Below, one piece after another: positions 1 through 47,911 of a DNA stretch of 47,911 nucleotides. The stretch covers positions 1-47,911 of the IMG/VR virus record IMGVR_UViG_3300031758_000132; one strand, given 5' to 3'. A program made the translations under genes and the position numbers. The notes under the pieces are model-generated. The model was not told where the DNA came from. It searched no databases and worked only from the letters and a program-made list of their open reading frames with translations. Source of the stretch: a virus. Every line of letters starts with the position of its first letter. Position 1 is the stretch's first letter.

Positions 1-39
1 AAAACCGAGACCAGCGCCATACGATTTAATAAACCCTAA
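1..39 (+). CDS. Possible 3' end of an upstream gene (partial)
   Basis: Reading from base 1 in the first frame gives 12 codons followed by TAA at 37-39, seven bases before the ATG at 47. This spacing is what the tight virion operon downstream would predict for the end of a preceding gene. The second frame is also open from base 2 into the ATG at 47, so the alternative is that the first full gene starts further upstream. The fragment is too short to identify. Confidence 0.3.
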   Translation, partial: KTETSAIRFNKP

Positions 40-46
40 ATTTTTT

Positions 47-907
47 ATGTCTAAAGTTGTTGATAACGAGGTTTTAGAATACTATGTTAAACAATTAAAA
101 ATTGTTTCAATATCGGAAGATCTCGATCAATGTGGATTTTCAAACAATCTATATAATAATGGTTTAATTAACTATTACTTTACTGATGATCTTGATATAA
201 CAAATTTATATGATAACAAAAACGAACCAATAACGGAATGTTATTTAGGTATCATAAAAAACGGGTCAACACAAAAAAAAGTATTTGAGAGTGTTGAGTC
301 AAATTTTAATTATTTAATTGATTATACAAACCCTGGAGAGGGTATAAAAACAGTGGCCGAAAAATCAACATCGGAAGTTTCCGATAAACCAGATTTAAAT
401 AATGTTTTAGATTATGGCATTTGCGAATATTCTTCTGAATTGTTAACCGAAACACTAATATCACCGATTATGCATAATTTTTTCCATAATGATGTGATAT
501 TCAAGTACAAACCATTTTATGAAATAAAATTAAGATTAAAATCAACATATATAGAAGACTCAGCCTCAAATAAGTTCATACCACCGTATGCTGTTTACAG
601 TAGAAAAAACGATAAATTTATTTGGAAAGATATATTAGATCTCGGCTTTTCTGATGACGAAGGTAATTTAATAGATTATCCGTTTTTAAATGGTAGTAGA
701 TATGCGTACCAAAAATTAAATTTTCATGTTTTAAGTGAAAAAAATAAAACCAAAAAATACGTTTTAAATGTAAATGACATAACAAATATTGATTCGGTTA
801 ACGTCACTGTGGATTACATAAGAAATGTTACGGACGATTTATTTGGTGATAATAATGACGATACTAATGATGATTCATTTAAAACTTATACAGATAAAAA
901 ATGTTAA
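47..907 (+). CDS. Unrecognised virion-region protein (286 aa)
   Basis: I do not recognise this protein. It is acidic, has no signal peptide or membrane segment, and ends in an Asp/Asn-rich tail (about residues 265-280). Residues about 176-225 are rich in aromatic and proline residues (PPYAVYSR, YPFLNGSRYAY), suggesting a compact beta-rich fold. It is the first of ten rightward genes that run almost without gaps and that include clear baseplate/tail components, so a tail or baseplate role is inferred from context only. The frame stays open upstream to the window edge, so the ATG at 47 is a choice and not certain. It overlaps the next gene by seven bases (ATG at 901, stop TAA at 905-907), which suggests translational coupling. 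Confidence 0.75.
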   Translation: MSKVVDNEVLEYYVKQLKIVSISEDLDQCGFSNNLYNNGLINYYFTDDLDITNLYDNKNEPITECYLGIIKNGSTQKKVFESVESNFNYLIDYTNPGEGIKTVAEKSTSEVSDKPDLNNVLDYGICEYSSELLTETLISPIMHNFFHNDVIFKYKPFYEIKLRLKSTYIEDSASNKFIPPYAVYSRKNDKFIWKDILDLGFSDDEGNLIDYPFLNGSRYAYQKLNFHVLSEKNKTKKYVLNVNDITNIDSVNVTVDYIRNVTDDLFGDNNDDTNDDSFKTYTDKKC

Positions 908-3030
908 AAAAACCTTTTAAACAAAACACATCTTTGGTGACAAATTTATTTGTTTTTTCGGAAGACAATGCTTCTGATACCGACTTTGTTTTTGAAAAAA
1001 CATTGAATATTGAATCATTAAATAATATTAATGATGTGATTGATTTCGAATCAATTGAATATAAACATGTCAATAATACCATTGAATTTGATATCTTTTT
1101 TTTGCGATATCTTTTAAACGATGAGATTGAGCAAATAAAAAGTTACATTGAGACACCATTTAGTGAGTACAGTAATAAAGTAATATCATCAAAAACTGCT
1201 ATTAAAACCGAATTATTTGAGCTTAGAAATGAAGATGGATTAATGACACCGCAATTTGATGACACTCTTGAATTAACTAGAAGTGAAATAAATGATATTA
1301 AACCATACGTGGTTGTCGACCCAATGGTTGAGCTAAGAAAAAATTACCCAGCAAAACCAGGGTACCCACATTTTTATAACACATTTGCTTTACCCTTCTG
1401 GGATAAAAAAGATATCTGGGTTGATTTAAAATACGGTTTTAACAATAAGACATATTTGTATAATTCTTTTTTAATCATAGAAATATACGACACTTATGAA
1501 GTTGAAAAACAAAAAAGAATAACAACAATACCGATCTACGCTTCTGATAGATATCTTTTTAAAGAGAAAAGGGAAACTAGGAGCTACAACATACTTGATG
1601 AGTTTGGCAATATAATTGAATCGGTTACGACAGAGGGAATCACACAAAAAAGACCCGTATTTAATTTATCTGAGGGTGTTGACGGTTATTCATTTTTCTT
1701 TTTAAAAAAATACATAAAATCTGATTTTTATGCAAAATTTTATTTTTGGGACGCTTTAAACGGTAGAAAAATAGAATTTATACCTTCAGCAAAAAGTAAC
1801 AATAAAAAGAAGTGGTTACAAAACGTTGAAACTTTCGATCAAAAAAGTCTATACCTAAAATATGAATTAGATTTTTCATCAAAAAAATATAAAATTTTTG
1901 ACTTAAATAATACAACGGATAAATTTGACATAGAAGTTGACAAAGTTGATTTGTATGAATTTGCTTATGATGATTACTGGTCAAAATTTTTTGTTAAAAA
2001 TGAGCAACCAACAAATGTTACACCAACACAACCAGTATCGGTTTACACAAACATATTACCATTTAAAGAAAAAATAATTGGGCCTTATTATTTAGTTGAC
2101 ACAAAATATTTAACAGCTAAAGAAGGGTTTATTACTGAAACTGAGGCGGTTGATGTTAAAATAGAAGAAAAAACCGACTGGGTGGATGACCCAGATTATG
2201 GATACATGCTAGTCACCACAAAATATATATCACAAGGTAATTACCAGGGGTATCTTTTACAAAAAGCTACAAATATTGATGTAAAAACTATTGGTTTATT
2301 AAATATAAGAGATATAAAATGTGGGTCAACGAATATAAGAGGGTCTAAAAGATCGATAGAAGCTATTAAATTAAAAAACATAAATGAGGGGTCAGATTTC
2401 CTAATTAATAGTATTATTTTAGAGGACATAAAATTTACCTCAAACGAACAAAGTATTGATTTAACAACCACTGCAAATCTTTCATATGAGATACAGAATT
2501 TTCCAACGGGTAGTGATTTATATAGTGAGGCTTATGTCCTACCAAAAACAATTAATAAAAAGACTTTTAATTATCTAGAAACTTTATTTAGTAACGATTT
2601 TGAGGTCTACTCAGATGAGGTGACTCAAGAAACATCTTTATCACACAACCAAGATGTTTACAACAATCTTTACCAGAGGTCTTTTATTAACATGAGTATA
2701 TTAGAAGGGTCAGTTAATCCAAACGGTGCTCTTTCTGGGCCAGGTAATGAATATACAACACAGAATCTTTCACAAAAATTAGTAACAGAACCATCTTTTA
2801 AAGAGCAAACTTTTGCTTTAGTTGCAACAACTAGCTCTAAAAAATTATTATATGAGGAAGAAATGATTATTTCACTTGATATGGTTTTTGGGCAACACGG
2901 ATTATTCTATTCTGGGATAATAAAAGAGATGAATATTAAAGGTTCATTAGTTATTGTTTACAGTGAATTAAATTCAAATGGGTCAGTAACAGAAAAAATA
3001 ACAATACCAATTAACATTGATTTAAAATAA
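901..3030 (+). CDS. Unrecognised virion-region protein (709 aa)
   Basis: This large protein has no family I can name. It has many aromatic residues, no membrane segment and no cysteine-rich domain, and looks like a multi-domain beta-structured virion protein. The C-terminal 50 residues alternate hydrophobic and polar residues (SLDMVFGQHGLFYSG, then SLVIVYSELNSNGSV), consistent with a terminal beta sandwich. The start overlaps the preceding stop by seven bases, and its TAA shares a base with the ATG at 3030 (TAATG), so it sits in the middle of a coupled operon. Baseplate wedge or tail-associated protein is the contextual guess. Confidence 0.75.
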   Translation: MLKKPFKQNTSLVTNLFVFSEDNASDTDFVFEKTLNIESLNNINDVIDFESIEYKHVNNTIEFDIFFLRYLLNDEIEQIKSYIETPFSEYSNKVISSKTAIKTELFELRNEDGLMTPQFDDTLELTRSEINDIKPYVVVDPMVELRKNYPAKPGYPHFYNTFALPFWDKKDIWVDLKYGFNNKTYLYNSFLIIEIYDTYEVEKQKRITTIPIYASDRYLFKEKRETRSYNILDEFGNIIESVTTEGITQKRPVFNLSEGVDGYSFFFLKKYIKSDFYAKFYFWDALNGRKIEFIPSAKSNNKKKWLQNVETFDQKSLYLKYELDFSSKKYKIFDLNNTTDKFDIEVDKVDLYEFAYDDYWSKFFVKNEQPTNVTPTQPVSVYTNILPFKEKIIGPYYLVDTKYLTAKEGFITETEAVDVKIEEKTDWVDDPDYGYMLVTTKYISQGNYQGYLLQKATNIDVKTIGLLNIRDIKCGSTNIRGSKRSIEAIKLKNINEGSDFLINSIILEDIKFTSNEQSIDLTTTANLSYEIQNFPTGSDLYSEAYVLPKTINKKTFNYLETLFSNDFEVYSDEVTQETSLSHNQDVYNNLYQRSFINMSILEGSVNPNGALSGPGNEYTTQNLSQKLVTEPSFKEQTFALVATTSSKKLLYEEEMIISLDMVFGQHGLFYSGIIKEMNIKGSLVIVYSELNSNGSVTEKITIPINIDLK

Positions 3031-3818
3031 TGGCAACAATATTAATAAATGGTAAGGATAAAGTAATTAATGTTTACCTTGAGTCAAGAATTGACCCAAA
3101 TGGTTCTTTTGTATTACCATATCAATATGAATCTAACGATAGGATAGCACAAATTGAAGCTACAATAACCGATAACGAACTATTCGCAAAAGGTAAACCG
3201 ACTAAAAATTATGTTACAAATAAAAATAACATATCAACTTTTGAGGAAGTTAAAAATCATTTTTTACCCTCTACCGAAAAATATTTCATAGAAGGTGTTA
3301 CAGATAGTAAATTTTCTTTATTGGATCTTAGTTACCCTAAAAATGTGGCTTTAAAACAATTTGAAAATGAAAGAACCGATAAACCTATTAAAATTGTTGA
3401 CGGTAAAGGTACCATAGAAAAACCCGCACCAGAAAATATTAGGGTTGGTAAAAGGATAGAAATAAGTGGTACTAATGTGGTTGGAATGATTTTATTGGAA
3501 TCTGACGCTAGAATTGAATATGTTTTGTATTTAGATACACCAAATCCCATATTTTATGTTGATAATGCCACTGGAAATACTATATTTAAATATATGAGAA
3601 ATAATTTGGATGAGACGGTTAAACCAGGATTAAATTATTATTCTGACATGGTTGATGAACCAAAAGTTTTATCTGAAGTATTTATAGACAGAGGAACAAA
3701 TAATGTGTTTGAACCAATCAGAAAACTAAAAAATGTTAAAGATTTAAATGAATTGGTAAAAACAGGATTTGGGTACTACAAAATAAACACAAGAGGATAT
3801 AATTTTAAAGATCAATAA
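3030..3818 (+). CDS. Unrecognised virion-region protein (262 aa)
   Basis: Family not identified with confidence. Residues about 215-255 read SEVFIDRGTNNVFEPIRKL and then a 'vkdLneLvktGfGYYki' stretch. I have the impression that this ending recurs in structural proteins of related environmental myophages, but I cannot verify it here. No membrane segment or signal peptide is visible. It begins in a TAATG overlap with the upstream gene and ends two bases before the next ATG. Context places it among baseplate or tail genes. Confidence 0.75.
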   Translation: MATILINGKDKVINVYLESRIDPNGSFVLPYQYESNDRIAQIEATITDNELFAKGKPTKNYVTNKNNISTFEEVKNHFLPSTEKYFIEGVTDSKFSLLDLSYPKNVALKQFENERTDKPIKIVDGKGTIEKPAPENIRVGKRIEISGTNVVGMILLESDARIEYVLYLDTPNPIFYVDNATGNTIFKYMRNNLDETVKPGLNYYSDMVDEPKVLSEVFIDRGTNNVFEPIRKLKNVKDLNELVKTGFGYYKINTRGYNFKDQ

Positions 3819-3820
3819 AT

Positions 3821-4717
3821 ATGGCAATTGGTGTATATGGTGTTAAAAGACCAGCGGATGTTGACCCTTCAGATATAGAAGTTATTGTTTTATATAGTAA
3901 AACAAGAAATGCAACTGAAACCCAAACAATTACAAAATTAAAGGGTACCGATGTTATGAAACAGGTACTTGACCCAACTAACCCACTTGAGGTGTTAGGT
4001 GGTATGTATAATTTAGAGTTACCTAAAACTGTTTTTAATGCAAAAGGTTTTTATACCGTTTACATTAGACCAGCTCAAATAAGATTACAGATTGAGGATT
4101 GTGCTGAATTGGCAACATTCCCAGATATTAAGGGCCTTGTTTTTAACACAACAAATGTACCCACTGAATTTAGAAGTAAGTTTACTAATAACGGTTTAGA
4201 CGGGTATAGGGTTGAATACTTAAATGAAAATGGTAGTAAACAATCAAATATCTATAGAATTGTAACGTCATCTTTTATTGTTGAACCAGTACAAGTTGAC
4301 ACACCGAATAGCTCGGTAAAAACAATTAAATATACTTACAATAATGTTGGATCCCTGTTGTTTTGCACAGTAACACCAAACGCTGCCCCAAGTTTTAAAC
4401 CAACGGCAACACCATTTATTGGTTACAAGGGTCAAAATGTTATAATCACAAACACTAGTTTTACACCACAAATACTTGAGGTTGAATTAGTTAATTATGA
4501 CGCTGAAAGTTTGGCAATTGCCTTATACTCAGATCAAACCAAATCAATGGAAGATGGTATCTATACCTTGTATGATTTTGATGGTAACATTTATGCTCAA
4601 TATGATTTATATGAGATTAAAGATACTACAGACAATAAATTGTATGAAGTTAGAACAAGAAGAAATAATATAGACACAACAAAAGGGTTAAACAACATAG
4701 TAGGAAATAATGGCTAA
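3821..4717 (+). CDS. Unrecognised virion-region protein (298 aa)
   Basis: No family recognised. The sequence is beta-rich with a conserved-looking N-terminus (MAIGVYGVKRPADVDPSDIE). The C-terminus overlaps the giant gene downstream by eight bases (ATG 4710, stop 4715-4717). It follows the preceding stop after two bases. The position directly before a 2672-aa baseplate-type protein suggests it is a partner or attachment protein of that giant, but this is inference from neighbourhood only. Confidence 0.75.
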   Translation: MAIGVYGVKRPADVDPSDIEVIVLYSKTRNATETQTITKLKGTDVMKQVLDPTNPLEVLGGMYNLELPKTVFNAKGFYTVYIRPAQIRLQIEDCAELATFPDIKGLVFNTTNVPTEFRSKFTNNGLDGYRVEYLNENGSKQSNIYRIVTSSFIVEPVQVDTPNSSVKTIKYTYNNVGSLLFCTVTPNAAPSFKPTATPFIGYKGQNVIITNTSFTPQILEVELVNYDAESLAIALYSDQTKSMEDGIYTLYDFDGNIYAQYDLYEIKDTTDNKLYEVRTRRNNIDTTKGLNNIVGNNG

Positions 4718-7700
4718 TCTTAGTTACTCAAACACACCGTTAATAGCTGATTTATACGATACACCAGAAGCGGCTCTTGCAGCTTCGGCTAGTCTAGGCT
4801 GTAATGGATACAGAACATATAATATTAATGGGCAAAATAAATATGTGCCCTGTGCAACGTATTTGGCCTATGAACAGGCACTAAGATTTGTAAAAAGACA
4901 AGGTGTCCCAAATGCTATATCTGGAAGGGGTAACATTGGTGATAAAGCGGTTGGTTTGCAATTTGCAAACAATAATAATGAGATTTCTGGTGACCCATTC
5001 TTTACTTTAGGTAATTTTTCGATTAATACAAGTGTTTCACAAAGACCAGTTGAGGGTAAAACCGCAAATATTAGTCCTGAAACAAGATCATACACAGCTC
5101 AATCGATTAATAACCTAAACCCAAACAGGAATACACAGTCATCAACTAATTTAGTTGAATCTATTAACGCTAAGATTGAAAACAATTTAACAGTAACCAT
5201 TCTTTTTGATAAGAAAAAACTTGAAAATTATGTTTTATATTCACCACTAAAAGAAACGGTTAAAAATACTATTGTTGAGATATCACAAAAATACCCAGCA
5301 TCAATCAAATTAAATGTTTTGGGTTTGTTATCACCAACAGTAACAGATTATAGTTACAACAGTAACAAAGATACCTCTGAATTTAAGATAAACTTAAATA
5401 ACATTGATAACCCTTTTGGCGTTGAATTTACAGCAACTGGTACAACTATTACTGACGAAGAAAATATAAATCCAGTTAGGAACTTTTCTAAACGCTATAG
5501 CGACTTTGTTGTTTATTTTAATGACACAGAATATAAAATATTAAATGTAACATTACCTAGTTCACAAACTGATACCGATAATGGTATATATTTGGTTGTA
5601 CAGGGTAACCCATTTGGTAGTGTGGTTAATAATAACCAAACGGTTAACACAACATTCTGGTTAAAACCTTCGTTAGAAAAATTCGATGAATTCCAAAATA
5701 GTTTATCCGACATGGGTAAATTTTTGATGGATTATAACTATGATCTAAAAGTTTATTCATCGGTTATTAGGTATACAAAAGTAACAGATTCTGGTGCAAG
5801 ATTAAACACAGAAGAACACCTGGTATTCCCACAATTAGATGAAACTAACATCGATATTTTTACAACAGATTTTGATGCTTATTTGACAAAATTAAATCAG
5901 ATATCGGATGATTTTGATGCAACAAAAACAAATCTGATTACCAGATTTTTAACAACAGATTCTTTAAAGGAGTTTGACACCGATGATAGAAAAATAAATC
6001 TAATGTTTAGTCTCATTGGTAGGAATTTCGATAACATAAGAAAATACATTGATGGTATAACCTTCATGACAAATTTAACTTATGACAAAATTGAGAACAT
6101 TCCAGATTTGTTGGTTAAAAATTTTGGTAACATGTTGGGTTTTGAGACCTATAATGTTGAGGATGAGAACACTATCATCGAATCCCTATTCAACATTAAG
6201 GATCTTAATGTTGAACCTGGGTTAACTCCAGCTGAAATTGACATTGAGCTATGGAGAAGAATCTTTATAAACGCTTATTATCTGTGGAAATCAAAGGGAA
6301 CCAGAAAATCAATTGAGTTTATTTTAAATTTAGTTGGTTTACCAGATTCTATTTTTGAAATAGATGAAAAGGTATACATTGCGAGAAACCCAGTTAACTT
6401 CACAGACAAATCCTTTGAAATATACCGTGGGGCTTATTCAGATGAAACGTTACTAACATTATTACCTTTTGATAAAGATGGTTATCCAACAGTACCGCAT
6501 GATGTTAGGTACCAAGAAAGTGGGTTTACAACAACAAATGACGGTAAAAATTTCGGACCATATGATTTCGGTAAACAGTACATACAAGCTTTTGAAAAAA
6601 GAGGTGGTGTGAGTATGTTTACGGTTGATAGATATACCGATAACGTAAAATCTTGGGTTTATAGCACTGAAGAGGTTTTAAGGTTATCAGAAGACTCTGT
6701 TGGGTATACTGAATACTATGAACCACACTCTAAATTAGTTATTAACTCTAAGGAATTAGAGGTTTATTTAGCTTCAGATAAGATATTTGATCTATCTGTT
6801 TATAGATATTACAATAGAAATGCTGTTGATATTAATAGTGATTTAAACTTCGCTTTTGTACCAACAATTAATGGTGGTGATTTAACTTTTAACCAGTTTT
6901 TACAAAAATCACTTGATAATTACATCAAGCCAGATAACAGAAAAACAATTAAAACATACCCAACGCTAACAAAAATATATTACGACTATCTAAATTCCGT
7001 TTCGTCACCAATGACAAACACAAAAGATTTAGAATTCTTAAGTTATTTTGACTCATCTTGGGTAAAATTAGTTCAACAATTTACACCAGCAACAACAATA
7101 TTAAATGCGGGTAAGAAAATACAGAACTCTAAGTTTATGGATAATAAATTTATCTATAAACATGGTTTAAACAATAGCGTTAGTTGGTTAGGTACAGATG
7201 GTTCTGAATTTCAGGAATTAGCAAAAAGACCTGTTAACCAAGGTTTAACAAACCCATTTAATCCAATTGGTACCAATAAATTACCAATTGTTGGGGAATC
7301 CTCAACATTTACATTTGAAGGTTTTAAAGGTAAAAACTACATTGGATACGATCCGACTATTAATGAATATTTCGGTTTTTACTATGGTATAGAAGATGCT
7401 TGTAATTCAGATGTACAAATATATAAATGGGAAGATGGCTTAGATTTTGGTAACGATTTGTTATATTACGGAAATGTAAATAAAGGTAACGTACCATCAT
7501 TTGGTATAGGTGATAACACCGTGGGGCCTAATTATTACCCAATTAGTAAACAAATTACATTACCTGGATCAGGTGATTATTTACTTACATTTAAATACAC
7601 GAGCAACGATGATCTTGTTGTTTATAATGGTCCAAATAACGGTAGCCCGTTATTGGCTAATTTACCATACACCTCAGGTTCTACGCTTACTTATAGTTCA

Positions 7701-10700
7701 GTAGTAACAGCTGGTACAAGCTCACTATCGTTTTATAATGATCTTAACTACGGTTCTGATTGTTACATATCCGATTTATTTGTTATACCACTTACTGAAA
7801 CGCAAAAAAATGGTACTTTTATCACATATGACAATAAATTATATAGATTAAATACCAACACTCTATTCATTAATCCAATTCAGATTAATACCTATCCAGA
7901 GTTTAGAAAGAGTTATGTTTTATTAGACGCTGGTTATGATACGGATACGATAACATTACCAAATGGCCCTGGTACATATAAGGTAACATTCACATTAGAA
8001 GGTTTAGATGATTTACTTATCTATGATGGTTATATAAGTGGTACACAATTAGATGGTATTAGTGGTCTTAGCGGTACAACGAGAACATACTCAAAAGATT
8101 TAACGTTTACAACAAATTATTTTACAATTTGGAATATGAGGAATTTTCCGAATGATGTTGAAATAACTGATTTGGTTTTAATGCAGAAGCATACCCCTGA
8201 TTCATTAACGGTTAATGGTGAGATGGTATATGAGTACATACCTTTTGATGCTGATGCAAAAACATTAACATTTAAAGATTCAAATACCATATTATTAACA
8301 CCAGACCCTATTGTGGGTAACACTCATGTTGTTAAATTACCAGAAGGTCCTGGTACATACCAAATAACTTTTACAACAAATACTGGGGATGATTTAACGA
8401 TACATGACGGTAAAACAACAGCTGGAACAACTTTAGTGAGTGAAGGTGGTGGGTCGGGTATTGTTAACCACTCTAGCTCAATTACATCAACAACTGGTTA
8501 TTTAACATTCTATAACAGCGGTTATTTTGGATCAACAAATAAAATTATAGATCTAAAATTGGATGGCGTTCCATTGGATGCGACATCAATTGATGAAAGA
8601 AATTATTACATTGAGGCAATATCTTTTGGGCATGCACATTTAGCAGCTGACGTAGACTTCTTATGCCCAATACCAAAACCACATACATGCTATTTTAAAT
8701 TTACTGGAGATACAATATCAATGTCTACAGCTGGTATTACCGATTATTATGATGAATCTGGTAAATATTTAACAATTGAACAAGCCAAATATTACGGTTA
8801 TTCAAAAAATACCGCAACAACAAAACCAAATAATGCTTTGTACGGTGCGGCATCTAATTGGATTATACCATACCAGAAAGAAAATATTTGGACAAACGGT
8901 GTGGTTTATTATAAAGGTGATATTGTAAAACATAGCTCAACTTATTATGAAGTTACGTTTGATACCGTTACTGGTACAACAACAACACCAACTGGTACAA
9001 CAGTCACAACAGTGGTTCCTGGTATGTATCAACATTATACAGGTAGGACAACAACGGATCCTTATATGCATATAAATTCCGCCTATCTTAAAAAGAATTT
9101 AATTAACCCTTTATCGGATAGAATATCATTTAATTTAACTAAATCATTATACTTGTATCAAGTATATAGTGGTGCAACGGATCAGGAAACCTATAAAGTT
9201 ATTGATAATTTATTAAATGATGAATTATATATAAGTGATTCTAATACTTTATCATTTGACGGGTTTTACTCACTAGATGAAGACAAACTTGGTCCTTTTT
9301 ACACACCAGACGAGAATTCAATCGCAACACAGACATTAGTCGAATCTTTAGAATTGATTCCAGACAAAAATAACTATATTGATTTTGAGTCACTTAATAC
9401 AAATTTCAATATTGTTAATCGTAATATTAGTTTAAGTAATGGTTATTTCTTAATAAAACAAAATAAGTACTTTAAATTTGATATTGACCTGTTTTTTGAA
9501 TCAGAATTTGCTACACAACAATCGGTTTTAATTAAATTAATGGACCAATTTGGGGTTATAATATATGAGCAATTATTTAATTTTAGTGGCGCTGATGAAA
9601 GTTTACTTAGAGTGGTTAATTTTACACATGAAGGGGTATTTTTTGTCGACACAAAAGTTTATTTGGTTATTGAACCGATAGGTAAGTCATGTAAACTATC
9701 TAGATATGAGACAATTGATATAGATTACGCTAATGAAACCACCTACGATTCATTAGATGACCCTAGATTTAGGGTTTACTTTAATGGTGGTAGGGGTTTA
9801 ATTAACAACCACTATTTTGAAGATGCTTTATCAATAGAGCCAATTGGTTATAACGATGACCACACAATTGATAGATACTTAACTAAAATAGATAATAGTT
9901 TTGACAGGTACCAATTTGTACATAAACTAAATATAAATCAGTCGTATGATGAAGTTAATAATTTTGGTTTATTGTATGGTAAATATTTTGAGAAAAACAA
10001 GGCTACCTCGCAAATCGGTGATGTTTCAATTTACGAAAAAAACTTTAATAACGATTATGTTGATTTTGAGTTAACAGTTAGAGGTAAAGAATTAACGAAT
10101 ACTCCTACGTATTATAGCGACAGTGTTCAAATATACTACTCATTTCCTGGGTTAGAAAAATCGTACACGATTACATCTACAGGTAATTATTTAGGTAACA
10201 CACCACAAACAATTGAAAATGTTAATATAACAAAAAGTATTTTTATCGGTAAAACACCAAAACTTAGAACCGCTAACCTTAATAAATTAGATTATACCTT
10301 TTTAAAATTGTATAAGAATGATGTTGAAGTTACTGGTACAACCATTGATTTTATTGGATATGATGAGGGTCTTGCCGACTACAACCAATTAGATTTTAAC
10401 ACCAATTTATCCGAAAGTTTAATCTCTAAAAAAAGATATAAACTAATCAGCGGTTCAACATACGGTTACTTTAAAAAGGAGAATAGTGTTTACGGTACAA
10501 AACTATATAAAGATATTTTAGCAGTCGTACCTTATTTTAGTTCTAGCGTAAATAACTATGTTATAAATGACATAGTTAAAATTAAATTAAATGATTATAG
10601 AAAAGTTGTAGAAACTACAAGTGGTACAACAGTTGAAACAATTGATGTTGATAGATTATATGTTTGTATTGAGGATATAACAGCGGATCATTTGTGTAAA

Positions 10701-12728
10701 ATATCTGGTTCATCAAGTACATTTGAAATACACCCAATATACAGGCCAAATGGTGCCAGAACTTGTTTTATACCTATTGAAAATTACGATCTAAAAAGAT
10801 TTACACCAATAGGGTACGATAAGTTACCTAACTATGAAATCGTTAAACCAAATGTTGCACCATACAGATATTCAGAACCAATACTATTAAACGGATCACC
10901 AACTCAAAAATTAAATTTAGGTGATATTGCTAAAGTCTATATTAGTGGTTCTGGTTCAACAGCAATATATGATTTATATGAATATGTTTATAATAAACCG
11001 TTAACCTGGGACCCAACAAATGATTATTTTGCTGGTGAAATCGTTTATTACCCAGGATCTAATTTTTCGATTGATTCTAAATATAGTTTTTGGTATAACC
11101 CAACGGGTACTACCGCTGGAACATCACCAACAGGTGGTACTGGCTGGTATGAAATGCCAATAACTGGTGCAAACGCAAATAACCCATTTTGGACTAAAGA
11201 TATTACTGGTGTAACAACCAATCCAAATCTATATTCGCTTGGGCCATCGGCTTATAGGGTTAAAAATTTATTACCAACAACTGCTAACTCAGGTGGTTAT
11301 ACTTATTCTTTACCATTTACTGGGTCAACAAATATATTGATTGCAGATATGTTCTACACAACATTACCTGGAGATACCAATACAATATCGGAAAATTCTG
11401 ACATTTTAAGTTATTTTAGGATTACTGGATCAACATTAAATTACACGGGTACTACGGACAGTTTAATGACTTTTAGTGGTACACAAGACACTAATTTAAT
11501 ACAAAATAGTTATACGCTTACACAAGTAGTCCCAAGTTTCTTATCGCCATTATTATGTGGCCAAGTACTTTGGATGTACATTAACGGCCCATTTAATATA
11601 CAACCAATGTTCCACCGTTTAGCAAGAACAACTGAAGATAACGGTATATTAGGTTTTATAGCGACTGGTACTACGTATAATAGTAATTCTAATTATCACA
11701 GTAAAAAATACACTGTTAGTAGAAACGTTTTATATAGAACGGTTAATGGGGTTGGATCATTTTCAACAACAACAGAACCTCATCTATCAACTAACTGGGA
11801 AGAACGTGACTTTATGTTAGTTAATAAATTTACATTTAAAAAAGATAGGTGTAAAGTTAAAATTTATGAAGGTAAAATCGAATCACTTGATACAACCACA
11901 AAAAATAATTTATATTTCTTTGATAAGAATTTAAAATTAAAAACATCATTTACCGAACAAACATTTAGTGGTGCAACAACGAACGCTAAATTATTAAACG
12001 GTGTTAATAAACTATTTGATGCTAAAAACACAAACCTTAGAAGTGTTAAAGAATACGGTTTAACTGGATTTAGAAGAATAGAAAATGACATAATAATGGA
12101 CTATTATTATGAAAGAGATGATAACGGATTACCGTTAACTGGTGAGTTTATTGGTGGTTTAACCATAACAAATCCTTGTGGGCATACAGCAAAAACAATA
12201 TTTGGTGTTTTATTTGAAGCTGATTTGACAAAATTAGACCAATTAAAACCTAGAATAATGACAGCACCACCATTACCTGAAAATGTTGAGTTAATAACTG
12301 GATTTAAACCAGAAGTTAGATTAATCATTAACCAAAACGGTGCCTCAAATGTTACTGTTATTGTTGAAAATAACACATCTAATAGTACTTTATACAATAG
12401 GGTGTTAACAAAAAATAAATATTTTGACGAAAACATTGTTGTTAATTACGGAGAATCTATTACAATTAGTGTTAAAACTGATGTAACAAGAAATCTTAGT
12501 AGATATAAGTCAGGTTTCATGGATAATTACGCATTATTTGATACAAACGATAATGGTATTGAAAATGGGTATTTTGTGTCAACAAAAACAAATGTTGGTA
12601 GATTAATAACAAGAACAATAAAATTAAAAGATATAAGTGAAGGTAGAGTTGTTAAAATTGACTTTGACGGTGCAAATAATTTAACAATTGACACGGTTGA
12701 CCCAAGAGATTACATAAGCCTACCATAA
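4710..12728 (+). CDS. Giant baseplate/tail protein with tail-protein-I-like region, three CUB-like repeats and CBM-like patches
   Basis: This 2672-aa protein is the largest product in the window. Residues about 470-560 carry the best-known signature: a helical segment ending in WKSKGTRKSIEFILNLVGL. The 'K.KGT..si...L.l.G' pattern is typical of P2 gpI-type baseplate proteins and their relatives in phages of Bacteroidota. Three similar modules follow at about residues 949-1027, 1080-1157 and 1207-1287. Each begins with (I/V)xLPxGxGxYxxTF, continues through DDL(V/L/T)(V/I)(Y/H)(N/D)G, and ends with a short 'fyn' strand and 'I.dL.l'; this resembles CUB-like beta sandwiches. Two patches at about 1392-1416 and 2098-2130 (W.NG.VYYKGDIV, then DYFAGEIVYYPG) look like type-3 chitin-binding-like modules. 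It probably forms part of the baseplate or a peripheral adhesin. The start overlaps the preceding gene by eight bases. Confidence 0.85.
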   Translation: MANLSYSNTPLIADLYDTPEAALAASASLGCNGYRTYNINGQNKYVPCATYLAYEQALRFVKRQGVPNAISGRGNIGDKAVGLQFANNNNEISGDPFFTLGNFSINTSVSQRPVEGKTANISPETRSYTAQSINNLNPNRNTQSSTNLVESINAKIENNLTVTILFDKKKLENYVLYSPLKETVKNTIVEISQKYPASIKLNVLGLLSPTVTDYSYNSNKDTSEFKINLNNIDNPFGVEFTATGTTITDEENINPVRNFSKRYSDFVVYFNDTEYKILNVTLPSSQTDTDNGIYLVVQGNPFGSVVNNNQTVNTTFWLKPSLEKFDEFQNSLSDMGKFLMDYNYDLKVYSSVIRYTKVTDSGARLNTEEHLVFPQLDETNIDIFTTDFDAYLTKLNQISDDFDATKTNLITRFLTTDSLKEFDTDDRKINLMFSLIGRNFDNIRKYIDGITFMTNLTYDKIENIPDLLVKNFGNMLGFETYNVEDENTIIESLFNIKDLNVEPGLTPAEIDIELWRRIFINAYYLWKSKGTRKSIEFILNLVGLPDSIFEIDEKVYIARNPVNFTDKSFEIYRGAYSDETLLTLLPFDKDGYPTVPHDVRYQESGFTTTNDGKNFGPYDFGKQYIQAFEKRGGVSMFTVDRYTDNVKSWVYSTEEVLRLSEDSVGYTEYYEPHSKLVINSKELEVYLASDKIFDLSVYRYYNRNAVDINSDLNFAFVPTINGGDLTFNQFLQKSLDNYIKPDNRKTIKTYPTLTKIYYDYLNSVSSPMTNTKDLEFLSYFDSSWVKLVQQFTPATTILNAGKKIQNSKFMDNKFIYKHGLNNSVSWLGTDGSEFQELAKRPVNQGLTNPFNPIGTNKLPIVGESSTFTFEGFKGKNYIGYDPTINEYFGFYYGIEDACNSDVQIYKWEDGLDFGNDLLYYGNVNKGNVPSFGIGDNTVGPNYYPISKQITLPGSGDYLLTFKYTSNDDLVVYNGPNNGSPLLANLPYTSGSTLTYSSVVTAGTSSLSFYNDLNYGSDCYISDLFVIPLTETQKNGTFITYDNKLYRLNTNTLFINPIQINTYPEFRKSYVLLDAGYDTDTITLPNGPGTYKVTFTLEGLDDLLIYDGYISGTQLDGISGLSGTTRTYSKDLTFTTNYFTIWNMRNFPNDVEITDLVLMQKHTPDSLTVNGEMVYEYIPFDADAKTLTFKDSNTILLTPDPIVGNTHVVKLPEGPGTYQITFTTNTGDDLTIHDGKTTAGTTLVSEGGGSGIVNHSSSITSTTGYLTFYNSGYFGSTNKIIDLKLDGVPLDATSIDERNYYIEAISFGHAHLAADVDFLCPIPKPHTCYFKFTGDTISMSTAGITDYYDESGKYLTIEQAKYYGYSKNTATTKPNNALYGAASNWIIPYQKENIWTNGVVYYKGDIVKHSSTYYEVTFDTVTGTTTTPTGTTVTTVVPGMYQHYTGRTTTDPYMHINSAYLKKNLINPLSDRISFNLTKSLYLYQVYSGATDQETYKVIDNLLNDELYISDSNTLSFDGFYSLDEDKLGPFYTPDENSIATQTLVESLELIPDKNNYIDFESLNTNFNIVNRNISLSNGYFLIKQNKYFKFDIDLFFESEFATQQSVLIKLMDQFGVIIYEQLFNFSGADESLLRVVNFTHEGVFFVDTKVYLVIEPIGKSCKLSRYETIDIDYANETTYDSLDDPRFRVYFNGGRGLINNHYFEDALSIEPIGYNDDHTIDRYLTKIDNSFDRYQFVHKLNINQSYDEVNNFGLLYGKYFEKNKATSQIGDVSIYEKNFNNDYVDFELTVRGKELTNTPTYYSDSVQIYYSFPGLEKSYTITSTGNYLGNTPQTIENVNITKSIFIGKTPKLRTANLNKLDYTFLKLYKNDVEVTGTTIDFIGYDEGLADYNQLDFNTNLSESLISKKRYKLISGSTYGYFKKENSVYGTKLYKDILAVVPYFSSSVNNYVINDIVKIKLNDYRKVVETTSGTTVETIDVDRLYVCIEDITADHLCKISGSSSTFEIHPIYRPNGARTCFIPIENYDLKRFTPIGYDKLPNYEIVKPNVAPYRYSEPILLNGSPTQKLNLGDIAKVYISGSGSTAIYDLYEYVYNKPLTWDPTNDYFAGEIVYYPGSNFSIDSKYSFWYNPTGTTAGTSPTGGTGWYEMPITGANANNPFWTKDITGVTTNPNLYSLGPSAYRVKNLLPTTANSGGYTYSLPFTGSTNILIADMFYTTLPGDTNTISENSDILSYFRITGSTLNYTGTTDSLMTFSGTQDTNLIQNSYTLTQVVPSFLSPLLCGQVLWMYINGPFNIQPMFHRLARTTEDNGILGFIATGTTYNSNSNYHSKKYTVSRNVLYRTVNGVGSFSTTTEPHLSTNWEERDFMLVNKFTFKKDRCKVKIYEGKIESLDTTTKNNLYFFDKNLKLKTSFTEQTFSGATTNAKLLNGVNKLFDAKNTNLRSVKEYGLTGFRRIENDIIMDYYYERDDNGLPLTGEFIGGLTITNPCGHTAKTIFGVLFEADLTKLDQLKPRIMTAPPLPENVELITGFKPEVRLIINQNGASNVTVIVENNTSNSTLYNRVLTKNKYFDENIVVNYGESITISVKTDVTRNLSRYKSGFMDNYALFDTNDNGIENGYFVSTKTNVGRLITRTIKLKDISEGRVVKIDFDGANNLTIDTVDPRDYISLP

Positions 12729-12744
12729 ATTTATAAAATAACGA

Positions 12745-12752
12745 TATTTATA
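12745..12752 (+). promoter_or_regulatory. TATTTATA element, candidate late promoter
   Basis: An exact TATTTATA lies in the 36-base gap between the giant baseplate gene and the 910-aa gene, ending 12 bases before the ATG. It belongs to a recurring set of such elements upstream of genes in this window. Functional assignment is inference. Confidence 0.4.
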
Positions 12753-12764
12753 TAAAAACAAAAA

Positions 12765-15497
12765 ATGAGCTATATAATTAAGAAAAACGATCCGTTAGTT
12801 AATGTTAAATTAACCAATAACGGTAGGAGAAATCTAGCTGAAGGGACCTTAAATTTCACATATTTTGGTCTTGGGGATGGCGAAATGGATTATTCAAACG
12901 ATTCATTTCCAAATGTTAATATTTTAAGACCATCGGATAATGTATTAGGTTTGAGCTTACCATTAACATATGACGGTATTAACGTTCTAAACCCAATAAC
13001 AATCGTTAATGCAATACCAAATGAGGTTTACGCATCAGCAATAGAAAGAGGTTTTTTTAATTATGATACAACTGGCTCAACAATAAGCATTGATTCAAAT
13101 TTGTGGTTAGCTGGTCCATTAACTGGTACAACAGCTACTAGTTCCACAGCTCTTGATTTAACTTATAATGGTGGTACAATAAATTCTTCATATGACACAA
13201 CCATAAAAGAGGGTGACTATCTGTTTGTTAAATTTAAAACAAGCGGTTATACAACAAATTATACAACAACACAAGTACCAGCTGATCAAATAACAGTTGA
13301 ACCCGTTCAATATTTGATGTACGTCATTAAATCTATTAATAGTGCACCCACATATAATTTAACTGGTTTGACGAGCGGTACAACAATCACAATTATCGTT
13401 GATCGTGATTTACCAACCTTTGATTCTTATGAAGTTGATGCGTTTATTTACCCTGGTAAAGATACCATTAAAGATTATTATGATCAGGCAAGCCCAATAG
13501 CTTACTGGCAAGGGGGGTTACTAGATTTCTCAAACAATAATACACAATCTGAACTGGATGTTCCTGTTTGGAATATGAATATTATTAATATTGAGGACAT
13601 AATAGGTTTAGACTCAACAGTCGACAAATCTAAGTACGATGTTGTATCAAAAGATTATTTAGGTACGGCAATAAATTTTAACTATTACAACACCAATTCA
13701 AAAATAGGGGTTATACATTATACAAATAACACGGTTTCTAACTTTTACGGTGAAGGTTTTTACCGTTCAACGTTTAAACTTAAAGTTCCTCATATAATGT
13801 GGCATAAACAACAATTTACAAATGGTGTTGCTGATACGGTTGGTTACACGTTTGTGGCTGATACTCAGCTACAATATTTAAATGAGACAACACAGGCTGG
13901 TTTAGGCCTTACAAAATACCCATACTATGATCTTGTTGACCAAGAAAACGATAAAAATGTTGTTGGTAAAGTTTTTGTTGATGAAAAAATTGTTATAATT
14001 GAAGACCCTGAACTATTATCAGCTTTATCTTATAAATCAAACAGAAACTGGACATTACCAAAACCGCTGTTAAATTTAACAGAACCAGGTGTTTGTGGTA
14101 ACACAAGCACAACTGGTATTTTACAGCCAGGTGAGTATTTGTATGTAACGTATATGTTTATTGATAGTGCTGGTATAACTGGTATGCATTGTGAGGATTA
14201 TACAACAATACAAAACACAACCACAACACCAAAAGATGTTTTATTTCAGTTTAATAAAAAAATAGAGGATCCAAACTACACCGAATTTTCATTCTTAAAA
14301 GATTATGAGGATGAAACTGGTATTGGTTATAAAACCAATCAAATACTAATGTTGTGGCAAAAGTCGTCAACTGGTATTAAACCTGACCCAACTAACTGGG
14401 CTTATATTGATGTGAGTGGGTTTTTAGGTACAAATGGTTGTGTGACTGGTGTTATGAATATAAGCGGTACTAATTTTGAATTACACGCTGATATTCTTGA
14501 TTACGATGTTGATAAATTAGCATCTCATTCGGTTATTGATGTTAACGTTTTTGATGTTTTTGAATTAGGGAATACACCAGTTGGTGAAATAATTGTGATT
14601 TTTAACGGTACTGTACAAACACAAGCATCGGATGATACTTTGAGTGACGGAACGTATTATGCATATCCAACAACATACGCTGTTGGGCCTAATAATAGAA
14701 GGGTTATTGTTTTTGGACAAGGTTATGGTGTAAGCCCAGATCTTTTACAAATTTATTACTTAACAGGTACTAGTATTACATCTAAGACGATTAAACAAGT
14801 TATAACAGTACCTTCATTAGCAACAATTAACTCAAACACAAACGCTAACGCAATTTATAAATCAACAATAGCACCTAACAGGATATCACTTAAATTGGAT
14901 AAACAACCAAATAACTCAACAGTTTGGTTGTTCTATAAAGGTATGTTATTAAATGCAACAACATATGGTGTTTTTGTTACAAATGAAACAATTGACGATA
15001 GACGTGTTGAGTTAAATTTCACACCAACACAGGGTAGTGAAATAACAATGTTCTACTTAGATAATTCTGGTGCTGGTCAAACAGTATCAACAAATGTTTT
15101 AACAAAAGATACCATATCAGCTCTTAGAGTAAATATTGATCAATATATGCTTGACAATAGTGAGACGGATATCTATAATTTAAGCGATTATATTACCATA
15201 CCTGGTATCTCATCCACAGATTTTAGCTTTGGTGATGAGGTATTTTTCTTTGGTAATATAGAAACTGATATTAAAGCCACAATATATAAAACACAATTAA
15301 CTTGTAACGTGCTACCTAATCAATATATATCGACCGATAACCCAACTTTTAATGCTGACCAAGATAAAGTTGCGTTTACACAAATAGGTATTTTTGATAC
15401 TGATGGTGTTATGGTGGCTATTGGTAAATTTTCAGAACCAATAACAAGAAAATATAATTCTGATATGGTCGTAATACAAGCTACAATTGACTTCTAA
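12765..15497 (+). CDS. Virion protein with N-terminal LTxxGR module and C-terminal IGxxDxDG module (910 aa)
   Basis: Residues about 15-45 contain LTNNGRRNLAEGTL followed by an aromatic strand and GLGDGEMDY. This same module forms almost all of the small proteins at 15497-15877 and 17629-17874. The C-terminal about 70 residues contain FTQIGIFDTDGVMVAIGKF and a final RKY-(N)-DMVVIQ strand; the same ending occurs at the end of the 624-aa protein at 17881-19755. The middle is beta-rich and Thr/Asn/Gly-rich, typical of tail or baseplate proteins. It therefore appears to be a single-chain version of what is split into two genes further downstream. A 36-base gap with a TATTTATA element precedes it, and its TAA shares a base with the next ATG. 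Confidence 0.85.
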   Translation: MSYIIKKNDPLVNVKLTNNGRRNLAEGTLNFTYFGLGDGEMDYSNDSFPNVNILRPSDNVLGLSLPLTYDGINVLNPITIVNAIPNEVYASAIERGFFNYDTTGSTISIDSNLWLAGPLTGTTATSSTALDLTYNGGTINSSYDTTIKEGDYLFVKFKTSGYTTNYTTTQVPADQITVEPVQYLMYVIKSINSAPTYNLTGLTSGTTITIIVDRDLPTFDSYEVDAFIYPGKDTIKDYYDQASPIAYWQGGLLDFSNNNTQSELDVPVWNMNIINIEDIIGLDSTVDKSKYDVVSKDYLGTAINFNYYNTNSKIGVIHYTNNTVSNFYGEGFYRSTFKLKVPHIMWHKQQFTNGVADTVGYTFVADTQLQYLNETTQAGLGLTKYPYYDLVDQENDKNVVGKVFVDEKIVIIEDPELLSALSYKSNRNWTLPKPLLNLTEPGVCGNTSTTGILQPGEYLYVTYMFIDSAGITGMHCEDYTTIQNTTTTPKDVLFQFNKKIEDPNYTEFSFLKDYEDETGIGYKTNQILMLWQKSSTGIKPDPTNWAYIDVSGFLGTNGCVTGVMNISGTNFELHADILDYDVDKLASHSVIDVNVFDVFELGNTPVGEIIVIFNGTVQTQASDDTLSDGTYYAYPTTYAVGPNNRRVIVFGQGYGVSPDLLQIYYLTGTSITSKTIKQVITVPSLATINSNTNANAIYKSTIAPNRISLKLDKQPNNSTVWLFYKGMLLNATTYGVFVTNETIDDRRVELNFTPTQGSEITMFYLDNSGAGQTVSTNVLTKDTISALRVNIDQYMLDNSETDIYNLSDYITIPGISSTDFSFGDEVFFFGNIETDIKATIYKTQLTCNVLPNQYISTDNPTFNADQDKVAFTQIGIFDTDGVMVAIGKFSEPITRKYNSDMVVIQATIDF

Positions 15498-15877
15498 TGG
15501 GATTTATAAAAAGAAATAAATATACTTTTGAGATATACCTTACGGACAAGGGTAGAGAAGCTTTCGTAAACAATGGTTTTAGGAATGAAATTAAATATTT
15601 TTCGTTAATAGACAACTCAAACTATGACCAGATGAGCGGTGTTGATCCCCATGTTTTAACTGGACAAACAATACCAACAATAAAATTTTATGATTCCACA
15701 GAAGTTAATAATACAAGTGAAGTCTATACACAGGACTCTAAACGAGGCTCTGTGGATAACAATATACTGTTCACTCATGGTTTTTTGGGCGTTAACCAAA
15801 GAGCTGAAAACAATTACATTGCATACGATCCAGACCTTTCGACAGAAACGATTAAAATAATAACATATAAGGACTAA
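15497..15877 (+). CDS. Small virion protein of the LTxxGR family (126 aa)
   Basis: The N-terminal half carries LTDKGREAFVNNGF and then KYFSLIDNSNYDQM, the module shared with the N-terminus of the 910-aa protein and with the 81-aa protein at 17629. The remainder (about residues 60-126) is unrelated to those and has no recognised motif. Both junctions are one-base TAATG overlaps, so it is translated with its neighbours. A role in assembling or capping the beta-rich tail proteins next to it is plausible, but unproven. Confidence 0.8.
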   Translation: MGFIKRNKYTFEIYLTDKGREAFVNNGFRNEIKYFSLIDNSNYDQMSGVDPHVLTGQTIPTIKFYDSTEVNNTSEVYTQDSKRGSVDNNILFTHGFLGVNQRAENNYIAYDPDLSTETIKIITYKD

Positions 15878-16902
15878 TGGCTAGACAATACAACCTTAAA
15901 AATTTAAACGGTATACACCTTAAAGCGCCTTATGATTACGCATCATATAATACAAATGGTGTTAACGCTTTAATAGAAAATTACGATTTTCACCCGTATA
16001 GATCAAATGATTTATCCGATTTTGAATTTATAAACGGTTCTTATAATCTGGTTGAAAAAACTTCCGATTTTTATAATATGCCCATGGGTAACGGTTTTAT
16101 CGGTAATAACTCACGTGCCTCGAGAACTATAGCCGTTGATTACACCCAATTTAAAAAAATCAATACTTTGGTTAAAGGTGAGGTTTATTATACAGAATTT
16201 GACCTGTATTTTAATTTTAATGGTGATGGGGAAAACTATACCGTTGGTTCAAATGGGTATACTATCGCTGTTGATGTTTACGCTGTCTTCGGTAATAACA
16301 AGAAAAAACTTAAATTATCGGATTTAAAAGTTTATGATTACGCTGGCGCTTATAGTGGATCAACAAGTAATCCATATACAAACGGTTATGTTAATATAAG
16401 CACGTCTTTTTTTAATAACTGGGTTGATATAAGTGGTGATACGATAAATGTATCTTATTTGCCACACCCAAGTGTATATCTTATTGAAAATACTGGGATT
16501 TCATCGATGTCTGTTTCATGGATAGAGGGTGCCATTGGTTATACTGGATACGGAACAACGCAAACATCAACAGTTAGTAGTGGTGGTAATCTTTACATAA
16601 CATCCTTTACAACACCAGTAATTGGTGGCATAGGTGTAACCTACACAATGCAGAACCAGGGTTTAGCAGCGGAACCTAACATTAGCCCATTTAATTTTAT
16701 GAGTGGTTATATGTTTAAAGTCACGGCTCAACTAGACGCTAGTACGGAACAATTATTCAATTCAAATATTTGTACTGGTAACAAAGAGTTTAAAATAATC
16801 GTTGATTACAATGGAACAATATCACAAACAACCGTTGGTTATGTTTATGATATGGAAAGTAGTTCAAGTGTTGACGGGGGCCCATTACCAGAAATAGGAT
16901 AA
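15877..16902 (+). CDS. Unrecognised virion protein (341 aa)
   Basis: No family recognised. The composition (Gly, Ser, Thr, Asn and aromatic residues, few charged residues) and the many short beta-like stretches fit a virion surface or tail protein. The C-terminus ends in a Ser-rich then acidic/Pro tail (SSSSVDGGPLPEIG). It starts in a TAATG overlap and is followed after five bases by the next gene. Location among the LTxxGR-family proteins suggests a baseplate or tail-tip part. Confidence 0.75.
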   Translation: MARQYNLKNLNGIHLKAPYDYASYNTNGVNALIENYDFHPYRSNDLSDFEFINGSYNLVEKTSDFYNMPMGNGFIGNNSRASRTIAVDYTQFKKINTLVKGEVYYTEFDLYFNFNGDGENYTVGSNGYTIAVDVYAVFGNNKKKLKLSDLKVYDYAGAYSGSTSNPYTNGYVNISTSFFNNWVDISGDTINVSYLPHPSVYLIENTGISSMSVSWIEGAIGYTGYGTTQTSTVSSGGNLYITSFTTPVIGGIGVTYTMQNQGLAAEPNISPFNFMSGYMFKVTAQLDASTEQLFNSNICTGNKEFKIIVDYNGTISQTTVGYVYDMESSSSVDGGPLPEIG

Positions 16903-16907
16903 TTAAT

Positions 16908-17537
16908 ATGGCAACAATAACAGTAGGAAGAAGAGTCGAGTACAAAATGCCCATTTTTAACTTTAGTATACCTAAAGTTGATTTTTACATAAATACACCA
17001 GGTATCAGTGTTGTTGGGCCAGACAAATATATCACCAGTGAATCTGAGGGTAAGTTTAGTATTTTGAACCCAAACACAAAATCAATATATTTTAATAATT
17101 TAACATTTGCTAAAGCACAGTTTAGAGACCCTAAATTAAAATCTAATTTAAACACTTTAAAACTGATACTGGTTAACGAATATGATGAGACAAATTTAAC
17201 TGGTAGCGAATCAATTGTTGGTACTAAACACTACCAAGTATATCAATTAACAAATAACGGTAAACTAATTGGTAGGTTAACCCTTGTCACCCCAGTTGGA
17301 TTGCTAGGTTCAAATAAAATGTTACTACCGTTAACGACATTAGAGTTTTCGGCTTATTATGAAGTTTTAAACCTAAACGTCTTAGATGCACAACATTACG
17401 GTAAAACATCAAATGATCCAGATAGGAGAGTTGGTGGAATTGATTTGAGCTTTAATATAAACTGTTTTGCTGATAGCGAATTTAACAGTCGAATTACCGA
17501 AGAAGTTGTTATTAGTCTAATACTAGTTAAAACTTAA
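16908..17537 (+). CDS. Unrecognised virion protein (209 aa)
   Basis: Family not identified. It is a compact, probably beta-rich protein without membrane segments or cysteine clusters. It closes the gap-free run that began upstream of base 47: after its stop comes a 91-base intergenic stretch with a TATTTATT element. Its place between LTxxGR-family genes suggests a tail or baseplate role. Confidence 0.75.
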   Translation: MATITVGRRVEYKMPIFNFSIPKVDFYINTPGISVVGPDKYITSESEGKFSILNPNTKSIYFNNLTFAKAQFRDPKLKSNLNTLKLILVNEYDETNLTGSESIVGTKHYQVYQLTNNGKLIGRLTLVTPVGLLGSNKMLLPLTTLEFSAYYEVLNLNVLDAQHYGKTSNDPDRRVGGIDLSFNINCFADSEFNSRITEEVVISLILVKT

Positions 17538-17560
17538 AATGAAAAAACAAAATAACCATA

Positions 17561-17568
17561 TATTTATT
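17561..17568 (+). promoter_or_regulatory. TATTTATT element in 91-base intergenic gap
   Basis: This variant of the recurring TATTTATA element is followed by AT-rich sequence and AGGAATAATAA. The region upstream of the 740-aa fibre gene (45626 onward) shows the same order: TATTTATATT, then AGGAATAATAA. It lies about 60 bases before the ATG at 17629. The remainder of the gap has no hairpin or ORF of note. Confidence 0.35.
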
Positions 17569-17628
17569 ATATAGGAATAATAACTTGATTTGTACAATAA
17601 AATTAATATAATTAAATAAACTAAAAAC

Positions 17629-17874
17629 ATGGGGTTCGTACCACAAAGCGGAAGCACCGAAGAAATTAAAGTTTACCTAACAGAGTTGGGTAGAAGAAGA
17701 CTTTTAGAACAAGGTTTTAAACCAGTTACTTTTTCTATTTCAGATGAAGATGGTAACTACAATGCGTTATCAACTGTAAATCAAATAGTTACTGATATAA
17801 CTGGGGACTATAATGATAATGTATACGCAATATCAAAAAACATAACAATAAAAGGTCAAATATTAAGAAAATAA
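17629..17874 (+). CDS. Minimal LTxxGR-family virion protein (81 aa)
   Basis: The whole protein is essentially one module: LTELGRRRLLEQGF, then FSISDEDGNYNALS, matching the N-terminus of the 910-aa protein and the 126-aa protein. The next gene, six bases downstream, carries the other half of the 910-aa architecture (the C-terminal IGxxDxDG module). The two together look like a split counterpart of the 910-aa protein. The gap before it holds a candidate promoter element, so this gene may open a new transcript. Confidence 0.8.
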   Translation: MGFVPQSGSTEEIKVYLTELGRRRLLEQGFKPVTFSISDEDGNYNALSTVNQIVTDITGDYNDNVYAISKNITIKGQILRK

Positions 17875-17880
17875 CATAAA

Positions 17881-19755
17881 ATGAGTGCGATATTAAAAGT
17901 TAGAGTCCCATATTATAGTAGAACCATTAGTACTGGTACGAATGGTATAGCTGAGTTCTATTTATTAGAAAACCCAGCGTATGTACCAACATTAGCCCAA
18001 AATGTTGTAATTACACACACAGAGGTTTCAACAAATACAGGTTTATACGTAAAATTAAATAACCTAGGTTCAAATACGGCTTTAGGTAAATTCCAATCGT
18101 TATCCAATCTTAGCGATAATCCAGCACAAATTGCGGCTAATGGCGGATATGCATACGTTTTTTCCGTTGCATATAACGATACACAGTTTTCACAACCTCA
18201 ATATGGTGGTGCTTGCCGTGGTTACATCGAATATGATGTTAATCCAACAAATTATAACGTCTTAAAAACGGTTGAAAGTGTTGTTTTGGTTAATGAAAGT
18301 GTACCTTTTGATTTATCAAACGGTTTTCAACAACTAAATCACACATTTAGCGGAACAACACTAAACACAACTGACATTTTACCAGGTTTCTTTGTTGGTA
18401 GACAAGATAATAACACAATCTTTGCTAACTTACTAAAATCACTTAATCTACCTGTTACCAATGAAGAGTATAAAAAATACTCAAGATCGGCTTATGGTGT
18501 ATTAAGCGCTGCTGGTACAAATGATACCGTTGCTGTTACTAAAAATGGTGTTGCATACAAATGGACAGCTATTGACAACACATTTACGGGATCAACAGAT
18601 ACCCTACTTGTTCACCCAACAACAGGTTACACTGGTGAGTATTACGCTACTGTTATGCAAACAATTGGTTGTAATGAGTTTGAAACAAACAAACCATGGA
18701 ATTTACCAGTTCCAAACGATTTGTATATGATATTTGAGATACCAAATAACAAATACGGTGAAATCATTGATGGTAAGACTATTAAATTAGAATTACCTTA
18801 CTACACAGGTGCAACATCAAGTGTTACTGACCCAAAACGTTTAGGCATTATGACTGGTTGGACAGGTCCAGGTACAATTGAACTATATGGTACATATAAC
18901 CATGCTGGAATAAATAATAATTTGGATAAAAAATTATCTGAACCAGATATTAGTATTGGCACCCTTGGTATTAGACCAGATTTGGCAACAGTTAGTTCAA
19001 CAACATATGAAAGTAACGTTGTTTTATTATTCACAGATGCGATTGAACCCCCATACGTAAACTTTAATAACTGGGGTGATGCATATAGCGAAGTTATAAA
19101 CGGAACTAGAGTTTTCACACCAGGTGCCCAAGAAAAACCAACATACAACTATAAAAATGATGTTTGCGTTGGTGCGGCTTACTTAGATAAAGGGTTTATT
19201 GTTATCACACATCCATTGATCGTTGATTCATATTTCCATAACATTTTTGACGGCTACATTTACACGTCTGGTACTGGTAGTAGCATGGTTAAAAATTATG
19301 ATATAACATCGGACTCATCAAATACACCAGTAACAGCTGATAGTAGAGGCGATGTTAGAACCACAGATAGTAATGATACATATGAATTAATCGTAACAAA
19401 AGATGGCACTGACATTCTATGGGATAGCACACAGTTTATTTATACTGGAACTACCGATTATATGTTGTCATACAACAGTTATAACACCGAAAAATCTTTA
19501 AATATTGTTTGTTTAGCCTCTTCAGACGAGTTCTTTAAATCAACAAATGATACGGCAAAGGATATGATGGGGGTTGACCAAACGGAAGATTGGGCATCAT
19601 TCAAATCAACAAATGGTGATCTATACCCTGTTATCATCACACAATTAGGTATCCATGATGCTGATGGCAATTTATTGGCGATTTGCAAACCAACACAACC
19701 AATTAAAAAGTATTGGTATGATGTTGTGTCGTTTAATGTCAAAATAAGACTATAA
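17881..19755 (+). CDS. Virion protein with C-terminal IGxxDxDG module (624 aa)
   Basis: The last about 75 residues contain a Cys-Ser-Asp/Glu-Phe region, then ITQLGIHDADGNLLAICK and PIKKYWYDVVSFNVK, closely paralleling the end of the 910-aa protein (TQLTCNVLP..., FTQIGIFDTDGVMVAIGKF). This ending resembles the 'IGlyDadGnLiAva' element found in tail-fibre and baseplate attachment proteins. The N-terminal portion is beta-rich with Thr/Asn/Gly bias. It sits six bases after the 81-aa LTxxGR gene and is the last virion gene before the DNA metabolism block. Confidence 0.8.
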   Translation: MSAILKVRVPYYSRTISTGTNGIAEFYLLENPAYVPTLAQNVVITHTEVSTNTGLYVKLNNLGSNTALGKFQSLSNLSDNPAQIAANGGYAYVFSVAYNDTQFSQPQYGGACRGYIEYDVNPTNYNVLKTVESVVLVNESVPFDLSNGFQQLNHTFSGTTLNTTDILPGFFVGRQDNNTIFANLLKSLNLPVTNEEYKKYSRSAYGVLSAAGTNDTVAVTKNGVAYKWTAIDNTFTGSTDTLLVHPTTGYTGEYYATVMQTIGCNEFETNKPWNLPVPNDLYMIFEIPNNKYGEIIDGKTIKLELPYYTGATSSVTDPKRLGIMTGWTGPGTIELYGTYNHAGINNNLDKKLSEPDISIGTLGIRPDLATVSSTTYESNVVLLFTDAIEPPYVNFNNWGDAYSEVINGTRVFTPGAQEKPTYNYKNDVCVGAAYLDKGFIVITHPLIVDSYFHNIFDGYIYTSGTGSSMVKNYDITSDSSNTPVTADSRGDVRTTDSNDTYELIVTKDGTDILWDSTQFIYTGTTDYMLSYNSYNTEKSLNIVCLASSDEFFKSTNDTAKDMMGVDQTEDWASFKSTNGDLYPVIITQLGIHDADGNLLAICKPTQPIKKYWYDVVSFNVKIRL

Positions 19756-19765
19756 TTAAAATTTT

Positions 19766-20365
19766 ATGATAAAAGAGATACAAGAAGAATATTACTTACT
19801 TGGACTAGACGTTTCAACTAAAACAATCGGAATTTCATTATTCAACAATAAAGGGGAGCTTTTGGAGTTAACACACATTTCTCCAAAAGCCAAACCCGAA
19901 CCTAAAACAAAGACTGAAGAGCTTATCAAAAAAGCTGATTTGTTTTATGATTTTGTACAGAAGTACAAAACACTCAATATCAAACACGTAGTTATTGAAG
20001 AACCATTATTAAGGTCAAACAACGTTAATACCGTTGGGACCTTATTACGTTTTAACGGAATGGTTACCAAAATATGCTATGATGTGATTGGTGTTGTCCC
20101 AGAATACATCTCAACATACGAAGCAAGAAGATATGCATTCCCTGAGTTTATGCAACCAGGTAGTGCGGGAAAACTGGTCTTATTCGGTGGATTACCAAAA
20201 GATGTTGATAAGAAAAAACTTATCTGGGATAAAGTTAGCAAGAGAGAACCACAAATTAATTGGTTACTGGATAAAAAGGGTCAATTGAAAAAAGAAAACT
20301 TTGATATGTCCGATGCTTACACCGTTATGCTTGCTTTTGCCCACATGAAAGAAATTTTCAAATAA
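19766..20365 (+). CDS. RuvC-like Holliday junction resolvase (199 aa)
   Basis: An RNase H-fold resolvase of the RuvC-like superfamily is indicated by the spaced acidic residues. Strand 1 reads LLGLDVSTKTIGI with D15; strand 4 reads HVVIEEP with E78/E79; the C-terminal helix reads FDMSDAY with D180 and D183. Such enzymes cut branched DNA, here probably to resolve recombination intermediates before packaging, the job T4 gives to gp49 (endonuclease VII), which is an unrelated fold. It follows the virion block after ten bases and precedes the primase, which has its own promoter in the 41-base gap. Substrate preference cannot be read from sequence. Confidence 0.85.
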   Translation: MIKEIQEEYYLLGLDVSTKTIGISLFNNKGELLELTHISPKAKPEPKTKTEELIKKADLFYDFVQKYKTLNIKHVVIEEPLLRSNNVNTVGTLLRFNGMVTKICYDVIGVVPEYISTYEARRYAFPEFMQPGSAGKLVLFGGLPKDVDKKKLIWDKVSKREPQINWLLDKKGQLKKENFDMSDAYTVMLAFAHMKEIFK

Positions 20366-20366
20366 A

Positions 20367-20398
20367 TTTGTTTGTAATGAAATAATTTCTTATCTTTG
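20367..20398 (+). promoter_or_regulatory. Host-type (Bacteroidota primary sigma) promoter for primase
   Basis: TTTG at 20367-20370 is followed after 20 bases by TATCTTTG at 20391-20398, matching the Bacteroidota -33/-7 consensus TTTG and TAnnTTTG. The predicted start point falls only a few bases before the ATG at 20407, so the transcript would be leaderless or nearly so. A second overlapping TTTG (20371-20374) gives a shorter spacer. Confidence 0.7.
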
Positions 20399-20406
20399 TA
20401 GGAATT

Positions 20407-21369
20407 ATGGATTTACTAAATAACGAATTAGAGACAGATAAGCTAATTGACTTACTAGAGTCCTTTTTGGGCGAACCCAGAAAGCATTATAAACGTAAAA
20501 AACAAATTAGTTTTGACTGCCCGAATTGCTCCGCTATGAAAGGGGTTGAATTCGATAAAAAGGGTAATCTTGAGATTTCCTATAAAGATGGTGTATATAA
20601 TTGTTGGTCGTGTGGTGAAACTGACGGTACCAAAGGTAGGCTATCTTTTTTATTTAAAAGGTATTCCGACAAAAAAACCCTAGACCAATTCTATAAACTT
20701 AACTTTAAATTCATCCAGCAAAAAACTGTTGAAGAGAAAAAAGACGAGTTAAGATTACCTGATGAATACATAGCACTTGATGGTAAATTAAGCAACCCCA
20801 GATTTAACGGAGCATTTGATTACCTCTATAGCAGAGGGTTAAATGATTCACATATTAAAAAATACAAGATAGGTTTTTGTATGGAAGGTAAATACCAAAA
20901 CCGTGTTGTGGTACCTTCATACGATGCGGATGGTAAGTTAAACTTTTTTGTAACAAGGTCAATTAGCCCAAAAACAACCAAGTTCAAATACTTGAATCCA
21001 GCTGTTGAAAAACAGACATTAATTTTTAACGAAGCTTTGATTAACTGGGAAAAACCAGTTTTTTTAGTTGAGGGTGTTTTCGATCATATCGTTGTGCCCA
21101 ACAGCGTTCCTTTGCTCGGTAAAAAAATGTCTGAAAAATTATTTAACGAACTATACTTTAAATCAAAAAATTTCATTATTATTGCACTCGATCCAGATGC
21201 GTGGAATGATACCGTTGGAATATACAATAAATTAGATGCTGGCCGACTCTATAAAAGAGTTTTGGTCTTAACGCTACCTAAAGGTGTTGATATTTCATTG
21301 TACTATGAGAAGTATGGGCCAGAGAATTTAGGTAAATTATTACAAACAAGTAAAAGAATTAAAGAATGA
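20407..21369 (+). CDS. DnaG-like DNA primase (320 aa)
   Basis: The N-terminus has a zinc ribbon with C38-x2-C41 and C66-x2-C69 (FDCPNC, YNCWSC), as in CHC2-type primases. The TOPRIM core follows: FLVEGVFDH with E222 and D226, and IIALDPDAWND with D262 and D264 for metal binding. It makes RNA primers for lagging-strand synthesis, corresponding to T4 gp61; no helicase domain is fused, so a separate helicase must lie outside the window. At 320 aa it is short compared with bacterial DnaG and lacks a C-terminal helicase-binding domain. It has its own host-type promoter and overlaps the next gene by four bases (ATGA). Confidence 0.9.
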   Translation: MDLLNNELETDKLIDLLESFLGEPRKHYKRKKQISFDCPNCSAMKGVEFDKKGNLEISYKDGVYNCWSCGETDGTKGRLSFLFKRYSDKKTLDQFYKLNFKFIQQKTVEEKKDELRLPDEYIALDGKLSNPRFNGAFDYLYSRGLNDSHIKKYKIGFCMEGKYQNRVVVPSYDADGKLNFFVTRSISPKTTKFKYLNPAVEKQTLIFNEALINWEKPVFLVEGVFDHIVVPNSVPLLGKKMSEKLFNELYFKSKNFIIIALDPDAWNDTVGIYNKLDAGRLYKRVLVLTLPKGVDISLYYEKYGPENLGKLLQTSKRIKE

Positions 21370-22109
21370 TAACATTAGATCACGCAACCCACACGTATAG
21401 TAACAGTAAAAAACCTACTGTTAAGTATACGTCAGTTACTACTGTATTGGGGCAGTACAAAGAAAAATTTGACGAAGATTACCATGCCGAAAGAGTGGCA
21501 AACAGAAAGGGTGTAACTAAAGAAGAGGTTATCGCTGAGTGGAGAGAAATAAACCGAATGGCCAATGAGTATGGTACAGCGTTACACGAAATTCTTGAAA
21601 GGTTTTTGTTAGCACCAAATAGAATGTACTCACCAAGAGATGAATTTGAGAAAATTGTTATCGGTGCGTTTAGAGATGTTTGTTACGAAGAGGGTTTATC
21701 TTTAATAGATAGCCCGTACCTTAAACCAGAACACATTATGTCAATTGAATTTAACGATGATGAGGGTGTTGCAGGTACTTCGGATATCATTGAGGATTTA
21801 CCAGATGGTATGTTCTTTAATGTATGGGATTTCAAAACAAACAAAAAGTTTGAGTATGAAAACAAATATGGTGAATTTTTACATTTCCCATTAAACCATT
21901 TAGCTCACTGTCAGTATAATGATTACACCATACAATTATCTGTGTACGGTGTGATGTACGAGAGAGAAACTGGTAAGAAATTTAACCGTGGTGGTTTATT
22001 TTACTGGGATAAAAACATTCAAACATTTAGGTTGATACCAATTGGTTACATGAAAAAAGAAGCTGAAATGCTTATCGAACACTATAAAATGAAAAGACTT
22101 ATACTATGA
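21366..22109 (+). CDS. PD-(D/E)XK nuclease, RecB/Cas4-like (247 aa)
   Basis: The order of motifs fits the RecB-like nuclease family: GTALHEIL with H74, an Asp at D140 in AGTSDII, D155-F-K157 in VWDFKTNKKF (the D-x-K core), and a Q-x3-Y type motif in the following helix (YTIQLSVYGVMYE). It probably acts as an exonuclease or end-processing nuclease in replication and recombination. It is coupled by ATGA overlaps to the primase before it and the SbcD-like nuclease after it. No helicase domain or Cas4-type cysteine cluster is present. Confidence 0.85.
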   Translation: MITLDHATHTYSNSKKPTVKYTSVTTVLGQYKEKFDEDYHAERVANRKGVTKEEVIAEWREINRMANEYGTALHEILERFLLAPNRMYSPRDEFEKIVIGAFRDVCYEEGLSLIDSPYLKPEHIMSIEFNDDEGVAGTSDIIEDLPDGMFFNVWDFKTNKKFEYENKYGEFLHFPLNHLAHCQYNDYTIQLSVYGVMYERETGKKFNRGGLFYWDKNIQTFRLIPIGYMKKEAEMLIEHYKMKRLIL

Positions 22110-22903
22110 TAGAAACTATTGCACATATTGCAGATATTCACTTTAGGAATATCCAAAGACATAATGAGTTCAGAGCAATTTGCGAGAACTTTTTTGATCA
22201 AATGAAAAAGATTAAACCAGAAAGAATCGTTATTGCTGGTGATATCGTTCATTCTAGAAACCAAATTAGCCCCGAATTGGTTAGTGAGGTGTCTTGGTTC
22301 TTAAATGGTTGTTCTAAAGCCGCTGGTAAGGTTATTATCATCCCAGGGAACCATGACATTGTTGAACAGAATAAAGAGCGTATGGACGCTCTAACACCCA
22401 TCATTAACGCTTTAGATGCTGATAATATTGTTTATTACACAAAGTCTGGCCTATACCAAGACGAAAACGTTGTTTGGTCAGTATTCAGTATTTTTGACAA
22501 TCATATGGCACCAGAACAATTAGAAATGCGACCTTTTGACGGATTATACGTTGGATTATACCATGGAACAATTGTTGGAGCTGTAAATGAACAAGGATTT
22601 AAATTTACCCACGGTGCTGAAGTGAATAAATTCAGACATTGTGACATGGTTCTTTGTGGTGATATTCATAAAAGACAAGTTTTTATGCAGGACAGCACAC
22701 CAATTATTATGGTGGGATCACTAATCCAACAAAACTTTGGTGAAACTGTCAGCGACCACGGCTTTAATATCGTTAAAATTCAGGATAATAAGTTATTGTC
22801 ATATGAATTTTTTGATATTGAAAACCCTGTTAAGTATTTGACCTTTAAAATAACAGATATCAGTGATATCGAAGAAAACAATGAAATGTTGGTAAATGCG
22901 TAG
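22106..22903 (+). CDS. 47: SbcD/Mre11-type nuclease, T4 gp47-like (265 aa)
   Basis: The calcineurin-like phosphoesterase motifs appear in order: D10-x-H12 in IADIHFRN, G-D46 with H49 in GDIVHSRN, GNHD at 81-84, a histidine in the GLYHGTIVG region, and GDIHKRQ with D186/H188. This is the nuclease partner of the SbcC/Rad50-type ATPase encoded next, the pair that in T4 (gp46/gp47) resects ends for recombination-dependent replication and host DNA breakdown. The C-terminal capping domain is short, as in phage versions. It starts in an ATGA overlap and ends overlapping the next small gene by eight bases. Confidence 0.92.
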   Translation: MIETIAHIADIHFRNIQRHNEFRAICENFFDQMKKIKPERIVIAGDIVHSRNQISPELVSEVSWFLNGCSKAAGKVIIIPGNHDIVEQNKERMDALTPIINALDADNIVYYTKSGLYQDENVVWSVFSIFDNHMAPEQLEMRPFDGLYVGLYHGTIVGAVNEQGFKFTHGAEVNKFRHCDMVLCGDIHKRQVFMQDSTPIIMVGSLIQQNFGETVSDHGFNIVKIQDNKLLSYEFFDIENPVKYLTFKITDISDIEENNEMLVNA

Positions 22904-23330
22904 TATTAACATAGAAAAATCTTTACATGATGATATATTGGATTTTTGTAAAGTAAACGGAATAAACGATGTAGATGATTTTATCAACAAAACACTTAGA
23001 AAGGGTTTTGATTTAAAAAAATATGGTGAATCATTTGCAATGTTTTTTAATAAAACTGAAGCTGATATGATCTTTAACGGACCACCTGTTGAAGAAAGAC
23101 CAGTTGTTGAAAAAGAACCTGAAGTTGTTATTGAACAACCAAAGAAAAAAGGTGGTAGAAAGAAAAAGGTTGCGGAACCAGTTGTTGAAAAAGAACCTGA
23201 AGTTGTTATTGAACAACCAAAGGAACCAGTTTATGAGATTAAACAAGAAGAACCAAAACCAGTAAAAAAACCAGTAACACTAATCAAAAAACAACCAAAA
23301 GATAATTATGACGTATATGACGAAATCTAA
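22896..23330 (+). CDS. Small protein with charged Pro/Glu/Lys repeat linker (144 aa)
   Basis: Residues 1-55 form a compact, helix-rich segment (INIEKSLHDDILDFCKVNG ...), which could be a small DNA- or protein-binding domain. The rest is low complexity: PVVEKEPEVVIEQPK occurs twice, encoded by identical 46-base repeats, separated by a Lys-rich KKKGGRKKK patch, and followed by more Pro/Lys/Glu. It lies between and overlaps the SbcD-like and SbcC-like genes, in the place where T4 has small 46/47 accessory genes. It may tether or modulate that nuclease complex; no family was recognised. Confidence 0.75.
   Translation: MRSINIEKSLHDDILDFCKVNGINDVDDFINKTLRKGFDLKKYGESFAMFFNKTEADMIFNGPPVEERPVVEKEPEVVIEQPKKKGGRKKKVAEPVVEKEPEVVIEQPKEPVYEIKQEEPKPVKKPVTLIKKQPKDNYDVYDEI
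23099..23222 (+). repeat. Perfect 46-base direct repeat inside the linker gene
   Basis: The segment 23099-23144 is repeated exactly at 23177-23222. Each copy encodes PVVEKEPEVVIEQPK. The absence of synonymous differences indicates a recent duplication or gene conversion. Confidence 0.95.
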
Positions 23331-25689
23331 AATAGAGTCAGCTGACTTGTACGACAGCAATAACCAAATTAAGGTTATTTGGGAAGACACGTTGGATAAT
23401 CACTCAACACATAAGGAAAAGCAAATTGAGAAGTATTTTCAAAACAAATACAAAACAACTAAGGTTAAGGTAATTTTCAAACCAATATCAATAAAAAATA
23501 GTGATGTTGTTGCTGAAGGCACTGCCGATGCATCTGAAGTTATTTTGGATGAAAACTACCAAAAACAATTGATTGAAAGTTATCTAAAGGATCAAAAGAT
23601 TGATATCCCAATGGATTACTTGATGAAACTTGATAACTCAGTAAATGTTGAACTAGAGGATTACAAGGAACAAACTAATAGATATAAAAAGTTTAAGATT
23701 AAACAAATTCAGTTTTCGAACTTCTTATCTTTTGGGGAGAACAATAGAATTGACTTTACCGATAAACTAGGTATTACGTCTGTTGTATCAAACCCAGCCA
23801 ATTTTGGCGGTAAAACAACAATGACGGTTGATTTATTGTTGTTCCTATTCTTCGGTGTAACATCAAAAACTGACAAGATGGAAGATGTATTTAACCGATT
23901 TAGTGATGAGGATACTGTTAGTGTTAAGGGTATGGTTGAAATTGAGGGTGATGACTATATTATCAGCAGAAAAATCAACAGGAAACAAGGTAGGAATGGT
24001 GAGTACACATGCAAAAGTGAGTTAGATTTCTACCAAGTATTACCAAAAGGTGGTGTTAAACAATTAAATGGTGAACAAAGAAAATTCACAGATGAATTAA
24101 TTAAAACCTATGTTGGCTCATACGATGACTTTTTAATTACTATTCTAACAACTGGTGACAACCTAGATGATTTAATCAAAACTAAACCAACTGAGCGTGG
24201 CAGAATTTTAACCAAATTCATTGGTTTGGAGTTCTTTAGGGAAAAAGAAAAGATTGCCAAGAAAAAACACCAGGAGTGGAAAGAAAAATCTAAATTGTAC
24301 CATAACAATTCACAAGAGATTCTTACTAAAATTGAAGTAGAAAATGATAAGATTAAGAGTAACAATGAGTTTATTGCTGCTTTAAATATTAGTCTTAAAG
24401 CTAAGGTCGATTTATTAAAAACTTTTGACGCTGAAAGGGATAAATTAAATAACATCCGTGTTAATGTTGATACTGAAATGTACAAATTAAATGAGGATGA
24501 TATTTTAGCTGGTATTGAAAAAGTTAGGGGTTTTATTAAAACTAAAGAGGGTGAAATTGAGCAGTTAAAAAAAGATAACCCAATGCCTAAAGAAGTGTTT
24601 GATGTTGATGCCTATGCGACAGCTGTATCAAACATTCGTGATGCTAGAGAAAAAGAGGTTGAGTTAAGAATGGAAATTGCTGCGATTGAAAAAACCATTA
24701 AGATGCTTGAAGATGGTGAAATTTGTCAATCATGCCAAAGACCATTAGAAGGTGTTGACCATAAAAAAGAGATCTCAGAAAACAATAAAAAGTTAAAAAC
24801 TAAAAATACCGCACACAAAAAGGCAACTACAAACATTGAAGAGTTGTCTGAAAGGATAGTGAGTTACGATACCATTAAAACTTTATGGGATGCTTATAAC
24901 AAAGCGGAATTATTGTTGCAAAACAAACAAATGGAATTAACAAACTATAACGGTAGTTTAGAGCGTGGTGAAGAAAAGTTAAAGGCTTATGGTTTGGCAA
25001 AAGAGGCTTTGGAGAAAAACAAGATAATCGATACCGATTTACAAAGATTGAAGTTTAAGGTTGAAAATGAGACTAATGAGAAAGAAGCTTTGATGCTACA
25101 AATCAACGGCCTTAGAAAAGATATTGAATTATCCGAAACCAAAATCGGTGAGTACAATAATTTGATCACCGAACTTAAGCGTGAAGAGGTTGTGGACAAG
25201 ATCTTCAGAGTTTACTTAGATGTATACGGTAAAAACGGTATCTCTAAAATGGTATTAAGTACCATGATTCCGTTAATCAATAGCCACTTAAAAATCCTTT
25301 TATCAGATACCTGTGATTTTGATCTTGAAATGCGCATGAATGATAAAAATGAGATTGAGTTTTGGATGATTGATTGCGAGAGTGGCATTGAAAAACCATT
25401 GGCATCAGGTTCTGGTTATGAAAAAACTGTTAGTTCATTAGCATTAAGATGTGTATTGAGTAAGGTATGTTCATTACCTAAACCAAATATCATCGTCTTT
25501 GATGAGGTTACAGGTAAAGTATCTAATGATAACTTGGACAGATTAGGTATGTTCTTCGAAAAATTAAAAACATTGTTTGAACACATTTGGGTAATTAGCC
25601 ACAACCCATATGTACAAGATTGGGCTGATAATATTGTAAGGGTAGAAAAAACAGATAACATTTCAAAGGTAGTTGACGCAAATGGTTAA
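23308..25689 (+). CDS. 46: SbcC/Rad50-type ATPase, T4 gp46-like (793 aa)
   Basis: Order of elements: N-terminal ATPase half with FSNFLSFGENNRIDF leading to a P-loop at residues 162-171, coiled coils, a zinc-hook CxxC at C473-C476 in the middle, a second coiled coil, then signature LASGSGYEKTVSSLAL and Walker B IIVFDEV with D732-E733. It is the ATPase partner of the SbcD/gp47 nuclease. Odd point: the P-loop reads NPANFGGKTT, so the first glycine of GxxxxGK(S/T) is proline and the fourth-position glycine is phenylalanine. There is also an N-terminal extension of about 130 residues before the ATPase core. The start at 23308 overlaps the preceding gene by 23 bases; an ATG at 23317 is an alternative. 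Confidence 0.92.
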   Translation: MTYMTKSKIESADLYDSNNQIKVIWEDTLDNHSTHKEKQIEKYFQNKYKTTKVKVIFKPISIKNSDVVAEGTADASEVILDENYQKQLIESYLKDQKIDIPMDYLMKLDNSVNVELEDYKEQTNRYKKFKIKQIQFSNFLSFGENNRIDFTDKLGITSVVSNPANFGGKTTMTVDLLLFLFFGVTSKTDKMEDVFNRFSDEDTVSVKGMVEIEGDDYIISRKINRKQGRNGEYTCKSELDFYQVLPKGGVKQLNGEQRKFTDELIKTYVGSYDDFLITILTTGDNLDDLIKTKPTERGRILTKFIGLEFFREKEKIAKKKHQEWKEKSKLYHNNSQEILTKIEVENDKIKSNNEFIAALNISLKAKVDLLKTFDAERDKLNNIRVNVDTEMYKLNEDDILAGIEKVRGFIKTKEGEIEQLKKDNPMPKEVFDVDAYATAVSNIRDAREKEVELRMEIAAIEKTIKMLEDGEICQSCQRPLEGVDHKKEISENNKKLKTKNTAHKKATTNIEELSERIVSYDTIKTLWDAYNKAELLLQNKQMELTNYNGSLERGEEKLKAYGLAKEALEKNKIIDTDLQRLKFKVENETNEKEALMLQINGLRKDIELSETKIGEYNNLITELKREEVVDKIFRVYLDVYGKNGISKMVLSTMIPLINSHLKILLSDTCDFDLEMRMNDKNEIEFWMIDCESGIEKPLASGSGYEKTVSSLALRCVLSKVCSLPKPNIIVFDEVTGKVSNDNLDRLGMFFEKLKTLFEHIWVISHNPYVQDWADNIVRVEKTDNISKVVDANG

Positions 25690-26308
25690 AATATTAGATT
25701 GGATAGTTTTTAAAATAAAGTACGAGGTCTATCTGTTTTTTAACAAAATATTTGGGAAAAAACCTAGGAAGTATATTATGTTTTTTGTCGGAAAGTATCC
25801 CGATAATTTTAAACATGGGTTAAAACCAATACTTGATAATGAGCACCAATTAAAGTGGATTTTTGGGCCAGCTTCAATCATATTAATCTTTCACTCAAAA
25901 GAGAATATGAAGTTTCTGGATAAGTTCTTTAAGAAAATGTATTCTGAATATACAGAATCATTTTTCTTATTTGATATAACAAAAGAAAGATACTCAAAGC
26001 ATGTAACGGATGAATATTATAAACACCTTTATATGGAAGGCCCAAAAAGACATAACGAGTTAACGTTAAATAAAATACAATATTTTGTTGACTTAGTGGC
26101 AAAAGCAAGAGAACAATACATCGCTTTATTGGAAGAAGAGATAAAAAACGCAACGGAGAAAAAAGATAGGGGTAAGGATATAAAAATCAGTATGGATATT
26201 ATTGACCCAATTCTGGATAAAATAATTGAATACGGTTATGAAAGTTTAACAGAGGAAGAAAAATTAATTTTAAAACGCTACAATACAGACAATGACACAG
26301 AGAATTGA
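25673..26308 (+). CDS. Unrecognised protein with rhomboid-tail-like C-terminus (211 aa)
   Basis: No family identified. The N-terminus has an amphipathic or hydrophobic helix (ILDWIVFKIKYEVYLFFNK) followed by basic residues, which could associate with membrane. A central globular part follows and then a charged helix (about 140-170). The last about 35 residues read PILDKIIEYGYESLTEEEK, resembling the short 'ILdKI...G..SLt.eEk.fL' tail found at the end of rhomboid-like proteins of Bacteroidota; the rhomboid domain itself is absent. It overlaps SbcC upstream and the sigma gene downstream (17 bases), so it is co-expressed with both. Confidence 0.7.
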   Translation: MTQMVKILDWIVFKIKYEVYLFFNKIFGKKPRKYIMFFVGKYPDNFKHGLKPILDNEHQLKWIFGPASIILIFHSKENMKFLDKFFKKMYSEYTESFFLFDITKERYSKHVTDEYYKHLYMEGPKRHNELTLNKIQYFVDLVAKAREQYIALLEEEIKNATEKKDRGKDIKISMDIIDPILDKIIEYGYESLTEEEKLILKRYNTDNDTEN

Positions 26309-27098
26309 CACATCACACTGGATCGATCAAAGAGAGATCGCAAATTACTTACAAGACGTAAGAAAACATGAGCCACTTAGCCGACTTGAGGAGCGTGAGT
26401 TGCTCAAACAAATTAAAACTGGGGATAGTAAAGCAAAAGAAAAGCTTATTTATTCAAACCTTAGATATGTCATTACCGTAGCGAAACAATACCAGGGTCA
26501 AGGTTTGAATTTTGAGGATTTAATATCTGAGGGTAATCTTGGTCTATTAAAAGCGGCTGAAAGGTTTAATTACGAACAGGAAGAGGTTAGATTCCTATCC
26601 TATGCCGTTTGGTGGATTAAACAGTCAATTATCCAGTCATTGCACGATAATTCAAGAATGATCAGATTACCAATTAACGTAATTAATGATGTTCGTAAAG
26701 CTAACAAAGAAGCACAAAAGAATTTCGCTTCAATGACTGAAAACGATGTCATTAACGGGTTCTCAAATTTACCATCCGTTGAAAGGCTTGATGATAAATA
26801 TGATGACGAGGGATTATCATTGTACGATATTTATGAAGATAAATCATCACCAAGACCAGACGAAGCTTATGACAGCGACAGGGTAAATCTAATTAACGCT
26901 TTAAATAACGTTTTAAATAACTTAACGGAGACTGAAAAGCTTGTTATTGTTAGATATTTTGGTTTAGATGGTAATGAATGCACCCTTCAAGAAATATCTG
27001 AGGATTTGGAGTTAACCAAAGAACGTGTTAGGCAAATTAAGGAAAAAGCTATTAAAAAACTTAGGTTCTATTCTGGGGGAATCTTTAATTTATTGTAA
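26292..27098 (+). CDS. Sigma-70 family RNA polymerase sigma factor, candidate late sigma (268 aa)
   Basis: Regions are visible in order: 1.2 (REIANYLQDVRKHEPLSRLE), 2.1-2.4 (NLRYVITVAKQYQGQGLNFE; LISEGNLGLLKAAERF; FLSYAVWWIKQSIIQSL), a shortened region 3 after RMIRLP, and 4.2 with a helix-turn-helix (TLQEISEDLELTKERVRQIK). It is close in layout to the compact primary sigma of Bacteroidota. It is encoded just after the gp47/gp46-type genes, as the T4 late sigma gene 55 is near 47/46 (from memory of the T4 map), so directing host polymerase to late virion promoters is the likely role. The overlap with the previous gene suggests coupled translation. Whether it keeps host promoter specificity or reads TATTTATA sites is untested. 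Confidence 0.92.
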   Translation: MTQRIDTSHWIDQREIANYLQDVRKHEPLSRLEERELLKQIKTGDSKAKEKLIYSNLRYVITVAKQYQGQGLNFEDLISEGNLGLLKAAERFNYEQEEVRFLSYAVWWIKQSIIQSLHDNSRMIRLPINVINDVRKANKEAQKNFASMTENDVINGFSNLPSVERLDDKYDDEGLSLYDIYEDKSSPRPDEAYDSDRVNLINALNNVLNNLTETEKLVIVRYFGLDGNECTLQEISEDLELTKERVRQIKEKAIKKLRFYSGGIFNLL

Positions 27099-27116
27099 TT
27101 TTAATTAAAAACTAAA

Positions 27117-27124
27117 TATTTATA
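27117..27124 (+). promoter_or_regulatory. TATTTATA element three bases before a start codon
   Basis: An exact TATTTATA ends three bases before the ATG at 27128. If it is a -10-like element the transcript would begin inside or at the start codon, implying leaderless translation or an mRNA serving the next genes. Confidence 0.4.
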
Positions 27125-27127
27125 AGT

Positions 27128-27421
27128 ATGAACAAAATCGAACAAATTTTGAACAAACATTTTACCAAGATAGTCTTGGTTATGTTATTATTACTATTCA
27201 TGAGAACATGTAATAGCGATGTAAGAAGTCTAAATAAAAGAATTGACAAAATGTCTAACAAAGTTGATTCATTGGAAATGATTATAGTTACACATGAGGA
27301 TTTAAGAATTGAAGGTCTTAGAGCTGAAAAACGTATGATCCAGTCAACCGATAGAAAAATGTTAGACGTTACCAGACAAGCTGAAATCGATAAAGAATTA
27401 AGCTCATTAGAAAACAAATAA
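27128..27421 (+). CDS. Small membrane-anchored coiled-coil protein (97 aa)
   Basis: Residues about 13-26 are hydrophobic (IVLVMLLLLFMRTC) and follow a short basic N-terminus; the remaining 70 residues are heptad-rich, forming a probable coiled coil. It looks like an inner-membrane protein with a long helical domain, topology unclear. Position at the start of the membrane-protein and lysis area fits an accessory envelope role. The start codon lies three bases after a TATTTATA element and its stop is four bases before the next gene. Confidence 0.75.
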   Translation: MNKIEQILNKHFTKIVLVMLLLLFMRTCNSDVRSLNKRIDKMSNKVDSLEMIIVTHEDLRIEGLRAEKRMIQSTDRKMLDVTRQAEIDKELSSLENK

Positions 27422-27425
27422 TCAA

Positions 27426-28964
27426 ATGCTAACACTTAAATACACTAAATCACCAATCATGGAAGCTTTAACTCTAATTAAAGCTTTACAACCGACTGAC
27501 GAACAAATTACGGTAAAAAGTAAAATCGATGATTTTAACCAAAAAAGAATCGTTGTTGTTTCTGATAACCCAGACCCAAAAAAGGCTAGCGATGAAACTT
27601 TTGCTGTTAAGGATGTCATGAAAAAATATGGTGCCTCTTGGGATCTCAAAGGAAAACAGTGGTTTTGGAATGACAGATTTAAGTCAGCGGATGAGATTGC
27701 TAAGATAGCGAATGATGCGGTAAAAGCTGCGAATGAAAAACTTGGTCATGATATTAGTGGTCATAAAGAAATTGGTGTTTATAGTGACATTGAGCAACTT
27801 ACAAAAACAAAAGATTTTTTAGAAAATATAAAAGATGCTTATGAGACGGTTAAAACTAAATCTAGTAGAGTCACATTAGATATTTTAGATGCATATATTA
27901 GTGAGTTAGGTGAAAGTTTGGATGATAAAAAACTCTTGGATGATATCGCTGAGTTTAATAAAGCGTCTAAGTCTTACATTCTTGAAACAGGTGAATATTC
28001 ATATAGCTTTTTTAATATGTTTATGATATGGTTGCAAGCAACTAAAGGGGCGAAAGAGTTTGGATCAATACCATATTGGTTTGGTAGAGGTTATGAGCCA
28101 GTAGAAAACGCCAAAAAAATCATGATCAGTAAAAAAACAAATAGTGGTAGCTTAGCTGGAAACGTTTATAAAATTATTGCAAATTACCCAAAATCGGCTG
28201 AAGAATACGCTAAAGAAAGTGGTATTAAACTACTCCCCAATAAAAAAATGCCAATACCAAAAGAAAAATATAACGCATTTTGGGTTTGGGCAAAAAAGAA
28301 GGGGTATTTTAAAGTTAGCGCTGCCAAAGATTTTACTGAGGTTGCCATCTATGACAATAAAAATGTACAACCAATACCAGGTAGAGAACAAATAAACACC
28401 CCAGAAGGGCCAAAATGGTTTAGTGATGAGGATACTGAGGATGAAAAGTCGGCTATCATGATTAAAGCTCTAAAAGAGTTTTCACAAGCTAGTGGTATTA
28501 AGATAACAGACTCATCTAATTTAGGCGGTGCTAGAGGTGTTAGTAAAGGCGGACACATTGAATTGTTAACCAACAGCCTTGGTGCTGATTTACTATCAAC
28601 GTTTGTTCATGAATTAGCACATGAGCTGTTACACCATGAAGCAAATAGTAAATTAGGTTTTTATGTTGGTAGAGGCGGTAGTCATCAGGAGAGGGAGTTA
28701 CAAGCGGAATCAGTTGCTTATACCGTAATGAAAAGTTACGATTTCCCAATCGAACACTCTATTAATTATTTAGCCATGTACAAAACTAACAAAGATGGCG
28801 TTAGAAAACACCAAAAATTAATTAGAGACGTTTCTATGTTTATCATCAAGCAAATTGAAACATACGCACCCAATGTTAATGAGCCAGATGCTACGGAAGA
28901 AATAAATGAAGCTTTAAGTAATATCAAAAATATTATAACAGAATTTAAAAAAACAATTTTATAA
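27426..28964 (+). CDS. ArdC-like antirestriction protein with zinc metallopeptidase domain (512 aa)
   Basis: Three parts are visible. About residues 40-90 hold a KKYGASWDLKGKQWFW segment like the small DNA-associated DUF5710-type motif. About 180-260 resemble the N-terminal ssDNA-binding part of ArdC (a 'YSFFNMFMIWLQ' helix, then YWFGRGYEPV and KIMISKK). About 370-470 contain a gluzincin-like metallopeptidase site, H395-E-L-A-H399 with E428 in LQAESVAY as third ligand. ArdC proteins from plasmids protect incoming DNA from restriction, so this is probably a counter-defence protein. An (I)-M-E-A sequence at residues about 11-14 raises the possibility of delivery with the genome. An ATG at 27462 is an alternative start. 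Confidence 0.8.
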   Translation: MLTLKYTKSPIMEALTLIKALQPTDEQITVKSKIDDFNQKRIVVVSDNPDPKKASDETFAVKDVMKKYGASWDLKGKQWFWNDRFKSADEIAKIANDAVKAANEKLGHDISGHKEIGVYSDIEQLTKTKDFLENIKDAYETVKTKSSRVTLDILDAYISELGESLDDKKLLDDIAEFNKASKSYILETGEYSYSFFNMFMIWLQATKGAKEFGSIPYWFGRGYEPVENAKKIMISKKTNSGSLAGNVYKIIANYPKSAEEYAKESGIKLLPNKKMPIPKEKYNAFWVWAKKKGYFKVSAAKDFTEVAIYDNKNVQPIPGREQINTPEGPKWFSDEDTEDEKSAIMIKALKEFSQASGIKITDSSNLGGARGVSKGGHIELLTNSLGADLLSTFVHELAHELLHHEANSKLGFYVGRGGSHQERELQAESVAYTVMKSYDFPIEHSINYLAMYKTNKDGVRKHQKLIRDVSMFIIKQIETYAPNVNEPDATEEINEALSNIKNIITEFKKTIL

Positions 28965-28965
28965 G

Positions 28966-29142
28966 ATGGATTCGTTACAGAAATTAAATAGTTTGATTGC
29001 CCAGGCTGATGAAAGAATATCTCAGATCGATGAATCAAATTTAAATGAAAATGAACTAAAAATGGTTCAAGAAATAAAGTCTAAATACCCACAACAAGCT
29101 GCAATAGCTATTGCTAAAAAAGAAGCAGCTAAAAACAAGTAA
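28966..29142 (+). CDS. Very small helical protein (58 aa)
   Basis: ATG at 28966 begins two bases after the preceding stop, and TAA at 29140-29142 is followed after two bases by the next ATG, so this frame exactly fills the gap between two solid genes. The product begins MDSLQKLNSLIAQADERISQ, is predicted all-helical and charged, and ends in an Ala/Lys-rich tail. No family is recognised. Confidence 0.7.
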   Translation: MDSLQKLNSLIAQADERISQIDESNLNENELKMVQEIKSKYPQQAAIAIAKKEAAKNK

Positions 29143-29144
29143 TT

Positions 29145-29954
29145 ATGCAAACAGAAAATAAATTAACAAGAAATTTTATTATAGGTACATTTGTCACATT
29201 ATATGTGATGGTATCGTTGATTTCAACAATACACGTAATTGATTTCTTTGAATTATCAAACCCTAAATGGTTAGCCGTTACATTAGCGTTAGCCTTTGAG
29301 GTTGGTGCTGCGGCTTCTTTAGCCTCAATCATAGCGCTTAAAAAAATGAACAAGGGTATTGTATGGGTCTTGTTCTTTATTTTAACAGCAATGCAGGCCA
29401 TGGGTAACGCTTTTTTTGCTTATACCCACTTAAATGATTACCAATCCTGGGTTGAATTATTCGGCCTAGTTGATAGTGATCCGATTGAACAAAAAAGAAT
29501 ATTATCTATTGTCAGTGGTGCTATTTTACCACTAGTCGCTTTAGGTTTCATTAAATCATTAGTGGATTATATTAGACCAGATAATGCTGTAAATGATGCT
29601 GTAAATGATGCTGTAACGCAACCAAATTTAAATGAGGAAGCAAAAAAAGTTTGGGAAAAAGTTGATGAATTACGTAAAGAAGGTAAGTTGCCTAAAATCA
29701 CTGAGGAAGATTTAGCTGACGAACCAACAGCTTTGGCTAACTCACAATATAGAGAAGAATACGTGGTTGAAGATAATAACGATTTTGAAGAGGATTCTTT
29801 AATTGATATACAAAATGAAATTGAAGAGCCCGTTATTGAAGAAAAAACAACTGAAAGCGATTTAGAGAACTATCCTGTTTACGATAAAACTAATGAAATT
29901 AAGAATAACGGAATAGAAAATATTATGGTTTTCACAAAAGATGATAGTCAATAA
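29145..29954 (+). CDS. Four-helix membrane protein with acidic cytoplasmic tail (269 aa)
   Basis: Four hydrophobic segments are clear at about residues 11-32, 42-64, 71-93 and 119-140. The remaining about 125 residues are highly acidic (EEDSLIDIQNEIEEPVIEEK) and probably cytoplasmic. A small in-frame duplication encodes NDAVNDAV around residue 148. It sits immediately before, and overlaps by 14 bases, an amidase-like gene, so a holin or lysis-regulator role is possible; however the long acidic tail is unusual for a holin. No family was recognised. Confidence 0.75.
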   Translation: MQTENKLTRNFIIGTFVTLYVMVSLISTIHVIDFFELSNPKWLAVTLALAFEVGAAASLASIIALKKMNKGIVWVLFFILTAMQAMGNAFFAYTHLNDYQSWVELFGLVDSDPIEQKRILSIVSGAILPLVALGFIKSLVDYIRPDNAVNDAVNDAVTQPNLNEEAKKVWEKVDELRKEGKLPKITEEDLADEPTALANSQYREEYVVEDNNDFEEDSLIDIQNEIEEPVIEEKTTESDLENYPVYDKTNEIKNNGIENIMVFTKDDSQ

Positions 29955-30567
29955 AGAGTATTACTTTGAGGGTAATGAGAACATACAGAAAAACAAAACT
30001 AAAAAGAAGCAAATAATTCTTACACATACGTCATGTACCATGGATGAGTACTTGACAAAAATTAAAACACGGTACAACGGTAAATACAACCGATTACCGT
30101 GTTTTTTTATTTCACAAAATGGTGAGGTTTACCAACATTTTGATCCCAAGTATTATAGTTTATTGATGTGGGAGCAACAAATAGAAAAAAACTCAATAAC
30201 AATTTGTTTAGAAAATGTTGGGTGGTTAAGTAAAGATCTTGCTTTGGATAAATACTTTACCTGGAAAGGTTCTGAGTATTTTGGTGATGTTGTTGAAATA
30301 CCCTGGAGAAATAAAAGACATTGGGCTACTTATTCCGAAGAACAGTACACGAAACTTGCGGAATTAATAGACTATTTATGTATAGAATACGGCATAATAA
30401 AAGATTTTATAGGAAATAATATTGTTATAAATAAACCAAATACGCAAAAGGGTATACTGAATAGAAGTAACTACACAAAAAACAACTACGATTTATCACC
30501 AGCGGCTGATTTTAAGAAAATAAATGAACTAATAAATAAGGAATACAAACATGAACAATTACGATAA
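29941..30567 (+). CDS. N-acetylmuramoyl-L-alanine amidase-like protein, possible endolysin (208 aa)
   Basis: The fold of T7-lysozyme/Amidase_2 enzymes is indicated by IILTHTSCT with the first zinc ligand H29, a core strand SITICLENVGWL, a helix after HWATYSEEQY, and a C-terminal 'g.l....y....D.sPaadF' segment. In canonical enzymes that last segment contains the second zinc ligand His; here it reads GILNRSNYTKNNYDLSPAADF-like sequence with N174/R175 where His is expected. No signal peptide is present, so export would need a holin. It could be a diverged endolysin, a peptidoglycan-binding protein that lost catalysis, or a tail-associated protein. It overlaps both neighbours. Confidence 0.75.
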   Translation: MIVNKEYYFEGNENIQKNKTKKKQIILTHTSCTMDEYLTKIKTRYNGKYNRLPCFFISQNGEVYQHFDPKYYSLLMWEQQIEKNSITICLENVGWLSKDLALDKYFTWKGSEYFGDVVEIPWRNKRHWATYSEEQYTKLAELIDYLCIEYGIIKDFIGNNIVINKPNTQKGILNRSNYTKNNYDLSPAADFKKINELINKEYKHEQLR

Positions 30568-31111
30568 AAGCTACGATGATATTAAATCATTACTAAACAA
30601 AGTGAGAACGGTTCAATTACAGGAATCGGTTAAAAAAACTAAATCGTTATTAAACGAAAATGATGAAATGGTTAGAACAGAACCTGTTGAGGTTGAATCA
30701 AAAGATGGTGAGGAGTTGACTTTTGACAATATTAACACTGTTGGTTATCTAAGTAAAGCCGATGACGTTCAGTTATCTGATGAAAGTAAAGCTGAGTTTA
30801 CAAAAGCCATTGGCGATTTTATCAATGCCACTGGTTTGATGTTACCTTATGTTAATATTAGATTAGAAAATGGCCGTGTTATTTTAACAGCTGACGTTGT
30901 TAAAAACCCAGCTTTGGATGGGGTTAAAGAAATTGTGGTTGATACAAATGATGAAGACCCTAAGATTAATTTAATTGGTGGAACCTTGATTTTAAACCAA
31001 GATTTGCTAAATTTATTAAATACAATTGGTAGGTCATATAATGATGTACAAATTGGTAGAAATAATTTAATTAAGATCACACAAAACAAACAATCACAAA
31101 ACCCATTATAA
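30551..31111 (+). CDS. Unrecognised protein with possible N-terminal propeptide (186 aa)
   Basis: No family identified. Residues 1-40 form a charged helix with two T4-prohead-protease-like sites, L23-Q-E25 before Ser and L34-N-E36 before Asn. The rest looks like an alpha/beta domain (about 90-170) with strands such as YVNIRLENGRVILTADVV. The N-terminal helix plus (L/I)-x-E ending resembles capsid-targeting sequences, so an internal capsid or core protein is possible. It overlaps the amidase-like gene by 17 bases and joins the next gene by a TAATG overlap. Confidence 0.7.
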   Translation: MNNYDKSYDDIKSLLNKVRTVQLQESVKKTKSLLNENDEMVRTEPVEVESKDGEELTFDNINTVGYLSKADDVQLSDESKAEFTKAIGDFINATGLMLPYVNIRLENGRVILTADVVKNPALDGVKEIVVDTNDEDPKINLIGGTLILNQDLLNLLNTIGRSYNDVQIGRNNLIKITQNKQSQNPL

Positions 31112-31449
31112 TGAAAAAAAATATAATCTTTTTAATTCTTTTTGCTGGTATTGGTTTCCTAATTTACATGAGCGTTTTTAAGAAAGATAGTGGTGTTATT
31201 GATACTAGCCATTATCAAAAAACAATAGACTCATTAAACTTAGCGATAACAAAAAGTGATTTAAAAATAGATTCTTTAAGTAAATCTGTTGAAAGTAGGA
31301 ATGCTAAGATAGCGGCTTACGGTATTGAGTTGGCTGGTTTAAAAAATAAACTAAATAAGGAAAAAAAGGCACATGAAAAAGATATTAATCGTATTAATGC
31401 TATGTCTAGCAGTGAGCTCTCCAGCTCTTTCGCAGACGAATTTAAGTGA
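31111..31449 (+). CDS. Inner-membrane spanin-like protein (112 aa)
   Basis: A single N-terminal transmembrane helix (about residues 5-22, IIFLILFAGIGFLIYMSVF) is followed by a long, uninterrupted coiled coil with Ser/Lys/Leu heptads to the end. This is the layout of an i-spanin, which together with an outer-membrane partner fuses the two membranes in the last step of lysis of Gram-negative hosts. The partner candidate starts inside its 3' end in another frame (77-base overlap), like Rz/Rz1-type arrangements. The amidase-like gene lies nearby. The call is from topology and arrangement; no spanin sequence family was recognised. Confidence 0.65.
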   Translation: MKKNIIFLILFAGIGFLIYMSVFKKDSGVIDTSHYQKTIDSLNLAITKSDLKIDSLSKSVESRNAKIAAYGIELAGLKNKLNKEKKAHEKDINRINAMSSSELSSSFADEFK

Positions 31450-31780
31450 TTCAACCTGCTGCGTACCTTGCACGGCAATAAGAAACGCATTGATCCTTAA
31501 AAAGGATCACCAGTTATTAAAAGCTGAGATAGGGGTTACAAGAGATAGCCTTAATTTAATAACTAAACAGTCGGTTCAAAAGGATAGTATTATAATAGAC
31601 CAAAAACATATTATCTTAGAAAAAGATACAATTATAACAAACAAAAACAAAGTTATTGAGACAAAAGACGAGCATATTTCGGACTTAAACCATAATATAA
31701 AAGTTTTTAAGAAACAAAGAAATATTTCCTACATAACAAGTGGGGGTATTTTTATACTGACATTACTACTTTTATTGTAA
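31373..31780 (+). CDS. Exported coiled-coil protein with C-terminal membrane anchor, spanin-partner candidate (135 aa)
   Basis: The N-terminus is a clear signal peptide (MKKILIVLMLCLAVSSPALS) with a probable cleavage after ALS. Three cysteines follow (STCCVPC), then a long coiled coil, then a C-terminal hydrophobic stretch (ISYITSGGIFILTLLLLL). No good lipobox is visible, so it is not a typical lipoprotein o-spanin; with a C-terminal helix it may span the periplasm from the other side. The start codon lies 77 bases inside the preceding gene in a different frame. A two-component membrane-disruption unit is inferred. Confidence 0.65.
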   Translation: MKKILIVLMLCLAVSSPALSQTNLSDSTCCVPCTAIRNALILKKDHQLLKAEIGVTRDSLNLITKQSVQKDSIIIDQKHIILEKDTIITNKNKVIETKDEHISDLNHNIKVFKKQRNISYITSGGIFILTLLLLL

Positions 31781-31798
31781 CATTTCCGATTTAAAGAC

Positions 31799-31806
31799 TA
31801 TTTATA
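31799..31806 (+). promoter_or_regulatory. TATTTATA element, candidate late promoter
   Basis: Exact TATTTATA within GACTATTTATATTAATAA, ending 15 bases before the ATG at 31822. The longer context (ACTATTTATATTAA) is shared with the element before the 740-aa fibre gene at 45626. Confidence 0.45.
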
Positions 31807-31821
31807 TTAATAAAACGTACC

Positions 31822-32160
31822 ATGAAAGTTAAAATAACCGAAAGCCAATTAGACCAGTATTTGAAAGAATGTTTGGTTGAAATGGATGATAAAACACCAA
31901 TAAATGAAGCCCTTACCCCAACGGATAAGAGCGACATTAAAGTTTTGATTAAGAATGAAATAAAGGATTTCTTAAACATTACACGTGGCTCTCAGTTTGA
32001 AACTAAGGTAAAAGATATCGTAAAAGATACCGTTAAAAGTAATAAAGATTTTGAAAATAAAGTGGTTGAAATAACGAGAAATGTGTTGGTTCAGCTATAT
32101 AAACAGTTATGGACCAGAAGAAGTTTCTGGGTAAGTGACCTTAAAAATTCACCTAATTAA
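31822..32160 (+). CDS. Unrecognised protein carrying the shared KVKxTExQ...P(I/V)NE N-terminal tag (112 aa)
   Basis: Residues 1-29 (starting MKVKITESQL and ending TPINE, then Ala) match, position for position, the first 29-30 residues of the leftward gene at 39019-39420. The remaining part is an alpha-helical domain ending in a conserved-looking ITRNVLVQLYKQLWTRRSFW segment. I-N-E followed by Ala fits the (L/I)-x-E cleavage rule of the T4 prohead protease, so it may be a packaged capsid protein whose tag is removed. Function is unknown. It has its own TATTTATA element and couples to the next gene by TAATG. Confidence 0.7.
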   Translation: MKVKITESQLDQYLKECLVEMDDKTPINEALTPTDKSDIKVLIKNEIKDFLNITRGSQFETKVKDIVKDTVKSNKDFENKVVEITRNVLVQLYKQLWTRRSFWVSDLKNSPN

Positions 32161-35100
32161 TGAAAAAAGAGGATTTTTTAAAAAACATTGTTGAAAAAAC
32201 GTTGGTTAACGAATCAGCTTCTGTCGCTTCTGTTTTAGGTGACCCAGGTAGCCCAACATATGGTGGGTTTATCGGTCCGTTAGGTAGAATATCAAAGAAA
32301 AAATTAAACAGTAGGCTTTTTAACACATGGAAAGATTCCAATGTTAAAAATGGTGTTGGTGTGGGTAGAATAGCTGTACCACCACAAGGTTATGTTAAAG
32401 AACATTTATATAGCACTGAAGGTAATTTAGTAACCGAAGGTGATTTATTAGAATGGTTTGGTGGTGATTTAAAGCAAAAGCCTTCTTACAATGGTGGTCA
32501 TTTAGTGGCCATCGAACCTAAATGCCTTGCATTCCCATATTGCTCACAAGGAGCTGTAGATAAACCCATCAAACTTATCGGTGAGTCTAAAGAAGAAATG
32601 TGCGAGGGGTGTTATGGGTATTGCTCTCATATTGCTGAAGAAACTGGTAAGTCACCAGAATTTATAGCAAAATTAATCAGAGAAAAATATTTATCAGAAA
32701 CAATTGATATGATTAAAATGGAAAATATCAATGAATCTGTTATTGAACAATTAAATGAATCCATCGAATTGTTGGATGAAAATTATACAGAAGAAAATAA
32801 AAACTTAGAAAATACAAATACTATGGAAAACATACAATTAACACCCGAATTCGCATCAAAGTGCATGGGCGGTATTATGGAAAATAATCAACTTGCAGAA
32901 TGCATGTACGAAACTTTAGTTAGAGAAGGGTTTTTACCTGAAACATTAAATGAAGGTGAGACATATGAAGGCTATTGTAAATCAATGATGGAAGATGCTG
33001 AAATATGCATGGAAATGGTTAAATCTTGCATGATGAGTGAAGGCTCTTCTTGTGCAAACGAAGTTTCTAGCTATATTTCAGAACTTTGGGGTGGTAAAAT
33101 GGAATCCCAAGAAAAACTTTATGAAGACGCTTTTAGAAGAGGTTTAGATCCAGAGGAAATGGTTTACGAAGAAAATGATGCGTTAGAGGAAGAAGAACCA
33201 GCTAGTGGTTTTGCTAACAAATACGCAAAAATTGAGGCAAGTGTTGAAAGAATTGGTGCTAGAGAAACAGGTGTTAAGTTGGTTAACATGTTTATTAGTA
33301 GAATGTTACCAGGTATGGGTACATCTGATCTTGCTGATACAGCCACATTTGCAAATGGTTTAGATACTATTGAAGAATATTTAGAAAATGGTGATTACCA
33401 AGAAGCCATCGAAGAAGCTAAAAACACAGCGGAAGCTATGTTAGAGGATGAAGGTATGGGAATGGATATGTTTGGCGAAGGTGAAGTTGATGAGGCTGCT
33501 GGAATTAACCCTGCTATTTATGACCAGTTGAAACATTGTGTTGAGCACGGTCATTCTTATTCTGAAGCTAAAGAACACGTTGCTAAAGCGGTTGACGGTT
33601 GGGATCTTTCAATGGAAGACTGGAATGAGGCTAAAAAGAAATTTGGTAAAGGTGAAAGAGATGGTGCTGATTTAGAAGAAGGTGGTTGGATGAACGAATT
33701 TGATTTATCGGAAGGTGATGAGGATAGTAGCAGATACATGTTCTTCTCTAATTTAGAGCAAATCAAAAGACAAGCTGATGTCTTAATGAAATTTGATCAC
33801 GGTAAAATTGAAGCTATTTTAAATAGTGGACATGATTGGGCTGCTGATCACATGGCTGTTGCAAAAGAAAATTTAAGTCATGTATTTGATTTCTTGATGA
33901 ATGAAATGGAAGGTGAAAATGCACCAGAAGGTGATATGACACCAGCTCCAGTTAGCATGGCACCAGTCGGCCCTATCGGTGTAGAAGGCCCAGCTGATGA
34001 GCTTATGGAATATAATGATGAAGCTGACGTTGAAGACGATGAGGTTGCTGTAAGCGATCAATACGAAAGAGAAATGAAATACTTTACAAATTTCATGAAC
34101 TCGATCGAAAAATCTATGGCTACATTAGCTAAAGGGTTAAATACAGACGATATTAAAGATAAATTTAATCAGTATTTTAGTCAATTCGAATCAAGTAGAG
34201 ATGCTAACGCTGATAACTTTATTAATTTCATACAAAAAACCCCTGAGGAAAGTTATTTGGAGTATTGCGATAGATTATTCGCAAAAGGTTCTAATAATAG
34301 CATATTAAATCTATTAGTATCACCAACCAAAAGATCTTTCTTAGAAAAAACAGGTTTACTTATGGATGATAATTTAACCGATGCTTTGGATACAGTTGAC
34401 GAGTTACAACCTAGAGCTATGAAAAAAGCTGAGTTCATTAGAGCTTATGGTGAAAAACAAGATAGCAAATACAAAGATACTGAAGATGATGATTTTTCTG
34501 ATGAAAAAGAACCATCAATGAAAGATTTGAAAAACATTGAAAAAATGGGTAATTTTGACGTTGACAATGATGACGAAGATTTTTTAGAGGAAGCTGAATT
34601 GGCTAAATTTGTTGCCAAGAAAGGTAAGAATGTAGATTCTGAAAACGCTAAAAATGAAAAAGAAGCTGAGGAAATGATCAAAGCTGCTGAAAAAACTCAA
34701 AAAACCGTTGATCAAAAAGTTGATAACTTAAAAAACCAAAAACACAATAACAGTGATTGGGAAGATAGTATCGATGTTAAACAACACGGTAGAAATAGCA
34801 TGTTAGATCTTGATTATGTTAATGACAGTGGTGATGACTTTAAAGATAGAATTGTTGCGCAAGCAAACGGTTTACCTGATAAAGAAGGTGAGGCAAATGT
34901 TGATTACGACTCTAAGGGTGGTGAAAAACTAATGCAAGCTGTTAAAGCTAGAAGAGATGTAAGAGACATGGATTATACATCTAAAGGTCTTAACATCAAC
35001 AACGATGATTCATATGAAAGAAGTGATGCATTGCCAGGTGATGATAATAAAAAGAAAAAAGATAAAAAGGTAAACGAAGATGTTGTTTCATTAGAGATAC

Positions 35101-35219
35101 AAAAAATGATGAAAATGGTTTCTTATGACCAAGCGGTTATTTCTGAAGAGAAAAAAGCTAAGCAAATCAATGAAAACGATGTTTTCTGGAAAAGCGTTAG
35201 CAAGAAGAAATTATTGTAA
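32160..35219 (+). CDS. Large acidic protein with Cys-rich segment and repeated (I/L/V)NE sites (1019 aa)
   Basis: Family not recognised. The start carries a tag-like segment ending V16-N-E18 before Ser. Residues about 120-165 hold a cysteine cluster (CLAFPYCSQGAVDKP ... CEGCYGYCSHIAEE) that could bind zinc. The long remainder is strongly acidic, helical, rich in Met and Lys, with an EEAELAKFVAKKGKN region and a Lys-rich end. (I/L/V)-N-E sites followed by Ser, Gly, Asp or Asn recur (INES, LNES, LNEG, VNED, INEN). A scaffold/core or internal capsid protein processed by a prohead protease is a reasonable hypothesis; it is not shown. A hairpin follows 40 bases after the stop. Confidence 0.7.
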   Translation: MKKEDFLKNIVEKTLVNESASVASVLGDPGSPTYGGFIGPLGRISKKKLNSRLFNTWKDSNVKNGVGVGRIAVPPQGYVKEHLYSTEGNLVTEGDLLEWFGGDLKQKPSYNGGHLVAIEPKCLAFPYCSQGAVDKPIKLIGESKEEMCEGCYGYCSHIAEETGKSPEFIAKLIREKYLSETIDMIKMENINESVIEQLNESIELLDENYTEENKNLENTNTMENIQLTPEFASKCMGGIMENNQLAECMYETLVREGFLPETLNEGETYEGYCKSMMEDAEICMEMVKSCMMSEGSSCANEVSSYISELWGGKMESQEKLYEDAFRRGLDPEEMVYEENDALEEEEPASGFANKYAKIEASVERIGARETGVKLVNMFISRMLPGMGTSDLADTATFANGLDTIEEYLENGDYQEAIEEAKNTAEAMLEDEGMGMDMFGEGEVDEAAGINPAIYDQLKHCVEHGHSYSEAKEHVAKAVDGWDLSMEDWNEAKKKFGKGERDGADLEEGGWMNEFDLSEGDEDSSRYMFFSNLEQIKRQADVLMKFDHGKIEAILNSGHDWAADHMAVAKENLSHVFDFLMNEMEGENAPEGDMTPAPVSMAPVGPIGVEGPADELMEYNDEADVEDDEVAVSDQYEREMKYFTNFMNSIEKSMATLAKGLNTDDIKDKFNQYFSQFESSRDANADNFINFIQKTPEESYLEYCDRLFAKGSNNSILNLLVSPTKRSFLEKTGLLMDDNLTDALDTVDELQPRAMKKAEFIRAYGEKQDSKYKDTEDDDFSDEKEPSMKDLKNIEKMGNFDVDNDDEDFLEEAELAKFVAKKGKNVDSENAKNEKEAEEMIKAAEKTQKTVDQKVDNLKNQKHNNSDWEDSIDVKQHGRNSMLDLDYVNDSGDDFKDRIVAQANGLPDKEGEANVDYDSKGGEKLMQAVKARRDVRDMDYTSKGLNINNDDSYERSDALPGDDNKKKKDKKVNEDVVSLEIQKMMKMVSYDQAVISEEKKAKQINENDVFWKSVSKKKLL

Positions 35220-35252
35220 GTCGTTTAGTTTACATTTTTTTTTAAAAATTTA

Positions 35253-35260
35253 TATTTATA
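35253..35260 (+). promoter_or_regulatory. TATTTATA element abutting a hairpin
   Basis: Exact TATTTATA directly followed by a 12-bp hairpin, 39 bases before the ATG at 35300. As a promoter it would place the hairpin at the 5' end of the transcript. Confidence 0.4.
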
Positions 35261-35290
35261 AGGGCTTCATCAACATGAGGCCCTTATTTA
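35259..35290 (+). terminator. 12-bp hairpin, terminator or 5'-end stem
   Basis: TAAGGGCTTCAT pairs with ATGAGGCCCTTA around a CAAC loop (one G-T wobble), giving a 12-bp stem at 35259-35286 followed by a T/A-rich, not pure T, tail. It could end transcription of the 1019-aa gene or protect the 5' end of the downstream mRNA started at the adjacent TATTTATA. Confidence 0.6.
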
Positions 35291-35299
35291 TTATAGAAG

Positions 35300-35773
35300 A
35301 TGAGTAGGGGACACATACATAAGTTTTTAGAATATTTTTCAAAACCGTTAAGTTTTGAACAGTTAGCCTATTTAAACACGATAAATAATATTACAACTGA
35401 AAAGGTTGAATTATTTAGAGACTTCTCCATTTCATTAACTTATATAATTGAAGATACTTACCTTGGTGATGACGTGATTCTTTATCAGGACGATCAAGTA
35501 AATCATTTTAACTGGTGCTGGAAAAGAAATTTGGATAATTTTAAGAAAGAAAACATTTTCTTTCAAGAAAAGGGTGAGCACTATTATTACTTCTTGGCTT
35601 ATTTTATGGACATCTATTATGGTAATAGCACCAAAACAAAGGGGTTATTTAGTAAAATCATTAATTTTTGGGATGATGTAATGTCGATCGAGATAACCAA
35701 AACAAAATCTGAACACGACCTTTTTTTTGAAGTCTACAAAACACTTGATAAGTATTTTTTAAACAATTATTGA
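35300..35773 (+). CDS. Unrecognised soluble protein (157 aa)
   Basis: No family recognised. The protein is rich in aromatic residues (Phe, Tyr, Trp) and looks globular and helical, with YYYFLAYFMDIYYG in the middle. No membrane segment is convincing. It follows the TATTTATA element and hairpin, and is separated by 41 bases from the next small membrane gene; the first of a string of small accessory genes. Confidence 0.65.
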   Translation: MSRGHIHKFLEYFSKPLSFEQLAYLNTINNITTEKVELFRDFSISLTYIIEDTYLGDDVILYQDDQVNHFNWCWKRNLDNFKKENIFFQEKGEHYYYFLAYFMDIYYGNSTKTKGLFSKIINFWDDVMSIEITKTKSEHDLFFEVYKTLDKYFLNNY

Positions 35774-35814
35774 TAATATCACTTTTTATGTCTATTTTTA
35801 TAAAAAAATAAATT

Positions 35815-36024
35815 ATGGACATACTACTTGGATTAATCAATAAGGCGCTGTTAGTGGGCCTTATATTATCTATTTTGGTCATATTAAGACACATATTCTT
35901 ATTCTATCGTAATATTGTTGATATCGAACCAAAAAAATATACATTAACACATAAAGAGTTAATCTATCTTGGGTTATCTGTCTCTTACATAATAACATGT
36001 ATTATAAACGGAATTAACATATGA
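35815..36024 (+). CDS. Small two-helix membrane protein (69 aa)
   Basis: Two hydrophobic segments (about residues 5-30, LLGLINKALLVGLILSILVI; about 48-67, ELIYLGLSVSYIITCIING) flank a short charged loop with KKYTLTHKE. It is probably an inner-membrane protein; hairpin topology would fit a holin-like or superinfection-exclusion protein, but nothing more specific can be said. It overlaps the next gene by four bases (ATGA). Confidence 0.65.
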   Translation: MDILLGLINKALLVGLILSILVILRHIFLFYRNIVDIEPKKYTLTHKELIYLGLSVSYIITCIINGINI

Positions 36025-36506
36025 AATTAGACGAAATGTTTAAAAAATACCCTGATAACCTTATCGGTTTTAGGGTAAACGCTGATGTTAGAGTTATTGA
36101 CTTCTGGTTGGACCCAACCTGGTCGATACTTGAAGATCACGTACCAGAAGAAATTAAATTAAAAAAGCAAAAGGTTTCTGAGGACACTGGGTTTATCTAC
36201 TACATCATGTTCAGTGATTTATTCTCATTTGAAGAGATGTATACCATCTTTAGTAATATAATTGAGTATAACCTTGATCTACAAAAGAAACAGGAGTTAT
36301 TCAGTGAAAAGATGACTGAATTGAAAGGGTTATTTGGTAAATTAAGTTATGATGAACTTAAACAACTTTCTTTTGATACCCCACTATCTATTATGGGTAC
36401 TGGTAAAAAAAGATCTAAAAAAACTGAGGAACCTATTGTTGAGGGGCCTGAATTAAACACTGAGAATAATGAGGTTGAAGCTGATGCCGCTAAAACCGAG
36501 GAATAA
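36021..36506 (+). CDS. Unrecognised protein with acidic C-terminal tail (161 aa)
   Basis: A globular N-terminal part (about 1-110; GFRVNADVRVIDFWLDPTWS, then a helical FSFEEMYTIFSNIIEYNLDL) is followed by a basic GKKRSKK patch and a 35-residue Glu/Asn-rich tail. The family is not recognised. It couples by ATGA to the small membrane protein before it and is followed by a cytidylyltransferase-like gene after 12 bases. Confidence 0.65.
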   Translation: MKLDEMFKKYPDNLIGFRVNADVRVIDFWLDPTWSILEDHVPEEIKLKKQKVSEDTGFIYYIMFSDLFSFEEMYTIFSNIIEYNLDLQKKQELFSEKMTELKGLFGKLSYDELKQLSFDTPLSIMGTGKKRSKKTEEPIVEGPELNTENNEVEADAAKTEE

Positions 36507-36518
36507 AAAAATTAAATA

Positions 36519-36980
36519 ATGGACGCTACAAAAGGGGTTATAGGATTTACAGCTGGTAATTTTGATTTATTACATCCAGGTTACATTTATACTTTTGAGG
36601 AAGCTAAAAGACACTGTGATTATTTTATGGTGTTTTTACAAATTGACCCATCTGAAACTAGGTTTACAAAGTATAAGCCCGTTATACCTTTGTATGAGAG
36701 GTATAAAACATTAATGGCGATCAAATATATTGACGAGGTAGTTACATACCAAACAGAAGAGGATTTGATTAAGTTAATGGAGTTTTACAAACCAGACATT
36801 AGAATCTTGGGTGATGATTATATCGGTAAAAGATTTACTGGTGACCACTTACCGATTAAAGTTATTTACACGACAAGATCTCATAATTGGTCAACAACAA
36901 AAATTAAAGATTTAATAACCATACAAACAATTAAACAAAACCCTGATATTATTAACAGAGCTGGTAAAGAAACCGAATAA
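36519..36980 (+). CDS. Cytidylyltransferase/nucleotidyltransferase-like protein (153 aa)
   Basis: The HIGH-family nucleotidyltransferase layout is clear. A glycine-rich first strand leads to FDLLHPGYIYTFEEAK with H19-P-G-Y22 in place of H-x-G-H; RYKTLMAIKYIDEVV follows; then LGDDYIGK and SHNWSTTKIKDLI, the counterpart of the ISS(T/S)-x-(L/I)-R motif. The family joins CTP or ATP to phosphorylated small molecules (glycerol-3-phosphate, ethanolamine-phosphate, sugar phosphates). The second His of HxGH is Tyr here, which may weaken or retune catalysis. Together with nearby methyltransferase and membrane genes it could serve surface or nucleotide modification. Substrate unknown. Confidence 0.8.
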   Translation: MDATKGVIGFTAGNFDLLHPGYIYTFEEAKRHCDYFMVFLQIDPSETRFTKYKPVIPLYERYKTLMAIKYIDEVVTYQTEEDLIKLMEFYKPDIRILGDDYIGKRFTGDHLPIKVIYTTRSHNWSTTKIKDLITIQTIKQNPDIINRAGKETE

Positions 36981-36981
36981 T

Positions 36982-37326
36982 ATGAATTGGATTACCTTAA
37001 CATATTTTGTTTTTATATGCTATGGAATCACATCTATTGTGGTCCAAAGTAAACTATTTAAACCATTCAGGGAAGTAATAAAAACCAGATCAAAATTTTT
37101 TGGTTCTTTATTACATTGCATGATGTGTTTTGGTTTTTGGGTTGGTTTATATGTTGTACCCGTTTTGGGTTTTTCCCCGACAGCAATTCTTTTCGGGAAA
37201 ACAAACCTAGATTTGTATCAAAAGATTATTTTTACTATCTTTGATGCCGCATTTATATCGGGTGTCGTTTATTACATCAACATAATTGAATTATATATTG
37301 AATCAAAGTTACCAGATGAGCAGTGA
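36982..37326 (+). CDS. Membrane protein with LLHCMMCFGFW motif (114 aa)
   Basis: Three hydrophobic segments (about residues 3-20, 40-60 and 82-103). The second contains LLHCMMCFGFWVGL with C46 and C49, resembling the 'LL.C.fClG.W' motif of DUF1360-type small membrane proteins found in phages and bacteria. Biochemical role is unknown. It begins one base after the preceding stop and overlaps the methyltransferase gene by 11 bases when that gene starts at 37316. Confidence 0.7.
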   Translation: MNWITLTYFVFICYGITSIVVQSKLFKPFREVIKTRSKFFGSLLHCMMCFGFWVGLYVVPVLGFSPTAILFGKTNLDLYQKIIFTIFDAAFISGVVYYINIIELYIESKLPDEQ

Positions 37327-37891
37327 TATTATTGGCGTGTACAATATGTACCTTGAAGACTACCCAATTACAACACCAATGGCTGTTGGTTGGACAGACC
37401 AAGAAACGCAAAGGAAGCGATTTAAGACCTTATTTGGTATTGGTATAGAAGATAACTCATCTTTACTTGATTATGGCTGTGGGTTGGGCCATTTAAACGA
37501 TTACATAGCCAATAACAACCATAATAATATAGATTACACAGGTATCGATATTAACCACAAATATATCGTTTACGCTAATCAGTTGTACCCGACAAAAAAA
37601 TTCATATGTTCTGACATTGATAAGATAAACGAAAAGTTTGACTATGTAATTGGATCAGGCGTATTTACCTGGTTTGTGGGTATGGATGAGGTTATTAGAA
37701 AGATTGAGATGGCCTATAATATGTGTAATAAAGGCGTGGCGTTTAATTTCTTAGATGAAAGATCTGGGTTATCACCTTTAAACCTATATAATCCAGAGAA
37801 TATGGTAAATCGATTATCGCATATCGCAATACCAAAATTAGTACAGGGTTATTTAGAAAACGAAGATTTTACTATTTATTTAAAAAAATAA
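37316..37891 (+). CDS. Class I SAM-dependent methyltransferase (191 aa)
   Basis: Motif I (LDYGCGLGHL, residues about 51-60) binds S-adenosylmethionine; the acidic residue after strand 2 is in YTGIDINHKYI; CSDID fits the next loop and DYVIGSGVFTWF fits motif IV. I take the ATG at 37316 rather than an in-frame ATG at 37286, because it gives an 11-base overlap in place of 41 and removes a 10-residue extension. The substrate is not readable; no DNA-methylase DPPY/NPPY motif is present, so a small molecule or protein/glycan target is more likely. It is sandwiched in a string of short accessory genes beginning with a cytidylyltransferase-like gene. Confidence 0.82.
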   Translation: MSSDIIGVYNMYLEDYPITTPMAVGWTDQETQRKRFKTLFGIGIEDNSSLLDYGCGLGHLNDYIANNNHNNIDYTGIDINHKYIVYANQLYPTKKFICSDIDKINEKFDYVIGSGVFTWFVGMDEVIRKIEMAYNMCNKGVAFNFLDERSGLSPLNLYNPENMVNRLSHIAIPKLVQGYLENEDFTIYLKK

Positions 37892-37892
37892 T

Positions 37893-38099
37893 ATGGAAGA
37901 CGATAGACTTTATAAAACTTTTGAAAAGGAGATAAATAAAGATAAATTTGAAATTGAGAAAGCTAAAAAAGCTTATGCCGATGCCGTAAAAAAAGGTTTG
38001 GGTAAAGAAATCAATAATTTTGATAACTATATTAAAAAGGAGCCATCTAAATGGGCTAGGTTTAAAAATTTTATCTCAAAGGTATTTAGATATTTATGA
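37893..38099 (+). CDS. Small charged helical protein (68 aa)
   Basis: Very Lys/Glu-rich helical product ending in an amphipathic, basic tail (KWARFKNFISKVFRYL) that could bind membrane or nucleic acid. It begins one base after the methyltransferase stop and overlaps the next gene by four bases. No family recognised. Confidence 0.6.
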   Translation: MEDDRLYKTFEKEINKDKFEIEKAKKAYADAVKKGLGKEINNFDNYIKKEPSKWARFKNFISKVFRYL

Positions 38100-38311
38100 A
38101 ACTAGAGCAGATAAATAATATCGCAACAACAATCACAAGTAGTGGTGAAAACAAAAATACTGAAGTTTATATTAAACTAAATGAAAGTAAGCATGAAGTT
38201 TTACAACAGGAAGTTTTTAAATTTATAAATAAAACAGTGCACGGTTACACTTCTAAAAGAACTTTTGAGATCATAATAAATGATGTCAGGTTTATCTTTA
38301 AAAGAAGCTAA
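38096..38311 (+). CDS. Small unrecognised protein (71 aa)
   Basis: A short helix-plus-strands product (IYIKLNESKHEV-like centre, FEIIINDVRFIFKRS end). It starts in an ATGA overlap and stops at 38309-38311, directly against the stop of the leftward gene (38312), so the two converge with no space and no terminator between them. Confidence 0.6.
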   Translation: MKLEQINNIATTITSSGENKNTEVYIKLNESKHEVLQQEVFKFINKTVHGYTSKRTFEIIINDVRFIFKRS

Positions 38312-38950
38312 TCATCTTGTTGATGTTCTGGCCATCCATTCTCTGGAAATCCCGTAATTAGCCTCTAAAGCATCATAAACCCTTCTCACCGTATCAATTG
38401 TTGGATCATTAAAAAATATAAAGTTTGTCAACCCATTTGTTTGGGTAAAAACTTTAATGGTTTCATTTAACCTTAACGAGTCTTCTTGGTTTTTAAGAAC
38501 AAATACGTCAAGCTGCTCGTTTTCAAAGTACTCAATAACAAGTTTGTTGTTAAAAGACAGTACAACTCTTGTGTTATTATTATTTACCAGGAAATTTTTA
38601 ACTAAAGTTCTAAATGTGTGTTTTTGATCGGTGTTCTTATGTTTAAACACCTCTTCGATGGGGTAGGGACTAATTTTTTTTATAACAAAATCACCCTTTG
38701 GTTTAACTTTAACAAGTGCACCCATTTCATTTCTAAAGTGATTTATTGAAGTACCCGTCTTTGGGCCAATTAAAACCAATTCATAATCAGTTTCTCTACC
38801 TAACCAATCATATTCTTTTGGAAAGAAACAAACGTTTGATTCCAATATCTGGTTGTAAACTTTAACGGATTCATTATATGTGGCAATCTGATCGATAACC
38901 TTAATACGTTTACCGTTGTTATACAATAATATTTTATATGGTTTAGACAC
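38312..38950 (-). CDS. Unrecognised leftward protein (212 aa), GTG start
   Basis: One of only two leftward genes in the window. The start is GTG at 38950-38948, followed by SKPYKILLYNNGKRIKV; no nearby ATG is in frame. The protein looks soluble and alpha/beta, with KTFRTL-like basic helices and an ending AREWMARTSTR-like tail; no family recognised. On its strand a TATTTATA element ends two bases before the GTG, suggesting a leaderless mRNA. It converges tail-to-tail with the 71-aa gene with zero spacing. Confidence 0.65.
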   Translation of the reverse strand: MSKPYKILLYNNGKRIKVIDQIATYNESVKVYNQILESNVCFFPKEYDWLGRETDYELVLIGPKTGTSINHFRNEMGALVKVKPKGDFVIKKISPYPIEEVFKHKNTDQKHTFRTLVKNFLVNNNNTRVVLSFNNKLVIEYFENEQLDVFVLKNQEDSLRLNETIKVFTQTNGLTNFIFFNDPTIDTVRRVYDALEANYGISREWMARTSTR

Positions 38951-38952
38951 CC

Positions 38953-38960
38953 TATAAATA
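38953..38960 (-). promoter_or_regulatory. TATTTATA element (leftward), two bases before GTG start
   Basis: The plus strand reads TATAAATA, so the leftward strand carries TATTTATA in the same orientation relative to its gene as the rightward copies. It sits inside CCTATATTTATAGG, a near-palindrome. It ends two bases before the GTG start at 38950. Confidence 0.45.
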
Positions 38961-38982
38961 TAGGGAAAATACAGCTAAAATA

Positions 38983-39010
38983 AACAAAAAAGCCCTCAGT
39001 CAAGAGGGCC
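38983..39010 (-). terminator. Leftward Rho-independent terminator
   Basis: On the leftward strand GCCCTC pairs with GAGGGC (38992-38997 with 39004-39009) around a six-base loop, followed by a T6 run then TGTTTATTT. It lies just after the stop of the 133-aa leftward gene and separates it from the next leftward gene. Confidence 0.85.
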
Positions 39011-39018
39011 TTAAGTTT

Positions 39019-39420
39019 TTAGTGAACAATTCCAAATTCTTTGATTAGTTCAAAGATTAGTTTTTGTGTTTTTTCGTAATGTGCGTAAATTCTACCCTTG
39101 ATGTTATCATCCTCTTCCTTTGCGGCAATTTTACTTAAGATGGATTTTGCTTCTTCTAGTTTATCTAAATAACCTAATAACTCTGAAGCGCCCTTCATAT
39201 CAGTAACTTTAATCGAGTCGTCACCGCCCATTTCAGTCTCTGGATCCATACCAGCTAAATCTTCTTGTGAAGGATACTCAATTTTTTTATCTTCATCATC
39301 ACCTAGATGTTTTCCTAACATATCTTCAATCCCCTCATTAACAGGGTTCTTCAATTTAAGAGCCTCTACTTCCGCAAGCATTTTTATTTGTCTTTCTGTG
39401 AATTTTACTTTTTTTGTCAT
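39019..39420 (-). CDS. Acidic protein with KVKxTExQ...P(I/V)NE N-terminal tag (133 aa)
   Basis: Residues 1-29 (MTKKVKFTERQIKML ... NPVNE, then Gly) match the N-terminal 29 residues of the rightward 112-aa protein at 31822, although the rest differs. After the tag comes an acidic linker (GDDEDKK, DPETEMGGDD) and a helical C-terminal domain. V-N-E before Gly is a T4-prohead-protease-like site. A packaged internal protein is a hypothesis. The gene is a monocistronic leftward unit with its own terminator and a TATTTATT element upstream. Confidence 0.7.
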   Translation of the reverse strand: MTKKVKFTERQIKMLAEVEALKLKNPVNEGIEDMLGKHLGDDEDKKIEYPSQEDLAGMDPETEMGGDDSIKVTDMKGASELLGYLDKLEEAKSILSKIAAKEEDDNIKGRIYAHYEKTQKLIFELIKEFGIVH

Positions 39421-39429
39421 AATCTGATA

Positions 39430-39437
39430 TATTTATT
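39430..39437 (+). promoter_or_regulatory. TATTTATT element (rightward) in divergent gap
   Basis: TATTTATT within GATATATTTATTAG, about 57 bases before the ATG at 39495. It sits in the 74-base gap between divergent genes. Confidence 0.3.
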
Positions 39438-39467
39438 AGTGAAGTCGTTTTATTATCTCCAGTTAAT

Positions 39468-39475
39468 AATAAATA
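39468..39475 (-). promoter_or_regulatory. TATTTATT element (leftward) in divergent gap
   Basis: On the leftward strand the sequence reads GACTATTTATTATTAA, like the GACTATTTATATTAA before the gene at 31822, which carries the same N-terminal tag. It ends about 47 bases before the leftward ATG at 39420. Confidence 0.4.
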
Positions 39476-39494
39476 GTCTAAAAAAGGAAAAAAG

Positions 39495-39851
39495 ATGAAA
39501 GACTTCACAATTAAATTAACGCAAATGAACAGTTTGTTTATTTGCAAGTTCAGCGTGAGTGATTATATAAATCACGAATTTAAAATTTACTATATCTCTC
39601 CAGATGGTAATCACGAATACTTGTCCGTAAATCAAATACAGGACACCGATCACCAACACGAATGCTCAATAGGAAGCCTTTACTTTAACTCGAAAACAAA
39701 AACCATGTTTGAGGACACACGCACCGAAACATTTACTATTAACAGAAAAAACTACAAAGACTTTATAAACTACTTTAACATATTAAAGGGGTGGTCAAAC
39801 GAGTACATAGATGATATTGAAAAAATTTACGGTAAAAATTTGGTTATGTAA
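39495..39851 (+). CDS. Unrecognised protein (118 aa)
   Basis: Beta-rich N-terminal two-thirds (FTIKLTQMNSLFICKFSVSD; EFKIYYISPDGNHEYLSVNQ) and a helical end. No family recognised. The start follows AAAAGGAAAAAAG, so a purine-rich leader is present. It is divergent from the 133-aa leftward gene. Confidence 0.65.
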   Translation: MKDFTIKLTQMNSLFICKFSVSDYINHEFKIYYISPDGNHEYLSVNQIQDTDHQHECSIGSLYFNSKTKTMFEDTRTETFTINRKNYKDFINYFNILKGWSNEYIDDIEKIYGKNLVM

Positions 39852-39870
39852 GGAATAGTTCTTAATATTG
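39839..39870 (+). promoter_or_regulatory. Weak host-type promoter before 101-aa gene
   Basis: TTTG at 39839-39842 and, after 20 bases, TAATATTG at 39863-39870, one mismatch from TAnnTTTG. It overlaps the stop of the preceding gene and ends four bases before the ATG at 39875, again predicting a very short leader. Confidence 0.45.
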
Positions 39871-39874
39871 TACC

Positions 39875-40180
39875 ATGAAAGAAATAACAGAATACGTAAA
39901 ACATGTTATGTATGTTTTGGATTCAGAAAACTTTTTTGAAAAAGCTGGTTTGTTTATGGACCGAAAAATCTTAAAAAAGTTTCTCACCGAGACAATAACA
40001 CGAAATTACGAAGAAACTGGTTCTTGCCTTTTAATGGAAGGACAGTTGGAATACTTGATTGATAAAACCAATAAGTATATAATATCGGAGACTTTTGAGG
40101 ATCTATTAAAAGACGATCTAATTGAGGTTAAAGGTATGGACGATAACGGTGAATTTCTGTACGGACCAAAAGAAATTTAA
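39875..40180 (+). CDS. Unrecognised small protein (101 aa)
   Basis: A helical acidic protein; about residues 5-35 and 40-75 look like helices and the C-terminus reads LIEVKGMDDNGEFLYGPKE, resembling a short winged strand pair. No family is recognised. It stands alone between a weak host-type promoter and the promoter of the vWA gene. Confidence 0.65.
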   Translation: MKEITEYVKHVMYVLDSENFFEKAGLFMDRKILKKFLTETITRNYEETGSCLLMEGQLEYLIDKTNKYIISETFEDLLKDDLIEVKGMDDNGEFLYGPKEI

Positions 40181-40197
40181 AAAATTTTTAAAAAAAA

Positions 40198-40229
40198 TTT
40201 GGTTTTTAACATTTTTGTTACTATATTTG
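40198..40229 (+). promoter_or_regulatory. Host-type (Bacteroidota) promoter for vWA gene
   Basis: TTTG at 40198-40201, 20-base spacer, TATATTTG at 40222-40229; both boxes match the Bacteroidota consensus. The expected start gives a leader of about 20 bases before the ATG at 40255. An A/T-rich run precedes the -33 box and may act as an UP-like element. Confidence 0.75.
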
Positions 40230-40254
40230 TACCCAATTTAAAATAATAAACAAT

Positions 40255-41652
40255 ATGACACGTTTAGTTGACGCTTTGAGAACAGAAAATACTACCACTG
40301 AAAATGGTATGGTAACTAACTCATCATCTTTGAATGCATGTGTTGACCTATTCTTTATGATAGGTGCAATGCGTGGCCAAGATGTTGGTAGATTGACTGC
40401 TAAATTTAGCAAGGCTTTCAACGAAAGCCCTGTGACCGCTTTGAGAATTCTTTTCTGGGCTAGAGATGCACGTTCTGGTGCTGGTGAAAGAAAAATCTTT
40501 AGAGATATCCTTAAATATCTTGCTGAGAATCATTCAGAATCTTTGGCAAAGAATATTCAGTATATCCCTGAGTTTGGTCGTTGGGATGACATGTTGTCAT
40601 TGTTTGGTACTTCTTTGGAAGGGCAAGCTAAAGGGTTAATTGAGGTTGCTTTAAACAACAACGATGGTCTTTGTGCTAAATGGATGCCAAGAAAAGGTAA
40701 ACAAGCAATTGCTTTGGAAAGACATCTTGGTTTATCCCCAAAAGAATACCGTAAATCTTTGGTAGAAAAAACCAAAGTTGTTGAGCAGTTGATGTGCGCT
40801 GGTAAGTGGTCACAAATCACTTACAACCACGTACCATCTTTGGCTATGTCAAGATACACCAAAGCGTTTGTTAAAAACGATGGTGTTAGATTTGATGAGT
40901 TCAAAAATACAGCAAAAACAATCAAGGCTGGTGCTTTGTATCCATATGACGTGTTAAAGTCATTAAAATTTGGTGGTGACAAAGTTGTGGGCGTTAAGCA
41001 GTGGGAGTCACTTCCAAACTACTTGACAAACACTGAGGAAAGAATTTTACCAGTATGTGACGTATCTGGTTCAATGTGCACACCAGCGGGTAATAACGCA
41101 AATCTTTCTTGTATGGATGTGTGTGTTTCTTTGGGATTATACATCTCTGAAAGAAATGTCGGTCCATTTAAGGACGCTTTCATCACATTCTCCTCAACAC
41201 CAAAGTTGCAATACTTAAATGGTGACATTGTTTCTAGAATGCAACAATTGGAGAGTGCTGAATGGGGTATGAGCACAGATCTTGAGGCCACTTTCAGAAT
41301 GCTTTTGGACCAAGCTGTTAAACACTCAGTTCCAAAAGAAGAAATGCCAACAACTATCTTGATTATGTCAGATATGGAGTTCAATCAAGCTACTCGTTCA
41401 AACGAAACGGCTATGAAAATGATTGAGCGTCATTACAATGAAGCTGGATACACAACCCCAAAAATTGTGTTCTGGAACATTCAAAGCAGACATGATAACG
41501 TACCAGTTAGCTTTGGTAAACATGGTGCCGCATTGGTGAGCGGATTCTCTCCAGCGATCTTAAAATCGCTTTTAGCGGGGGATGACTTCACGCCAGTTGC
41601 TATCATGAACAAAACAGTGAATAGCGAACGTTATGCTTGCATAACAGCTTAA
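40255..41652 (+). CDS. DUF2828/TROVE-like protein with C-terminal vWA domain (465 aa)
   Basis: The N-terminal about 255 residues form a helical domain with the features of DUF2828, a relative of the TROVE/Ro60 module: LRILFWARDARSGAGERK, a GRWDDMLSL helix start, and HLGLSPKEYRKSL leading to YNHVPSLAMSRYTKAF. The C-terminal vWA domain has a complete MIDAS: D269-x-S271-x-S273 in CDVSGS, T341 in GMSTDLEA and D373 in IMSDMEF. Ro60 family proteins bind Y RNAs on a helical-repeat ring and take part in RNA quality control and RNA degradation. The gene is a single transcription unit: own host-type promoter, and a structured RNA region plus strong terminator immediately 3'. RNA binding is inferred from family relation and context. 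Confidence 0.85.
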   Translation: MTRLVDALRTENTTTENGMVTNSSSLNACVDLFFMIGAMRGQDVGRLTAKFSKAFNESPVTALRILFWARDARSGAGERKIFRDILKYLAENHSESLAKNIQYIPEFGRWDDMLSLFGTSLEGQAKGLIEVALNNNDGLCAKWMPRKGKQAIALERHLGLSPKEYRKSLVEKTKVVEQLMCAGKWSQITYNHVPSLAMSRYTKAFVKNDGVRFDEFKNTAKTIKAGALYPYDVLKSLKFGGDKVVGVKQWESLPNYLTNTEERILPVCDVSGSMCTPAGNNANLSCMDVCVSLGLYISERNVGPFKDAFITFSSTPKLQYLNGDIVSRMQQLESAEWGMSTDLEATFRMLLDQAVKHSVPKEEMPTTILIMSDMEFNQATRSNETAMKMIERHYNEAGYTTPKIVFWNIQSRHDNVPVSFGKHGAALVSGFSPAILKSLLAGDDFTPVAIMNKTVNSERYACITA

Positions 41653-41658
41653 AAATAT

Positions 41659-41867
41659 TGAACGGTGGGAATACTTTCGGCAAGTTTTACAAATATACAA
41701 CTAAGCCAGAAAAAACCCCACTATAAGGTGTAAAGTGGGTACTAAACCGTGGGTCGAGAGACGCTTCGGCTATGTCTAGCACTATGTTACGGGGGCATAA
41801 AAACCCGAGACCTGATTCCGATACCGTTCATGACTTTAAAAGGTGGAAAAATTTTCCACCTTTTTTT
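41659..41867 (+). ncRNA. Candidate structured RNA downstream of the vWA/DUF2828 gene, Y-RNA-like closing helix
   Basis: The 172-base region 41659-41830 has pairing ends: TGAACGGT (41659-41666) with ACCGTTCA (41823-41830), then after an asymmetric internal loop (G against GAT) GGAAT (41668-41672) with ATTCC (41815-41819). Inside are hairpins CCCACT/AGTGGG (41717-41722 with 41734-41739), GGC-x-AGTT/AACT-xx-GCC (41679-41707), and AGACGC-TTCG-GC-bulge-GTCT (41759-41777), plus CCGT/ACGG (41747-41750 with 41789-41792). Bases 41741-41830 are about half G+C (46 of 90) in a roughly one-third G+C genome. No ORF of note is present. It could be a processed 3'-UTR RNA bound by the vWA protein or a stabilising 3' structure. 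Internal pairings have alternatives (for example GCTA/TAGC at 41769-41780). Confidence 0.65.
41839..41867 (+). terminator. Strong Rho-independent terminator
   Basis: AAAGGTGGAAA pairs with TTTCCACCTTT in a tight hairpin followed by seven T residues. It ends the vWA gene and RNA unit nine bases after the closing helix of the RNA. Confidence 0.92.
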
Positions 41868-41895
41868 GTTTGTTAAATTTTTTTGTTTATCTTTG
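41865..41895 (+). promoter_or_regulatory. Host-type (Bacteroidota) promoter for 556-aa gene
   Basis: TTTG at 41865-41868, 19-base spacer, TATCTTTG at 41888-41895, then the ATG at 41915. The -33 box uses the T-tract of the terminator upstream, so terminator and promoter are fused. Confidence 0.7.
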
Positions 41896-41914
41896 CTAAA
41901 ATCAAAATAATATT

Positions 41915-43585
41915 ATGGTTAATACTATTCATAGGTCAGTTGTTGAGAAATTACAAGTTGAGGTACCCGATACCGTAGGTAGTGATGAAATTTTTGGGGC
42001 ATCATCCAAACTAGTGGAAACCGATGAAGAGCATTTTAAAGAATCCTTAAAAAACAACGTACCATGTTATGTGCATAGAGAGACGTTTGTTGTTGAACAT
42101 GATACCGAAAAAAATAAAGTGATCTTTAAAAGGTACTTTGTTAGAAAAAACCCTGTTGAGATTAAAAAAATAAAAACAATGAGGTTAAAAACGTATAAGA
42201 GTTATAAAAGTTTGACAATTGACATAACCACTGGTGATTTTACGACATATAGTATTGATACTGGTGGTAGACGGAGAAAAAAACGCATACCTACTGTTAG
42301 GAAAACTATTTTTACCCATCAAGTAATGTCAATAATAGAATCAATTTTTGATGATGGCTTAATAAAGAGAGAGTCCATTAACGATGGTTTAAATAAAAGT
42401 ATAAAAACCCTTGGTTATGACCAAGAAATCACCAGCATGTTTTCACAAGACTATCTAAGGATTGTTTATCGTGATAATAAAAAAAAGATTCGCACCCATA
42501 ATTACGTATTTGTTTTTATAGCGCACAATTTTTTTAAAAGGCTTGGTGTTAAATTATCGAACATGCACAATGTTTTAGAATACGCTAATACTTTTAAAAC
42601 GAATAAAAAAAGCTATGCGGGTAAGAGCATATACACTTATTATGCTAATTATTTTGGTACCGATGAATTATTCATCGCTGGTTTATTTGATTATAAAGAT
42701 CAATTAAATATGAACATTTATGTTAGTAATCAAGATAAGGAAGATAAGGGTGATTGGTTTCATACCACGTCAAAAGATAACATAAAAGAAAACTATTATC
42801 GCATAAATGAAGAGGCGGTAACAATCTTATATAAATTAGGTTATAATTTATCCGAAATTAAATCAAGTCAACAATTACTTAATATTGTTTATAGTCGTGA
42901 TAATAGTCAGGTAGGTTTTTACCACAACCCGCTAGAACTACCGTTAGATATTTTAATTGAAAACAAAGAATTTTTTAGATCAATAATTAAAGATACAACT
43001 CTTGATACATTAATACGTATGTTAAAAACACTACGTAATTTACGTGATGTATATGGTATTAAAGCATCTGGTTATTTAATGTATTTATCATCGGTTGGGT
43101 CAATATTATCAGCTTTACACCAATCTACCGAAGAAACTGGTTTATATACGGTATCAAAAGGTTTTTTAAATCGATTAAAAAAACAGTTACCTAAAAATTC
43201 AAAATGTTCGGTAACAAAACATATAAATAAAAAAATTGAAACTGAAAAGTTGTCTCACAATATTTTTAGAGGAGATAATTCAACCTTTTATTCAACAATA
43301 CACATTACTTATAAAACCGAAAAGATGAAATTAATGGTTTATGAGAATGATATAAATTATCGTATTTATAATAAAAGAATAACATTAAACGGACTAACAA
43401 AAAATTATGTTTTGGAGAAAGCTTTTGGTAATTTTAACCGTAACTATCACAAGAACAAAAATAAGTTTAAATACGTTGGTTTGAAAGCACACTATTCAAG
43501 AAAACGTTTTGAAGATTTGCTTAAGGAAAAGTTTTCGCAAAAAGATTTAAAATCTATAACCGAAAATCTTGTTTATCTGAAATAA
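41915..43585 (+). CDS. Unrecognised basic protein (556 aa)
   Basis: No family recognised. The protein is basic (many Lys/Arg, e.g. GGRRRKKRIP near residue 120) with no membrane segment or cysteine cluster. The N-terminal part (about 60-130) is beta-rich: KNKVIFKRYFVRKNPVEIKK, then SLTIDITTGDFTTYSI. The central part is helical (LDTLIRMLKTLRNLRDVYG). The C-terminal part contains beta strands (STIHITYKTEKMKLMVYEND) and a basic helical end. This could be a nucleic-acid-binding protein. It has its own host-type promoter directly after the vWA/RNA terminator and precedes ClpP, also with its own promoter. A functional link to the vWA/RNA unit is possible but not shown. Confidence 0.75.
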   Translation: MVNTIHRSVVEKLQVEVPDTVGSDEIFGASSKLVETDEEHFKESLKNNVPCYVHRETFVVEHDTEKNKVIFKRYFVRKNPVEIKKIKTMRLKTYKSYKSLTIDITTGDFTTYSIDTGGRRRKKRIPTVRKTIFTHQVMSIIESIFDDGLIKRESINDGLNKSIKTLGYDQEITSMFSQDYLRIVYRDNKKKIRTHNYVFVFIAHNFFKRLGVKLSNMHNVLEYANTFKTNKKSYAGKSIYTYYANYFGTDELFIAGLFDYKDQLNMNIYVSNQDKEDKGDWFHTTSKDNIKENYYRINEEAVTILYKLGYNLSEIKSSQQLLNIVYSRDNSQVGFYHNPLELPLDILIENKEFFRSIIKDTTLDTLIRMLKTLRNLRDVYGIKASGYLMYLSSVGSILSALHQSTEETGLYTVSKGFLNRLKKQLPKNSKCSVTKHINKKIETEKLSHNIFRGDNSTFYSTIHITYKTEKMKLMVYENDINYRIYNKRITLNGLTKNYVLEKAFGNFNRNYHKNKNKFKYVGLKAHYSRKRFEDLLKEKFSQKDLKSITENLVYLK

Positions 43586-43599
43586 TAGTATTACATTTG
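43569..43599 (+). promoter_or_regulatory. Host-type (Bacteroidota) promoter for clpP
   Basis: TTG at 43569-43571, 20-base spacer, TACATTTG at 43592-43599, ATG at 43618. The -33 box overlaps the 3' end of the preceding gene. Confidence 0.65.
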
Positions 43600-43617
43600 T
43601 AAAAATAAAAACAACAT

Positions 43618-44286
43618 ATGAATTTAGGAAAAGAGTTTAATCAGTACGCTACAAAGCACATGGGAATTAAGTCTGAAACACTTAGCAGATTTAACAGTTC
43701 AATAACCCCTTATATTATTGAAGAAAGAGAAATGAACGTTACACAAATGGACGTATTCTCAAGATTGATGATGGAGAGGGTTATTTTCTTGGGTACTGGT
43801 ATTAACGATCAAGTATCTAACATTATTCAAGCACAATTACTTTTCTTGGAATCAATTGACAAAGAAGCTGGTATTCAGATCTACATCAACTCTCCAGGGG
43901 GTTCTGTTTATTCTGGTTTGGGTATCTACGACACAATGCAATACATTAAACCAGAAGTATCGACAATTTGCACAGGATTGGCGGCATCAATGGCCGCTGT
44001 ATTACTCTGCGCTGGCGCTGAAGGTAAACGTTACGCATTACCACATTCAAGGGTTATGATTCACCAACCATTGGGTGGTGCCGAAGGCCAAGCAACTGAT
44101 ATCGAGATCACAGCAAGAGAGATTGGTAAATTGAAGAAAGAATTGTACGATATCATTTCTCACCACACTGGTCAAACCTATGATAAAGTGTACGCTGATT
44201 CTGAGAGAGATTACTGGATGAGAGCTGATGAAGCTAAGGAATACGGGATGATCGACTCGGTAATGAATCGAAAACCAAAGAAATAA
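43618..44286 (+). CDS. clpP: ClpP-type serine protease (222 aa)
   Basis: The ClpP fold and catalytic triad are clear: INSPGGSVYSGLGIYD (oxyanion region), S124 in GLAASMAAVL, H149 in SRVMIHQPLGG (25 residues after Ser, as in E. coli ClpP), and D194 in the YADSERDYWM segment; the C-terminal EAKEYGMIDSVM matches the usual ending. Length is normal for ClpP. It is probably a functional protease barrel that needs a ClpX/ClpA-type partner, host or phage. In phages S14 proteases may instead act as prohead proteases, but this one looks like cellular ClpP and stands next to tail-fibre genes, not capsid genes. It is a single-gene unit with host-type promoter and a terminator. Confidence 0.93.
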   Translation: MNLGKEFNQYATKHMGIKSETLSRFNSSITPYIIEEREMNVTQMDVFSRLMMERVIFLGTGINDQVSNIIQAQLLFLESIDKEAGIQIYINSPGGSVYSGLGIYDTMQYIKPEVSTICTGLAASMAAVLLCAGAEGKRYALPHSRVMIHQPLGGAEGQATDIEITAREIGKLKKELYDIISHHTGQTYDKVYADSERDYWMRADEAKEYGMIDSVMNRKPKK

Positions 44287-44292
44287 TAAACA

Positions 44293-44317
44293 AGCCATCT
44301 TCGGATGGCTTTTTTTA
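44293..44317 (+). terminator. Rho-independent terminator with TTCG tetraloop after clpP
   Basis: AGCCATC pairs with GATGGCT around TTCG, followed by a T7 run, seven bases after the clpP stop. Confidence 0.95.
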
Positions 44318-44328
44318 TGTCCTGTTGG

Positions 44329-44336
44329 TATTTATA
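44329..44336 (+). promoter_or_regulatory. TATTTATA element before fibre gene
   Basis: Exact TATTTATA, 14 bases before the ATG at 44351, in the short gap after the clpP terminator, so some promoter is required here. Confidence 0.5.
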
Positions 44337-44350
44337 ATAAAAAAATCGAC

Positions 44351-45553
44351 ATGGCATATCAATGGTTAGGAGAGTGGTTAGGTGGTGCAGGTTCCAGTAC
44401 AGTTACCTACGACCAAGACAATCACGTTACATATAATGGAATTTATTATATCTGTTTAAATTATAGACCAGTAGGTTCACCGTCTCCAGACATGGATACA
44501 TCTAATTGGGATGTAATCCTTAGAGATGGAAATGCTGGTACTTCTGGTTTATCTGGTACATCAGGGATATCTGGTACATCAGGGTTAAGTGGAACTTTTG
44601 GTTCTTCAGGCAGTTCAGGTACTTCTGGATCATCAGGTAATACAGGATCATCAGGTTCTGCTGGTACATCAGGTACATCGGGTGTAAAAGGTACATCAGG
44701 AACAAGTGGTTCATCTGGCTCATCTGGAAGCACACCAGCATACGTTTTAAATTATGCACAAGCTGGTGGCGGTGCTAGAGTCACATTAGGTGCAAGTGGA
44801 TCGGCACAAAATATTGTAAGTGTTTCGATCACAACAACAGGTAGTCCAGTTAAAGTGACAGCCTATGGTGATGCTGAAAATGCTGGTGCTGGTTATTGGT
44901 CTAAATTACAATTATATAGAGGTTCAACAGCTTTAGGCGCAATTGTTCACACTGAAGGTAGTGGTGGAAGTGAAAATTCGCCATTTGCGCTTTCTTATAT
45001 TGATAACCCATCTGCTGGTACATACACATATTATTTAAAAGCTGTTGAAATCAGTGGTGGTAATATTAGTTTTGGTGAATCAACGGCACCAACAATAAAT
45101 GTACAGGAATTAAATGGCCCTGGTTCTTCAGGTTCAGCTGGTTCTTCTGGAACATCTGGTGATGCTGGTTCTTCTGGAACATCTGGTGACGGTGGTGTTA
45201 AATACGCATCTGGTTTTGTAAACGCTGGAACATATGTAACACTGGATAATATTAAAGCAACATTAACAGGTTCAGGTAATCGTGGTTTAAGTGTGGCAAC
45301 ATTATCGGGTTCATATGGTTGTTTTGTTGGTGCCCATTATTTCCTAACTAACAATAGTATGGGTGGGAGCGCTGGTGCGTTATCAATAACGACAACACCT
45401 AGTAGTTCAGTGTTTGGTTGGAACTTTACTGGGGCTGGCGATACATCAATATACATTATTACCGATGATGCGACCAATATAGCATATCGTATTACATTAC
45501 AAGTAGGTAGTACTTATCTTAATAACTTTATATCGATTGAAAGGTTATTATAA
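44351..45553 (+). CDS. Collagen-like tail fibre or surface protein (400 aa)
   Basis: Residues 1-55 form a CBM5/12-like module: aromatic residues with YDQDNHVTYNGIYYICL and a final SNWDVILRDG. Residues about 60-125 are Gly-X-Y triplets dominated by Ser and Thr (GTSGSSG), i.e. a collagen-like stalk. A beta-sandwich domain follows (about 135-255), then a second short GSS/GTS stalk (258-280), and a C-terminal beta domain (280-400). The layout fits a trimeric fibre or appendage. Codon-level repeats of GGTTCTTC/TCAGG type are present. It has its own TATTTATA element; the next fibre gene lies 117 bases downstream. Confidence 0.8.
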   Translation: MAYQWLGEWLGGAGSSTVTYDQDNHVTYNGIYYICLNYRPVGSPSPDMDTSNWDVILRDGNAGTSGLSGTSGISGTSGLSGTFGSSGSSGTSGSSGNTGSSGSAGTSGTSGVKGTSGTSGSSGSSGSTPAYVLNYAQAGGGARVTLGASGSAQNIVSVSITTTGSPVKVTAYGDAENAGAGYWSKLQLYRGSTALGAIVHTEGSGGSENSPFALSYIDNPSAGTYTYYLKAVEISGGNISFGESTAPTINVQELNGPGSSGSAGSSGTSGDAGSSGTSGDGGVKYASGFVNAGTYVTLDNIKATLTGSGNRGLSVATLSGSYGCFVGAHYFLTNNSMGGSAGALSITTTPSSSVFGWNFTGAGDTSIYIITDDATNIAYRITLQVGSTYLNNFISIERLL

Positions 45554-45588
45554 AAGGTTTAATTACACACAATTTAATAAATTAAGTT

Positions 45589-45621
45589 TTAATCGGTTTA
45601 CATGACATTTTCTCCGATTAA
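45589..45621 (+). other. Inverted repeat in fibre intergenic gap
   Basis: TTAATCGG (45589-45596) is perfectly complementary to CCGATTAA (45614-45621) with a 17-base loop. No T-run follows, so it is either an operator-like site, an mRNA processing or stabilising stem, or a weak terminator between the two fibre genes. It lies just before the TATTTATA element. Confidence 0.55.
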
Positions 45622-45625
45622 TAAC

Positions 45626-45633
45626 TATTTATA
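45626..45633 (+). promoter_or_regulatory. TATTTATA element before 740-aa fibre gene
   Basis: TATTTATA inside ACTATTTATATTAAGGAATA, 37 bases before the ATG at 45671. The context resembles both 31799 (ACTATTTATATTAA) and 17561 (AGGAATAATAA downstream). Confidence 0.45.
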
Positions 45634-45670
45634 TTAAGGAATAATAAAATCAAAGAAATTTTATAAATAA

Positions 45671-47893
45671 ATGTCAAATTTAGTATTAAGAGCAAATCTA
45701 TCCAGACCATTAACACATAATGAGTTGGATGCGAATATGCAGTTCCTTGAGATTGTCGAATGGTCGGCAAAAGACTTCAGGGCTGATCAGTTTGCATACG
45801 TAACTGTAACTGGGACAACAACATTATATTTGTGCCTTGAAACGCACACTGCGTTTGTCTATGATAATAATGGTGGTAATTTTGCTGAAACAATAACTGT
45901 TGATGGCACACCTATTACTCTTTGGAGAAAAATCTCTGGAAGCGGTGGTGGAACTGGCGCTGAATTCGTTAATGCTACTTTTGATAGCGGTACAAATATT
46001 ATAACCTTTACAGCTGCTGATGGTAGCACAGTTGACGTTGATTTAAGCTCAATAGCTGGTGGTGGTACTGGAACTTCGGGGACATCTGGTAACTCAGGAA
46101 CAAGTGGTATCACTGGTTCTTCAGGGTCATCAGGTTCTTCAGGGGAATCTGGTACATCTGGTATCACTGGATCTTCAGGATCTGCTGGTTCTTCAGGAAC
46201 ATCAGGTGTTGGTTCACCTGGATCTTCAGGATCTGCTGGTTCTTCAGGTTTTACTGGTACAAGCGGTGTAAGTGGTTCTTCAGGTTCATCAGGTGAAACA
46301 GGGACAAGTGGTGCCAATGGTGATTTATATAAAACAACATCCTCAACACCATTTACATTAGGTAGTCCTGGTGCGATAACAGTTGCAACAGGTTTAGCTT
46401 ATACAGTTGCACAATCAATTATAATTGCTTATGATATAAGTAATTACCAAGAATGTGAGGTTATAAACTATGATGGTGCCACAGGTATTTTAACATTTGG
46501 TACCCCAACAAGAGTTGTTGGCAGTGGTTTACATAGTAGCTGGGTTGTTAACTTGGATGGTGCTTCTGGTGGTGACGGTACATCTGGATCCGCTGGTTCT
46601 TCAGGATCCGCTGGTTCTTCAGGAACAAGTGGTAACACTGGGTCATCAGGTTCTTCAGGATCCGCTGGTTCTTCAGGAACAAGTGGTGGGCCAGGAACAT
46701 CTGGTACGAGTGGCGGACCTGGTACATCAGGAACGTCTGGTTATAGTGACAAATATTTAGGTTTATCTTCAACACCAGTTGATTATTCAACATTGGCTGT
46801 CGGTGTACCATTAATTGTAACAACATTAACAAATTTATCATACTCAACGGGTCAATCCGTTATTATAGCATATGATAATTTAAATTATGCTAATGGTACT
46901 GTAATAACCTATAACGCTGGTACGGGTCAATTATCGATTGACGTAACCAGTTTTGCTTTTTCATCATCTGGGCCACAAAACCCATCAACAACAAATTTAC
47001 AAGGAACAATTGGTGCAACAGGTTCATCAGGATCTGCTGGTTCTTCAGGGGAAGCTGGTTCATCAGGATCTGCTGGTTCTTCAGGGGAAGCTGGTTCTTC
47101 AGGTACATCTGGTATTGGTTCACCTGGTTCTTCAGGTACATCTGGTATTGGTTCACCTGGTTCTTCAGGTACATCTGGTATTGGTTCACCTGGTTCTTCA
47201 GGGTCAGCTGGATCTTCTGGCGAATCTGGTGTAGCTGGTACAAGCGGTACATCATCAGCTGGCGGTGGCACATCAACAGTTTATAACAATGTATCCAGAT
47301 ATTTAGCATATAATAGTGGTTCAGCAAACATATACATTGTCTCAAGTGCGACAGTTAATACTGGTTTATCTTGGAGTAGAAGTGGTTCAACTGTAACCGT
47401 AACACATAATAATCATGGTAGGAGTAATGGTGATGCTGTCATCATTAGAAATGTTAATATTGATAATGAATATTGCGTTGTTAGTAACGTTTCAACAAAC
47501 ACATTTGATATCACCGTTTCATCAAGTTCAGGTACATCTTCAGGGTCAGCTGCGGCATATTCATTAGGTTTTACAGTCTCATCTGTTTCAGCCGCTGGCG
47601 CTACGATTGTTGCCCCATCTGGTGGTGATGTTCAGTTGATGAGTTATTACCACGCAACTGGTTCAAGATCGGGTACAACATATGCATTAACAACACCAAT
47701 ATCAGCTACAAACGGTGGTGGTGCAAATAGTGCAACTAATAACGCATATTTCCCAATAATAAGGGTTCAAGATGTTGTTGCTGGTACTATTGTGGGTGCC
47801 TCAATTACATTAGCTACGGCTAGTAATTACCATGTGTTTAATTTAGGTTCATTAGGTGCATCAAACTCCAATGGAATAAGAATGGTTTTTTAA
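45671..47893 (+). CDS. Collagen-like tail fibre (740 aa)
   Basis: The N-terminal about 45 residues contain SRPLTHNELDANMQFLEI, the 'pLT..E.DaNf..L' element often found at the base-attachment end of fibres. Then comes a beta segment, and a collagen-like stalk (about 135-215) of Gly-Ser/Thr-Ser triplets. Two similar beta domains follow at about 217-298 and 357-448, sharing SIIIAYD/SVIIAYD and an NY..xxVI.Y...TG.L pattern, separated by a second stalk. A third stalk (about 450-530) is built from exact DNA repeats, and a C-terminal head domain (about 540-740) probably binds the host. It ends 14 bases before the ATG of a gene leaving the window. Confidence 0.85.
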   Translation: MSNLVLRANLSRPLTHNELDANMQFLEIVEWSAKDFRADQFAYVTVTGTTTLYLCLETHTAFVYDNNGGNFAETITVDGTPITLWRKISGSGGGTGAEFVNATFDSGTNIITFTAADGSTVDVDLSSIAGGGTGTSGTSGNSGTSGITGSSGSSGSSGESGTSGITGSSGSAGSSGTSGVGSPGSSGSAGSSGFTGTSGVSGSSGSSGETGTSGANGDLYKTTSSTPFTLGSPGAITVATGLAYTVAQSIIIAYDISNYQECEVINYDGATGILTFGTPTRVVGSGLHSSWVVNLDGASGGDGTSGSAGSSGSAGSSGTSGNTGSSGSSGSAGSSGTSGGPGTSGTSGGPGTSGTSGYSDKYLGLSSTPVDYSTLAVGVPLIVTTLTNLSYSTGQSVIIAYDNLNYANGTVITYNAGTGQLSIDVTSFAFSSSGPQNPSTTNLQGTIGATGSSGSAGSSGEAGSSGSAGSSGEAGSSGTSGIGSPGSSGTSGIGSPGSSGTSGIGSPGSSGSAGSSGESGVAGTSGTSSAGGGTSTVYNNVSRYLAYNSGSANIYIVSSATVNTGLSWSRSGSTVTVTHNNHGRSNGDAVIIRNVNIDNEYCVVSNVSTNTFDITVSSSSGTSSGSAAAYSLGFTVSSVSAAGATIVAPSGGDVQLMSYYHATGSRSGTTYALTTPISATNGGGANSATNNAYFPIIRVQDVVAGTIVGASITLATASNYHVFNLGSLGASNSNGIRMVF
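47021..47191 (+). repeat. Tandem 36-base (x2) and 33-base (x3) repeats in fibre stalk
   Basis: A 36-base unit encoding GSSGSAGSSGEA occupies 47021-47056 and is repeated exactly at 47057-47092. A 33-base unit encoding GSSGTSGIGSP occupies 47093-47125, 47126-47158 and 47159-47191, all exact. Whole-codon units mean that slippage changes stalk length without frameshift. Confidence 0.95.
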
Positions 47894-47907
47894 AAAAAAA
47901 TATATAA

Positions 47908-47911
47908 ATGA
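47908..47911 (+). CDS. Possible start of a following gene (partial)
   Basis: ATG at 47908-47910, after an A-rich leader, is the last in-window start candidate; only four bases are available, so nothing can be said about it. Confidence 0.2.

What the first reader, a model, noticed from the sequence alone, without database searches (positions are those of the whole stretch)
40198..41867. Phage Ro60-like unit: DUF2828/vWA protein with a downstream structured RNA
Seen: a promoter-gene-RNA-terminator unit in which a helical-domain plus vWA protein with complete MIDAS is followed, seven bases after its stop, by a 172-base GC-rich segment whose ends pair (8 bp + 5 bp around an internal loop) and that is closed by a terminator. 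Known: TROVE/Ro60 proteins bind Y RNAs, whose ends pair in a helix with a bulge, and Y-like RNAs are often encoded beside the protein gene, including in some phages. Inferred: this is a DUF2828-type ribonucleoprotein of a Bacteroidota phage with its own RNA cofactor, perhaps for steering RNases or guarding phage RNA. The pairing of DUF2828 with an RNA would be new to my knowledge.
Basis: partly seen in the sequence, partly recalled or inferred. Interest (0 to 1): 0.92.

Follow-up and report, generated by a model that had tools for sequence, protein, structure and literature searches.

The report
Phage Ro-like protein with Y-like RNAs
A phage gene for a Ro60-shaped protein is followed by a structured RNA that evolution has kept, and relatives of this gene in many phages and bacterial genomes sit near small RNAs that share one signature and often imitate parts of transfer RNA.

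Summary
Window 40255-41652 encodes a DUF2828/DUF7788 vWA protein with an intact MIDAS. Its AlphaFold model matches Ro60/TROVE over most of its length, although the TROVE sequence profile does not match. The 172-nt segment behind it (41659-41830) is a real RNA structure: in seven related RNAs, the window's included, the closing helix (9 bp, GA bulge, 5 bp) pairs in 98 of 98 cells, with double changes at 8 of 14 pairs.

The finding is wider than the window. Around DUF2828 genes (158 non-redundant loci) the hexamer CAGCAA, directly 3' of a helix strand, is the most over-represented of 4096 (143 seen, 20 expected; not so in controls). It marks RNAs of about 55-240 nt, single or in arrays of up to eight. 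Many carry tRNA parts: anticodon-type arms, T arms, permuted tRNA cores with a capped acceptor stem. In a few cases the module sits in the anticodon loop of an otherwise intact tRNA. In the window and 37 loci scanned, Rfam offered only generic tRNA for them.

The window RNA belongs to a large subclass without tRNA parts. I read this as a Ro/Y-RNA-like ribonucleoprotein with its own binding module. Binding and function are inferred.

The parts
40198..40229 (+). Promoter-like TTTG - 20 nt - TATATTTG upstream of the gene (Bacteroidota type, consensus recalled)
   Evidence: read from sequence
40255..41652 (+). DUF2828/DUF7788 protein, 465 aa: helical N part (about 27-251) plus vWA domain (about 264-455) with intact MIDAS; Ro60-like fold
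41659..41830 (+). Structured RNA, 172 nt, window-type (large) member of the DUF2828-linked RNAs
41659..41672 (+). 5' strand of the closing helix (9 bp outer, then 5 bp inner GGAAU)
41678..41684 (+). CGGCAAG, at the position of the CAGCAA signature; homologues L003, L004, L005, L052 and G050 have CAGCAA here, L001 and L053 have CGGCAAG
41815..41830 (+). 3' strand of the closing helix: AUUCC, conserved bulge GA (41820-41821), then UACCGUUCA
41838..41864 (+). Terminator-like hairpin closing the gene-RNA unit

Best explanation
The unit encodes a Ro60-like ribonucleoprotein: a DUF2828 protein and a partner RNA made from the same transcript. The RNA has two parts. A constant module, the terminal helix that leads 5' to 3' into a single-stranded CAGCAA-type segment, is what the protein most likely grips (inferred from its conservation in linked RNAs of otherwise unlike shape). 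A variable part projects from it. In many relatives the variable part imitates tRNA (anticodon-type arm, T arm, or permuted tRNA core with a capped acceptor stem). I think the complex presents these parts to enzymes that act on tRNA or structured RNA, either as decoys against tRNA-cleaving host defences or as handles that recruit a nuclease or modifying enzyme, as bacterial YrlA is said to do (recalled). Shown here: RNA structure by covariation, linkage of RNA and gene, presence of tRNA parts in relatives. Predicted: the protein fold. Inferred: binding, release of the RNA from the mRNA 3' end, and function.
For: Covarying helix in 7 window-type RNAs. CAGCAA after a strong helix strand: 143 of 397 against 20.1 expected near DUF2828 genes; 5 of 163 (8.2 expected) on the antisense strand; 23 of 573 (26.5 expected) in 77 other loci, one of which, L213, turned out to carry the RNAs and gives one of the 23. 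Covariance model R1 hits 20 of 21 whole DUF2828 phage records at E<=0.05; of the 12 with no member in its training set 11 hit, each with best E<=8.5e-5. It hits 10 of 10 IMG/VR DUF2828 records (3 had training members; the weakest, L061's, only at E 0.02), including a 206-kb record with the window's protein and RNA. It hits 0 of 4 known phages in which DUF2828 did not ring and 3 of 50 control contigs, one of which carries DUF2828. In one 4-Mb genome its two hits sit beside the two DUF2828 genes. tRNA parts: YUNNNRN 7-nt hairpin loops 47 against 1.8 expected (genome contigs) and 9 against 0.7 (viral); of 236 elements 12 hold a T arm followed by a capped 6-7-bp stem and 20 a T arm with a 7-nt-loop hairpin before it. 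Fold: Z 13.5-17.8 over 340-388 residues for ten Ro60/TROVE entries, best other row 11.7 over 166.
Against: No expression or binding data. R1 does not find the window RNA; its link to the family rests on homologues and position. No T arm in 8 of 8 window-type RNAs, and no tRNA-type loop outside the closing helix. In several phages the RNAs lie far from the gene (KVP40 about 7 kb, Erwinia SNUABM_44 about 150 kb or more). Vibrio phage D480 has no hit; 2 of 8 bacterial genomes have none (candidates capped). 47 of 158 loci show no element even at a lax score. Two control contigs without a DUF2828 match also hit R1 (E 2e-4 and 0.02). Hairpins with 4-6 and 8-9-nt loops are also in excess, mostly about twofold, so part of the hairpin excess is general.
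Confidence: 0.72

Rival explanations
1. The structure is only a 3' untranslated element: it stabilises the mRNA or helps termination and never exists as a separate RNA partner.
For: It lies between the stop codon and a terminator-like hairpin, and no promoter of its own was noticed.
Against: CAGCAA-module RNAs of relatives also occur upstream of the gene, in tRNA clusters far from it and inside tRNA genes, where a 3'UTR role makes no sense.
Confidence: 0.15
2. Autoregulatory site: the protein binds the module in its own mRNA and tunes its synthesis, with no further role for the RNA.
For: Elements crowd within about 1 kb of the gene, mostly upstream.
Against: Up to eight copies per locus, many with tRNA parts, and copies in distant tRNA clusters.
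Confidence: 0.1
3. The RNAs serve tRNA gene clusters: the protein binds the module as a chaperone or processing factor for phage tRNAs.
For: Some copies lie among tRNA genes, for example right before tRNA-Phe in the 206-kb contig that shares the window's protein and RNA, and 8 of 14 tRNAs with long inserts carry the motif.
Against: The window-type RNAs sit right behind the gene, and the window holds no tRNA.
Confidence: 0.2
4. Chance hairpin in GC-richer spacer.
For: Fold z only -2.1; 22 placements of this helix shape in the window.
Against: 98 of 98 paired cells with 20 double changes over 7 related RNAs.
Confidence: 0.02

Closest known systems
Bacterial Ro60 (Rsr) with YrlA / Y RNA (TROVE PF05731, Rfam RF02553)
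   Same: Predicted fold of the protein; RNA with paired ends beside the gene; in part of the DUF2828 RNAs the same permuted tRNA layout (anticodon-like arm, T arm, capped acceptor, D-arm stretch) that sub-threshold YrlA matches beside TROVE genes show.
   Different: Protein hits DUF2828/DUF7788, not TROVE. The four YrlA-like sequences viewed beside TROVE genes have no CAGCAA. No YrlA match at gathering score in the window or in the 37 loci scanned. The window RNA has no T arm.
Trove domain and Thermus phage phiLo Ro60 structures (PDB 9kop, 9l5y)
   Same: Top structural matches of the model by Foldseek; phiLo is a phage too.
   Different: 15-16% identity; a profile of the window family reaches them by sequence only at E 0.016, over 41 residues of the vWA part.
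phrog_850; 'Ro-like RNA binding protein' of mycobacteriophages and 'RNA-binding protein' of RefSeq phages
   Same: Same family: phrog_850 E 5e-147; 681 of 50,697 phage records have a homologue.
   Different: In the 7-9-kb stretches shown for 21 records (one without annotation) no partner RNA is named; in S13 and Ci1 module-bearing RNAs are listed as tRNA-Ser or other/pseudo tRNA.

Membership tests
DUF2828 (PF11443) / phrog_850 | Profile match over the protein | tested here: met
   6.6e-34 and 5.3e-147 over residues 9-461
Ro60 / TROVE (PF05731) | TROVE profile match | tested here: not met
   no TROVE among Pfam hits at E<=1 (HMMER drops most matches above about 0.1)
Ro60 / TROVE (PF05731) | Helical ring domain joined to a vWA domain | tested here: met
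   by prediction only: AlphaFold model pLDDT 78, pTM 0.70; Ro60/TROVE chains top both structure comparisons
Ro60 / TROVE (PF05731) | Intact MIDAS in the vWA domain | tested here: met
   D269, S271, S273, T341, D373 identical in 16 of 16
Ro60 / TROVE (PF05731) | Binds a Y RNA | not testable with these tools
   only linkage and conservation shown
YrlA / bacterial Y RNA (RF02553) | Covariance model match at gathering score | tested here: not met
   window: 0 matches of any family; 37 loci: no YrlA
YrlA / bacterial Y RNA (RF02553) | Ends pair in a helix with a bulge | tested here: met
   9 bp, GA bulge, 5 bp, covarying
YrlA / bacterial Y RNA (RF02553) | tRNA-like domain in the RNA | tested here: not met
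   no T arm in 8 of 8 window-type RNAs, no tRNA in the window; T arm with capped stem in 12 of 236 elements of other DUF2828 loci

The most novel reading that the evidence does not exclude
DUF2828 proteins and CAGCAA-module RNAs form a second Ro/Y-RNA-like system, spread across phages and bacterial genomes. Its protein-binding module is a portable cassette: it caps short RNAs, permuted tRNAs and tRNA-like cores and has been inserted into the anticodon loops of intact tRNAs. Through it phages display sets of tRNA mimics with different anticodons as decoys or baits for host enzymes that cut or modify tRNA.
Probability: 0.35. Interest if true: 0.93.

Novelty: new variant of a known kind. Interest (0 to 1): 0.84.

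Why it matters
DUF2828 proteins are common in phages, and I found no named partner for them. A simple sequence signature now names candidate partner RNAs in phages of Listeria, Staphylococcus, Mycobacterium, Campylobacter, Salmonella and others, some of which are easy to grow. The tRNA parts in these RNAs make a testable link to the contest over tRNA between phages and hosts, and the permuted and tRNA-embedded forms are an unusual case of RNA modules being rearranged in evolution.

Tried and rejected
Rejected: chance hairpin (against it). Known Rfam family: at gathering score only generic tRNA, plus one tmRNA (L125) and one SAM riboswitch (L207) away from the elements; below threshold only scattered weak matches. 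Known anti-phage defence protein: no PADLOC match; no NCBIfam match.

Led nowhere: the DNA search of the RNA in the phage collection gave 282 records with short matches only, none covering 80% of the query. The pattern GGGAATANTTNCRGCAA was too loose: of 119 stretches I recognised as window-type only those in the contigs of L001, L002, L004, L052 and the new record G050. TROVE flanks (6 loci, +-1.5 kb) showed no consistent CAGCAA element, too few to conclude. R1 misses the window RNA.

Papers: ten searches (DUF2828; Ro60 with phage and Y RNA; Ro-like RNA binding protein; noncoding RNA with vWA and Ro; YrlA; Ro60 with phiLo; TROVE domain with phage; anticodon nuclease with decoy; bacterial Y RNA; ACAGCAA) listed no title on RNAs beside DUF2828; two searches listed 20 of 39 and 15 of 166 papers. 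I read passages of PMC7824862, PMC7765460, PMC6333295 and PMC11208441 only. Two Y RNA papers I looked up are not held, so this is no proof of absence from print; what is said of YrlA's partners is recalled.

Caveats: alignment A3 and model R1 were made from elements picked for complementarity, so the pair counts are biased; the test without that bias is the hexamer test. Its threshold is the top 5% of helix scores of the same loci. 49 of 207 loci were dropped as redundant or too short before it. L053 was left out of the helix count because its helix pairs in another register. In that count window and L001 share the same helix letters, and L005 and G050 are close relatives. Of the 50 control records, G050 had been fetched by the window-type pattern, so its hit is not blind.

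Full report
What is in the window. The ORF at 40255-41652 encodes 465 aa with Pfam DUF2828 and DUF7788 matches and no TROVE match. PHROG files it under phrog_850, RNA-binding protein. In an alignment of 16 homologues the MIDAS residues D269, S271, S273, T341 and D373 never vary. AlphaFold gives pLDDT 78 and pTM 0.70. The best solved matches are the Trove domain 9kop, phage phiLo Ro60 9l5y and Ro60 with RNA 2i91; VIA-align gives Z 13.5-17.8 over 340-388 residues for ten Ro60/TROVE entries, at 4.0-6.7 A, and the best other row is a vWA-only match at 11.7. By sequence the family profile reaches these structures only at E 0.016, over 41 residues of the vWA part. So the predicted fold is Ro60-like and membership in TROVE is not shown.

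The RNA. From 41659 to 41830 the ends pair: 9 bp, a two-base GA bulge on the 3' strand, and 5 bp, followed by a terminator-like hairpin at 41838-41864. The gene has a promoter-like pair upstream and the next gene has its own. By folding energy alone the case is modest (z -2.13), and helices of the same shape can be placed 22 times in the window, this one included. The proof is in the homologues. L001-L005, L052 and record G050 carry the same element right behind the DUF2828 gene, and L053 (with L055, the same there) a version in a shifted register. On the seven that align (window, L001, L003, L004, L005, L052, G050) all 98 cells pair, 8 of 14 pairs have changes on both sides, and the covariation score is 0.633 against 0.262 for shuffles and at most 0.104 for slid pairings. 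The inner GGAAU/AUUCC and the GA are invariant; the segment that follows the 5' strand reads CAGCAA in five of the seven and CGGCAAG in the window and L001.

The signature is general. In 158 non-redundant DUF2828 loci (82 viral, 76 from genome contigs; 49 of 207 dropped), I asked of all 4096 hexamers which are over-represented directly 3' of a strong helix strand within 2 kb of the gene. CAGCAA is first: 143 of 397 occurrences against 20.2 expected, log10 p -79, in 72 loci; it is also first in the viral and the genome-contig subsets separately. The antisense strand of the same flanks gives 5 of 163 (8.2 expected); 77 other IMG/VR loci, both strands, give 23 of 573 (26.5 expected), one of the 23 from L213, which belongs to the DUF2828 record G050. 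The signal fades with distance from the gene. At a laxer score 111 of 158 loci show an element, chance matches included.

Whole records. A covariance model R1 of 56 short forms hits 20 of 21 complete DUF2828 phage records at E<=0.05; 12 of the 21 had no sequence in the training set and 11 of those hit, each with best E<=8.5e-5; Vibrio phage D480 does not. It hits 10 of 10 IMG/VR DUF2828 records, three of which had training members; the weakest is at E 0.02. It hits 6 of 8 bacterial genomes, with at most 150 candidates scored per genome. In G053 (Succinimonas) its two hits lie beside the two DUF2828 genes, one of which was unknown to me beforehand. It hits 3 of 50 control contigs: G050, which carries DUF2828 and had been fetched by the window-type pattern, and two weaker ones without a DUF2828 match. 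It hits none of T4, phiKZ, SPO1 and 201phi2-1, in which PF11443 did not ring either; the tool warns that such empty answers are weak. A 206-kb contig with the window's protein and RNA (L015), taken as the same phage, has a near-canonical short RNA (UUACAGCAC) in a tRNA cluster about 18-19 kb downstream of the gene, right before tRNA-Phe. The RNAs are not always beside the gene: KVP40's hit is about 7 kb away and a cluster of four in the Erwinia phage is about 150 kb or more away.

Architectures. Of 236 elements with a strong stem: 103 short (loop span up to 62), 70 longer without tRNA signs, 23 with an anticodon-type hairpin only, 20 with a T arm and a 7-nt-loop hairpin before it, 12 with a T arm followed by a 6-7-bp stem capped by a loop, 8 with a T arm only. 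The 12 are permuted tRNA cores: in all but L176 a D-arm-like stretch follows by eye. Hairpins with 7-nt loops are in large excess (119 against 24.6 in genome contigs; 29 against 10.2 in viral), as are loops of the form YUNNNRN (47 against 1.8; 9 against 0.7); 16 of the 47 and 5 of the 9 have the T-loop triplet, the rest are anticodon-like with many different triplets; other loop sizes are mostly about twofold in excess. Independently, ARAGORN finds 14 distinct tRNAs with inserts of 25-120 nt in the DUF2828 loci; 8 carry [AT]CAGCA. The call counts ACAGCA in 7 against 0.44 expected, but one of the 7 (L030 6024) takes it from a neighbouring element, so 6 are its own. In them the motif follows the 3' half of a hairpin (read by eye). 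Two are in Cronobacter phage S13, one in Aeromonas phage LAh_6 and one in Citrobacter phage Ci1; Rfam accepts these four as tRNA, and in S13 they are annotated as tRNA-Ser and tRNA-OTHER. Relative to the other forms the module is circularly permuted there.

Comparison with YrlA. Sub-threshold RF02553 matches beside TROVE genes (L339, L340, L342, L349) show a different end stem, an anticodon-like arm, T arm, capped acceptor and D arm in the clearer cases, and no CAGCAA. RF02553 also rings below threshold in control genomes, so these matches alone prove little. The permuted DUF2828 RNAs share this tRNA layout but not the end module. I therefore take the DUF2828 RNAs as working like Y RNAs, and do not file the window RNA as one: it fails the Rfam model and has no T arm.

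Mechanism. Shown: RNA structure, conservation, linkage, tRNA parts in relatives. Inferred: that the constant module binds the protein and the variable part meets another partner. The many different anticodon-type arms beside a Ro-like platform suggest decoys or baits for enzymes that act on tRNA; recruitment of a nuclease, as told of YrlA with Rsr and PNPase (recalled), is equally open. For the window RNA itself, without a tRNA part, I can only say scaffold or tether.

Known. Phage 'Ro-like RNA binding protein' names are common. Passages of a jumbo-phage review mention a TROVE protein and its tRNA-like partner in cells (PMC7824862); passages of a Vibrio jumbo-phage paper mention a Ro60-related protein and say that several phages are reported to have YrlA (PMC7765460). 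So Ro/Y-RNA pairs in phages are an existing idea; whether those cases include DUF2828 I could not see. One passage on archaeal tRNA clusters reports a TROVE gene in 20 of 29 clusters (PMC6333295), which echoes the tRNA link. My searches of the held library listed no paper on RNAs beside DUF2828 genes, but two Y RNA papers I looked up are not held.

Noticed in passing
window 43618-44286: ClpP-type protease gene (Pfam CLP_protease 1.1e-78), two genes after the DUF2828 gene.
   Followed up: no
window 44351-45553 and 45671-47893: Two proteins rich in GSSGTSG-type collagen-like repeats, probably virion fibres (by eye).
   Followed up: no
window 36519-36980: Small protein with a GNFDLLHPGY start that looks like a cytidylyltransferase (by eye).
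   Followed up: no
L031 1497-1613, L030 5895-6015 and 6025-6137, L033 4891-5005, L036 5945-6058, L165 4396-4509 and 5173-5286, L198 1973-2165: tRNAs with a hairpin plus CAGCA-type module inserted, by ARAGORN or Rfam, in the anticodon region; they could hardly decode in this form.
   Followed up: partly
L178, L181, L199, L162, L158, L207 upstream of the DUF2828 gene: Arrays of five to eight module-bearing RNAs per locus, several with tRNA-like cores.
   Followed up: partly
L134 and L135 (Chloroflexi contigs): DUF2828 gene inside dense clusters of more than 20 tRNA genes.
   Followed up: no
L068, L091, L093, L112, L119, L120, L016, L022 beside the gene: Further large RNAs (about 170-245 nt) with the CAGCAA module and no tRNA sign, possibly more subclasses like the window's.
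   Followed up: no
L003, L004, L052 window-type RNAs: A hairpin with varying stem and 7-nt loop RCUUUAA, which recalls a lysine anticodon loop but has C at position 33.
   Followed up: no
L125 5793-6285: A tmRNA gene (Rfam 80 bits) near the DUF2828 gene of a viral contig.
   Followed up: no
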